45,431 bases of DNA from Clostridia bacterium (GTDB lineage: Bacteria; Bacillota; Clostridia; UBA1212; UBA1255): contig JAGADO010000076.1 in NCBI GenBank assembly GCA_017613535.1, positions 1-45,431 of the forward strand, given 5' to 3'. This document shows positions 1 to 45,431 of the stretch, one piece after another. The number at the start of each line of letters is the position of its first letter. Within the stretch, counting starts at the first letter, position 1. The notes below the pieces were generated by a model. That model saw only the letters and a program-made list of their open reading frames with translations. It was not told the DNA's origin and made no database searches. A program made the position numbers and the translations under genes.

Positions 1-2
1 AA

Positions 3-617
3 AAAGTTTTCCTCGAACTCGGGGTATCACCTCTGGACGCGCCGGATACGCCTACATATATAACTTTGGATTTTGAAAAGGGCATTCCCACAGCTTTAAA
101 CGGTTGTAAAATGTCCGCTAAGGATATAATCCTGAAACTCAACAAAATAGGCGGGGAAAACGGTATAGGCCTTCTCGATATAGTTGAGAACAGGCTGGTA
201 GGCATGAAATGCAGGGGCGTATACGAAACACCGGGCGGCGCGATCCTCTACGCGGCACACAACTACCTCGAAACACTCACGCTCGATAAGATGACAGCAC
301 ACAAAAAGCAGGAACTCTCCATCACGTTCGCCGAACTGGTATACAACGGACAATGGTTCACTCCCCTCCGCCAGGCGCTCTCCGCATTCGTGACATCCAC
401 TCAGCAGAACGTTACCGGAAAGGTCAGGCTCAAACTCTACAAGGGCAACATCATCAAAGCCGGCGTCTGGTCGCCCAACGCACTCTACTCCGAAGAGCTT
501 GCCACATTCGGCGCGGACAACGTATACAACCAGGCTGACGCGACCGGTTTCATCAACCTCTTCGGCCTCCCCATCAAAGTCCAGGCCCAGGTCTCTTTGG
601 CAAACGGCATTGCATAA
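3..617 (+). CDS. argG: Argininosuccinate synthase, C-terminal part (cut by window edge)
   Basis: Joins citrulline and aspartate, using ATP, to give argininosuccinate in arginine synthesis. Only the last 204 residues are present; the frame is open from base 3 and the true start lies outside the window. The segment matches the C-terminal synthetase/multimerisation half of Arg[25 protein letters not shown], the family signature GVYETPGG, and LKLYKGN near the end. The stop is TAA at 615-617. It is the first gene of an argG-argF-carA-carB block. A promoter-like sequence and a terminator-like hairpin follow it, so argF may be controlled separately. Assignment is by motif recognition and is very secure. 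Confidence 0.96.
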
Positions 618-638
618 AAACACTTAAAAGCGCATAAT
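610..638 (+). promoter_or_regulatory. Candidate promoter for argF
   Basis: TTGCAT (610-615) and CATAAT (633-638) are separated by 17 bp, and overlap the argG stop codon. Predicted initiation would fall just before the hairpin at 647-689. The -35 box is weak, so this is tentative. Confidence 0.3.
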
Positions 639-646
639 AAAACCAT

Positions 647-689
647 GGACGGCGTGCCGGCTATTCCTCTTCGGCACGTCTTCCGTTTT
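647..689 (+). terminator. Terminator-like hairpin between argG and argF
   Basis: GGACGGCGTGCCG (647-659) pairs with CGGCACGTCTTCC (672-684), with one mismatch and one G-U pair. A 12-base loop separates the arms and GTTTT follows. This has the form of an intrinsic terminator, and argF begins only 25 bases later. It may end argG transcripts or act as an attenuator in the argF leader. An in-frame ATG at 645 lies at the base of the stem, which argues against it as the argF start. Confidence 0.6.
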
Positions 690-713
690 AATAAGGCGAT
701 CGGGAGACATACT

Positions 714-1796
714 ATGAACGCGGATTTGCAGAAAAAACAGGATCACGGCTGCGCAGCCGGAAACGGAGCGTGCGGACCACTCAAAGAGCTCTTCGGGAGC
801 CTGGAAAAAGCAAAAACTCTCAAAGGAAAAAGCTTTCTCAAACTGCTCGACCTGAGCCCGGAAGAGATAAAGCAGCTTCTGGAGATATCGGAGATACTGA
901 AAAAACTCAAAAAAGAACACATACCGCATAAAATACACGAAGGCAAAAACGTTGCCCTCATCTTCGAAAAAACGAGCACCAGAACAAGGTGCGCGTTCGA
1001 AGTTGCCGCCGCCGACCTCGGAATGCACCCGGTATACCTTGACCCCAAAAGCTCGCAGATAGGCAAAAAAGAAAGCATCGCGGACACGGCCCGGGTGCTG
1101 GGCAGGATGTTTGACGGCATCGAATACAGGGGCTTCGGGCAGGAGATCGTAGAAGAACTCAGCGCATACTCGGGCGTACCAGTTTGGAACGGACTCACGA
1201 ACGAATTCCACCCCACGCAGATACTTGCCGACTTCATGACGATCGAAGAACATTTCGGGTCGCTCGCAGGAAAAAAGCTCGTATATATGGGCGACGCGCG
1301 GTACAATATGGGTAATTCCCTCATGGTCGGCTGCGCTAAACTCGGCATGAATTTCGTCGCCTGCGCACCCGCAAAATATCTCCCCGGAAAAGAACTCACC
1401 GAACAGTGTCTGAAGCTCGCCGAAGAGTCGGGCGGCACCGTCTCGTTCATCTCCGATCCTTTGGAGGCGGTCAAAGGCGCGGACGTGATCTATACCGACG
1501 TCTGGGTCTCTATGGGCGAACCTGACAGCGTCTGGGAAGAGCGCATCACCGACCTGCTTCCCTACCGCGTCACAAAAGAACTGATGGACAAGGCAGGCCC
1601 TCAGTGCAGGTTCATGCATTGCCTCCCCTCATTCCACGACCTCGGGACAGAGATCGGTGCGTCGATCAAGGAGAAATTCGGTCTCGACTGCATGGAAGTT
1701 ACGGACGAAGTATTCGAAAGCGGCGCGAGCATCGTATTTGACGAAGCCGAAAACCGTCTCCACACAATAAAAGCGGTAATGGCTGTAACGCTCTGA
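714..1796 (+). CDS. argF: Ornithine carbamoyltransferase
   Basis: Transfers the carbamoyl group of carbamoyl phosphate to ornithine to make citrulline. The 360-residue protein has the carbamoyl-phosphate loop STRTR (in [12 protein letters not shown]), the HPTQ motif, and MHCLPSFHD, the ornithine/catalytic-Cys loop (usually HCLPAFHD). I chose ATG 714 because GGGAGA lies 8-13 bases upstream and the alternative in-frame ATG at 645 sits inside a terminator-like hairpin. About 25 residues precede the usual N-terminus, so the protein is somewhat longer than the common 310-335. Its substrate is supplied by the downstream carAB. Anabolic and catabolic forms cannot be separated by sequence alone, but the argG/carAB context favours biosynthesis. 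Confidence 0.95.
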
Positions 1797-1823
1797 CCGC
1801 GCGACCGGCACCCGGGTCACCGT

Positions 1824-1858
1824 ATCTGATCTCAAAAGAGCATCTGATCTCAAAGGAG
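1824..1858 (+). repeat. Tandem duplication of the carA ribosome-binding region
   Basis: ATCTGATCTCAAAAGAG (1824-1840) and ATCTGATCTCAAAGGAG (1842-1858) match at 16 of 17 bases with a period of 18. The downstream copy ends in the functional AAAGGAG ahead of carA; the upstream copy carries a weaker AAAAGAG. Confidence 0.8.
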
Positions 1859-1865
1859 ATTATCA

Positions 1866-2945
1866 ATGAAGACCGGCTATCTCGTATTGCAAAACGGAAA
1901 TGTATTTGAAGGAACAAGGTTCGGCGCGGACAATGAATGCACCGGCGAGCTTGTTTTCACTACGGGTATGTGCGGATATATCGAGACGCTCACCGACCCG
2001 AGCTACGCAGGACAGATCGTGCTGCAGACGTTCCCCCTTATCGGCAATTACGGCATCATTCCGGATGATTTCGAAGGAAAATGCAGCCTCCGCGGGTACG
2101 TCGTGCGCGAGTGGTGCGACCGCCCGTCAAACTTCAGGTCGGAATACGATCTGGACACGTTCCTGAAAGCAAACGGAATACCGGGATTATGCGGTGTAGA
2201 TACGAGGCAGATCACGCGTACGATCAGGGACTCCGGCGTAATGAACGCGGCAATTATTGACCGCGCGCCCGAAGGCCCGGACGATCCCGTATTTGACGCA
2301 CTAAAAGCGTACAGCGTATGCGGCGTGATCGGCAATGTCACGTGTTCTGAAAAATATTCCGTTTGTCCCGCAGGCGAAAAGCGGTTCCGCGTCGCGCTTA
2401 TCGATTACGGTCTTAAGCGCAACATAATAAACGAACTGGTAAAGCGCTCCTGCGAAGTGACGGTCTTCCCCGCCTCCGCAGGTGCAGACGAGATACTTTC
2501 CGGAAACTTCGACGGTCTCATGCTTTCGAACGGTCCCGGCGATCCCGCGGAAAACGTATTTCAGATAGCGCAGATAAAAAAGCTCCTCGGGAAGCTCCCC
2601 GTTTTCGGGATCTGCCTCGGCCACCAGCTCACGGCGCTCGCAGCAGGCGGGAGCACTTTCAAACTGAAATTCGGACACAGGGGCGCGAATCAGCCCGCAA
2701 AATGCATTCTGAACGGAAGAACATTCATCACCAGCCAGAACCACGGGTACGCCGTTTCCGACAACGTTCCCGTCGGTTCTCATATTTCTTTTTTCAACGC
2801 CAACGACGGCACGTGCGAAGGCATCGACTATCCGGAACTCAAGGCATTCACTGTCCAGTTCCATCCGGAAGCTCGCTCGGGCCCTCACGACACTTCATTC
2901 CTGTTTGACCGCTTCATCGCTCTTATGGAAGGAGGCGGGCTCTGA
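1866..2945 (+). CDS. carA: Carbamoyl phosphate synthase small subunit
   Basis: Hydrolyses glutamine and passes ammonia to CarB for carbamoyl phosphate synthesis, feeding arginine and pyrimidine pathways. The 359-residue length is typical. The N-terminal small-subunit domain (VLQNGNVFEGTRFG) is followed by a class I glutamine amidotransferase domain with the nucleophile elbow GICLGHQ and the catalytic QFHPEA. AAAGGAG lies 8 bases before the ATG, within a tandemly duplicated segment. The TGA stop overlaps the carB ATG by one base (TGATG), indicating translational coupling. No arginine- or pyrimidine-responsive leader was recognised in the 69-base gap. Confidence 0.97.
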   Translation: MKTGYLVLQNGNVFEGTRFGADNECTGELVFTTGMCGYIETLTDPSYAGQIVLQTFPLIGNYGIIPDDFEGKCSLRGYVVREWCDRPSNFRSEYDLDTFLKANGIPGLCGVDTRQITRTIRDSGVMNAAIIDRAPEGPDDPVFDALKAYSVCGVIGNVTCSEKYSVCPAGEKRFRVALIDYGLKRNIINELVKRSCEVTVFPASAGADEILSGNFDGLMLSNGPGDPAENVFQIAQIKKLLGKLPVFGICLGHQLTALAAGGSTFKLKFGHRGANQPAKCILNGRTFITSQNHGYAVSDNVPVGSHISFFNANDGTCEGIDYPELKAFTVQFHPEARSGPHDTSFLFDRFIALMEGGGL

Positions 2946-5900
2946 TGCCGAGAGATTCTGAAATAAAAAAAGTACTCGTCATAGGCTCGGGACCGATCGT
3001 CATCGGCCAGGCGGCGGAATTTGACTACGCCGGAACGCAGGCATGCCGCATCCTCAAATCCGAGGGCGTGGAAGTCGTGCTTTGCAACTCGAACCCTGCC
3101 ACGATCATGACAGATAAAACGACGGCGGATTCGGTGTACCTTGAACCGCTAACAGCAGCGCTTGTCGAACGGATAATAAAAGAAGAAAGGCCCGACAGCA
3201 TGCTTGCCGGACTGGGCGGCCAGACGGGGCTTAACCTGGCAATGGAACTCAAGCGTTCGGGAGCGCTCGACAAATACGGAGTGAGGCTCCTCGGTACCGG
3301 TCCCGACGCTATCGACCGCGCCGAAGACAGGAAACTGTTCAAAGAAGCGATGCAGGAGATCGGACAGCCGGTCATTGCCTCCGAAACAGCATGCACGGTC
3401 GAAGAAGCGCTCGCCGCTGCCGGAAGGATCGGATACCCGGTGATCGTCAGGCCCGCATTCACGCTGGGCGGAGGCGGAGGCGGATCCGCAAACGACGCGG
3501 AAGGGCTGAAAACCGTTGCCGCGACCGGTCTCGCAGCGTCCCCCATCGGACAGATACTCGTCGAAAAAGCCGTGTTCGGCTGGAAAGAGATAGAATTCGA
3601 AACGATGCGCGACGGCGTCGGAAACGTGATCGCGGTATGCTCGATGGAAAACGTTGATCCGGTGGGAGTACACACGGGAGACTCGGTCGTCGTTGCCCCC
3701 GCACTGACTTTATCCGACCGTGAATATCAGATGCTGCGCTCCGCCGCACTCGACATAATAACGCACCTCGGGATCGTAGGAGGCTGCAACGTTCAGTTCG
3801 CGCTTGACCCCGACTCGTTCGAATACGCCGTGATCGAGGTCAATCCCCGCGTTTCACGTTCGTCCGCCCTTGCCAGCAAAGCGACGGGATACCCTATCGC
3901 GAAGATCACCGCGAAGATCGCGCTTGGATACACGCTGGACGAGATCGTCAACGACATTACAGGCCGCACGTGTGCCTGCTTCGAACCGGCGCTCGACTAC
4001 GTCGTCGTAAAGCTGCCCAAGTGGCCGTTCGATAAATTCGCCGGTTCATCGCGCACGCTCGGCACGCAGATGAAGGCGACAGGAGAAGTCATGGCGATCG
4101 CTCCGTCGTTCGAAATGGCACTCATGAAGGCGGTAAGGGGCGCTGAAAACGGCATTGACACGCTTAATGCGAACAATGACTCTATGGCGGAAGAACTGCC
4201 CGTAACAGAAAGGCTCAGGTGCGTTGACGACAGGCGGCTATACACGATTTTCGAAGCGCTGAAAAAAGGTGTAAGCGTAGAAACGATACACGGGATAACG
4301 AAGATCGACCGCTGGTTCCTCTCGAAGATCAAAAATCTGGCAGATTTCGAACTGGAACTCGCCGGAAAAGGGCTTGACGAAAAAACGTACCGCGCCGGTA
4401 AAAAATACGGATATACGGATAAGGCTCTTTTAAGGCTCTCGGAAAAAGACAGCCTCCCCTGCCCGCCCGCCAAAGCATCCTTCAAAATGGTAGACACGTG
4501 CGGAGCGGAATTCGAAGCCGAAACACCTTACTTTTATTCGGCAGCCGACGGTTTCTGCGAATCACGCTCATTCCGCAGATCCGGGAAGCCGGTCATAATG
4601 GTGCTCGGTTCAGGCCCGATACGCATCGGCCAGGGCATCGAATTCGACTACGCCTCGGTACGCTGCGTAAAAACGCTCAGAGAAATGGGCTATGACGTTG
4701 TGATCGTAAACAATAACCCCGAAACCGTCTCCACCGACTACGACACTGCCGACAGGCTATATTTCGAGCCGCTCACCCCCGTAGACGTGATGCAGATAAT
4801 TGACGCCGAAAAACCGGAAGGAGTTGTCGTCGCATTCGGAGGACAGACGGCGATAAGGCTCACAGGATTCCTTGACAGCCGCGGCATACGCATCCTCGGC
4901 ACGTCCGCCGAAGGTATCGACCTCGCGGAAGACAGGGCAAGGTTTGACGCTCTGCTCGAAGAGTTCGCGATCAGAAGGCCCGCCGGAAAAGCCGTGACGA
5001 CGCTCGAGGAAGCGCTTTCTGCAGCCGAAAAGCTCGGATATCCTGTGCTGTTAAGGCCTTCATACGTCATCGGCGGACGAAACATGACCATCTCCCGCAG
5101 CGAGGCACAGACGGCCGAATATATGAACCGGATACTTGCGCAGGGCATCGAAAACCCGGTGCTCATCGACAAATATATGCCCGGTATCGAGCTCGAAGCG
5201 GACGTTATCTCCGACGGAGAAGACGTGCTTATACCCGGTATCATGGAGCATATCGAACGCGCAGGTGTGCACAGCGGAGACTCTATCGCGGTCTATCCCC
5301 CGTATAATCTCAACGACAGATTTCTGAAGAAAGTCTGCGACTGTTCCGAAAAACTGGCGCTCGCGCTCGGGACAAAAGGTCTCGTAAATATCCAGTACCT
5401 CATCTACGGCGGAGAACTTTACGTGATCGAGGTCAATCCGCGCGCTTCCAGGACGATACCGTACATAAGCAAAGTCACCGGGATCGCCATGACAGACATT
5501 GCCTGCCGCGTAATGCTCGGAGCGAAACTGAAAGATCTGGGCTGCGGCACCGGCCTTGCCCCCGTACCGCCCTACTTTGCAGTAAAAGTACCTGTTTTCT
5601 CTTTCGAAAAACTCATCGACGCCGATTCGATCCTCGGACCCGAAATGAAATCCACGGGAGAGGTGCTCGGACTCGGTAAAAATATGGCGGAAGCGCTGTT
5701 TAAAGGACTCACGGCCGCCGGGCTCAGCCCAGATTTCGGAGCGCACGGGAAAGCCGGAAAAGGAATATTCATAAGTGTCGACGAGTCGGACTACCACGAA
5801 ATACCAGCATCCGCTAAAATATTCCGCGACGCAGGAATAACAGTTTACGCAACTTCCGGCACGGGAGAAGCAATCAAGCGTTCGGGCACAGACGTGATCA

Positions 5901-6973
5901 TACTGCCTAACGCCACCGAGAGCGGAGAGATAAGCGCTCTTATGGAATCGGGAAAAATAGGCTGCATCGTATACACGGGAGCTGTGAAAGACGACACGAT
6001 CGGAGATTACACTCTCCTTCACATGCGTGCAATGCAGCTCGGTATCCCATGCCTCACTTCCGCGGATACGTTAAAAGCTCTCGCACACATAATAAAAAGC
6101 AGGTACACGCAGGACAACGTGGAGCTTGTCAACATCTGCAGCATGCGTTCGTCGCGGCTTTCCGTTCCGTTCGTAAAAATGCAGACGTGCGGCAACGACT
6201 ATATATTCATTGACAATTTCGACGGGAAGATCACCTGCCCCGAATCGCTGTGTGTCGCGCTTTGCGAGTATCACACCGGAATCGGCGCAGACGGGATCGT
6301 GCTGATAGGCAGTTCTTCGCACGCCGATGCTTCGATGCGCACATTCAATAAAGACGGCAGTGAAGGTTTGATGGCGGGAAACAACATCCGCTGCGTCGCA
6401 AAACTTCTGTATGACCGCGGCCTCGTTCCGGCATCGGCGGAAGAAATATCGATCGAAACCGCGTCAGGCATCTACAAGGCCAGCCTTTATTTCCGCGACG
6501 GTCTCGTAAGTTCCGTGTCAGTCGATATGGGGCGCGTCGAACCGGAGCCTGAGATGCTGACTGTACAGACCGACGCAGGCAGCTTCACCGGAGTGAAGGT
6601 CAATACCGGAAACCCGCATTTCGTCGTGTTCACTCAGGAACCCGAAAACATAAATATCTCCGCGGCCGGACCCGCGATCGAGAACCACCCAGCCTTCCCC
6701 GGAAGAACGAACGTGGAATTCTGCGCCATTGCCGACCGCACCGAAATCAGAGTGCGCATATGGGAGAGGGGCAACGGAGAAACATTGTCGTCAGGCACTT
6801 CGGCTGTTGCCGCGGCCTGCGCTGCTGCGTCGAAAAAAATGGTGGACAACGGAAAGGATATTAAAGTAAAATTGCCGGGCGGAGAGCTCACGGTAAGCAT
6901 ACCTGAAAACGGCGGAAACGTTATCCTTACCGGCGGGGCCGTAAAAGTTTTTGACGGAGTTTTTGAATTATGA
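2945..6973 (+). CDS. carB: CarB-DapF fusion: carbamoyl phosphate synthase large subunit with C-terminal diaminopimelate epimerase domain
   Basis: The 1342-residue product is one unbroken frame. Residues about 1-400 and 550-935 are the two ATP-grasp synthetase halves (GSGPIVIGQAAEFDYAGTQA and GSGPIRIGQGIEFDYASV). Residues about 938-1068 are the MGS-like allosteric domain. CarB normally ends there, near 1070 residues. A DapF-like domain follows from about 1072: VPFVKMQTCGNDYIFIDN, AGNNIRC with first catalytic cysteine Cys1150, and GNPHFVVF. The second catalytic motif, usually ETxACGTG, reads ETLSSGTS, so the second cysteine is Ser1283. Carbamoyl phosphate synthesis is well supported. Meso-diaminopimelate epimerase activity is uncertain because the two-thiol mechanism would lack one thiol. 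It overlaps carA by one base and the next gene by four. Confidence 0.95.
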   Translation: MPRDSEIKKVLVIGSGPIVIGQAAEFDYAGTQACRILKSEGVEVVLCNSNPATIMTDKTTADSVYLEPLTAALVERIIKEERPDSMLAGLGGQTGLNLAMELKRSGALDKYGVRLLGTGPDAIDRAEDRKLFKEAMQEIGQPVIASETACTVEEALAAAGRIGYPVIVRPAFTLGGGGGGSANDAEGLKTVAATGLAASPIGQILVEKAVFGWKEIEFETMRDGVGNVIAVCSMENVDPVGVHTGDSVVVAPALTLSDREYQMLRSAALDIITHLGIVGGCNVQFALDPDSFEYAVIEVNPRVSRSSALASKATGYPIAKITAKIALGYTLDEIVNDITGRTCACFEPALDYVVVKLPKWPFDKFAGSSRTLGTQMKATGEVMAIAPSFEMALMKAVRGAENGIDTLNANNDSMAEELPVTERLRCVDDRRLYTIFEALKKGVSVETIHGITKIDRWFLSKIKNLADFELELAGKGLDEKTYRAGKKYGYTDKALLRLSEKDSLPCPPAKASFKMVDTCGAEFEAETPYFYSAADGFCESRSFRRSGKPVIMVLGSGPIRIGQGIEFDYASVRCVKTLREMGYDVVIVNNNPETVSTDYDTADRLYFEPLTPVDVMQIIDAEKPEGVVVAFGGQTAIRLTGFLDSRGIRILGTSAEGIDLAEDRARFDALLEEFAIRRPAGKAVTTLEEALSAAEKLGYPVLLRPSYVIGGRNMTISRSEAQTAEYMNRILAQGIENPVLIDKYMPGIELEADVISDGEDVLIPGIMEHIERAGVHSGDSIAVYPPYNLNDRFLKKVCDCSEKLALALGTKGLVNIQYLIYGGELYVIEVNPRASRTIPYISKVTGIAMTDIACRVMLGAKLKDLGCGTGLAPVPPYFAVKVPVFSFEKLIDADSILGPEMKSTGEVLGLGKNMAEALFKGLTAAGLSPDFGAHGKAGKGIFISVDESDYHEIPASAKIFRDAGITVYATSGTGEAIKRSGTDVIILPNATESGEISALMESGKIGCIVYTGAVKDDTIGDYTLLHMRAMQLGIPCLTSADTLKALAHIIKSRYTQDNVELVNICSMRSSRLSVPFVKMQTCGNDYIFIDNFDGKITCPESLCVALCEYHTGIGADGIVLIGSSSHADASMRTFNKDGSEGLMAGNNIRCVAKLLYDRGLVPASAEEISIETASGIYKASLYFRDGLVSSVSVDMGRVEPEPEMLTVQTDAGSFTGVKVNTGNPHFVVFTQEPENINISAAGPAIENHPAFPGRTNVEFCAIADRTEIRVRIWERGNGETLSSGTSAVAAACAAASKKMVDNGKDIKVKLPGGELTVSIPENGGNVILTGGAVKVFDGVFEL

Positions 6974-7713
6974 TCGATAACAGCGGCGTTACTTCGCCTG
7001 TCATCGGCCTCAGCTGCACGCTCGACGGCGGAAGGTACAGTGTTCCGAAAGATTACATCGGTTCAGTCAGAGCGGCCGGAGGCTACCCTTTCGTGATCCC
7101 TCTCCCCCAGAGCGAGGATGAGGCCGAAAAACTGCTCATGCCCTGCAGCGGTCTCCTGCTCACGGGAGGAGTCGATGCTGATCCCTCGCTTTACGGAGAG
7201 TACAGGCAGTATGAAGAAGTATCCGTCTGCCCTCCGCGCGATAAGGGAGAGTACGCTCTTATCAGTGCGGCGGTAAAACTGCGCATCCCGATCCTTGGTA
7301 TCTGCCGCAGGATCCAGATGATCAACGTTTATTTCGGAGGCACTCTGTATCAGGACATTCCGTTCCAGATAAGGAACCTTCCGGGAGGCGGAAATCCTCA
7401 CCGCCAGACGGAAAGCTTCCCCGCAGGAGGCCATACTGTCACGTTCGAAAAAGAACTCTGGCCCGTATCGAAAAAAACGATCCGGGTCAATTCATACCAC
7501 CACCAGGCAATTAAGCAGCTTGCCCCCGGTTTTCAGGTGCTGGCAAGGGATGATACGGACGGCCTTGTCGAAGCGATCTGCTCGCCCGGGACGCCTTCAA
7601 GGCCGCTTATCATGGCGGTACAGTGGCATCCGGAGCTTATCCGTCACCTCGATCAGGACCACGATGCCATTTTCAGATTTTTCGTTGATAAAGCGCGCGA
7701 GGTTGTGCTATAA
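6970..7713 (+). CDS. Class I glutamine amidotransferase-like hydrolase (peptidase C26, PuuD-like)
   Basis: A 247-residue cytoplasmic protein of the gamma-glutamyl-gamma-aminobutyrate hydrolase family. It has the substrate-loop motif LLTGGVDADPSLYGE, a nucleophile elbow GICRRIQMINV (family form GICRGxQ) with the catalytic cysteine, YHHQAIK, and QWHPEL with the catalytic histidine. Family members cut gamma-glutamyl amides, for example in putrescine use, but many relatives have unknown substrates. The start overlaps the carB-dapF stop (ATGA), so it is probably cotranscribed and translationally coupled with carAB. The Arg at the usual Gly after GICR is slightly unusual. The precise substrate is not assignable. 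Confidence 0.85.
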   Translation: MIDNSGVTSPVIGLSCTLDGGRYSVPKDYIGSVRAAGGYPFVIPLPQSEDEAEKLLMPCSGLLLTGGVDADPSLYGEYRQYEEVSVCPPRDKGEYALISAAVKLRIPILGICRRIQMINVYFGGTLYQDIPFQIRNLPGGGNPHRQTESFPAGGHTVTFEKELWPVSKKTIRVNSYHHQAIKQLAPGFQVLARDDTDGLVEAICSPGTPSRPLIMAVQWHPELIRHLDQDHDAIFRFFVDKAREVVL

Positions 7714-7714
7714 T
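7685..7714 (+). promoter_or_regulatory. Promoter inside the 3' end of the C26 gene
   Basis: TTGATA (7685-7690), an 18-bp spacer and a consensus TATAAT (7709-7714), which overlaps the TAA stop of the C26 gene. It would start a new transcript covering 7765-11846. Confidence 0.6.
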
Positions 7715-7764
7715 CTCTCCGGGTCGTTCAGGCTCTATATCTGCTGAAAGGAGAAATGCGGCAT

Positions 7765-8634
7765 ATGAAAGGCTTCAGGAACTGTCTCAGGCGCGCTAAA
7801 AAACGTCCCGGTATGTTCTTGTTTATTGCTCTTGTGACGTTTGCGTTCACGTTTATCGAACAGTATAATCCGTGGACTCAGGCATATGCCTCGTTTGGAT
7901 TATTTAAAAATTTCGATTACGTCGCATTTCTGAGCGGGCTCGAAAACTCTGCCGCGAATTTCTTCAAATCTCCCAAAGTGGCATTCCTCACGATAGGAGC
8001 CGCCGCGCTCGTATTGTTCGCCGCGTGCGTCATTTTCGGGCTCCTCTACTCCGGATATTTCAACCAGTTGTCCAATGCCACGTTCGATAAGCCGAAGAGA
8101 AAGGGAGAGTACCGCGTGGGTATCGGAAGGTACACTTTCAAATTAGCATTCTACTTCTTCATCACGTTTATTCTGACCGCGCTCATAGTCGTGGCAGTGC
8201 TCTATTCCGCGATACCGGCCATAATGTCGGTCAAACAGTTCTTCCTCGGCTCAGCCGGAATGCTGCTTCCCACGATACTACTGTGCGCCGTAACGGTGGT
8301 CGCGGTGATCTTCGCGGTCCTGTTCTACGCCCTTTACGTAACGTACATTCTCCCGTCCATTATCTGCTTCAGAAAGGGCGGAACGGGCGTAGCGTTCAGA
8401 ATGGTTAACGGATACTGCTGGTACCTGCTGCCCAGGACTCTCGCATACCTGCTCGTCATGCTCGGCATCCGAGCGCTTCTGTGGGCCATCCACTACGGAC
8501 TTGCGAGCCGCGGCGCTGCGATCTGCATACTGATCGCGTCGTGGATGATCAGGACGATAGTGAACTTCACATACACATATTTCGTTTTCAACACGTTCTC
8601 CGCAATGAAGGGCGACATGTTCGACAGCGAATAA
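7765..8634 (+). CDS. Uncharacterised polytopic membrane protein
   Basis: A 289-residue protein with about six hydrophobic segments: FLFIALVTFAFTFI, an alanine-rich helix near AAALVLFAACVIFGLL, FYFFITFILTALIVVAVLY, LLPTILLCAVTVVAVIFAVL, YLLVMLGIRALLWAI and ICILIASWMI. The basic N-terminus (LRRAKKRPG) fits an inside-in start. ATG 7765 was preferred over ATG 7756 because AGGAG (7749-7753) is 11 bases from the former and only 2 from the latter. I recognise no family and assign no function. It resembles in general layout the membrane protein at 44295-45221, but no homology is claimed. Confidence 0.75.
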   Translation: MKGFRNCLRRAKKRPGMFLFIALVTFAFTFIEQYNPWTQAYASFGLFKNFDYVAFLSGLENSAANFFKSPKVAFLTIGAAALVLFAACVIFGLLYSGYFNQLSNATFDKPKRKGEYRVGIGRYTFKLAFYFFITFILTALIVVAVLYSAIPAIMSVKQFFLGSAGMLLPTILLCAVTVVAVIFAVLFYALYVTYILPSIICFRKGGTGVAFRMVNGYCWYLLPRTLAYLLVMLGIRALLWAIHYGLASRGAAICILIASWMIRTIVNFTYTYFVFNTFSAMKGDMFDSE

Positions 8635-8679
8635 GAAACAGACTCCGTTTGTTTTACAAAGGATAAGGAGGACAGATAA

Positions 8680-9834
8680 ATGTCCGGATACAGAAAAAAT
8701 AACGGATCGGACTCCGGGAATACCGGTAATAATAAAAGAAAGCTCATATTTATCGCAGCGTGCGGCGCGGTCCTTGTCGTGCTTATAGCGCTTATTTCTG
8801 TTTTTATCATCGGGTGCTCGGCAAAGAATAAAAAAAGCGGTGTGGATAAAGGCAAGGCTGTTATGACGGTGGACGGTACCGTCATTTACGAAAATCAGTT
8901 CAGATTTTTCGCGTCGCTCGTACTTAATCAGGAGAATACCGTTTATACGCTGCTCACGGAGGACAATATCGACGCGAACGCGACCGTTAAGAATTCCGTG
9001 GTGAATTTTGCGAAAGAGTACATCTTCCGCCTGCGCGAATGCGGATCGGCAGGTCTCTCTCTTACAGAAGAAGAGAAGAACCAGGTGCTCGACAGCATTA
9101 AAAACGAATACGAACAGTTTAAGACCGTTGACGGTAAAACATACGAGGGCGACAGCTTTTACGAGTACTATTACGGCCTTACGGAAGATCAGTATACGGG
9201 CTTCTGGCTCGACTGGGCACTTATAGAGAAGTACAATACTCTGGCAGAGGATCAGGCAGACGTCTCGGAAGAGAACCAGCGGGCCGCTTACGATTTCTTT
9301 GAGACATACCTGTACGGCAGAGAAATAACCGTCATTTCCCTATCGCTTAAAGGGAAGAGCGAAGACGGAAAGACGATCGTTCTTACGCTCGCGAGAGAAC
9401 TTAAAGAGCAGATCGAAAACGGTGCGGATATGACCGGGCTCGTACGGAAACATTGCGACGACGAGGCTCTTAAAGAGACGGAAGGGAAAGTAACGGTCAC
9501 GTCCATAATGAACGAATACTTCCCCGAACTGTACGACTGGTCTATAAACGCCCCGGAAGGAACGGTAGAAGTTATCGTCAGCGACGAAGCGGTATACGTG
9601 GCGAAAGCCGGACCGGAACAGAATTACGAATCTATGAAAAACAGCGAACTTATGCTGGAATGGACGAGGATGTACGTTGTCGACCGCCAGATCGACGAGC
9701 TCGTTAATTCCGGTAAGTACAGCTTTTCGATAAACGACGGTGTTTACAATACGATTGACCTTAGCGAGATGATTGAGAATTCTCTCAAAAGCTGGCGTTC
9801 TTATTACGCGCAGCTGGAGGCCGGGGATCTCTGA
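8680..9834 (+). CDS. Secreted or membrane-anchored foldase-like protein (SurA/PrsA-type N-domain)
   Basis: A 384-residue extracytoplasmic protein. A 20-residue hydrophilic N-terminus precedes one membrane segment at about 22-45 ending in FIIGCSAKNKK, which is lipobox-like, although the n-region is long for a lipoprotein. The rest is helical and charged, with the VDGTVIYENQFRFF start typical of SurA/PrsA chaperone domains, an acidic linker, and a divergent parvulin-like region after residue 200. A clear prolyl isomerase active site is not visible, so chaperone or foldase function is inference. AAGGAGG precedes the ATG. The stop overlaps the next start (TGATG), coupling it to the SpoIID-domain protein. 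Confidence 0.75.
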   Translation: MSGYRKNNGSDSGNTGNNKRKLIFIAACGAVLVVLIALISVFIIGCSAKNKKSGVDKGKAVMTVDGTVIYENQFRFFASLVLNQENTVYTLLTEDNIDANATVKNSVVNFAKEYIFRLRECGSAGLSLTEEEKNQVLDSIKNEYEQFKTVDGKTYEGDSFYEYYYGLTEDQYTGFWLDWALIEKYNTLAEDQADVSEENQRAAYDFFETYLYGREITVISLSLKGKSEDGKTIVLTLARELKEQIENGADMTGLVRKHCDDEALKETEGKVTVTSIMNEYFPELYDWSINAPEGTVEVIVSDEAVYVAKAGPEQNYESMKNSELMLEWTRMYVVDRQIDELVNSGKYSFSINDGVYNTIDLSEMIENSLKSWRSYYAQLEAGDL

Positions 9835-11846
9835 TGCATAGAAGACGGATCACTGTAATCGCAATAATTCTATCGGTCTCGCTGGCGGCTCTGTTTTTTG
9901 CGTTCCCGCACGCCGGTCTTGCGGGCAGGGCCGGCAGTGTTCTTTTTGCTGCCGAAAATACAACTCCCGAAGGCGAAACAGTTACCGAAACGCCTGCCGC
10001 AACTGATGATTCCGCCGCCACACCGGGCGCATCTCCTGAAATTCCGGCTGAAACTTCCGCTCCCGAAACGGAACCTGCGGATACAACGCCTACCGAACCT
10101 GTAACGGAACCTACAGACGAACCCACCGAAGTACCGACCGAAGAGCCGACCGAAGTTCCCACTGAAGTCCCCACCGAAACGCCTACTCCGGAACCTACTC
10201 CCGACCCTCTCCCTTCCGTCGAGCCTCACGTAAACACCGTCCGCATCGGACTTAAATTCGACAGAAGCGCGCTCGACGTCGTTACGACAGGCTCCGACAC
10301 AGGAGGCACGATCGGTATCGTTAAAAACAATAAAGATTACTATCCCGTGCTCACTTTCGGAACGGGAGATTCGGTGGCAATGAGAGCCGATTCAGGTTAC
10401 CACATCGTCGTTACGCCTCCCATGCCTGACGTCGAAACGGCACGAACGGAGATGCTCAGGATCAAAACGCTTATGGACGGAGCAGGCACGTCAATGCTGT
10501 ACATTTACGACGGCTCGTCGTGGTACATCGGCGCAGGTTTCTACACGTCATCACCCGCTCCCGGAGTGCCTGACGTAAACGGCTCGGACAAATACACCGT
10601 GCTCTCGGAAAGATTGTCCGGGGCCGGATACACATTGTCCGCCTTATCGGTGAGGAACAACGCCGTTAAAGTTTATATAAACAGCTCTCCCGTGATGATA
10701 CTGAACGTATCGGACAGCACGAATAAAGTACGCGTAACTCCCCTTCCCGCCGAAAACGAAGATGTATTGCCGGCACTCCTGAAACTGAGCGCTGCGCGAT
10801 ACCGCGGATATTTCGACGTACACAGATACCAGGGCGGAAAACTTGTCCTCGTAAACGACGTAGACGTGGAAGACTATACTTTAAGCGTTGTCCCGGCAGA
10901 AATGATCTCGGGCAGCGCGTCCAGCTGGTCGTGGCGAAAAGAAGGCCTCAAGGCGCAGGCGATCCTTTCACGCACTTCGGCATATACGTACGTGATCAGC
11001 GGTAAAATGACGCAGTACGGATTCCATATGGACGACACCACGAATTACCAGGTCTACGGCGGATATACAAACTCATCAGGCGAGCCGGGCGAAACGAATA
11101 ACACGACGATGGCTACGCGTGAGACCGCGGGACTCGTGCTTTCATATAAAGGCAGCATAGTCGAAGAAGTGTTCTATCACAGCAACAGCGGAGGATACAC
11201 CGAATCGCCCGATGCCGTCTGGGGCGGAGAGCAGGAAATATTCGTTGCCATTCCCGACCCGTGGACCGTCCCCGCATTATGGACCAGAGAATACACCGGC
11301 CAGACGCTCAACACGAGAATCGTCAGCTATATATCCAACCAGAAAGGCATCGATCTGGGCACGCTTAAATACCTGAACGTCGTCAGCAGGACCGAATCCG
11401 GAAGAGCCGTCGAAATGAAATTCGAAGGCACTAAAAACGACGCCGTTGTTAAGATACAGCAGACCAGACTGAGCATAAACGTGCGCGGCCAAAGATTTAT
11501 ATTCGACGTTGACGAAACGCTTAAGATCGAATATCAGAGCGACAGCCGCGATACGGCGCTTTCGGACCGGGCAAGGAAATACCTCGAAGGTAATGTTTAT
11601 TCCACTGCGTTCCTGCCCGATATGTACGCGGTCAGGGGCAATGACGGCTATACGTACGAGCGCATTCGCATCCGCGGCGCGTCCGATCCGAAGCAGATCA
11701 TGATCCGCGGTGAAGGCACCGGGCACGGCGTCGGAATGAGCCAGGACGGTGCGGAGGCAATGAGCAAGGCCGGAAAGACGTTCGAGGAGATAATTCTGTT
11801 CTACATCCCGAAAGTGCAGATCACCGACGTAAGCACACTTTTATAA
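9834..11846 (+). CDS. Secreted SpoIID/LytB-domain protein with Pro/Thr/Glu-rich linker
   Basis: A 670-residue exported protein. The signal peptide ([20 protein letters not shown]) is followed by a low-complexity linker at about 38-130 made of PTE repeats such as [10 protein letters not shown], which probably spans the cell wall. Residues about 340-500 are the SpoIID domain: [13 protein letters not shown] contains the glutamate aligned with the SpoIID catalytic residue, and [19 protein letters not shown] and [11 protein letters not shown] are family motifs. SpoIID proteins are lytic transglycosylases that cut denuded glycan in sporulation. LytB-type relatives act more generally, so a strict sporulation role is not proven. 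It is translationally coupled to the foldase-like gene upstream. Confidence 0.88.
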
Positions 11847-11868
11847 CGCGTCAAGGAGTTTTTTTGAA

Positions 11869-12981
11869 TTGAAGCTTCACGATTTTTATTACGAACTGCC
11901 GCCTGAACTTATTGCCCAGACGCCGCTGAAAGACAGGAGCGCATCCAGACTGCTCGTGCTGAACAAGCAGACGGGAGAGCTTGCCGACCGCCGTTTCACT
12001 GATATAAAAGAATTTATTGCCCCCGGCGACTGCCTGGTGCTCAACGATACGAGAGTCATCCCCGCGAGGCTCCTGGGCGTTAAAAACCCTACCGGAAGCC
12101 CCATCGAATTCGTGCTGCTCCACAGGCTCGGAGAAACCGACCTGGCCGGTAAAAACTACCCTCCTGCGAAATATCCCGAACTGCCTGACAGCTGCTTCTG
12201 GGAGGTCATTCTGCGCCCCGGAAAGAAAGCACGCCCCGGAACCGTTTTCGACTTCGGGGACGCCGAAACAGCGCAGGAACTGATGGCATCTCCCCTGCTG
12301 AGGGCTGAAGTGCTCGAAGTCGCAGACGGCGGAAACCGCATCGTGCGGTTCAATTTTAAAGGAGCGTTCGAAGAGATACTTGACCGCGTCGGTATCGTGC
12401 CTCTGCCGCCGTACATCAAAGAAAAACTTGACGATCCCGAGAGATACCAGACTGTGTATTCGCGGGAAAACGGTTCCGCCGCTGCGCCTACGGCCGGGCT
12501 TCATTTCACGAACGAGCTTCTGGACGATCTGCGGGCAAACAACGTTAAAACGGTATTCGTTACGCTCCACGTCGGTCTCGGAACGTTCAGGCCGGTCAAG
12601 GAGGAAAATATCGAGGATCATCTGATGCATTCAGAGTACTTCGAAGTCTCGCCCGAGGCCGCGAAGGAGATCAACGCAGCTAAAGTGAGGGGCAATCGCG
12701 TTATTGCCGTCGGTACGACGTCGTGCCGCGTGCTCGAGACTGCCGCTGACGAAAACGGCGTTATGCGCGCATGTTCCGGCTGGACAGATATTTATATTTA
12801 TCCCGGCTACAGGTTCAAAATGCTCGATGCGCTGATAACGAATTTCCACCTGCCCGAGTCTACGCTCCTCATGCTGGTGAGCAGCCTCGCAGGGCGGGAA
12901 AACATACTTGCCGCGTATAAGCACGCGATCGAAGAAAAATACAGATTCTTCTCGTTCGGAGACGCGATGTACATATGTTAA
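11869..12981 (+). CDS. queA: S-adenosylmethionine:tRNA ribosyltransferase-isomerase
   Basis: Adds the ribosyl moiety of AdoMet to 7-aminomethyl-7-deazaguanine in tRNA, forming epoxyqueuosine. The 370-residue protein begins at TTG 11869, ten bases after AAGGAG; no ATG lies nearby. Family motifs are [67 protein letters not shown] and [12 protein letters not shown]. It is longer than the usual 340-350 because of an insert near residues 90-110 ([13 protein letters not shown]). It precedes tgt, the enzyme acting earlier in the same tRNA modification, although a 236-base gap with a large palindrome separates them. Confidence 0.96.
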
Positions 12982-12990
12982 GCTGAAAAT

Positions 12991-13027
12991 GGGAAATGGA
13001 AAGTGGCAAATGGCAAATTGCAAATGG
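12991..13027 (+). repeat. Left array of 7-bp repeats (GGCAAAT type)
   Basis: Five heptamers in a row: GGGAAAT, GGAAAGT, GGCAAAT, GGCAAAT, TGCAAAT, then GG. They are the reverse complement of the right-hand array at 13148-13200. Bases 13001-13016 are a perfect 16-bp inverted match to 13185-13200. Confidence 0.9.
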
Positions 13028-13147
13028 AATGTTCCTCTTTTGACCGGCGAAGCCGAGTAGACAGTTTAGAATTTCGTTTGACCGAAATGCGGACCTTCAG
13101 GAGTTACCGCATTAGACCCGAAATTCGTACTGTCACTCGGTTCGCCC

Positions 13148-13200
13148 ATTTGCCACTTGCCACTTGCCATTTGCCACTTGCCACTTGCCATTTGCCACTT
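13148..13200 (+). repeat. Right array of 7-bp repeats (AYTTGCC)
   Basis: Seven complete heptamers in the order ATTTGCC, ACTTGCC, ACTTGCC, ATTTGCC, ACTTGCC, ACTTGCC, ATTTGCC, followed by ACTT. The third-order pattern gives a superimposed 21-bp period. It ends 17 bases before the tgt start and 4 bases before the tgt ribosome-binding site AAGGAG. Confidence 0.95.
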
Positions 13201-13202
13201 AA

Positions 13203-14360
<1,158 letters not shown>

Positions 14361-14383
14361 ATCCCGCTTAATAGGAGGAAATT

Positions 14384-14824
14384 ATGAACAATTTTAAGAA
14401 GAACTTACTGAAAGCTTCTCTCGGTCTTTCCACACTCGCAGGCACTATGCTCGGCGGCGCGTCCGTATTCGCAGAAGGTGAATCCGGAACAGAGCAGGCT
14501 ACGGCAGAAGCATCGTCCAATGCCGCTAACAACGGCGGCGGCTTCCCGATGTGGATCATCCTGATCATTTACATTGCCGTTTTCGTGCTGATTGGCTACT
14601 TCCTCATCTTCAGACCGCAGAAAAAGCGCAAGAAGGAAGAAGAAGAGATGCGCGCTAACCTTACGCTGGGCAGCGAAGTCACGACCATCGGCGGGATCAC
14701 CGGAAAAGTTGTCAGCATCAAGGACGATAACATAACGATCGAAACGTCGCTTGACCGCACGCTCTTCGAAGTCAAGAACTGGGCGATCCGCGACATTAAA
14801 AAGCTGGAGACAGACGATAAATAA
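14384..14824 (+). CDS. yajC: YajC-family preprotein translocase accessory subunit
   Basis: Small membrane protein of the SecDF-YajC complex that assists Sec export. The 146 residues include one membrane helix at about 55-78 (MWIILIIYIAVFVLIGYFLI), directly followed by the signature FRPQKKRKKEEEEM and the domain LTLGSEVTTIGGITGKV. It is longer than usual because of an additional N-terminal hydrophobic stretch ending ASVFAEG that looks like a cleavable signal peptide, plus an Ala/Ser/Asn spacer. AGGAGG lies upstream of the ATG. The position after tgt matches many bacteria; secD and secF are not adjacent here. Confidence 0.93.
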   Translation: MNNFKKNLLKASLGLSTLAGTMLGGASVFAEGESGTEQATAEASSNAANNGGGFPMWIILIIYIAVFVLIGYFLIFRPQKKRKKEEEEMRANLTLGSEVTTIGGITGKVVSIKDDNITIETSLDRTLFEVKNWAIRDIKKLETDDK

Positions 14825-14875
14825 AAGCCCTGCATTTTTGAAGACGGGGTCTGATCAGACAGGGGTGTCATCATT

Positions 14876-16108
14876 ATGCTGAACAAAACAGAAAAAACCG
14901 TAAATCTGGCATTCATAGGTCTGGGACAACGCGGCCCGTACCTTGTCGCGATGGTGCTCGACACCATGCCGGACGTTAACGTTACGGCAATATGCGACGT
15001 TTATCAGGACAGGCTCGACAGCGCTTCTGAAATGATATTCGGAAAGCGCGGCGTACGTCCTTACGTCACCACAGACTATACGGAGCTGCTCACCCGCTCC
15101 GACGTTGACTGCCTGATCATTTCGTCTTCGTGGCACACACATATTCCGATCTGCATCGAAGCGATGAACGCCGGAAAACCTGTTGCCAGCGAAGTCGGCG
15201 GCGCGTACGACATAGAGCAGTGCTGGGAGCTTGTCCGCACGCACGAACGCACACGCGTACCGATCATGCTGCTTGAAAACTGCTGCTACGGGCGCGAAGA
15301 GATGACCGTCCTTAATATGGTGAAACAAGGCATTTTCGGCGAGCTCGTTCACGCGGAAGGCGGATATCAGCACGACCTCAGAGACGAGGTATCGCTCGGC
15401 CACGAGATCCGCCACTACCGTCTCGATGAATATATGCACAGAAACGGCGAGATATACCCCACTCACGAACTCGGCCCGATAGCCAAGTGGCTCGATATTA
15501 ACAAGGGCAACAGAATGCTCTGCCTCACCTCGATGGCTTCAAAGGCACGCGGCCTCAACGACTGGATCAAAAATCACAGGGGCAATGAATTCGAGAACGC
15601 AGACTTCCATTTCACCCAGGGCGACGTCGTAACCACGATGATCAAATGTGCCCGCGGCGAAACGATCGTGCTGACCCACGACACCACTCTCCCCCGCCCG
15701 TATTCGCGCGGAGGCAGACTCCAGGGAACGAGAGGCATCTGGTCCGAGGATAAGCACGGCGTTAATATCGAGGGGCGCACGATCTCCCACTCCTGGGCGC
15801 ACGACTGGGAAGACCTCAGCGTTTACTATGATGAATTCGAGCCGGAACTCTGGAAAAAATACCGCGAAAACGGAGTCGTGGCAGGTCACGACGGAATAGA
15901 TTACCTGGTGTTCAGAGCGCTCATCGAAAGCCTTGTCGACGATCATCCGGTACCGATCGACGTATACGACATGGCATCGTGGATGGCTGTGACGGCACTC
16001 TCCGAGCAGTCGATCGCCATGGGCAGCATGCCTGTGCCGATCCCGGACTTCACATGCGGAAAATGGGTCCGCAGAAGCAGCAGACCCACGTGGAAATACG
16101 ATCTCTGA
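14876..16108 (+). CDS. Gfo/Idh/MocA-family NAD-dependent oxidoreductase, GH109-like
   Basis: A 410-residue cytoplasmic protein. The N-terminal Rossmann fold (VNLAFIGLGQRGPYL, then AICDVYQDR) binds NAD(P), and SSSWHTHIPICIEAMNAGKPVASEV is the conserved dinucleotide-fold region. The C-terminal part carries MLLENCCYGREEM, GELVHAEGGYQHDL and YPTHELGPIAKWL, which resemble the NAD-dependent alpha-N-acetylgalactosaminidases of family GH109. There is no Tat or signal peptide, so it would act on sugars in the cytoplasm. Substrate remains inference. It is convergent with the lipid kinase gene, with 48 bases between them. Confidence 0.82.
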   Translation: MLNKTEKTVNLAFIGLGQRGPYLVAMVLDTMPDVNVTAICDVYQDRLDSASEMIFGKRGVRPYVTTDYTELLTRSDVDCLIISSSWHTHIPICIEAMNAGKPVASEVGGAYDIEQCWELVRTHERTRVPIMLLENCCYGREEMTVLNMVKQGIFGELVHAEGGYQHDLRDEVSLGHEIRHYRLDEYMHRNGEIYPTHELGPIAKWLDINKGNRMLCLTSMASKARGLNDWIKNHRGNEFENADFHFTQGDVVTTMIKCARGETIVLTHDTTLPRPYSRGGRLQGTRGIWSEDKHGVNIEGRTISHSWAHDWEDLSVYYDEFEPELWKKYRENGVVAGHDGIDYLVFRALIESLVDDHPVPIDVYDMASWMAVTALSEQSIAMGSMPVPIPDFTCGKWVRRSSRPTWKYDL

Positions 16109-16156
16109 TATGACGGTTATTCAGGGTAAATGATCCCGGAAGTTTTTACCGGTCGG

Positions 16157-17182
16157 TCAATGCTCCGGTACGGCTCCTTCCGGAACTATGAAGCAAAACT
16201 GATCTTTAACGGCGGCGATGTCGATAGCGCGGAAGCGTTCGATCTCGCCGTCAATGCATATATCGGTCTCTCCGGCCGATTCGAAGCGGACGGAGCTGCA
16301 TTTTCTGAAATAAAGTATCTTATCGGCAAGCGGCGTACCGAGGAGCTTGCCCTTTTTATACTTTCCGACTATCGAAATGAATTTGAGCCTTCCGAGAGGA
16401 TTGACGAGAATAACGTCAAGCTTTCCGTCGTTCGTATCGGCTTCGGATGCTGCGTAGAATCCGCCTCCGCAGTAGGCGCCGTTTGCCGCAAGCGCGAGCA
16501 GGAATTTTCCTTCCCGCACTTCCCCGTCATCAAACGTAACCTTCAGTTCGGTATGAGGAAGCTTTACGAGCGTGAGCGCAACGCCGATCGGATACGCAAA
16601 CGTTTTATTCATCAGCGGGCGGCCCCTTAATTCATTGACCTTAACGACCGTCTGGCAGTCGAAACCGATGTTGAACATATTAGCGCCGTACGCCGAATGA
16701 GGTTTACCCTCCTCGGCGTAAGAATCGTGGCTGAAAGCACAACTCATAAGATCGGTAAAACGGGTATTGCCCCTGAGCTGCCGCTCGATATCCAGGAAAT
16801 CAGACGCCCTGCCGAAATTGCGCAGAAAATCATTTCCCGTGCCGACCGGAAGCACTCCGACGGCGACCCTGCCCCTTCTCATCTCTTCCGGAAGCTTCAT
16901 GAACGCACTCGCCGATTCGAGCACGGTTCCGTCTCCACCGGCAAAATAAAATCTGAGTTCCGGCATTTTTCCGTGGTCGTTCGCATATTTCTCCGCGTTT
17001 TCTTTAACGGTACGGATAAGGAAATCTTCTCCGTCGCCCGCACGTACGGTTTCATAAAGCGTATACTCGATCCCGCATTTACCGCAGCCTGAAACGATGC
17101 TTTCAAGAAGCTTTTTCTGTTCCCTGCGCGTGCCTGCGTTCGGATTAACAACAAAATAGTATTTAACGGCTTGATCGTCCAT
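16157..17182 (-). CDS. Diacylglycerol kinase-family lipid kinase
   Basis: A 341-residue member of the DagK/YegS/LCB5 fold, which uses ATP to phosphorylate diacylglycerol or related lipids. It shows FVVNPNAGTRREQK at the start, the nucleotide-binding FAGGDGTVLES, and VGVLPVGTGNDFLRNFG. The C-terminal beta-sandwich has YCGGGFYAASEADTNDGKLDVILV, typical of the family. The start is ATG at 17182-17180, preceded by GGGGGA; the longer upstream frame lacks a ribosome-binding site and overlaps the promoter. It has a strong promoter that shares its -35 region with the divergent zapA. DgkB versus a broader lipid kinase cannot be separated here. Confidence 0.9.
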   Translation of the reverse strand: MDDQAVKYYFVVNPNAGTRREQKKLLESIVSGCGKCGIEYTLYETVRAGDGEDFLIRTVKENAEKYANDHGKMPELRFYFAGGDGTVLESASAFMKLPEEMRRGRVAVGVLPVGTGNDFLRNFGRASDFLDIERQLRGNTRFTDLMSCAFSHDSYAEEGKPHSAYGANMFNIGFDCQTVVKVNELRGRPLMNKTFAYPIGVALTLVKLPHTELKVTFDDGEVREGKFLLALAANGAYCGGGFYAASEADTNDGKLDVILVNPLGRLKFISIVGKYKKGKLLGTPLADKILYFRKCSSVRFESAGETDICIDGEIERFRAIDIAAVKDQFCFIVPEGAVPEH

Positions 17183-17245
17183 TATTATCCCCCGAGCCAA
17201 GTAGAGATGATCAGGCAGTCGCAAACTGCCCTTTTTTACTCGCAA

Positions 17246-17275
17246 ATTATAGCATAACACGACGGGAATTGACAA
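17246..17275 (-). promoter_or_regulatory. Promoter of the lipid kinase gene
   Basis: On the minus strand, TTGTCA (17275-17270), an 18-bp spacer and a consensus TATAAT (17251-17246). Its -35 box overlaps that of the divergent zapA promoter. Confidence 0.75.
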
Positions 17276-17298
17276 TCCCGCCTTTTTTTTGTTAAAAT
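17269..17298 (+). promoter_or_regulatory. Promoter of zapA
   Basis: A consensus TTGACA (17269-17274), an 18-bp spacer and TAAAAT (17293-17298). The shared core GGGAATTGACAATCCC is nearly palindromic and holds the -35 boxes of both divergent promoters. Confidence 0.7.
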
Positions 17299-17351
17299 GA
17301 CATTGCCGAAACGTTTGAAGGCAATTTGTGCACGAAGGGATCGCGGTATCG

Positions 17352-17708
17352 ATGGCAGAAAAGAACAAAATTACGCTCAGCATTGGCGGTAAAAATTATA
17401 CGCTCGTCCACGATGAGACTGATGACTATATGAAGCGGATCGAGCATTATCTTAACGCAAAGATCGAAACTGCCGGTAAAGCGGGAATACAGCTCGGAGA
17501 GCAGACGGCCCTCATTATGGCGTCCATATCGGTGATCGACGAACTGTTCAAAACACAGAAAAATTTCAATACGCTTAAAAACGAGATCCGCCGCATTATG
17601 GACGAGTACGATAAACTGAAGGCCGAAAAACTTCTGCTCGAAGAAACGCTCGCCGACGCGGATAAGAAGATCGAGTCCCTTTCGTCACAGCTCATCGAAC
17701 GCAAGTGA
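17352..17708 (+). CDS. zapA: ZapA-family cell division protein
   Basis: A 118-residue cytoplasmic protein that bundles FtsZ filaments at the division site. The N-terminal ZapA globular domain (KITLSIGGKNYTLVHDETDDYMKRI) is followed by ALIMASISVIDELF and a long coiled coil to the end, rich in Lys/Glu/Leu. ATG 17352 was chosen over GTG 17328: a GAAGGGA element lies about 12 bases upstream and the domain begins at once. It is transcribed divergently from the lipid kinase gene and followed, after 66 bases, by the U32 gene. ZapA next to U32 peptidase genes is a common Firmicutes arrangement. Confidence 0.9.
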   Translation: MAEKNKITLSIGGKNYTLVHDETDDYMKRIEHYLNAKIETAGKAGIQLGEQTALIMASISVIDELFKTQKNFNTLKNEIRRIMDEYDKLKAEKLLLEETLADADKKIESLSSQLIERK

Positions 17709-17774
17709 TCTGCGCAGTACGGAAGAGGCATTTTACCGGTCTGATTCAAACGGCGCTTTGCATGGCGCGCTGAA

Positions 17775-20459
17775 ATGGTTACGGATATAATCAGAAAAAG
17801 CATACTTAAAAAGCCAGACGGCTCCGGTACGATACACGTGCCGGAGCTTTTATCGCCTGCGGGCGATCCGGAGTGCGGCCGTGCCGCCGTCATGTGCGGA
17901 GCGGATGCGATATATCTCGGATTGAAGGAAGGCAGCGCGAGGGCGGCCGCGGGTAATTTTACTTTTCCGCAGCTCAGAGAGATGTGTTCTTTCGCTCATT
18001 CTTCGGGCGTTTTGGTATACGTAGCGGTAAATACTCTCCCGTTCGGAGACGCGGAGACGTCATCGTTTGCTCTGAACGCCGAAAAAGCGGCCTCGGAGGG
18101 CGCTGACGGCGTTATTGTCCAGGACACAGGTCTCATCACCCTTTTAAGTGAAATGCGGAATACGGGCCGTCTGCCGCCGTTTTTTCGCATCCACGCCAGC
18201 ACGCAGGCCGGGCTCGCAAACGCGGGAGGGATGCGGATCGCCGAAGCGCTCGGTGCAGACCGGGTAATATTGCCCAGAGAACTCACTCTCGAAGAGATCA
18301 AAACGCTGAAGGCAGGCACGGATCTGGAACTCGAGACGTTCGTGCACGGCGCAATGTGTATGGGTTATTCCGGGAGCTGTCTTCTTAGCAGCTATATAGG
18401 CGGCAGGAGCGGAAACAGAGGAAGCTGCGCACAGCCCTGCCGCATGAAATACAGGATCGATGAGAGCGAAAACGCTCCGGCAGGCGGAATGCGCGAACTT
18501 CTCTCCCCCGACGACCTCTGCGCGCTTCCGTTCCTTGACGAGGTATGCCGGTCGGGCGTTTCTTCTCTTAAGATCGAGGGCAGGCTTAAATCGCCTGAAT
18601 ATACGGCGCTTACGACAAGGATCTACAGGGAGGCTCTCGACGCGGTCGCGGAAGGCAGATTCGACCGGTTCGTAAAAGAGGAGCTTGACGATGCGCTCCG
18701 GTGTTTGCGGACAATGTTCACGCGTTCCGGCGGCGGTCCCGGTTTTCTTTTGGGGAATACAGGCAGGTCGCACATGACCGGGCGTAGCGCGGGAAAGAGC
18801 GGCGCACTGCTGGGCAATGCCGTAAATGTCCGTCCTCTGCGCGCTCCTGCAGGCGTTCAGGACGGCCTGAGCTTCTTCTCATTTGTATTGACCGCGCCGA
18901 AAAACGCGCCGGGCAGCCGGCCGCAGGCAATATTGTCACCCGGCGACGGCGTTACGCTTATCGATGATCTTACGGGAGAAGCTTTCGGAGGTACGGTGAA
19001 CCGCGCCGACGCCAATACCGGCGAAATAACAGTGTGCGCAGGCATGACCGCCGGCAATGCTTTCCGTTCTCTTTCCGCCAGTGTTTTTCAGACTTCAGAT
19101 GCTTCCCTTTTAAAAACGATCCGCGAGCTGCTTTCATCGGGCCGCCGGAACGTTAAACTCCCCGTGAGACTCTCTTTCAGCGCCGCACCCGGCGAACGCG
19201 CCGTGCTGAGCGCCCGCCTCGCAGACGAAGGCCCCGCTGTCACCGTTCAAAGCGATGGACCGGTTAAAGAAGCGCTAACGAGTCCCCTTTCCGGGGAAGA
19301 GATTTCTGCCAGGCTGTCTAAATTAAACGATACGGGTTTCTACGCGTTTTCTGTTGATACGGACGTTCGCGGAAACATTTTTATGCCTGTCTCCGCACTG
19401 AATTCTTTGAGGAGGCGCGCCGCCGAATCGCTCGCGGGGGCTATTGCGGCCGAAGGGTCAGCGCGCAGCCGGATCATGCGTCCGGAAAGCTCAAAACCAG
19501 ATAAAAGAGTCTTATTCGCCGAGCCTTCCGGTAATATAAAACAAAGAGCCGGATATCTTCTCGAAAAGAGTTCGGAGGGGATCAATTCACGTTATTATTA
19601 TGACGCTGCCGATCTCGTTTCGGAGAGTGATTCCGCGCTCTCGGGCTGCGGGCTCGTTTACCTCCCCTGGAAAACATGGCTTGACGATTCGCTTTATACG
19701 GCGTGCGTCAATAAAGCCCGCGCTTCGGGGTGTTTGGTCGCAGCATCGCTCCCGCAGCTGCCCTTCGGCAGGAACGGCGGACAATTCATTGACGCGCTGA
19801 ACGTTATCAGATCGGAATGTGACGCGATACAGCTCGTAAATACCGGCGATTTCGGCATTGACGCCATAGATGGCATCATCCGCGCTTCAGCCGGTGACGG
19901 TATGCTTATCTGCGCCGATCTGTCGCTCAACTGCACCGGGCCGCTGACGTTCGGAACGCTTGCAAAACTTGGTGCGGACGTGATCACGCTCTCGCCTGAA
20001 TACCCGGACGCTAAACTCGCGCTGAAAGCATTGCCCGGAAGATTCGCCGAAATCGTATCGGGTCCGCTCACCGTCATGCGAATGAGGCACTGCGTGATAG
20101 GCCACGGAGAAGATAATTGCCGCAGATGCGGAAACGGCGGCGCGGTATTTAAAATGTATGACACGGCAGGGCTGAAATATGATATACTTACATTGCCTGA
20201 CGGGCGCGGAAGCGGGCGACGCATGCATGCGGAAACGGTTTACGGAGACAGGTTCTGCGAAAACCTGATCATCTCATCGAAAGAATTTGAGCCCAAAGCT
20301 TCGTTTACCGAAAAAGGAACTTATTTAAGGCGGGCAGCGGTACCGGGCAGCAAGCGCGTTATATATGAGGCCGCGGATACTTCGGACAGTCTGACGGCTG
20401 TTCCGGCAAATCTTATCTTCCGCACGAATGTCGCTCCGGGCAATGCCGCGCGCCGCTGA
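17775..20459 (+). CDS. U32 peptidase-family protein (RlhA-like, with long C-terminal region)
   Basis: An 894-residue cytoplasmic protein. The N-terminal U32 domain has VPELLSPAGDPE, GADAIYLGLKEGSARAAAGNF, RIHASTQAGLANAGG and the signature HGAMCMGYSGSC, then GRSGNRGSCAQPCR at about residues 189-225. Conserved cysteines in this family hold an Fe-S cluster, and relatives such as RlhA hydroxylate 23S rRNA while others are annotated as collagenase-like. Residues about 380-600 fit the DUF3656-type extension seen in long U32 proteins. The C-terminus has MRHCVIGH and NCRRCG, extra cysteine motifs. No strong ribosome-binding site precedes the ATG. Its stop overlaps the next frame (TGATG). The substrate is not known. 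Confidence 0.88.
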   Translation: MVTDIIRKSILKKPDGSGTIHVPELLSPAGDPECGRAAVMCGADAIYLGLKEGSARAAAGNFTFPQLREMCSFAHSSGVLVYVAVNTLPFGDAETSSFALNAEKAASEGADGVIVQDTGLITLLSEMRNTGRLPPFFRIHASTQAGLANAGGMRIAEALGADRVILPRELTLEEIKTLKAGTDLELETFVHGAMCMGYSGSCLLSSYIGGRSGNRGSCAQPCRMKYRIDESENAPAGGMRELLSPDDLCALPFLDEVCRSGVSSLKIEGRLKSPEYTALTTRIYREALDAVAEGRFDRFVKEELDDALRCLRTMFTRSGGGPGFLLGNTGRSHMTGRSAGKSGALLGNAVNVRPLRAPAGVQDGLSFFSFVLTAPKNAPGSRPQAILSPGDGVTLIDDLTGEAFGGTVNRADANTGEITVCAGMTAGNAFRSLSASVFQTSDASLLKTIRELLSSGRRNVKLPVRLSFSAAPGERAVLSARLADEGPAVTVQSDGPVKEALTSPLSGEEISARLSKLNDTGFYAFSVDTDVRGNIFMPVSALNSLRRRAAESLAGAIAAEGSARSRIMRPESSKPDKRVLFAEPSGNIKQRAGYLLEKSSEGINSRYYYDAADLVSESDSALSGCGLVYLPWKTWLDDSLYTACVNKARASGCLVAASLPQLPFGRNGGQFIDALNVIRSECDAIQLVNTGDFGIDAIDGIIRASAGDGMLICADLSLNCTGPLTFGTLAKLGADVITLSPEYPDAKLALKALPGRFAEIVSGPLTVMRMRHCVIGHGEDNCRRCGNGGAVFKMYDTAGLKYDILTLPDGRGSGRRMHAETVYGDRFCENLIISSKEFEPKASFTEKGTYLRRAAVPGSKRVIYEAADTSDSLTAVPANLIFRTNVAPGNAARR

Positions 20460-20488
20460 TGACTATTAAGACGCAGGAGTTGAGGACA

Positions 20489-21007
20489 ATGAGAGAAAAA
20501 GTTCGCATTTTTGTCGAGATGTGCCGCGAATCGGCAGTATTGCCCAAATACGCGCACAAAGACGACGCAGGAATGGATATATACGCAGCCGAAACGGTGG
20601 TTATTGCCCCGGAAAAGACCGCGCTCGTCCCCACCGGCCTTAAAATGGCCGTGCCCGACGGATTCGAGCTCCAGGTCAGGCCCAGAAGCGGCCTCAGTCT
20701 TAAAACGTCGCTCAGGATACCGAACTCTCCCGGAACGATCGACGCGGGATTCCGCGACGAAATATGCGTTATAGTCTGGAATTCATCTCCCGATCAGGAG
20801 ATCACGGTTAATAAAGGCGACAGGATCGCGCAGTTCGTGCTTGCGAGAGTGCCTATGGCATCATTTACGCAGGTCGACAGCATCGCGGGGATCGGCACGG
20901 ACCGAGGAGGCGGGTTCGGCTCGAGCGGCGTTCGCGACGGCTCACAGGGCGGTGCGCGCACGGCTTCAAAGCGCAAAAAGAAAACCAATCCGGAGGAAAC
21001 GAAATGA
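20489..21007 (+). CDS. dut: Deoxyuridine 5'-triphosphate nucleotidohydrolase
   Basis: Hydrolyses dUTP to dUMP and pyrophosphate, keeping uracil out of DNA and supplying dTMP synthesis. All five trimeric dUTPase motifs are visible: DAGMDIYA, RPRSGLSLK, GTIDAGFRDEI, GDRIAQFVLARV and RGGGFGSSG. A basic tail of about 25 residues (SKRKKKTNPEETK) extends beyond motif V. ATG 20489 follows AGGAG by 9 bases. An earlier in-frame ATG at 20459 overlaps the U32 stop and would add ten residues; it is a possible alternative. The stop overlaps the ispF start, so dut and ispF are coupled. Confidence 0.94.
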   Translation: MREKVRIFVEMCRESAVLPKYAHKDDAGMDIYAAETVVIAPEKTALVPTGLKMAVPDGFELQVRPRSGLSLKTSLRIPNSPGTIDAGFRDEICVIVWNSSPDQEITVNKGDRIAQFVLARVPMASFTQVDSIAGIGTDRGGGFGSSGVRDGSQGGARTASKRKKKTNPEETK

Positions 21008-21489
21008 CAGTATTTGCCATCGGTCAGGATTCACACGCATTTGAAAAAAAGTTTGACCCTTTAAAGCCGCTCAAACTCGGAGGGCTCGTGCTCGACGGAC
21101 AGAAACTGACGCTCAGGGCCAACAGCGACGGGGACGTTATCCTTCACGCGCTCACCAACGCGATCTCAGGTATCACCTGCAGAAACATTCTGGGAAGCGT
21201 TGCGGACGGGATGTGCAGAAACGGCATCACCGACTCGGCCGAGTACCTCAAAGTCGCGCTCAAAGACCTCTCCGAAGCCGGATTCAGGCTAGTCTCCGTG
21301 TCAATATCCGTCGAAGCTAAAAAGCCTGTCCTCTCTCCGTTCACGGAAGCCATCCGCGAAAACATCGCGTCAATATGCGGCATCCCCTCCTGTTCGGTCG
21401 GAATGACGGCAACAACAGGAGAAGGCCTCACCGCATTCGGGCGAGGCCTTGGCATCCAGGTATTCTGTGCGGTCACCGCGGAAAAATAA
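21004..21489 (+). CDS. ispF: 2-C-methyl-D-erythritol 2,4-cyclodiphosphate synthase, divergent subtype
   Basis: IspF cyclises CDP-methylerythritol 2-phosphate in the non-mevalonate isoprenoid pathway. The 161-residue protein keeps the metal-binding DxH (GQDSHAF), LRANSDGDVILHALTNAISG with the third metal histidine, and a C-terminal TTGEGLTAFGRGLGI resembling TTTEKLGFTGRGEGI. The usual GDIGxxFPDTD substrate loop is replaced by GSVADGMCRNGITDS. Fold and metal site are therefore well supported, but substrate binding may differ. The start overlaps dut by four bases. No ispD is adjacent. It could be a family variant rather than a canonical enzyme. Confidence 0.82.
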   Translation: MTVFAIGQDSHAFEKKFDPLKPLKLGGLVLDGQKLTLRANSDGDVILHALTNAISGITCRNILGSVADGMCRNGITDSAEYLKVALKDLSEAGFRLVSVSISVEAKKPVLSPFTEAIRENIASICGIPSCSVGMTATTGEGLTAFGRGLGIQVFCAVTAEK

Positions 21490-21504
21490 CTTCCCGCGCG
21501 CCGA

Positions 21505-21522
21505 ACTGAATAATTATTCAGT
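21505..21522. repeat. Perfect 18-bp palindrome between convergent genes
   Basis: ACTGAATAATTATTCAGT reads the same on both strands. It contains the stop codon of the minus-strand lipoprotein gene (21514-21516) and lies 16 bases after ispF. It is A+T-rich and has no T-run, so it is a poor terminator; it could be a protein-binding site or a weak bidirectional terminator. Confidence 0.7.
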
Positions 21523-23766
21523 CACTTCTTTATTCTCGTACGTGAGATATTCGTCAATGACCTGAGTCATAAGGTCTTCGTTGAAATCGTCAAGCGTAAG
21601 GCCGTTGTCCGCGATGTATTTATCGATCGCTTTTTCGTACGACTCGTTTTTGTACGCCGTAGAGATAGCGGACTTAAGCGTCTCGAGCGTGATCTCGCTG
21701 CTGCTCGTTTCACCTTCAATACCGTCGAACGTCAGTATTCCGACGATGTACATTATCTCAACGCCCTCTTCGGTCTCGAACGTCCTGATCGTGTCAAGGC
21801 CGACCGAATCCGCCGCGGCGATCCAGCTGTTTATCTCGTCTGTAAACGCGATCGACGACACGCTTACGCTGATGATACCGGCTGATTCGGTCGCGTCATC
21901 GGCTGCCGACCATGCGCGCACGATAGCCTCGGGAGAATCACCGTCAACAACGAGTTTATTGACGAGCGCTGCGGCCTGGTTTTTAGTTGTCTGCTTCTCC
22001 TCTTCCGTTACCGCTCCTTCCTCTCCTTCTCCGGAATAAGGCAGGTAGATGTGTCTTACTGAGATCGTGCGGTAAATATCTTCGTTGGCAAGATAATAAT
22101 CCTTAAGTTCCTCGTCCGAAGGCGTCATCGCAGCCATCGTTTCTTCCGCATACTCCGAAAGGAACGTCTGGAGCAGGTTGAAATACTTGTAATCATTGAC
22201 GTTCATACCGGAAACATACTTCATATACTCGTCTCGCGTCGTGACTCCGTAATATTCGCCTGCGTATGTGAGGTAGTAATCGACAGATTCATCTATCTCG
22301 TCGTTAAAACTCTGTATCCGTTCCTCCGTGAACGGCTCCTTCTTCTCTAGCGCCATCATATATGCGGCTCTGAACTGGAGCAGCTGCTCCTTCGTATCGG
22401 CCCTGATCTTATCCATATAAGTCATTCCGGAATCGTCCTTGTACGGACCGTTCAGAAATTCTTTAAGATATGCGTAGCGCTGCGCTTCCGTCATATCATC
22501 ATCGAATGTGATATCGCTTCCCACGACGTCGCTCACTGTGGATCCGAACAGATATACGAGTTCAGGATAAAGCACATTCTGATCCTTCACCTTTGCGACA
22601 ACGGAATCGTTGAGCGGCGCGTCGTTATATTCGGGCTTCGGAGTTGCGGTCACAGCTTCTGTCGGTTCCGTTTCGGCTTCGTCCGCGAAATTCATTGAGC
22701 AGAACATTTTCGTGAACTTCTGAGCTATTTCGTCGTTGGAATTCTTGAGAGCATACTTTTTATCCTTCATAAACTCGTCAAGCATATCATCGACTTTTTT
22801 TGCTCTCCAGCCCGAATCGACGCTTGCCTTAACAGTATCGCTCTCGTATCCGGCAATTCCGGTGCAGATCATCAGATGGTATCCGTACTCGGTCTCGATG
22901 ATCTCCGGGATCTCGGTGACTTCGGTCTGCGCGATCGCCCAATCCTCAAACGGCTTCACGAAACCGCTGTTCTCGAAGACTTCGTAGTACCCGTCGTTTG
23001 TAGTAACGCCGGTATCCTCCGAAAGCGCAACGACGTCGTCAAATGTCATTGTCCCGTTTTTAACTGCTTCGACGTAGCTTTCGGCAGTTTTCAGCGCTTC
23101 TGCTTTTTCGGCCGCCGTCATCTCGTCGGTCAATATCAGGCTGTGCCTTACCGTCACGATCCTGTATTTGCTTTCGTTTTCACGGTAAAACTGTTCAAGT
23201 TCGCCTGCAGCCGGTTCCATCTCATTCTCGATGCTTACGTTATACTTCTCAACTGCTGCGGTGCGCGGGAAGATATCGATGTAATCATCGAGCGGCATGC
23301 CGTATAGCTGCATACAGATCAGATCCGCGGTATATCCGTAATACTGAATATAATAAGCGTAAGTATTCTCGATCTCTTCCTTCAGCTGCGTGCCGCTTGC
23401 TTTAAGTTCGTCATCGGACGGCCAGTCGGATGAAGCGCGGGCGAGGCTTTCGTTAACAAGGTATTTGCGTGCGTATTCGACTGTATCTTCTTTAAGTGCG
23501 TCAAAACAGCTTTTCCCTTCACTGTTCTTCGTTTCTTTAAGGAGCGCCACGAATTCATCGGTGCCGAATTTATCGAAAGAAACGTCCCCGGAGCGGTACA
23601 GATCTTCCGCCATAAAACTAAAAGCGTATCCGAAGACCGGTCTGGTCAGCTGAAGCCCGTTGACGGTACCCGCGCTGTCGCCGCCTTTTTTCTTATTGCA
23701 GGCAGCGCAGAAGCAGAGCACGAGGGCCAGTACGATCGCCGCGGCACAACATATTTTTTTCTTCAT
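21514..23766 (-). CDS. Lipoprotein with two foldase (SurA/PpiC-like) units
   Basis: A 750-residue predicted lipoprotein. The signal peptide MKKKICCAAAIVLALVLCFC ends in a lipobox with Cys23. Two similar units follow, near residues 30-350 and 390-745. Each has an N-terminal helical chaperone-like part beginning with a short VNGLQL or VKDQNVLYPEL strand, and then a parvulin-like part beginning VRHSLIL or VRHIYLP. The first parvulin unit retains an EYGYHLM end like active PpiC/PrsA domains; the second ends in VEIMYIVGIL and looks degenerate. It would assist folding of exported proteins outside the membrane. It is last in the mazG-rqcP operon, 14 bases after rqcP, with GGGG upstream of its ATG. 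Confidence 0.8.
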   Translation of the reverse strand: MKKKICCAAAIVLALVLCFCAACNKKKGGDSAGTVNGLQLTRPVFGYAFSFMAEDLYRSGDVSFDKFGTDEFVALLKETKNSEGKSCFDALKEDTVEYARKYLVNESLARASSDWPSDDELKASGTQLKEEIENTYAYYIQYYGYTADLICMQLYGMPLDDYIDIFPRTAAVEKYNVSIENEMEPAAGELEQFYRENESKYRIVTVRHSLILTDEMTAAEKAEALKTAESYVEAVKNGTMTFDDVVALSEDTGVTTNDGYYEVFENSGFVKPFEDWAIAQTEVTEIPEIIETEYGYHLMICTGIAGYESDTVKASVDSGWRAKKVDDMLDEFMKDKKYALKNSNDEIAQKFTKMFCSMNFADEAETEPTEAVTATPKPEYNDAPLNDSVVAKVKDQNVLYPELVYLFGSTVSDVVGSDITFDDDMTEAQRYAYLKEFLNGPYKDDSGMTYMDKIRADTKEQLLQFRAAYMMALEKKEPFTEERIQSFNDEIDESVDYYLTYAGEYYGVTTRDEYMKYVSGMNVNDYKYFNLLQTFLSEYAEETMAAMTPSDEELKDYYLANEDIYRTISVRHIYLPYSGEGEEGAVTEEEKQTTKNQAAALVNKLVVDGDSPEAIVRAWSAADDATESAGIISVSVSSIAFTDEINSWIAAADSVGLDTIRTFETEEGVEIMYIVGILTFDGIEGETSSSEITLETLKSAISTAYKNESYEKAIDKYIADNGLTLDDFNEDLMTQVIDEYLTYENKEVTE

Positions 23767-23780
23767 AGTCTATTTCCCCT

Positions 23781-24026
23781 TCATTCGCCAAGCAGCTCAT
23801 ACATGCCGCCCGCGTCTTCTTTTCTTACGTTTTCACTGACCTTGAGCACTTTAAAGCGTGTCTTTCCGGAGCCGAATCCGACTTCGACGATGTCCCCTTC
23901 TTTAACGTCAGCGCTCGCTTTCGCAGGTCTTCCGTTTATAGTTACTCTGCCGGCGTCACACGCTTCGTTCGCGACCGTACGGCGCTTTATCACTCTCGAT
24001 ACTTTTAGAAATTTATCTATTCTCAT
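23781..24026 (-). CDS. rqcP: S4-domain RNA-binding protein, RqcP/YabO type
   Basis: An 81-residue S4 RNA-binding protein: MRIDKFLKVSRVIKRRTVANEACDAG is the S4 core, followed by VTINGRPAKASADVKEGDIVEV. RqcP (YabO) of Bacillus helps RqcH add alanine tails to nascent chains on stalled 50S subunits, whereas Hsp15 is the proteobacterial relative. The gene overlaps mazG by 14 bases. The yabN (MazG)-yabO pair occurs in the same order in Bacillus subtilis, which supports RqcP over other small S4 proteins. Confidence 0.87.
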   Translation of the reverse strand: MRIDKFLKVSRVIKRRTVANEACDAGRVTINGRPAKASADVKEGDIVEVGFGSGKTRFKVLKVSENVRKEDAGGMYELLGE

Positions 24027-24729
24027 TTATGATCTCCCTGTCTACAAATTTTCTGAGCGCCGTTTCGGGGTTAAGCTCCGCTTCTTCCGCGCTCCTCACG
24101 ATCCCGTACAAAAGAATTCCGAGCTCTTCCTCGCTCTCCGGTATCGCAGGCGCTGCTTCCGCCGCTTTCTTTTCGGAATCCGCGATCTTTCCGGTCACCG
24201 GATCAGGCTCTCCGCTCTTTTCCGCTTCCGCCCTCGCCTTTCTTATTTTAGACGCTGCCTTGAATGCCTTGTACAACGCCGGGTAATTCATCGGGATGTC
24301 CGAAAGCTTGCGTTCGAGCGAATCAAATCCCTTTTCCTTCGTCTTCCGCCTGTCCCAGTTTTCAAGCGCTTCGGCGGCAGAAGCGGCAACGTCTTCCCCG
24401 AACACGTGTGTATGTCTGAACAGCATCTTTCTCGCGCACGCATCGGTCACATCGTCAAAGCCGAATTTTCCGTCTTCTTCGGCAATGATGCAGTGGAAAA
24501 TGACCTGAAGCAGCACGTCTCCCAGTTCCTCCACCATTTTAGCATCGTTCTCTTTTTCGATGGCGTCAACAAGTTCGTACGCTTCTTCTACCATAGGTGT
24601 GGTGAGCGTCCTGTGCGTCTGCACTCTGTCCCACGGGCAGCCTCCCGGAGACCTTAGCAATCTTATGATTTCGTACAGATCGCTGAACTTGTATTTCCCG
24701 TCCTCCGGCACGTAATCGTATCTGACCAT
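24013..24729 (-). CDS. mazG: MazG-family nucleoside triphosphate pyrophosphohydrolase
   Basis: A 238-residue cytoplasmic enzyme that hydrolyses (d)NTPs to NMP and pyrophosphate as housekeeping. Motifs are LLRSPGGCPWDRVQTHRTL, EEAYELVDAI and ELGDVLLQVIFH, with the EExxE and ExxD metal-binding residues of all-alpha NTP pyrophosphatases, then KMLFRHTHVFG and a second helix set with NWDRRKTKEKG. ATG 24729 follows GGGAGG by 10 bases, which favours it over the start nine codons earlier. The C-terminal part after residue 165 is acidic and low in complexity. The promoter is divergent from and overlaps that of tadA-luxS. Confidence 0.92.
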   Translation of the reverse strand: MVRYDYVPEDGKYKFSDLYEIIRLLRSPGGCPWDRVQTHRTLTTPMVEEAYELVDAIEKENDAKMVEELGDVLLQVIFHCIIAEEDGKFGFDDVTDACARKMLFRHTHVFGEDVAASAAEALENWDRRKTKEKGFDSLERKLSDIPMNYPALYKAFKAASKIRKARAEAEKSGEPDPVTGKIADSEKKAAEAAPAIPESEEELGILLYGIVRSAEEAELNPETALRKFVDREIINENR

Positions 24730-24750
24730 CTTTTTTATCCTCCCGCGTAC

Positions 24751-24780
24751 TTGCAAACTGACGAGCCGCGCGGTTATAAT
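24751..24780 (+). promoter_or_regulatory. Promoter of the tadA-luxS fusion gene
   Basis: TTGCAA (24751-24756), an 18-bp spacer and a consensus TATAAT (24775-24780). Its -10 box overlaps the -10 box of the minus-strand mazG promoter. Confidence 0.65.
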
Positions 24781-24805
24781 ACCACAAGTGAGGTGAAAAT
24801 CTCAA
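24776..24805 (-). promoter_or_regulatory. Promoter of the mazG-rqcP operon
   Basis: On the minus strand, TTGAGA (24805-24800), an 18-bp spacer and TATTAT (24781-24776). Its -10 shares five bases with the opposite-strand TATAAT, so polymerase can probably open only one of them at a time. Confidence 0.6.
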
Positions 24806-24844
24806 CTTGCTGCTTACATTATACACGACCGGAGATATTTAAAT

Positions 24845-25849
24845 ATGTCAAAAGTTAGACATTTTATGGAGGAAGCGCTTTTGGAGGCCCGGAAGAGCCT
24901 GCCGGATGACGTGCCTGTCGGAGCGGTGATAGTGCGGAACGGAGAAATAATTGCCCGTGCGCATAACCTGCGGGAAGCCGGTCACCTGCCGTGCGGACAC
25001 GCGGAAATGATTGCCGCGGGTGAAGCGGCGAAAGTGCTGGGCGACTGGAGACTTTCGGATTGTGACATGTACGTGACGCTGGAGCCCTGCCCGATGTGCG
25101 CGGGACTGATACGCAGTTCCAGGATCAGAAATCTGTATTTCGGCGCGTACGATCCCGAAGAGGGTTCCGTCGGTTCCGTGCGTAATCTTGTGAGCCCCGG
25201 GGCAGGCGTTTTTCCGCTTATTCTGGCCGATGAAGCTTCGGCGATGCTTAAAAACTTTTTCGGGGAACTGAGGGGCAGGACGGAAGCGGAGACAGGCGGA
25301 AAAAGCGAAGAAGTCATTGACGACGCCGGAGATAGCGGCGAAGACGTGATCAGAAAGATCGCCAGCTTCACGGTAGACCACAGATATATTGTCCCCGGAA
25401 TGTACATTTCGAGGATCGACGGAGACGTTACGACGTTCGATATGAGGACAAGGAAGCCCAATTGCGGCGAGTATATGGACAATCTCACCATGCACAGTTT
25501 CGAGCATATGTTTGCAACGTACGTGCGCAATTCTTCGATGGCAGATGAGATCGTTTATTTCGGGCCGATGGGCTGCCAGACCGGTTTTTACTTGCTCGTG
25601 CGCGGAACCCGCGGCGCGCCTCCCGATCCTGCAAAAGTGCTTGATGTGACGGTCGAAACGCTTAAAAAGATCATCGCGCACCGCGGTGAAGTGTTCGGTA
25701 AGAGCGAACAGGAATGCGGAAATTACAGGAATCTCAGCATCGACGCGGCGAAAAAGGAAGCGGAGCGTTTCCTGGCCGTGCTCGAGCGCGGAGAAGTTAC
25801 TTTCAGATATCCGGAGGCGAAGGCTGATCCGGAGACGATTCGGGAGTGA
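24845..25849 (+). CDS. TadA-LuxS fusion: tRNA adenosine deaminase joined to S-ribosylhomocysteine lyase
   Basis: One uninterrupted 334-residue frame holds two complete enzymes. Residues 1-145 are TadA, which converts A34 of tRNA-Arg(ACG) to inosine: HAE (His52, Glu54) and PCPMC (Cys82, Cys85) give the zinc and proton-shuttle residues. A linker at about 141-168 is acidic. Residues about 170-325 are LuxS, which splits S-ribosylhomocysteine to homocysteine and DPD, the autoinducer-2 precursor: FTVDHRYIVPGMY, FDMRTRKPN, HSFEH (His217, Glu220, His221), GPMGCQTGFYL (Cys244) and ECGNY (Cys291). All metal ligands are present. The next gene encodes the preceding enzyme of LuxS. Separate tadA and luxS genes are the norm. 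Confidence 0.94.
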   Translation: MSKVRHFMEEALLEARKSLPDDVPVGAVIVRNGEIIARAHNLREAGHLPCGHAEMIAAGEAAKVLGDWRLSDCDMYVTLEPCPMCAGLIRSSRIRNLYFGAYDPEEGSVGSVRNLVSPGAGVFPLILADEASAMLKNFFGELRGRTEAETGGKSEEVIDDAGDSGEDVIRKIASFTVDHRYIVPGMYISRIDGDVTTFDMRTRKPNCGEYMDNLTMHSFEHMFATYVRNSSMADEIVYFGPMGCQTGFYLLVRGTRGAPPDPAKVLDVTVETLKKIIAHRGEVFGKSEQECGNYRNLSIDAAKKEAERFLAVLERGEVTFRYPEAKADPETIRE

Positions 25850-25853
25850 GATC

Positions 25854-26558
25854 ATGATAGGTATTATAGGGGCAATGAGCACGGAGGTCGACGGGCTCAG
25901 GGCAATGCTTTCCGACAGAAAAGACAGGAAAATCTGCGGCATTAAATTCAGCAGGGGCAAGCTTTCCGGCGCTGACGTGGTTATCGCGCAGAGCGGTGTC
26001 GGAAAGGTCATGGCGTCAATGTGCGCCGCGGCGATGTGCTTCCGTTTTCGCCCTTCCCTGCTTATCAATACAGGTGTCGCGGGTGCCGTCGATCCGACGC
26101 TCAGGATCGGTGATATCGTCGTTTCCGAGGGCGCGGCGCAGCACGATTTTGATACTTCCGCTATCGACGGGACTCCGAAGGGCTGGAACCAGGCGCTCGG
26201 GACGGTCGTCGTGAAGGCAGACGAGGCCGCGGCGTCGGTTCTTATTAAAACCGCTTTGAAAGAAGGACTTTCGGCAAAGCCGGGCATCGTTGTGAGCGGC
26301 GATCAGTTTATTTCGGACAACGAAAAAAAAGCGGAGCTCGCCGATGTTTTCGGGGCGTCCGTCTGTGAGATGGAAGGAGCGGCGATCGCTGCCGTTGCCG
26401 CGTTTAACCGCGTTCCTTTCGTTATTTTAAGGGCCGTTTCCGACGGGGCAGATGCGGATGCGCTGATGGACTTTCCGGCTTTCTGCGAACTTGCCGCCGG
26501 TAATTCGATCAAAGTGCTTTCTTCCGCCGTTCCGGAGCTTTCAGAGCATTACAAGTGA
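25854..26558 (+). CDS. mtnN: 5'-methylthioadenosine/S-adenosylhomocysteine nucleosidase
   Basis: Removes adenine from S-adenosylhomocysteine and methylthioadenosine, producing the S-ribosylhomocysteine used by LuxS. The 234-residue protein has IGIIGAMSTEVDGL, the phosphorylase-fold SGVGKVMA, NTGVAGAVDP, SGDQFISD, CEMEGAAIA with the substrate-binding MEG, and RAVSDGAD with the catalytic aspartate. Start ATG 25854 is preceded by CGGGAG, which overlaps the end of the upstream gene; an in-frame extension to 25686 runs through the LuxS coding sequence and is rejected. A gap of only four bases to tadA-luxS implies one transcript. Confidence 0.95.
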   Translation: MIGIIGAMSTEVDGLRAMLSDRKDRKICGIKFSRGKLSGADVVIAQSGVGKVMASMCAAAMCFRFRPSLLINTGVAGAVDPTLRIGDIVVSEGAAQHDFDTSAIDGTPKGWNQALGTVVVKADEAAASVLIKTALKEGLSAKPGIVVSGDQFISDNEKKAELADVFGASVCEMEGAAIAAVAAFNRVPFVILRAVSDGADADALMDFPAFCELAAGNSIKVLSSAVPELSEHYK

Positions 26559-26590
26559 TCGGATGGAGTATTTTACAGTATTCCGCCGAT
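26558..26590. terminator. Possible bidirectional terminator between convergent genes
   Basis: ATCGG and GGA at 26558-26566 pair with TCC and CCGAT at 26581-26590 around an A+T-rich loop, with small internal mismatches. The hairpin fits between the stop codons of the nucleosidase and DUF1846 genes. There is no T-run, so confidence is low. Confidence 0.3.
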
Positions 26591-28075
26591 TTACAGCAGT
26601 ATATCGTTTTCGGGGAACACGGGTTCGCACGTAAGGTTTATGCCAAGTTTCCTGATCGTTCCTTCGTCTCCGCTTCTCAAAAGCTGGCTCGAGTGCATAT
26701 CGCATCCTTTTAACTGCTTTAGGTACTGTACAGCCTGTCTTGCGTACGGATTCATCACGGCACTTATCGAGAGTGCCGTAAGGACGTCGTCGAGTTTCAG
26801 GACAGGGCTGGCCGAACCAAGAATGTTATGCTTAAGGTCAAGTATCGGTTCAAGCGTTTCAGGTGTTATCAGCATTATCTCGTCGGAAATACCTGCGAGC
26901 GACTTGATCGCGTTCAGCACGCAGCTTGACGTTGCGCTCGTGAGCTGTGTCTTGCGGCCCGTTATGATGCGTCCGTCTTCGAGTTCTATCGCGCAGGCGG
27001 GATGACCCGAATCTCTCGATTTTTCCATTGCCGCGCCTATTACGCGCCTGTCAGACGAACTGAGCCCGAGCTGCTGCATTATCATGACGATCTTATCGAG
27101 CGGTCCCGGCTTCTCGCGGCCGAGCTTGACCTGGCACGCCGTCTTGTAATAGCGGCGGATGATCTCCTGGCATGAAGCTTCGCGGCATACTTTATCGTCC
27201 GTTATGCAGTACCCGGCCATATTCACGCCCATATCCGTGGGAGAACGGTAGAAATTAGGGTCGCCGGTGATCATCGTCAGTATGTTTTTGAGTACAGGGA
27301 ATGCCTCTATGTCGCGGTTATAGTTTACGGTCGAAATTCCGTACGCTTCAAGATGGAACGGATCGATCATATTAACGTCCATCAGATCGGCAGTCGCTGC
27401 CTCGTACGCGAGGTTTACAGGATGTTTGAGAGGAAGGTTCCAGATCGGGAATGTTTCGAATTTTGCGTATCCTGCGACTCTTCCCCGCTTATATTCATGG
27501 TACAGCTGGGAAAGGCACGTGGCAAGTTTTCCGCTTCCCGGGCCGGGAGCAGTTACGACAACGAGCGGTCTGGATGTTTCGACGAATTCGTTTTTACCGT
27601 ATCCTTCGTCGCTGACGATCGCGCTGACGTTCGCGGGGTATCCGGAGATGCGGTAATGCAGGTAGTGGCGCATGCCGATATGGTCGAGGCGTTTTATGAA
27701 TCCTTCGGCGGCCTGCTGTCCCATATACTGGGTGATCACGACGGCGCTGACAAGTATGCCCATCTCGCTTATAAGTTCTATCAGTCTGAGCACTTCGAGG
27801 TCGTACGTGATGCCTATGTCAGCTCGCATTTTGGTTTTTTCTATATCGGCCGCATTTACGCAGATAACGACTTCAGCCTGATCTTTCAGCTTCTGCAGAA
27901 GCTTTATCTTTCCGTTTACGTCGAATCCCGGGAGCACTCTGGCTGCGTGAAGATCGTCGAATATTTTTCCGCCGAATTCAAGATACAGCTTGTTGTTGAA
28001 TTTGGAGATACGCTCCAGAATGTGACTGGTCTGCTTCTCCATGTAAAGCTCGCTGTCAAAACCGATCTTACCCAT
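26591..28075 (-). CDS. DUF1846 (UPF0371) family protein
   Basis: A 494-residue cytoplasmic protein of the UPF0371/DUF1846 family, which is common in Firmicutes and lacks an established function. Family-like stretches are IGFDSELYMEKQTSHILERI at the start, LYLEFGGKIFDDLHAARVLPGF, VVTAPGPGSGKLATCLSQLY (a P-loop-like GPGSGK) and FPIWNLPLKHPVNLAYEAATADL. ATG 28075 has AAAGGTG upstream and starts the conserved domain, so it is preferred to the start 14 codons earlier. It has its own promoter and is isolated from the MTAN gene by convergence. Confidence 0.9.
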   Translation of the reverse strand: MGKIGFDSELYMEKQTSHILERISKFNNKLYLEFGGKIFDDLHAARVLPGFDVNGKIKLLQKLKDQAEVVICVNAADIEKTKMRADIGITYDLEVLRLIELISEMGILVSAVVITQYMGQQAAEGFIKRLDHIGMRHYLHYRISGYPANVSAIVSDEGYGKNEFVETSRPLVVVTAPGPGSGKLATCLSQLYHEYKRGRVAGYAKFETFPIWNLPLKHPVNLAYEAATADLMDVNMIDPFHLEAYGISTVNYNRDIEAFPVLKNILTMITGDPNFYRSPTDMGVNMAGYCITDDKVCREASCQEIIRRYYKTACQVKLGREKPGPLDKIVMIMQQLGLSSSDRRVIGAAMEKSRDSGHPACAIELEDGRIITGRKTQLTSATSSCVLNAIKSLAGISDEIMLITPETLEPILDLKHNILGSASPVLKLDDVLTALSISAVMNPYARQAVQYLKQLKGCDMHSSQLLRSGDEGTIRKLGINLTCEPVFPENDILL

Positions 28076-28123
28076 AAGAACACCTTTCTGCGGCACATTC
28101 CGCATTCGATCATTCAACTTTGT

Positions 28124-28152
28124 ATTTTACACAAAAGCGGGCGGCAATTCAA
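28124..28152 (-). promoter_or_regulatory. Promoter of the DUF1846 gene
   Basis: On the minus strand, TTGAAT (28152-28147), a 17-bp spacer and TAAAAT (28129-28124), about 50 bases before the start codon. Confidence 0.6.
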
Positions 28153-28185
28153 TAGGTCAGCGCTCATTTTATTGACAAAAATAGA

Positions 28186-28214
28186 GCAAAAAAGCACCTC
28201 CGGACAAGTGCTTT
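28186..28214 (-). terminator. Intrinsic terminator (second of two) after the lipoprotein gene
   Basis: On the minus strand, AAAGCAC (28214-28208) pairs with GTGCTTT (28197-28191), and the T-run continues to TTTTTTGC. This is the better of two tandem terminators and insulates the DUF1846 promoter. Confidence 0.7.
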
Positions 28215-28223
28215 CACAACGTC

Positions 28224-28258
28224 AAAGGGAGGCGTCCCTTCGCGGTCCGCCTCCCTTT
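28224..28258 (-). terminator. G+C-rich hairpin terminator (first of two) after the lipoprotein gene
   Basis: AAAGGGAGGCG (28224-28234) and CGCCTCCCTTT (28248-28258) form a perfect 11-bp stem 37 bases after the lipoprotein stop codon. The A and T flanks of the stem would allow function in either direction. Confidence 0.75.
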
Positions 28259-28294
28259 CGGCTTGTTTAGGTTTTCAGCGTGATCCGGTTAAAA

Positions 28295-29512
28295 TCACTT
28301 GATGAAGTATTCGTGGACCCCGAGGTCAACGCAGTTCCAGCTGGAGCCGGGTGCATTGGACTGGTTCGTGTATCCGCCGCCGCCAAGGACTGCGAACATA
28401 CCGAAGTAAAGTTTCTCGGCGCCAAGTTCGAACTGATCAGCTTTCTCAACGTCTGTTACTTTGAACAGATCTGCGGGCAGTTTAACTTCGAACACGTACG
28501 TACCGTCATTGTTAACGATCTTATTCTCAATGAGAGAAGTGATGTCAACGCCGCCCGGATTGGGATCGTCCTTAAGAGCGGTCTTGTGGTTGTGCTGGAG
28601 TACGGTAAGAGTATCGCCGACCTTGAATGTGATGAACAGGCCCGGAGTAGCGTCGATGCGTGCGCCGGGGTTGAAGTTGAGCTGAGGCATATCGCCGGCA
28701 GCGCAGCCGATGACTTCGCATCCTACATACAGAGCGCCGTCCCTGATGTCAAGGTAATAGTTGATAACTCTGTCGCCCATATCGGTACCGGTCCAGGTCT
28801 GAGCGTTTGCTTTGCTGAGGGTGTACTGAGCGCTGTACTCGCCTGCGCCGATGACGCCGTCAAGTGCATGATCTGCAGCGGCGGGTCCGTCATAGAAGAG
28901 TGCGAACGGGTTAGCTTCGGGGTTCATGTAGTACAGACCGCTCTCTACCTCTGCGACAACTTTGAGTTCATGCTGTGCGCCGGTAAGGTTTGCCACGGGA
29001 ACGTTTACGCAGAAGCGGACTGCATATTCGCCTCCTGCGCCTTTAACTGCGGCTTCGGTGTTCTCAAAGAAGTTTCCGAAAACGACCGGTCCGTCGTCGA
29101 TCTGGTAACCGATCTTAAGGATCTCTTCCTCAAGGAATCCTGCCCAGCCTCTCATGCTGACTTCATTAATAGATCCGTCAGTTCCGTCGATCGTATCTTC
29201 GATCTCAAGTCTGTACGCGGTAACAGTACCGTCGCAGAGGATCTTTCCGTTACTCTTTATAGTATCGAAGGAGTAGCTCTTGGTCTCGGCTTCGTCATAA
29301 TCCATGATCGCGATAGCGTACGGATCTTTGAACGGCTCGGGAGTAGGCTCGGGAGTAGGTGTAGGTGCGTCGGTAACAACAGGTGCGTCAGTCGCAGGAA
29401 CCGCTGTCGGATCCGCGGGTGCATCGGTAGGATTATCAACAGGAGCAGTTGTAGGCTTGGTATCGTCTGCCGGTTTGGTGCAGCCTGCAAAAAGTGCGGC
29501 AGCCATAAGCAC
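28295..29512 (-). CDS. Lipoprotein with CBM9/DOMON-like domain; signal peptide interrupted by a stop codon
   Basis: A 405-codon open stretch encodes the lipobox LFAGC, a Pro/Thr-rich linker (TKPTTAPVDNPTDAPADP) and a globular region. Its last 200 residues (DGVIGAGEYSAQYTL, then INYYLDIRDGALYVGCEV) resemble CBM9/DOMON-type carbohydrate- or ligand-binding sandwiches. The frame continues upstream to GTG 29542, a natural start with GGGAGG 9 bases before it, but a TAA at 29521-29519 falls inside the signal peptide. Starting at GTG 29512 leaves only ten residues before the lipobox cysteine, with no basic n-region, so export would probably fail. Promoter and terminators look intact. Possibilities are a recent nonsense mutation, a sequence error or readthrough. 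Function is inferred only broadly. Confidence 0.7.
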   Translation of the reverse strand: MLMAAALFAGCTKPADDTKPTTAPVDNPTDAPADPTAVPATDAPVVTDAPTPTPEPTPEPFKDPYAIAIMDYDEAETKSYSFDTIKSNGKILCDGTVTAYRLEIEDTIDGTDGSINEVSMRGWAGFLEEEILKIGYQIDDGPVVFGNFFENTEAAVKGAGGEYAVRFCVNVPVANLTGAQHELKVVAEVESGLYYMNPEANPFALFYDGPAAADHALDGVIGAGEYSAQYTLSKANAQTWTGTDMGDRVINYYLDIRDGALYVGCEVIGCAAGDMPQLNFNPGARIDATPGLFITFKVGDTLTVLQHNHKTALKDDPNPGGVDITSLIENKIVNNDGTYVFEVKLPADLFKVTDVEKADQFELGAEKLYFGMFAVLGGGGYTNQSNAPGSSWNCVDLGVHEYFIK

Positions 29513-29542
29513 TACAAGTTAAACAGTAAGTATTTTTTTCAC
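29513..29542 (-). pseudogene. Severed 5' end of the lipoprotein gene (GTG start to in-frame TAA)
   Basis: Reading on the minus strand gives GTG AAA AAA ATA CTT ACT GTT TAA CTT GTA, that is MKKILTV, stop, LV, which then continues as LMAAALFAGC. Replacing the stop with one leucine codon (TTA) restores a textbook lipoprotein signal peptide. The ribosome-binding site GGGAGG lies 9 bases before the GTG. Confidence 0.85.
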
Positions 29543-29577
29543 AAGAATTTACCTCCCAATCTTGTAATATCAGCAGA

Positions 29578-29606
29578 ATTATACCATCTGCGCCATCTGC
29601 GCGCAA
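29578..29606 (-). promoter_or_regulatory. Promoter of the interrupted lipoprotein gene
   Basis: On the minus strand, TTGCGC (29606-29601), a 17-bp spacer consisting of the direct repeat GCAGATGGC GCAGATGG, and a consensus TATAAT (29583-29578). It appears intact, which suggests the downstream stop codon is recent or not inactivating. Confidence 0.65.
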
Positions 29607-29619
29607 CTATTTTTTCGCC

Positions 29620-30125
29620 GGGCTCTTTTCCTTATTCCGTGAACAATCGATTTGTTAATACCTGCTTTGCCGCTCATTTCCGTATTCAGGCGCTGTCTCT
29701 TCGCTTTCGGCAGCGCTGAAATCTATCATCCGTTATAGCAAATGCCCGGAAATCGCTGGTTTGCTATGACGGAAGCAGCGCCCTCCATAAAAAATGACCG
29801 AGTCTGGACTAGAGACGGCGCCTTCTGCTGTATCCCTTTTTCCTCATATCGCTGATTTGAGATACAGCAGGCACAAAAATCGCTCATTTTTGCTTTTGAG
29901 AAGTGCACCTCTTCCGACTTTACGGATGAAAAGGCGGAAACGGCTTTTTAAGCCGTAAAGTGTTACGTGCATTTTGAGGCAAACTGCCGCTTCTTGCCGC
30001 AATTCAATCGGTTAGCGATTGCTAATCAACCACGCTAAAGGCCAAATTACGGCAAAAACTGCCCGGGCTTCCGAAGCTAAAAATGAGCGACAAAGCGGAG
30101 TGAACGAATCACTTGTTCACGGAAA
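29620..30125. other. Structured non-coding region with multiple inverted repeats
   Basis: About 500 bases lie between two divergent promoters, with no convincing gene. Inverted pairs include GCGCTG/CAGCGC (29690-29716), CCGTTATAGCAAA/TTTGCTATGACGG (29730-29772, one G-U), CTGCTGTATC/GATACAGCAG (29825-29870), ACTTTACGG/CCGTAAAGT (29917-29961), GGTTAGC with GCTAATCAACC (30010-30031) and GTGAAC/GTTCAC near 30100-30120. A long-range pair joins TCGCTCATTTTT (29880-29891) to AAAAATGAGCGA (30079-30090). Several loops share the word ATCGCT. It could be a large folded RNA, a cluster of small palindromic mobile repeats, or a decayed element. No internal consensus promoter was seen. Confidence 0.6.
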
Positions 30126-30157
30126 CAGGAAAAGAGCTTTCGCTGTCACACGCCTTC

Positions 30158-30187
30158 TTGACCTCGGAGCGGCGCGCGGTATATAAT
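30158..30187 (+). promoter_or_regulatory. Promoter of the terB-like/maf/M32 operon
   Basis: TTGACC (30158-30163), an 18-bp spacer and a consensus TATAAT (30182-30187), about 60 bases before the TerB-like start codon. Confidence 0.7.
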
Positions 30188-30256
30188 TCTGTCACTACAG
30201 GCGGAACAGATGCGAAACGGATGCGTTCCGCTAAAAAACGACAGGAGCGGATAAAA

Positions 30257-30712
30257 ATGAAAGAATTCAACAAACTGTGCAAGGAATTTGAGGAAATGGA
30301 CGCCGAAAGGTATAACGAGATACTGGACGAATTGTCCTCGCGCATCATACCGGCACTTCAGTTCATTACCGACGACGGCATAAGGGGCGAAATGATATTC
30401 GCACGCTTCCTGATGGGCGCGATCGTATCCGACGGAAAATTGTCCGAAGACGAGTACCTGTTCATGGAGCCGATGCTTAAGCGCTTCTTCGGCGGCAGCG
30501 TTGATTTCGATTACTGCAAAACGCTCATCAAAGAAAACAAGACTATGGGAAAAGACCTCAAAAACGAGGTCGACTATATGGTCGACACGCTCGGACTTCT
30601 GTCGGACGACCTCAAGAACGACATCATCACAGTATGCCTGATGGTCTGCGCCGTTGACGGAAAAGTCTCAGCGAAAGAAAAGCGCTGGATCAAACAGCTG
30701 ATCAGAGAGTAA
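30257..30712 (+). CDS. TerB-like helical protein
   Basis: A 151-residue acidic, all-helical cytoplasmic protein. It has two similar stretches, FLMGAIVSDGKLSEDEYLFM and CLMVCAVDGKVSAKEKRWIK, matching the paired D-G-x-(I/V/L)-(S/A)-x-x-E motifs of TerB/DjlA-type domains, which may bind metal. Tellurite-resistance annotation is by family name only; the actual role is unknown. ATG 30257 with AGGAG nine bases upstream was chosen. An in-frame extension to 30113 would run through the promoter. It is first in a probable operon with maf (gap of 9 bases), the M32 peptidase and the unassigned TIM-barrel gene. Confidence 0.8.
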   Translation: MKEFNKLCKEFEEMDAERYNEILDELSSRIIPALQFITDDGIRGEMIFARFLMGAIVSDGKLSEDEYLFMEPMLKRFFGGSVDFDYCKTLIKENKTMGKDLKNEVDYMVDTLGLLSDDLKNDIITVCLMVCAVDGKVSAKEKRWIKQLIRE

Positions 30713-30721
30713 AACCGTAAA

Positions 30722-31357
30722 ATGAGTTTTAAGAATATACAGAAACTGATCCTTGCCTCCGGTTCGCCCAGGAGGCAGGAACTTATTGCGCACGCCGGGA
30801 TCCCGTTCGGGACGATAAAGATAGATGCAAAAGAGCATACCTCCCGCACCGACCAGGAGAAAGCCGCAAGAGCGCTCGCGTTATCCAAAATGCGCGCCGC
30901 CCTGAAAACATATTTGCCCGGGCCGGGAGAAGTCATTGTCACCGCAGACACTTCGGTATGGGTCGACCGCACGGTATTCGGAAAGCCGCGCGATATTGAC
31001 GAGGCCAGATCGATGCTCAGGACGATCTCCGGACGGTCGCACCAGGTCGTTACGGGCGTGTCGCTATGCTGTTTGTTAGATGAAAACGGCGGAGATAAAC
31101 CAAACCTTAAGACCGTGACGTTTGACGAAGTGACCGACGTGCACGTCGCCGAACTCAGCGAAGACGAAATAGAAGAGTACGTGCTGAGCGGAGATCCGAT
31201 GGATAAGGCAGGTGCGTACGGCATCCAGGGCGATTTTTCGGTACATATCAGCAGGCTCGAAGGAGACTATTTCAACGTGGTAGGTCTCCCCGTTGCCGCG
31301 CTTTACAGAGAACTTAAAAAACTTGACGCTATTTTGGAAAAGGAGAGATCCGTATGA
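30722..31357 (+). CDS. maf: Maf-family nucleoside triphosphate pyrophosphatase
   Basis: A 211-residue cytoplasmic enzyme that hydrolyses nucleotides such as dTTP, UTP or modified forms. Signatures are LILASGSPRRQELIAHAGIPF at the start, ADTSVWVDRTVFGKP, ISGRSHQVVTGVSL and SGDPMDKAGAYGIQG, which contain the residues that bind metal and base. Maf proteins arrest septum formation when overproduced in Bacillus, so a link to division is plausible. The stop overlaps the M32 peptidase start by four bases (ATGA). Which base it prefers cannot be read with confidence. Confidence 0.95.
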   Translation: MSFKNIQKLILASGSPRRQELIAHAGIPFGTIKIDAKEHTSRTDQEKAARALALSKMRAALKTYLPGPGEVIVTADTSVWVDRTVFGKPRDIDEARSMLRTISGRSHQVVTGVSLCCLLDENGGDKPNLKTVTFDEVTDVHVAELSEDEIEEYVLSGDPMDKAGAYGIQGDFSVHISRLEGDYFNVVGLPVAALYRELKKLDAILEKERSV

Positions 31358-32856
31358 CAGTTAAGGAAGCACTTGAAAAACTCAGATCGTTTGAAGATAC
31401 ATCTTTCGCGCTCGGACACGCAGGAGGGATACTGAACTACGACGGTTCAACGATCGCACCGAAGCAGTCCGCTAAAGTTCGCGCACTTACGCAGGGAGAA
31501 CTGTCGAGGATCTCGTACGAATTGACCACCGCACCCGAAACGGTCGAGATGATCGAAACGCTTAAAACAAACGAAAACGAACTCGATTTTGTCACGGCAC
31601 GTAAAGCCAGCGAGCTTTACAGAGACCTTGACCATATGCGCCGCATACCGAAAGACCTGTTCGTGGAATACCAGAAGCTCTGCGTCGAATCCGACGCCGT
31701 ATGGCACGAGGCGAAGGCGAACAATGATTACGCTTCGTTCAAGCCGTATCTGCAGAAGATGTTCGATATGTCCAGACAGATTGCTCTGTGCATCGAACCG
31801 GACAAGGACCCGTACGATACGCAGCTTAACGAGTTCGAACGCGGCCTCACGGCGGAAACGTGCGAAAAATTCTTTGCTACGCTCAAAGCGGGGATCGTGC
31901 CGCTGCTTCAGAAAGTCATAGCGTCGCCAAATCAGGTTCGCGAGCCGCTCCTTGAGGGTAATTTCCCGGTGACCGTGCAGCGCGAGTTTTCTGATTACAT
32001 TATGCGCGTCATGGGCCTCGACCCTGAGCGCTCTATCATAGGCGAAACGGAACATCCTTTCACGACCGATTTTTCAAAATATGACGTCCGCATCACTACA
32101 CATTACCACGAAGACGCTGTGCTGTCGTCAATGTATTCCGTTATCCACGAAGGCGGCCACGCGCTTTACGAGCTCAACATCGGTGACGATATAACGACGT
32201 CCTGCCTCGGCGGGGGCGTGTCGATGGCAATGCACGAATCACAGTCGCGCTTCTACGAGAACATAATAGGGCGCAGCCGTGAATTCTGCGGCGTGATCCT
32301 GCCCTGGCTCACCGAACACTTCCCCGCTCAGCTTTCGGGCCTTACGCAGGACAGGCTCTACAGGGCGGTCAACGCATCTGCTCCTTCCCTCATCCGCACC
32401 GAAGCGGACGAACTCACTTATTGCCTCCATATTATGGTGCGCTTCGAGCTTGAGCGCATGATGTACGCCGGAACGATCACCGCGGACGACCTGCCGCACG
32501 AATGGAACAGACTGTACAAAGAATATCTGGGCATTGACGTACCTGACGATAAGCGCGGCGTACTGCAGGATTCGCACTGGTCGTTCGGAGCAATAGGTTA
32601 TTTCCCGTCTTACGCGATCGGTTCCGCGTACGGAGCACAATACCTTGAAGAGATGAACAAGAGCTTCGACGTTTTCGCTGCCGTCGCTGCCGGCGACTTC
32701 TCCCCTATTTCCGACTGGTTCCGCGAGCGCATCTGGAAATACGGAAAGCTCTACGATCCGTCCGACCTGTTTAAGAAGGTCTGCGGCGAATTCCGCCCCG
32801 AAGTTTACGTAAAATATCTCGAGGACAAATTCAGCGGGATATACGGTCTCACCTGA
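31354..32856 (+). CDS. M32-family (Taq-type) metallocarboxypeptidase
   Basis: A 500-residue cytoplasmic zinc carboxypeptidase that removes C-terminal amino acids of broad type. It has the active-site HEGGHALYE (His265, Glu266, His269) with the third ligand in a downstream MHESQSRFYEN, and the family motif EHPFTTDFSKYDVRITT. The length matches the usual 490-510. The N-terminal FALGHAGGILNYD resembles the conserved M32 start. It is translationally coupled to maf. No signal peptide is present. Confidence 0.95.
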   Translation: MTVKEALEKLRSFEDTSFALGHAGGILNYDGSTIAPKQSAKVRALTQGELSRISYELTTAPETVEMIETLKTNENELDFVTARKASELYRDLDHMRRIPKDLFVEYQKLCVESDAVWHEAKANNDYASFKPYLQKMFDMSRQIALCIEPDKDPYDTQLNEFERGLTAETCEKFFATLKAGIVPLLQKVIASPNQVREPLLEGNFPVTVQREFSDYIMRVMGLDPERSIIGETEHPFTTDFSKYDVRITTHYHEDAVLSSMYSVIHEGGHALYELNIGDDITTSCLGGGVSMAMHESQSRFYENIIGRSREFCGVILPWLTEHFPAQLSGLTQDRLYRAVNASAPSLIRTEADELTYCLHIMVRFELERMMYAGTITADDLPHEWNRLYKEYLGIDVPDDKRGVLQDSHWSFGAIGYFPSYAIGSAYGAQYLEEMNKSFDVFAAVAAGDFSPISDWFRERIWKYGKLYDPSDLFKKVCGEFRPEVYVKYLEDKFSGIYGLT

Positions 32857-32877
32857 CGATCCGGCTGCGTAAAATTT

Positions 32878-34605
32878 ATGAAGTATTCGGCAGATAATCC
32901 GTGGATAGCGGAACGCGAAGCGACGCTCTGCACGTGGAAATTCGATTACAACAGAGGCTACGTGGGCAATATGTCCGTGTCGCTCGTCAATGATTTTATG
33001 ACGTTGTCGGCCAGGCAGATCACCAGTTATGCCCTTATGATAAAAGCGTGCGGTTTCACAGGCATCCAGGTGATGGATATCTGCGCAGCGTGGCGCGCGA
33101 ACGGTTCGTGGGAGAATGTTCACGATAAGTTCAAGCTGCTCGCAGACGCGTGCCATGCAAACGGGCTCAATTTCACAGTCTGGTGCTGGGCAGCTGAATT
33201 CTCCGGCCACGGCTGGACCGAACCAGACGCCGTATACCGGAACTCCGATCCGTCGAAACCCGCGTGCGAAGACCCGCGAGTCCTCAGCCTTTTCAACAAA
33301 TATTACGACATATACGCAGACCTTGCCCCGTACGCCGACCGCGTGATCGCGCACTTCTTTGACCCCGGAAACCTCACTGACATGACGAGCATAATCTATT
33401 TCATCAAATTGCTCGCGTCGAAATTCAGGGCTAAAAATCCGGATATAAAGATTGCCGTCGATACGTGGGGTTCTCCCGCTGATTACCCTCAGGCGCTTAT
33501 CGACGCAGGTATGAAAGACGTAATGCTGATGGAACTGCCGTTCCTTCCCGTCTGGCGCGAACAGGGCAAGCGCGCTTCTTTCCGCGAAGGCATCAAAAAG
33601 CTAGGCTGCGGCCTGGGCGTGTGGGGATGGTACACAGCGGATATGGAAATAGATCAGCTCGCTTCTATGACGGTCAACGGGCGCGTCCTTAAGGATGTTC
33701 TTTCTCAGACGCGCGCTCAGGCGGATAACGTCCTTGTCCCCTCTTACTGGAGCGAGACCGATTCTTACCACGTGCTCAATTTCTTCTCTCTCTACGCCGC
33801 GGGGCACCTGCTTATTGATCCGGACGATGACCCGGACAGTCTCCTTATCGAAAGCGCCGCGCTGATCACAGGGAACGTCGGCGAGGATACCGCGCGCCTC
33901 GTTAAAGTGCTGGAATTTATCCGCGATGCAAGGAGCGGAGACAGCTGGGACAGCTACTGGTGGACCGAACCGGGGTACGTCTTAACGAACTACGATCACG
34001 AAAATATATTGTCGCGCTCTGATGGCGTGATCCTGGCCCTCAGCGAGCTTTTAGCGCGTCCCGAGCCGGACAAAGGTATTCCTTTCCCCCTTAAGCGAAA
34101 ACAGCTTTACAAGCTGATCATGCCGCATATTTACCAGATCAGGCAGTATGCGGATTTTTGCCGCGGCCTTGAGGAACTTAAACAGCTTCACGAGCGCGGT
34201 TCGGACAATGAAGTTCTTTCTCTTAAGGTTTCAGAGCTTTCCGCCATGTGCGAGATACCGGAGTACAACTGCGTTACCGGCATGTGGGGTCAATTCGAAG
34301 CCCGGGCCGCTTTCGAGCGCCTTGACGCCTTCTGTATAAAAAACGGGCTTGCGAGACCATCCCGCAGCCCGTCTGTCAGATTCAAATTCAAGCGCCGCAT
34401 CATCGACCGCCTCACCGTGAGCCAGCGCGGCATAAATGAGCCGGTCATCGTCGATCCTTCTTTTTACGAAGTCGGTCTGACCGGCCCGGAATTCCTCAGG
34501 TCACTTATGGATGAGCTTACGTGCGAAGGCGTGCTTTCAAAAACGCCCGGGGGCATGTATTATCTTTCGGACTGGGAAAGCAGCCGATTCGATTTTTCTA
34601 TGTAA
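32878..34605 (+). CDS. Uncharacterised protein with probable TIM-barrel glycosidase-like fold
   Basis: A 575-residue soluble protein without signal peptide. The first 350 residues alternate strand-helix patterns with aromatic-rich segments such as FTGIQVMDICAAWRANGSW, FTVWCWAAEFSGHGW, RVIAHFFDPGNLTD, IKIAVDTWGSPADYP and GLGVWGWYTADME, which suggest a sugar-active TIM barrel. The last 200 residues are helical. I cannot assign a CAZy family or catalytic residues. The gene follows M32 by 21 bases without a clear ribosome-binding site and is convergent with xylA. The neighbourhood hints at carbohydrate use, but this is inference. Confidence 0.75.
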   Translation: MKYSADNPWIAEREATLCTWKFDYNRGYVGNMSVSLVNDFMTLSARQITSYALMIKACGFTGIQVMDICAAWRANGSWENVHDKFKLLADACHANGLNFTVWCWAAEFSGHGWTEPDAVYRNSDPSKPACEDPRVLSLFNKYYDIYADLAPYADRVIAHFFDPGNLTDMTSIIYFIKLLASKFRAKNPDIKIAVDTWGSPADYPQALIDAGMKDVMLMELPFLPVWREQGKRASFREGIKKLGCGLGVWGWYTADMEIDQLASMTVNGRVLKDVLSQTRAQADNVLVPSYWSETDSYHVLNFFSLYAAGHLLIDPDDDPDSLLIESAALITGNVGEDTARLVKVLEFIRDARSGDSWDSYWWTEPGYVLTNYDHENILSRSDGVILALSELLARPEPDKGIPFPLKRKQLYKLIMPHIYQIRQYADFCRGLEELKQLHERGSDNEVLSLKVSELSAMCEIPEYNCVTGMWGQFEARAAFERLDAFCIKNGLARPSRSPSVRFKFKRRIIDRLTVSQRGINEPVIVDPSFYEVGLTGPEFLRSLMDELTCEGVLSKTPGGMYYLSDWESSRFDFSM

Positions 34606-34622
34606 CTTTACACAGAGCTTTG

Positions 34623-35933
34623 TCATTTGCACTCATAGATCTTTTTATTGACAACGTTCTCGAGATACTCCTGGCGGGCGCTCCTTACCGACGACAGCAC
34701 GTCACCGCGGGAAAGCGCATAATCCGAAAGCTCCTCGATCACTGCCTCTCCCGATCTGATCCTGCTTCCGATCCCCGTATTCCACGAATCGTAGCGGCTT
34801 TTCACGAAATCATCGAGTTCTCCTCCCCTTATGATCGCATCCGCCGCGAGCAGGCCGTGCGCGAACGTATCCATTCCAAGAATGTATCCGTCAAGCATAT
34901 CTTCAAGGCTGCACGATCCGCGTCTGATCTTTGCGTCGAAGTTAAGTCCGCCGTTCGTGAATCCGCCCGCTTTCAGCACTTCGAGCATGCAAAGCGTCGC
35001 ATCGTATACGTCAAACGGGAATTCGTCGGTATCCCAGCCGAGCAGCATATCTCCCTGGTTCGCGTCAATGGAGCCGAACACTCCGTTTATGCGCGCGGTG
35101 GCAAGTTCGTGCTGGAACGTGTGGCCCGCTAAAGTCGCGTGGTTCGCTTCGATATTAAGCTTGAAATCATTAAGCAGGTCGTACTTGCGCAAAAAGCCGA
35201 TAACTGTCGCGGCGTCAAAGTCGTACTGGTGCTTCGTCGGTTCCTTCGGCTTGGGTTCAATGTAGAAATCGCCCTTGAAACCGATCCTGCGGCCGTACTC
35301 GACAGCCATTGTCAGGAGCCTCGCCATATTCTCCTGCTCGAGAGCCATATCAGTGTTCAAAAGCGTCTCGTAGCCTTCGCGCCCGCCCCAGAAAACGTAA
35401 CCGCTTCCGCCGAGTTTGACCGTAATTTCGATCGCTTTCTTCACCTGGGCGGCAGCAAAAGCAAAAACGTCTGCGGAAGGAGCCGTGCCCGCACCGTGCA
35501 TGTAGCGCGGATTGTTGAACAGATTCGCCGTGCCCCATAAGAGCTTCTTTCCGCCCTTAGCCATTATATCTCCGAGGTAATCGCTGAGCTCGTCAAGGTT
35601 CCTGTTCGTCTCGGAAAGCGACTTTCCTTCCGGGGCAATATCGCGGTCGTGGAAGCAGTAGTATTCGATTCCCAGAAGATCCGTGAACTCTGCCGCAGCC
35701 TCCGCTTTCCGCCTGTAGATATCCTCCGGGGACGTGCCTCCGAACGTTTTTCCGAGCACACCGGTCCCGAACATATCTGCTCCCTCGGCCACGAACGTAT
35801 GCCAGTACGACGCGGCAAATCTGAGATGGTCTTTCATCTTTTTCCCCTGTACGACGCGTTCGGGATCATACCAGAGAAACTCTCTTTGCGCGCCGCTTTT
35901 GAACGTGATCTTTTCAGAATTGAAATACTTCAT
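34623..35933 (-). CDS. xylA: Xylose isomerase
   Basis: Interconverts D-xylose and D-xylulose in xylan-derived pentose use, in the cytoplasm with two divalent metals. The 436-residue length is normal for the class II enzyme. Active-site motifs are [13 protein letters not shown] with the catalytic histidine, [27 protein letters not shown] and [18 protein letters not shown] ribosome-binding site GGAGG lies 10-14 bases before the ATG, and a promoter lies upstream. No catabolite-response or XylR-like operator was recognised, and no xylulokinase gene is adjacent. Confidence 0.97.
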
Positions 35934-35966
35934 TTAAAGCACCTCCGTATCGTTTTTTCCGCTGTT

Positions 35967-35994
35967 ATTATACTCTCCGGATGCACACAGGCAA
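35967..35994 (-). promoter_or_regulatory. Promoter of xylA
   Basis: On the minus strand, TTGCCT (35994-35989), a 16-bp spacer and a consensus TATAAT (35972-35967), about 35 bases before the start codon. Confidence 0.5.
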
Positions 35995-36009
35995 AGCGGG
36001 AATATGTTT

Positions 36010-37929
36010 TCAGCTGCATCTGAATTTGTATTCAAAGCTCAGTCTTCCCATCGGAAGCGAGCGGCCCGTGCAATAGTAGTCCATAATGTCTGCCGGGTTT
36101 TCCACACCGTCCGCGACCTTGAAGTATATCCTGACCGCATCGGCTCCGGACGGATCGATTCCGATCGAAGAAAGCGGCACCATATATGTCACCGCGTTTC
36201 CGTCAACGCAGAATTCGGCGTTCCCGGTTTTTTTACCGTTCTGCTCAGCGTCAAGTTTTTCGACGTAAGCCCTGCCGCTTTCCGTGCCTTCACGCTTGCG
36301 GCCGACAACGAATTCGTACGATTCCCAGCCTTTATCTTCCGGCTTTCCGGTGCCTATAAACAGATTCATCCAGGAAGACCCGCCGGTGATATTGACCGCG
36401 CCGTCACACTCGATGCGGAAATACAGATTTTCGCTGTCGTTCGTAAGCCGCACGGAAACGATGTTATTGTCCGCAGCCGGAACGGTATAGTGCACCGTCT
36501 CGGCACCACCGGAATAATCGCGCGGAGTATTGTCGCTGCCGACACGGCGGTACACGGCTTTCACGTCATCCCACTGAGCGGCCCCGCCCGAAATATCTAT
36601 CGTCCTGTAAGCATTGTCCGGAACGGTGCCCTCGGAAGATTCATATTTGTATCTGCGTATATTCGTAATCATCTGGATAAAGTACGCGTCCTCATACCCG
36701 CCCTTCATAGGCTCGATATCGCGCGAATACTCCATATCAACGTTATCGCAGAGCATATACTCTCCGTCGTACAGCTGCTTGTAAGCTATCCACTCGTTCC
36801 AGCCCGTGACCATTATGATCTCAGGCTGAGGATCGGACGAATGGACCGTCTCCCATTCCGACTGGAAGAACGTGCCGCGGTAGATATCTTCGTGTTTGTT
36901 CTTTCCGGTCTGAACGTCGTAGCCCCTTCCCCAGTTACACCAGTTCTCGCGCGTCAATGAAAAGCTGAACGGCACCATCGGGTGTGTGGCAACGGATACG
37001 TTCATCGTGTTTCCGTTGAGCGGCTGCGGGTAGACCCATTCGGTGTACGGGAACGATTCGGCGTAGTGGAAATCGTTTGGCCAGCACGCTTCTTTTACGT
37101 AAAAGAAATCCTGGAGTTCCTGCGGAAGATCGCCCGGATCGTAGCCGTTGTCCCCGCGGCTCTTCGCCTCGCGCCTGTCCTTGAGCGCGGTCGTGTACCC
37201 TATTATCATCGGCCTTCCGTCGATCCTGTACCAGGAATCCGGATACCGTTCGGTGCTGTAAAACGTATTGTAAATGAGTTTTATCGTCTGGATCGAGCGG
37301 CTGTGCGTATAGAATGCCACCTGCGGCGCGTCCCATCCTTCGCTTCTGAGCTCGTGGCTGATCTCCATCACGGTCAATGCCACTTTTTCGTATATCAGGC
37401 AGTTCGTGGTGTCAAATATGACGAAGTCCACTCCCGCTTCCGTGAGGAGCTCCATGTGTCTGCGGATTATCCACCTGTCGGCGCTGTTGTAGTAGCCGTA
37501 CAGCGGTTCCGCCCACCAGTGAGCCTGTCCGTTCGGGCTGATCTCTCCTCCCTCTTCGTGGAAAACGATATCTTTCCCGTACGTTTCGATTATTTTCGAC
37601 ACGTCGTATATGTCGCTGGCATAAGGCTGTCCGAGCCATAAGAAGTAGAAAATGCCTACGTCGCGGTCCGCCTTCCTGCCCGAAGCAGCCTCGACGGTCC
37701 TGCCGTATTTGTCAAAACCTACGATGTTGTAATTGTTATATCCGTTCTCGTAAATGTCCACCGTTTCAAGTTCTCCCCTGATCAGTTTTTCGCGTTCGCG
37801 GCGAAGTTGTCCGGCTTTATCTGCTGTGCAGGACGACAGTCCCGAAACGAGCGAAAGTGCAAAAAAAGCGGTCAGGAGCATTGACGTTATCCGTGTAAGC
37901 CTGCCTGAGCCGCGTGCGCCATCCGTCAT
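36010..37929 (-). CDS. Lipoprotein, GH71/GH99-like TIM barrel with C-terminal CBM9-like domain
   Basis: A 639-residue exported protein. The signal peptide has hydrophobic MLLTAFFALSLVSG and a lipobox LSSC with Cys34. Residues about 85-430 resemble the glycosyl hydrolase 71/99-like group: DVGIFYFLWLGQ, AGVDFVIFDTTNC, VAFYTHS, MIIGYT and IIMVTGWNEWIAYKQ. Residues about 440-635 form a sandwich (NLYFRIECDGAV, VDGNAVTYMVPLSSIGIDPSG) like CBM9/DOMON modules. It probably acts on an external glycan; mannan is possible but not shown. It overlaps the SpoIIM-like gene by four bases and is last in the MoxR operon, an unexpected partner. Confidence 0.78.
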   Translation of the reverse strand: MTDGARGSGRLTRITSMLLTAFFALSLVSGLSSCTADKAGQLRREREKLIRGELETVDIYENGYNNYNIVGFDKYGRTVEAASGRKADRDVGIFYFLWLGQPYASDIYDVSKIIETYGKDIVFHEEGGEISPNGQAHWWAEPLYGYYNSADRWIIRRHMELLTEAGVDFVIFDTTNCLIYEKVALTVMEISHELRSEGWDAPQVAFYTHSRSIQTIKLIYNTFYSTERYPDSWYRIDGRPMIIGYTTALKDRREAKSRGDNGYDPGDLPQELQDFFYVKEACWPNDFHYAESFPYTEWVYPQPLNGNTMNVSVATHPMVPFSFSLTRENWCNWGRGYDVQTGKNKHEDIYRGTFFQSEWETVHSSDPQPEIIMVTGWNEWIAYKQLYDGEYMLCDNVDMEYSRDIEPMKGGYEDAYFIQMITNIRRYKYESSEGTVPDNAYRTIDISGGAAQWDDVKAVYRRVGSDNTPRDYSGGAETVHYTVPAADNNIVSVRLTNDSENLYFRIECDGAVNITGGSSWMNLFIGTGKPEDKGWESYEFVVGRKREGTESGRAYVEKLDAEQNGKKTGNAEFCVDGNAVTYMVPLSSIGIDPSGADAVRIYFKVADGVENPADIMDYYCTGRSLPMGRLSFEYKFRCS

Positions 37930-38942
37930 TTTTCAAGCCTCCGGTTTCGTTTTTCTCTTATTTCCTTCCTGAGCCCTACGCACAGGTACGCCGTGAGCAG
38001 CACGAATACACCGCCCGCGAACGTGAACTTCGCCACGTAAGGAATGTCAAGAGGCGTGAAGAAGCTCTCTATTATTGCTGAAGGTATGAGGAAAAGTACG
38101 CACATCAGCATAAATTTAAGCGATTTTTTACCCGCTTCGATAAGCGCGGTCTTTCTGGTGAGTTTTCCGGGGCGCAATATCGCGAGAGCTATCATGAATC
38201 CCGCCGCTCCGGAGAGGAATATCGAGAACAGTTCCGTAACTCCGTGCGGTACGATGAGCGACCAGAAGAACGCTCCAGACCCTTTATAGGCATAGTACGC
38301 CCCTAAGGTGCCTATAATGATGCCGTTGCTTATCAGCATGTAGAGCGTAAATATACCGAGCGTCAGGCCGCCTGCGAAAGCCTGTAGGCACACGAAGATA
38401 TTATTCGTGCCTATATAAGACCCCTGCACTCCGGCCATAGAAGCGCTGAAGTCGTCGTAATTTCCCTCTTCCCTAAGATTCATAAGCGTGAATTCGTCAA
38501 CGAACGCAAGTGCGTTCCGTTCATCCACGCTCACGTACGCGTACGAAATGAGGGCAGGGATAACGAAAGCGAGCAGGGCGAGAAGGAATATTTTAAACTC
38601 CGAGCGGAACAGCGCCGGGAACCCTTTCGCGATAAAGCGGAAAAATTTAGAGGGATGCATCTCGGTCTTCGTATAAATGACCGCGTGGGCGTTGCCGGCA
38701 AGCCTGTTCAGGTATTCGGACGTCTGCGTGTCGCCGTAGAAAGTGCGGCTGTACGCCAGGTGGTTCGCGGTCTGGTTATACAGTTCGATATAGTGGTCAA
38801 CTCTTTCGCGCGTGAGCGATGATGATTTGAAGCTGTTGCGGAATCTGCTCATGTGGCGGTTGAAATACGCCGTTTCGGATTCAAGCTCACGCCACGTCGC
38901 ACTGTGAAGGTCAATAAATTCGCGTTCAGTTATTGACGCCAT
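37926..38942 (-). CDS. SpoIIM-like stage II sporulation family membrane protein
   Basis: A 338-residue membrane protein of the SpoIIM/DUF95 family. A cytoplasmic N-terminus of about 120 residues (TWRELESETAYFN, RVDHYIELYNQTANHLAYSRTFYG) precedes about five hydrophobic segments, including FLLALLAFVIPALISYAYV, GTNNIFVCLQAFAGGLTLGIF and a conserved IVPHGVTELFSIFLSGAAGF. The long N-terminus places it with the SpoIIM paralogues found next to MoxR/DUF58/RDD genes, not with the classical engulfment protein. The start ATG 38942 has GGAGGAGG upstream and overlaps the RDD gene by 17 bases. Function in this module is unknown. Confidence 0.87.
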   Translation of the reverse strand: MASITEREFIDLHSATWRELESETAYFNRHMSRFRNSFKSSSLTRERVDHYIELYNQTANHLAYSRTFYGDTQTSEYLNRLAGNAHAVIYTKTEMHPSKFFRFIAKGFPALFRSEFKIFLLALLAFVIPALISYAYVSVDERNALAFVDEFTLMNLREEGNYDDFSASMAGVQGSYIGTNNIFVCLQAFAGGLTLGIFTLYMLISNGIIIGTLGAYYAYKGSGAFFWSLIVPHGVTELFSIFLSGAAGFMIALAILRPGKLTRKTALIEAGKKSLKFMLMCVLFLIPSAIIESFFTPLDIPYVAKFTFAGGVFVLLTAYLCVGLRKEIREKRNRRLEK

Positions 38943-40059
38943 TTGCGCCGCCTCCTCCCGCCTGATTCCACAGTATCGCGTGGTAGTTGTAAGTATCCTG
39001 AATATACCGTATATTTTTTGCCTTGTACATCTCTTTCGGCACGGCCGAGCCGCTCTTTTTGAGCAGCATAACCGCGACCTTCTGGTCATATTCGTCTTTG
39101 GCAACGTACTGATTCCGCTTGAACATGTATTCTTTCAGCCATATCGTTTCGCCGAGCGTCAGGAATCCGCCGGGAGGGACGATATCGTACATAGACTTCA
39201 CTTCGTCGTTGACCGCGTCGCTGACCTGCCCCTCATCGAGCGTTCCGGAAGCGGCTGCAGCTGCGGCTTCGCCTACTTCCCCGCTATTGACCAGCGCTGC
39301 TTTTTCTGCCTCGCGCCTCATGCGTTCCTTCATTTCCTTAAGGAAATCGTCCGCTTCCTTCTGCGCGTTTTCGAGCGCTTCGGCACCGGACATATAATCT
39401 GTTACCGCATTCTCTTTTTCAGGCACATCCGCCAGGACCGGGAGTTCGAAGCCGGTCAGTTTTCTGATCTTTATCACCATCGTGCCTGCCGCCATATCTC
39501 CGAGCCGCTGCGCTTTTTTAGAGCATACCGCGACAATTCCGTCGATCAGTTCTCCGCCCGGAATCAGGTGGAAAAATCTGAGTACGTTGCGGACAACGAT
39601 CTGCGACGTTCTGGGCGCTTCTCCGCTTACGGATACGACCGCGAGACCCATTGCCTTCTTACCGGGCGTTCTGCCGCGCATAAACAACTCGAAAATTACG
39701 TAATAAATTACGCGCAGGAAATAGATCGAAATGTATATGATCATGATGACCATTGCCAGGCTGCTCAGGAATTCCGCGGACGCAAAGATATCTTCGCCGC
39801 TTTTGATTATGTCCCTCAGCCACGCATAATACAGCACGAATGCCACGATCAGCCACACACCGATGCGCACGAGCAGATCAATAACGAACGCGGAGTACCT
39901 GCTGGCAATACCTGCGTTTTCATAATAAAGAGATACGTTTTCATGCGTGGAAATATTGGTGAAGTGTTCCGGTCTTACGCCGCACTGATCGCGGCCGGCG
40001 TCCTGCGAAGGGTGACCGAACGGCACATATTCAACTTCTTCCCTGAATCCCTTTTTCAT
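38926..40059 (-). CDS. RDD-family membrane protein with long cytoplasmic tail
   Basis: A 377-residue membrane protein. The RDD domain has AGIASRYSAFVIDLLVRIG, two or three membrane segments, RGRTPGKKAMGLAVVS and SKKAQRLGDMAAGTMVI, the family's Arg-Asp-Asp region. After residue 220 there is a soluble charged part with predicted coiled coil (EKENAVTDYMSGAEALENAQ) and an Ala-rich spacer, ending in a conserved-looking segment about 60 residues long. ATG 40059 follows GGTGAGA and is preferred over GTG 40068. The gene lies between DUF58 and SpoIIM, the usual place for RDD in these operons. The transported substrate, if any, is unknown. Confidence 0.86.
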   Translation of the reverse strand: MKKGFREEVEYVPFGHPSQDAGRDQCGVRPEHFTNISTHENVSLYYENAGIASRYSAFVIDLLVRIGVWLIVAFVLYYAWLRDIIKSGEDIFASAEFLSSLAMVIMIIYISIYFLRVIYYVIFELFMRGRTPGKKAMGLAVVSVSGEAPRTSQIVVRNVLRFFHLIPGGELIDGIVAVCSKKAQRLGDMAAGTMVIKIRKLTGFELPVLADVPEKENAVTDYMSGAEALENAQKEADDFLKEMKERMRREAEKAALVNSGEVGEAAAAAASGTLDEGQVSDAVNDEVKSMYDIVPPGGFLTLGETIWLKEYMFKRNQYVAKDEYDQKVAVMLLKKSGSAVPKEMYKAKNIRYIQDTYNYHAILWNQAGGGGANGVNN

Positions 40060-40075
40060 TTCTCTCACCGATGCA

Positions 40076-41389
40076 TTAAAGAATTCCCTGTTTTTTAATA
40101 TTAAGATACGCCGAAACGGCCGTCAGCGAAAGCTGGTCCGGCTGAGTGTCGTAGTTCAGGATACCCGCTCCGGTCAATATTTCGCTTATCTTTTTTCTGT
40201 CCATCACATATTTCAGCGCGGCCGAACGCATGTACGCGTCATCCGTGCCGTTTCCGGCGGCAATATCTGCCGGTCTCGGGTCTCCTATCGTCAGTGCGCA
40301 GACGAGGTGTCTCCCTAAATGCTTCCTGACAGCGGTCACGAACCTTACCGCTTCCTCTTCGTTGAATAGCTGCGTGAACACGAATATCAGCGACCTGCGC
40401 TTAACGGAAGAAGCAAAAGCAGCCATCGCGTTGTCGTAATCCGCCGCGTTTTCATCGCTCTCAACTCCGTAGAGCTTGTCGGCGATCATTTCGAACTGGG
40501 CGGGACCTTTGTCCGCATGTATAAAGTGCGTAACTTCCGCGGAGAACAGTTCCATTCCGAAGTTATCTCCGCCGCGGATGCAGTAATCGGCCAGCAGGAA
40601 CGAAGCGTTGATGCCGTAGTCAAGTATCAGCACGTCGTTGTAGACCGTGTTCATCACGCGGCTCGAATCGAGCATCGCGTAGATGTACTGGTTGCGCTCC
40701 GGAACGTATGTATTGACCATGAGCTCGCCTGAACGGGCCGTTGCCGCCCAGTTGATGAAGCGGTAATTATCGCCCGGAACGTACTGCCTGAGGCTGCTGA
40801 ACTCGCCTCCGTCGGAGTTTGCCCGCACGCGCCTTAGACCGAGGCTGAACAGGCTCGCGGAGAGCGCGGATATGCCGTAATCGGTCAGGTCGCGCATGTT
40901 GGGATAAACTCTGTACGACCTTCCGTCCGGGTATTTCGCGGTGCGCCTGATGAGCCCGAGGACACCCGGATAACGGATATTTATGCACGGGAAGCTGTAT
41001 TTTCCTCTCTTTACGGGCTTGATCTCGTAACTGTACGTTTCTTCGGTGTGAGGCGCGATTTCCTTCTCCCCGTCCGAGGCGCCGCGTACGAAGTATTCGG
41101 GAACGTCGTCACGGACTTCGATCTTCAGCGGAACGTCTGACGTGTTGCGGACGGTTATGCTCGCCTTATGCGTGTGGCCCAGCGACATCCTCTCCTCAAG
41201 TTCGCGGTCGGGAATGATCTTTTTAGGCCCCGGAGTAGCAATAATGTCGTAAATCACTAGCGCGAGGACAATAACATTCACAAGCACGCAGGCGGCGATA
41301 GCGTAAAACTTACCACCCGCGAGCCCGGCGGCCAATATGATGCCGGCGCTTATTACCAGCAGCAGTGCAAGCCTCTTAGTCAAGCCCAT
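40076..41389 (-). CDS. DUF58-family protein
   Basis: A 437-residue protein with two N-terminal membrane segments (LALLLVISAGIILAAGLAGG and YAIAACVLVNVIVLALVIYD), an extended domain, and the DUF58 signature YVPGDNYRFINWAATARSGELMV followed by a von Willebrand A-like fold (YIYAMLDSSRVMN). DUF58 proteins are regular partners of MoxR ATPases and are thought to be their clients or metal-binding partners. It overlaps the moxR gene by one base. No catalytic activity can be named. Confidence 0.9.
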   Translation of the reverse strand: MGLTKRLALLLVISAGIILAAGLAGGKFYAIAACVLVNVIVLALVIYDIIATPGPKKIIPDRELEERMSLGHTHKASITVRNTSDVPLKIEVRDDVPEYFVRGASDGEKEIAPHTEETYSYEIKPVKRGKYSFPCINIRYPGVLGLIRRTAKYPDGRSYRVYPNMRDLTDYGISALSASLFSLGLRRVRANSDGGEFSSLRQYVPGDNYRFINWAATARSGELMVNTYVPERNQYIYAMLDSSRVMNTVYNDVLILDYGINASFLLADYCIRGGDNFGMELFSAEVTHFIHADKGPAQFEMIADKLYGVESDENAADYDNAMAAFASSVKRRSLIFVFTQLFNEEEAVRFVTAVRKHLGRHLVCALTIGDPRPADIAAGNGTDDAYMRSAALKYVMDRKKISEILTGAGILNYDTQPDQLSLTAVSAYLNIKKQGIL

Positions 41390-42336
41390 CAGCGCGGTAT
41401 TTCCACCTTTCTGATAACGTTCATGAGAGCATTGTCAACGTTCAGTCCCGATGCTCCCGCTTCGGGGCGGAGCAGCACGCGGTGTCTGAGTACCGGCAGC
41501 GCTATGTCGACAACATCTTCCGGCAACACGTAGTCTCTTCCGTTCATTGCCGCCGCCGTCCGCGCGCAGAGCAGGAGCGCGATCGACGCTCTGGGCGATG
41601 CTCCGAGCATGATCTGGAGCGACTGGCGCGTGGCAAACGTTATGCCTGTTATGTAGTGAAGCACTCCGTCTTCCACGTTAACAGCGGCGATCTCTTTGCG
41701 GCATTCTTCGAGTTCTTCCGGAGTGATCACAGCCGTGAGTTCCTCCGCTCTCGCATGGGCGCCGATGAAGTTTCCGCGGTATCCGCTGATAAGGATGTCT
41801 TCGTTCTCGCGTGAGATGTAGTTTACGTACAGCTTCATCAGGAAACGGTCAAGCTGCGCTTCGGGGAGCGGGTACGTGCCTTCGTATTCGAGCGGGTTCT
41901 GCGTCGCGATCACGAAGAACGGCGAGGGCAATTGCATCGTTGTGCCGTCGATCGTTACCGATCTTTCCTCCATCGCCTCGAGCAGCGCCGACTGCGTCTT
42001 GGGAGGCGTGCGGTTGATCTCGTCAGCGAGCAGTATGTTCGTGAATACGGGGCCTTTTTTCAGATAAAACTCCGCTTCTTTCGCGTTGAAAACGTTTGTG
42101 CCGATTATGTCCGACGGCATCAGATCCGGCGTGAACTGCACTCTCTTGTAATCGGCGCGCACCGCCCTGGCGAGCGCTTTCGCGGTCAGCGTTTTTCCGA
42201 GTCCCGGAACGCCTTCCATGAGCACATGGCCTCCGGATAAAAAGGCTATGAGCAGGTGCCTCAGGAAGTCTTCCTGACCTATGACCACTTTGGATAGTTC
42301 TTCGATTATCTGCCTGGATTTCTGTTCAACTGTCAT
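41389..42336 (-). CDS. MoxR-family AAA+ ATPase
   Basis: A 315-residue cytoplasmic ATPase. Walker A is GVPGLGKT (residues 42-49), Walker B LLADEIN (residues 102-108), followed by [16 protein letters not shown] and sensor [22 protein letters not shown]. MoxR proteins act as chaperones for maturation of complexes, often with VWA or DUF58 proteins, as here. It overlaps the DUF4350 gene by four bases and DUF58 by one, so the three are tightly coupled. The specific client is unknown. Confidence 0.95.
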
Positions 42337-43592
42337 TGTAACCGTTCCTTCCGTATTTTGTCGATTTTACGTATATATGATTCCAATTCTTTGTCCGTAA
42401 AGCGTATGCTTCCGGCGTTATTGTAAAGTCCGACGAGCTCTTCCAGCCCGCATGAATTGAATTGACCCGATGCGATCGCTGCATCCGCGGTTTCAGATAA
42501 TGGCGTACCTGCGGGAAGCCCGAGTAAAACGGCAACATCTTCCATCAGCGCTTCCATATGTATCTTAAAGCCAATGCTTCCGGACCCGGTGCGTTTGTAG
42601 AGTTTCGCGGTGGCGGCAATATGTTCCGTCTCGTCGCGTTTTTCTTCCACTCCTGCTTTTTCCGGAGCTCCGAACCGCTGTCCCGCACTGATAAAGTATA
42701 CGACGGTGGCGATGGCCAGTTCCAGAACGCACAGCACGAATCCGTATCCCAGAATGTCAGGTACGGGATTCGACTGGACGCCTGAATAGTATTCGTCGAA
42801 TACGACCTTTTTAATGTTTTTCTCATTGCACATCCGCTCGAGCGCCACTAAAAGCTTAGCCCCGAACGATTTGCTGCTTTTCATCGGTTCGTTTCTGAGC
42901 TCGTTAACGCGGTTGTTAAAGTATACCATTCCTTCGCCGTATTTCAGGCCCAGGCCCAGCGTTTCGTCGATCTCGAGTCCGAGGTCGCCGCCGATCTCGG
43001 CAACAGAAGGAAACATTGCCGTTCCGGATGTTTTTCGTATTACGGCGCTGAGGGCAGCTTCGCCCGGTTCCACCGCGGTTTCGCCCGGTTCCGTCCCGGA
43101 TTCTTCCGTATCGATGATCCCAAATGATTCGGCAAACGAATATGCTGCCTGCCACATGAATTCGTTTGTCGTGATAAATATAAATATGCCTCCGCTTTTA
43201 ACGTATCGCTGTATGTTGTCAATTTCCGACGGAGAGAACTCGCTGTAATTGTCCGCGGTGCATATTGCGATCGATTTTTCCGGAAGGAAGCGCGCTATTT
43301 TTGTATGCCGCTCGACTTTTACTCCGGAGTGTTCGGCAAGGTATATTTCGGCGGAGAGGTAGATGGCTTTGAGGCCATCGTCATCAGTGCCGTAGGTGTT
43401 TTTCGAATCGGCATTGTCAGTCGCCACGAACAGCTTGTCGAGAACGGCCAGGAGTATTATCACGGCGAGAAAGATGAGTACTATCCGGAGGATTATCCGT
43501 CCGGGGCTGCGCTTCGGTTTTCCGGTGTACGACGCCTTTTCGCCTGTTTCGCCGGCGGCTGAGGAGGATCTGTCGAGGTTTTCGTCACTCAT
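42333..43592 (-). CDS. DUF4350-type membrane protein
   Basis: A 419-residue protein with a short cytoplasmic N-terminus, a membrane helix at about residues 35-56 ([20 protein letters not shown]), an external domain with the pattern [18 protein letters not shown] typical of DUF4350, and a second membrane helix at about 283-303 ([20 protein letters not shown]). The cytoplasmic tail ends the protein. ATG 43592 overlaps the DUF4129 gene by eight bases and follows GGTGAG. DUF4350 proteins recur beside MoxR and DUF58 genes; their role is not established. Confidence 0.82.
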
Positions 43593-44298
43593 CCTGATTC
43601 TCACCTGCCTTCCCGGCTGAATCAGCTTTTTCCAGGATCGCCGTCCTGTTTTCAAAGAACCGGTCAAGTTCCCCGCTTCCGAGTGCTTTTCCGCCGTACC
43701 ATACGCGGTTAAACGTGTCGAAGAACGGTTTTACGAGCGCCATGTCTGCTTTGGACGACGTCTGGGCTTCCCGTAAGTAGCTGCGGTTCGTTTTGTAGCG
43801 CGCTATCTTTATGATCTCGCGTTTGTTCATTTCGGTGAGCAGGTTGATGAACAGGTATCTGAACGACAGCCTTGTCTGCCCTTCCGCTCTGTATTTTTCG
43901 GCAAGCGCGAGTGCCGCGTCCGGGTTTTGCGAGTATTCGGCCAGTTCGCGATCTTCCGCCGCGGCAAGCTTTTTGCGTTTTCCGTGTTTGAGCAGTTTTA
44001 TGACGAGGATCGTCAGTGCGATTATCGCGGCGATGATGAGGACAACGACGATGATCTTTGCTGCCGTTTTGGCTCCTTTTGCGTCTCCGCTTTCGCCGAA
44101 GCTTATGTGCAGGCGCGAGAACAGCTTGTCGAGCCATTCGCTTATTGCCCTCATTATCTTATTGAAGAATTCGCTGATCTTATCGAGTATTTCCTTGAGC
44201 CACTCGAGATTGACCTGCCGCTTTTCGCCGCGGTTGAATTCTTTGCCCGAAAGCACGCGTTCGATCGTTTCTTCGGCGCTTGAGTAATTGTAGCTCAT
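43585..44298 (-). CDS. DUF4129-type membrane protein
   Basis: A 237-residue protein. An amphipathic N-terminal region (WLKEILDKISEFFNKIMRAI) precedes one membrane helix at about 83-104 (AKIIVVVLIIAAIIALTILVIK) and a basic stop-transfer. The C-terminal cytoplasmic domain carries AEGQTRLSFRYLFINLLTEM and IIKIARYKTNRSYL with a late FNRVWYGG, the pattern of DUF4129. It overlaps the membrane-protein gene upstream by four bases. DUF4129 commonly accompanies MoxR/DUF58, which supports the call. Function is unknown. Confidence 0.85.
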   Translation of the reverse strand: MSYNYSSAEETIERVLSGKEFNRGEKRQVNLEWLKEILDKISEFFNKIMRAISEWLDKLFSRLHISFGESGDAKGAKTAAKIIVVVLIIAAIIALTILVIKLLKHGKRKKLAAAEDRELAEYSQNPDAALALAEKYRAEGQTRLSFRYLFINLLTEMNKREIIKIARYKTNRSYLREAQTSSKADMALVKPFFDTFNRVWYGGKALGSGELDRFFENRTAILEKADSAGKAGENQDE

Positions 44299-45221
44299 AC
44301 GTCATGCTCCTTAAGATACGATACGATTTTCATCTCGTTTTGCAGCGCGTCCGTTTCGGGCATGTCGTGCATGTACGAGAACGTGACGGCAATTGCGATG
44401 AGGAATGCTCCGAGTCCGGCGAATACGGACAATACGGCGTTGATGATCATTACCAGTATGTTGCTGGTGAACATGTTGAGGACTTCGAGTGCCGTTACTG
44501 CGCTGCTGATCCCGGCTGTGACGAGCGCGCCGACAAAGTAGATGCAGAACAGGCGGCGGACTTTTCCTTTGGTGGCTTTCCATGATGCTCCGAGCGCGGC
44601 GAATACGTTTTTGTTTTGTATTACCGCGAATTGGGGCATGTATGCGAATCTGAGCATGAAGTAAATTATTACTGCGGCCGCGGCGAGCATGATCAAAATT
44701 AATCCGATCGCGATCCATGCGTAGTCTTTGTCGGAAATGTTCGTATTTAATACTATGCCGGAAATGATGGCGGAGAATCCGGTTTCGATCAGCATGAATA
44801 CCAGGAATACTGCCGTGCCTGCTATGATCGAGTATATTAAGTTTTGCAGCAGTAGCCAGAATCCTCTGCTGAGGCGTTTTCCGAGCCTGGGTCTGTCTCC
44901 GAATACGGTGTATCTGTATGATGAGTATATGAATGCGCCGTTTATGACGTGGATGAATATGCCATAGTATAGCATCATGAGGAATCCGCCGATGAATATG
45001 AGCGCAACGAGCCCGAATACCGCGAATGCGTCGTCGTACACGTCGTATATCAGATTTCCGAGTACCGTCTGGTTAAGCATCATTCTGATCGCCAGTACGA
45101 ACGGTACGTGGAAAAATAAAAGCATCGGGATAAGCGTCTTATACTCTCTTCTGGCGTATGTAAACGCATAATCTACGCAGTCCGATGCTCTGATTTTCTT
45201 CTTCGTCCAGCCTTCGTTCAT
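44295..45221 (-). CDS. Uncharacterised polytopic membrane protein, first gene of the MoxR operon
   Basis: A 308-residue protein with a basic N-terminus (MNEGWTKKKIRASDC) and about six hydrophobic segments, including TLIPMLLFFHVPFVLAI, AVFGLVALIFIGGFLMMLYY, AWIAIGLILIMLAAAAVIIY and ILVMIINAVLSVFAGLGAFL. No family was recognised. ATG 45221 is preferred to the frame's earlier start because GGAGGG lies just upstream and the strong promoter at 45243-45272 overlaps the extension. Its end overlaps the DUF4129 start by four bases, which suggests it belongs to the MoxR module. Confidence 0.8.
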   Translation of the reverse strand: MNEGWTKKKIRASDCVDYAFTYARREYKTLIPMLLFFHVPFVLAIRMMLNQTVLGNLIYDVYDDAFAVFGLVALIFIGGFLMMLYYGIFIHVINGAFIYSSYRYTVFGDRPRLGKRLSRGFWLLLQNLIYSIIAGTAVFLVFMLIETGFSAIISGIVLNTNISDKDYAWIAIGLILIMLAAAAVIIYFMLRFAYMPQFAVIQNKNVFAALGASWKATKGKVRRLFCIYFVGALVTAGISSAVTALEVLNMFTSNILVMIINAVLSVFAGLGAFLIAIAVTFSYMHDMPETDALQNEMKIVSYLKEHDV

Positions 45222-45242
45222 CTTGCCCTCCGCCTTTCTGGG

Positions 45243-45272
45243 ATTATACCCCCCCGAGGCTCCTTCTGTCAA
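45243..45272 (-). promoter_or_regulatory. Strong promoter of the eight-gene MoxR operon
   Basis: On the minus strand, consensus TTGACA (45272-45267), an 18-bp spacer with a run of seven G, and consensus TATAAT (45248-45243). It is the best promoter match in the window. Confidence 0.85.
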
Positions 45273-45282
45273 CGGGAGCGGC

Positions 45283-45347
45283 GCGGGACAGGGGACAGGC
45301 GTGTGTACGGCAGGGGCTCAGAGGCATAGGGCGGGACAGGGGACAGG
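45283..45347 (+). repeat. Direct repeat pair upstream of the MoxR operon
   Basis: GCGGGACAGGGGACAGG occurs identically at 45283-45299 and 45331-45347, 48 bases apart. Each copy contains GGGACA twice. The style resembles REP sequences linked to IS200-like transposases, but no transposase is in the window. Confidence 0.8.
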
Positions 45348-45431
45348 TCATTGTCCGCGCCTAAATCCAGGAAAATTGCTAAAAGCGCGCCTTTAAAAAG
45401 CAAGAAGCGTAAAAAATACTGCGGACAATGA
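45348..45431. repeat. Perfect 11-bp inverted repeat at the window end
   Basis: TCATTGTCCGC (45348-45358) is an exact inverted match to GCGGACAATGA (45421-45431), enclosing 62 bases of A-rich non-coding sequence. It directly follows the second GGGACAGG repeat. It may be the left part of a larger palindromic or mobile element that continues outside the window. Confidence 0.75.

Follow-up and report, generated by a model that had tools for sequence, protein, structure and literature searches.

A TadA-LuxS fusion gene in uncultured clostridia

In a little-known genus of uncultured clostridia, we found a gene in which the tRNA adenosine deaminase TadA and the S-ribosylhomocysteine lyase LuxS are joined in a single frame of 334 residues. 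This presumably bifunctional protein quite probably arose by merger of two translationally coupled operon neighbors, tadA and luxS. The genus was represented by seven genomes, with the source genome designated G000. All coordinates below refer to the window, i.e. the whole stretch of 45,431 nucleotides that was analyzed. The relevant features are:

23781..24026, minus strand: S4-domain protein, a neighbor conserved across relatives
24013..24756, minus strand: mazG, the divergent upstream neighbor, conserved across relatives
24845..25849, plus strand: tadA-luxS fused gene, 334 aa, with the same frame in G003 and G005
24845..25282, plus strand: TadA half, residues 1-146, with the zinc/catalytic motifs HAE (H52, E54) and PCPMC (C82, C85)
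25283..25354, plus strand: linker, residues 147-170, acidic here and differing in length and sequence among species
25346..25348, plus strand: GTG codon in the linker, approximately at the position of the ancestral luxS start, a possible but weak internal start
25355..25813, plus strand: LuxS half, about residues 171-323, with H217, E220, H221, C244, C291, S174, H179 and R201
25854..26558, plus strand: pfs (mtnN), MTA/SAH nucleosidase, above cut-off for PF01048 (Pfam) and NF004079 (NCBIfam)
26591..28117, minus strand: DUF1846 protein, a convergent neighbor conserved across relatives, at the far edge of the syntenic block

In the assembly sequence, positions 24845-25849 (+) translate to 334 aa with no internal stop. 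Pfam assigned residues 1-143 to dCMP_cyt_deam_1/MafB19-deam (97-100 bits, cut-offs 25-27) and residues 171-311 to the LuxS domain (150 bits, cut-off 27). Within NCBIfam, residues 6-148 matched the TadA model NF008113 over its full length with 99 bits, which is below the equivalog cut-off of 150, and residues 170-315 matched S-ribosylhomocysteine lyase with 155.3 bits, just below the equivalog cut-off of 158. The closest PDB entries were the tRNA adenosine deaminases 7cph (1.3e-37) and 2b3j (7e-34) for residues 5-149, and the LuxS structures 1inn, 1j6x and 1ie0 (about 1e-15 to 1e-14) for residues 172-311. The predicted structure was usable for the TadA half; the LuxS half, modeled from an alignment without LuxS relatives, mostly remained below a pLDDT of 50.

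The first-pass annotation had proposed such a fusion and named two observations that would speak against it: a stop or frameshift between the halves, or the lack of any related genome with the same joined frame. The assembly contains no such interruption, both halves are complete and far above their Pfam cut-offs, and two related genomes, G003 and G005, have the joined frame in the corresponding syntenic position, with 65-67% identity over the whole length. The source genome is fragmented (177 contigs, 82% complete, 4% contamination), which might invite the suspicion that assembly or binning created the frame. However, as the assemblies of two other species show the same joined frame and gene order, we reject an assembly error and put the chance of an artefact close to nil. 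The TadA-LuxS fusion is real.

Catalytic and metal residues are complete in both halves

All nine residues originally highlighted as catalytic or metal-binding (H52, E54, C82, C85; H217, E220, H221, C244, C291) were located as claimed. The four in the TadA half are invariant among the relatives. Those in the LuxS half align to H54, E57, H58, C84 and C126 of Bacillus subtilis LuxS (1ie0), and S174, H179 and R201 are the equivalents of S6, H11 and R39 of that protein. According to the residue roles given for LuxS (PMC8233902), H217, H221 and C291 correspond to the His, His and Cys metal ligands, and E220 and C244 to the catalytic Glu and Cys. All of these are present, and the metal and catalytic residues of the LuxS half are invariant in the relatives as well.

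The locus exists in three states among close relatives

The fused gene is embedded in a stable neighborhood, as the order and strands of ispF, PPIase, S4, mazG, tadA[-luxS], pfs and DUF1846 are constant among the relatives compared. pfs starts 4 nt past the stop of the fused gene and is the next gene in all relatives possessing the locus. The Pfs nucleosidase produces S-ribosylhomocysteine, the substrate of LuxS. The DUF1846 protein (26591-28117, -) exhibits 89-96% identity within the genus, well above the values of the fused gene or pfs.

Apart from the three genomes with the joined frame, G002 has a contig break inside the linker, with both halves open and the TadA frame running about 30 codons beyond the end of the domain. 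In G001, G004 and G006, luxS is absent at the locus and tadA leads directly into pfs. G012 and G013, from the sister genus, have tadA, luxS and pfs as separate genes in the same locus order and synteny; there, luxS begins within an ATGA that also contains the tadA stop, in a different frame, and its Shine-Dalgarno sites are strong (-8.5 and -10.3). Of the genomes of the order, only those of this sister genus showed tadA and luxS adjacent but separate.

By identical sequence, G001 corresponds to the deposited Mageeibacillus sp. UBA1255; NCBI assigns the genus Mageeibacillus to Clostridia, Oscillospiraceae. G001 carries a distant LuxS elsewhere in its genome (contig C52, L058) that clusters with the LuxS proteins of a different family in the order and represents either a horizontal gain or contamination. 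The sole LuxS-type gene in G004 and G006 is a divergent paralog, described below.

The fusion likely originated from an operon with separate genes

The separate tadA, luxS and pfs genes of the sister genus likely represent the ancestral state, and the direction of evolution would accordingly be from separate to fused. We propose that the two genes were fused in, or close to, the ancestor of the genus, starting from a tadA-luxS-pfs operon in which adjacent tadA and luxS would have been coupled by the ATGA overlap, and that a small indel then put both into one frame. If the overlap seen in G012/G013 is ancestral, an indel is required, since the two genes lie in different frames there and loss of the tadA stop would not suffice.

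In a tree of TadA and Pfs, G000 grouped with G001 and G004 (97/97); the fused pair G003/G005 belongs to the same genus. In the simplest reading, tadA and luxS fused once, at the base of the genus, and the LuxS half was lost afterwards in two or three lineages, although a different sequence of LuxS gains and losses is conceivable. The LuxS tree was mostly unresolved and too poor to prove a common ancestor of the fused LuxS halves, so synteny and identity are the grounds for assuming vertical descent. Between G003 and G005, dN/dS was 0.14 for TadA and 0.18 for LuxS; thus, both halves are under purifying selection. At the outset, simple gene merging had been offered as one of two explanations for the fusion, and it is now well supported by the separate, overlapping tadA-luxS-pfs genes of the sister genus and by the constant synteny.

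A second, LuxS-like gene occurs in the genus

In the genus, all but one of the seven genomes possess a second LuxS-like paralog (L067/L131 for G000; L068, L069, L070, L071 and L072), located downstream of hisS. In the source genome, it lies outside the window:

G000:C126:12994-13425, minus strand: LuxS-like paralog, with its N-terminal tail truncated at the contig end

The paralog keeps the metal ligands (H, H, C), and the catalytic residues are exchanged (Glu57 to Gln; Cys84 to Ser or Gly). Its N-terminal tail contains AT-hook-like repeats (KRGRPRKNPLP, RRGRPPKNK), which matched Pfam AT_hook only below cut-off. The nearest relative, in G017 and G018 and likewise next to hisS on the downstream side, lacks the tail and has the LuxS active site complete. 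The paralog resembles a LuxS pseudoenzyme whose tail may bind DNA, and it may exceed the fusion in interest.

The domain combination is confined to one genus in the sample

The taxonomic search for single proteins with both domains that had been suggested earlier yielded matches within the genus, but none elsewhere in the samples of the class, the phylum or plasmids. More precisely, searches of 391 class genomes and of 149 and 398 phylum genomes gave no full-length TadA-LuxS match beyond the genus. The two phylum searches were limited to E-values of 1e-45 and 1e-60, respectively, thresholds that a full-length fusion should pass and that hide single domains. Likewise, 72,556 plasmid records contained no full-length match, and a search of viral contigs for LuxS gave no match. 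A literature search in an open library returned no relevant description of a TadA-LuxS or LuxS-Pfs fusion. TadA-LuxS is thus an apparently undescribed domain combination, confined to one genus in our sample.

Translation of the full-length protein

Linker composition had been described as acidic, which holds for this species; the length and sequence of the linker vary among species, and between G003 and G005 alone, 14 gapped codons differ. In the linkers of these two genomes the former luxS start Met is still readable as ...GAE-M-EKTEKIEKIASF, and the ribosome site at this old luxS ATG is weakened to -6.3 and -5.8. In the source genome, the GTG at 25346..25348 has a duplex energy of -6.6, which places it near the 10th percentile of random sites.

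Ribosomes might therefore also, or mainly, initiate inside the linker and yield free LuxS beside or instead of the full fusion. The persistence of the ancestral ATG in G003 and G005 and the GTG at the matching place here, with energies of -5.8 to -6.6, would fit such initiation, as would the duplex energy of only -6.6 at the tadA start of the fused gene. However, these candidates fall short of the genuine luxS sites of G012/G013 and do no better than about one in ten random positions. In addition, the frame through the linker is open in three species even though the linker can otherwise change freely. These internal starts (ATG in G003/G005, GTG here) with their weak ribosome sites may give rise to some free LuxS, but we regard internal initiation as a rather unlikely account of the locus and infer that the main product is the full-length protein.

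Function of the two halves

We further infer that the fused protein has both TadA and LuxS activity. The N-terminal half would act as the ordinary TadA of the cell, converting A34 of tRNA-Arg(ACG) to inosine. This substrate tRNA is encoded in the genome, and the only deaminase match besides the fusion in the 82% complete assembly is ComEB/dCMP-like. This match was considered and dismissed as a second true tadA, although at this completeness another tadA could be missing. The TadA half probably also edits tRNA-Leu(AAG), an additional inosine-edited tRNA known from Streptococcus pyogenes and Oenococcus oeni (PMC11472039). Among the window genes that were counted, CGC is the most frequent Arg codon, and CTT and CTC are the most frequent Leu codons. 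As B. subtilis can do without TadA (PMC10454642), we do not assume that it is essential here. The C-terminal half would be an ordinary LuxS that takes S-ribosylhomocysteine, supplied by the product of the adjacent pfs gene, and cleaves it to homocysteine and DPD, the precursor of AI-2. LuxS proteins form homodimers (PMC8233902), and so does TadA (PMC8266599). It is plausible that a fusion of two dimeric enzymes with free ends is tolerated. The halves most likely work independently across a flexible linker. If the full-length protein is made, the main consequence would be that a translation enzyme and a signaling enzyme are supplied in a fixed 1:1 ratio.

A more far-reaching proposal, already raised in the first-pass annotation, is that the fusion coordinates methyl-cycle flux with translation. 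The enzyme would then physically couple wobble-inosine formation to AI-2/homocysteine production, by mutual regulation of TadA and LuxS or by a co-placement that lets the state of the methyl cycle or AI-2 output track tRNA editing, and methyl cycle and decoding capacity would be jointly controlled. The fusion has been maintained in at least three species, and purifying selection acts on its two halves, which is compatible with such coupling, as is the linked expression with pfs, which provides the LuxS substrate. However, three congeners retain the tadA-pfs locus without luxS, which argues against an obligatory link between TadA and LuxS, and the linker is not conserved. In addition, to our knowledge the two reactions share no metabolite. 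We therefore consider functional coupling very improbable, and the original suggestion finds no support. It is also conceivable that the deaminase half does not edit tRNA at all but acts in the LuxS/Pfs pathway, e.g. on adenine or S-adenosylhomocysteine. The CDA superfamily does contain free-base and nucleoside deaminases, and the gene shares its operon with two enzymes of S-adenosylhomocysteine recycling; yet the best PDB matches are TadA enzymes and the canonical TadA motifs are intact, which makes this role exceedingly unlikely. Returning to two independent activities in one chain, the separate, fused and LuxS-absent states in close relatives constitute a clean natural series, which allows one to ask whether fusing pathway-unrelated operon neighbors has consequences.

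Comparison with known TadA and LuxS proteins

Compared to the TadA proteins of Escherichia coli, B. subtilis (YaaJ/TadA, 7cph) and Staphylococcus aureus (2b3j), the protein described here carries a C-terminal LuxS. The loop preceding the last helix of its TadA half is shorter than in known TadA; this is not due to the fusion, as TadA of the sister genus, which is not fused, has the shorter loop too. With LuxS of B. subtilis (1ie0) and Deinococcus radiodurans (1inn), all metal and catalytic residues are matched, and pfs adjoins the gene. PDB chains of LuxS comprise this enzyme only, with 156-194 residues, whereas here LuxS is preceded by a 150-residue enzyme and a linker. The tadA-luxS-pfs triple of G012/G013 comprises the same enzymes in the same order and synteny, but as three genes, two of which overlap by ATGA.

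LuxS and Pfs fused in one frame were observed in G014 (L061:5314-6441), G015 (L062) and G310 (L141:894-2096), which belong to two separate families. In these proteins an operon neighbor has been joined to LuxS too, but on its other side, with a partner from the same pathway and without TadA. Together with the fusion described here, they indicate that LuxS repeatedly joins its operon neighbors.
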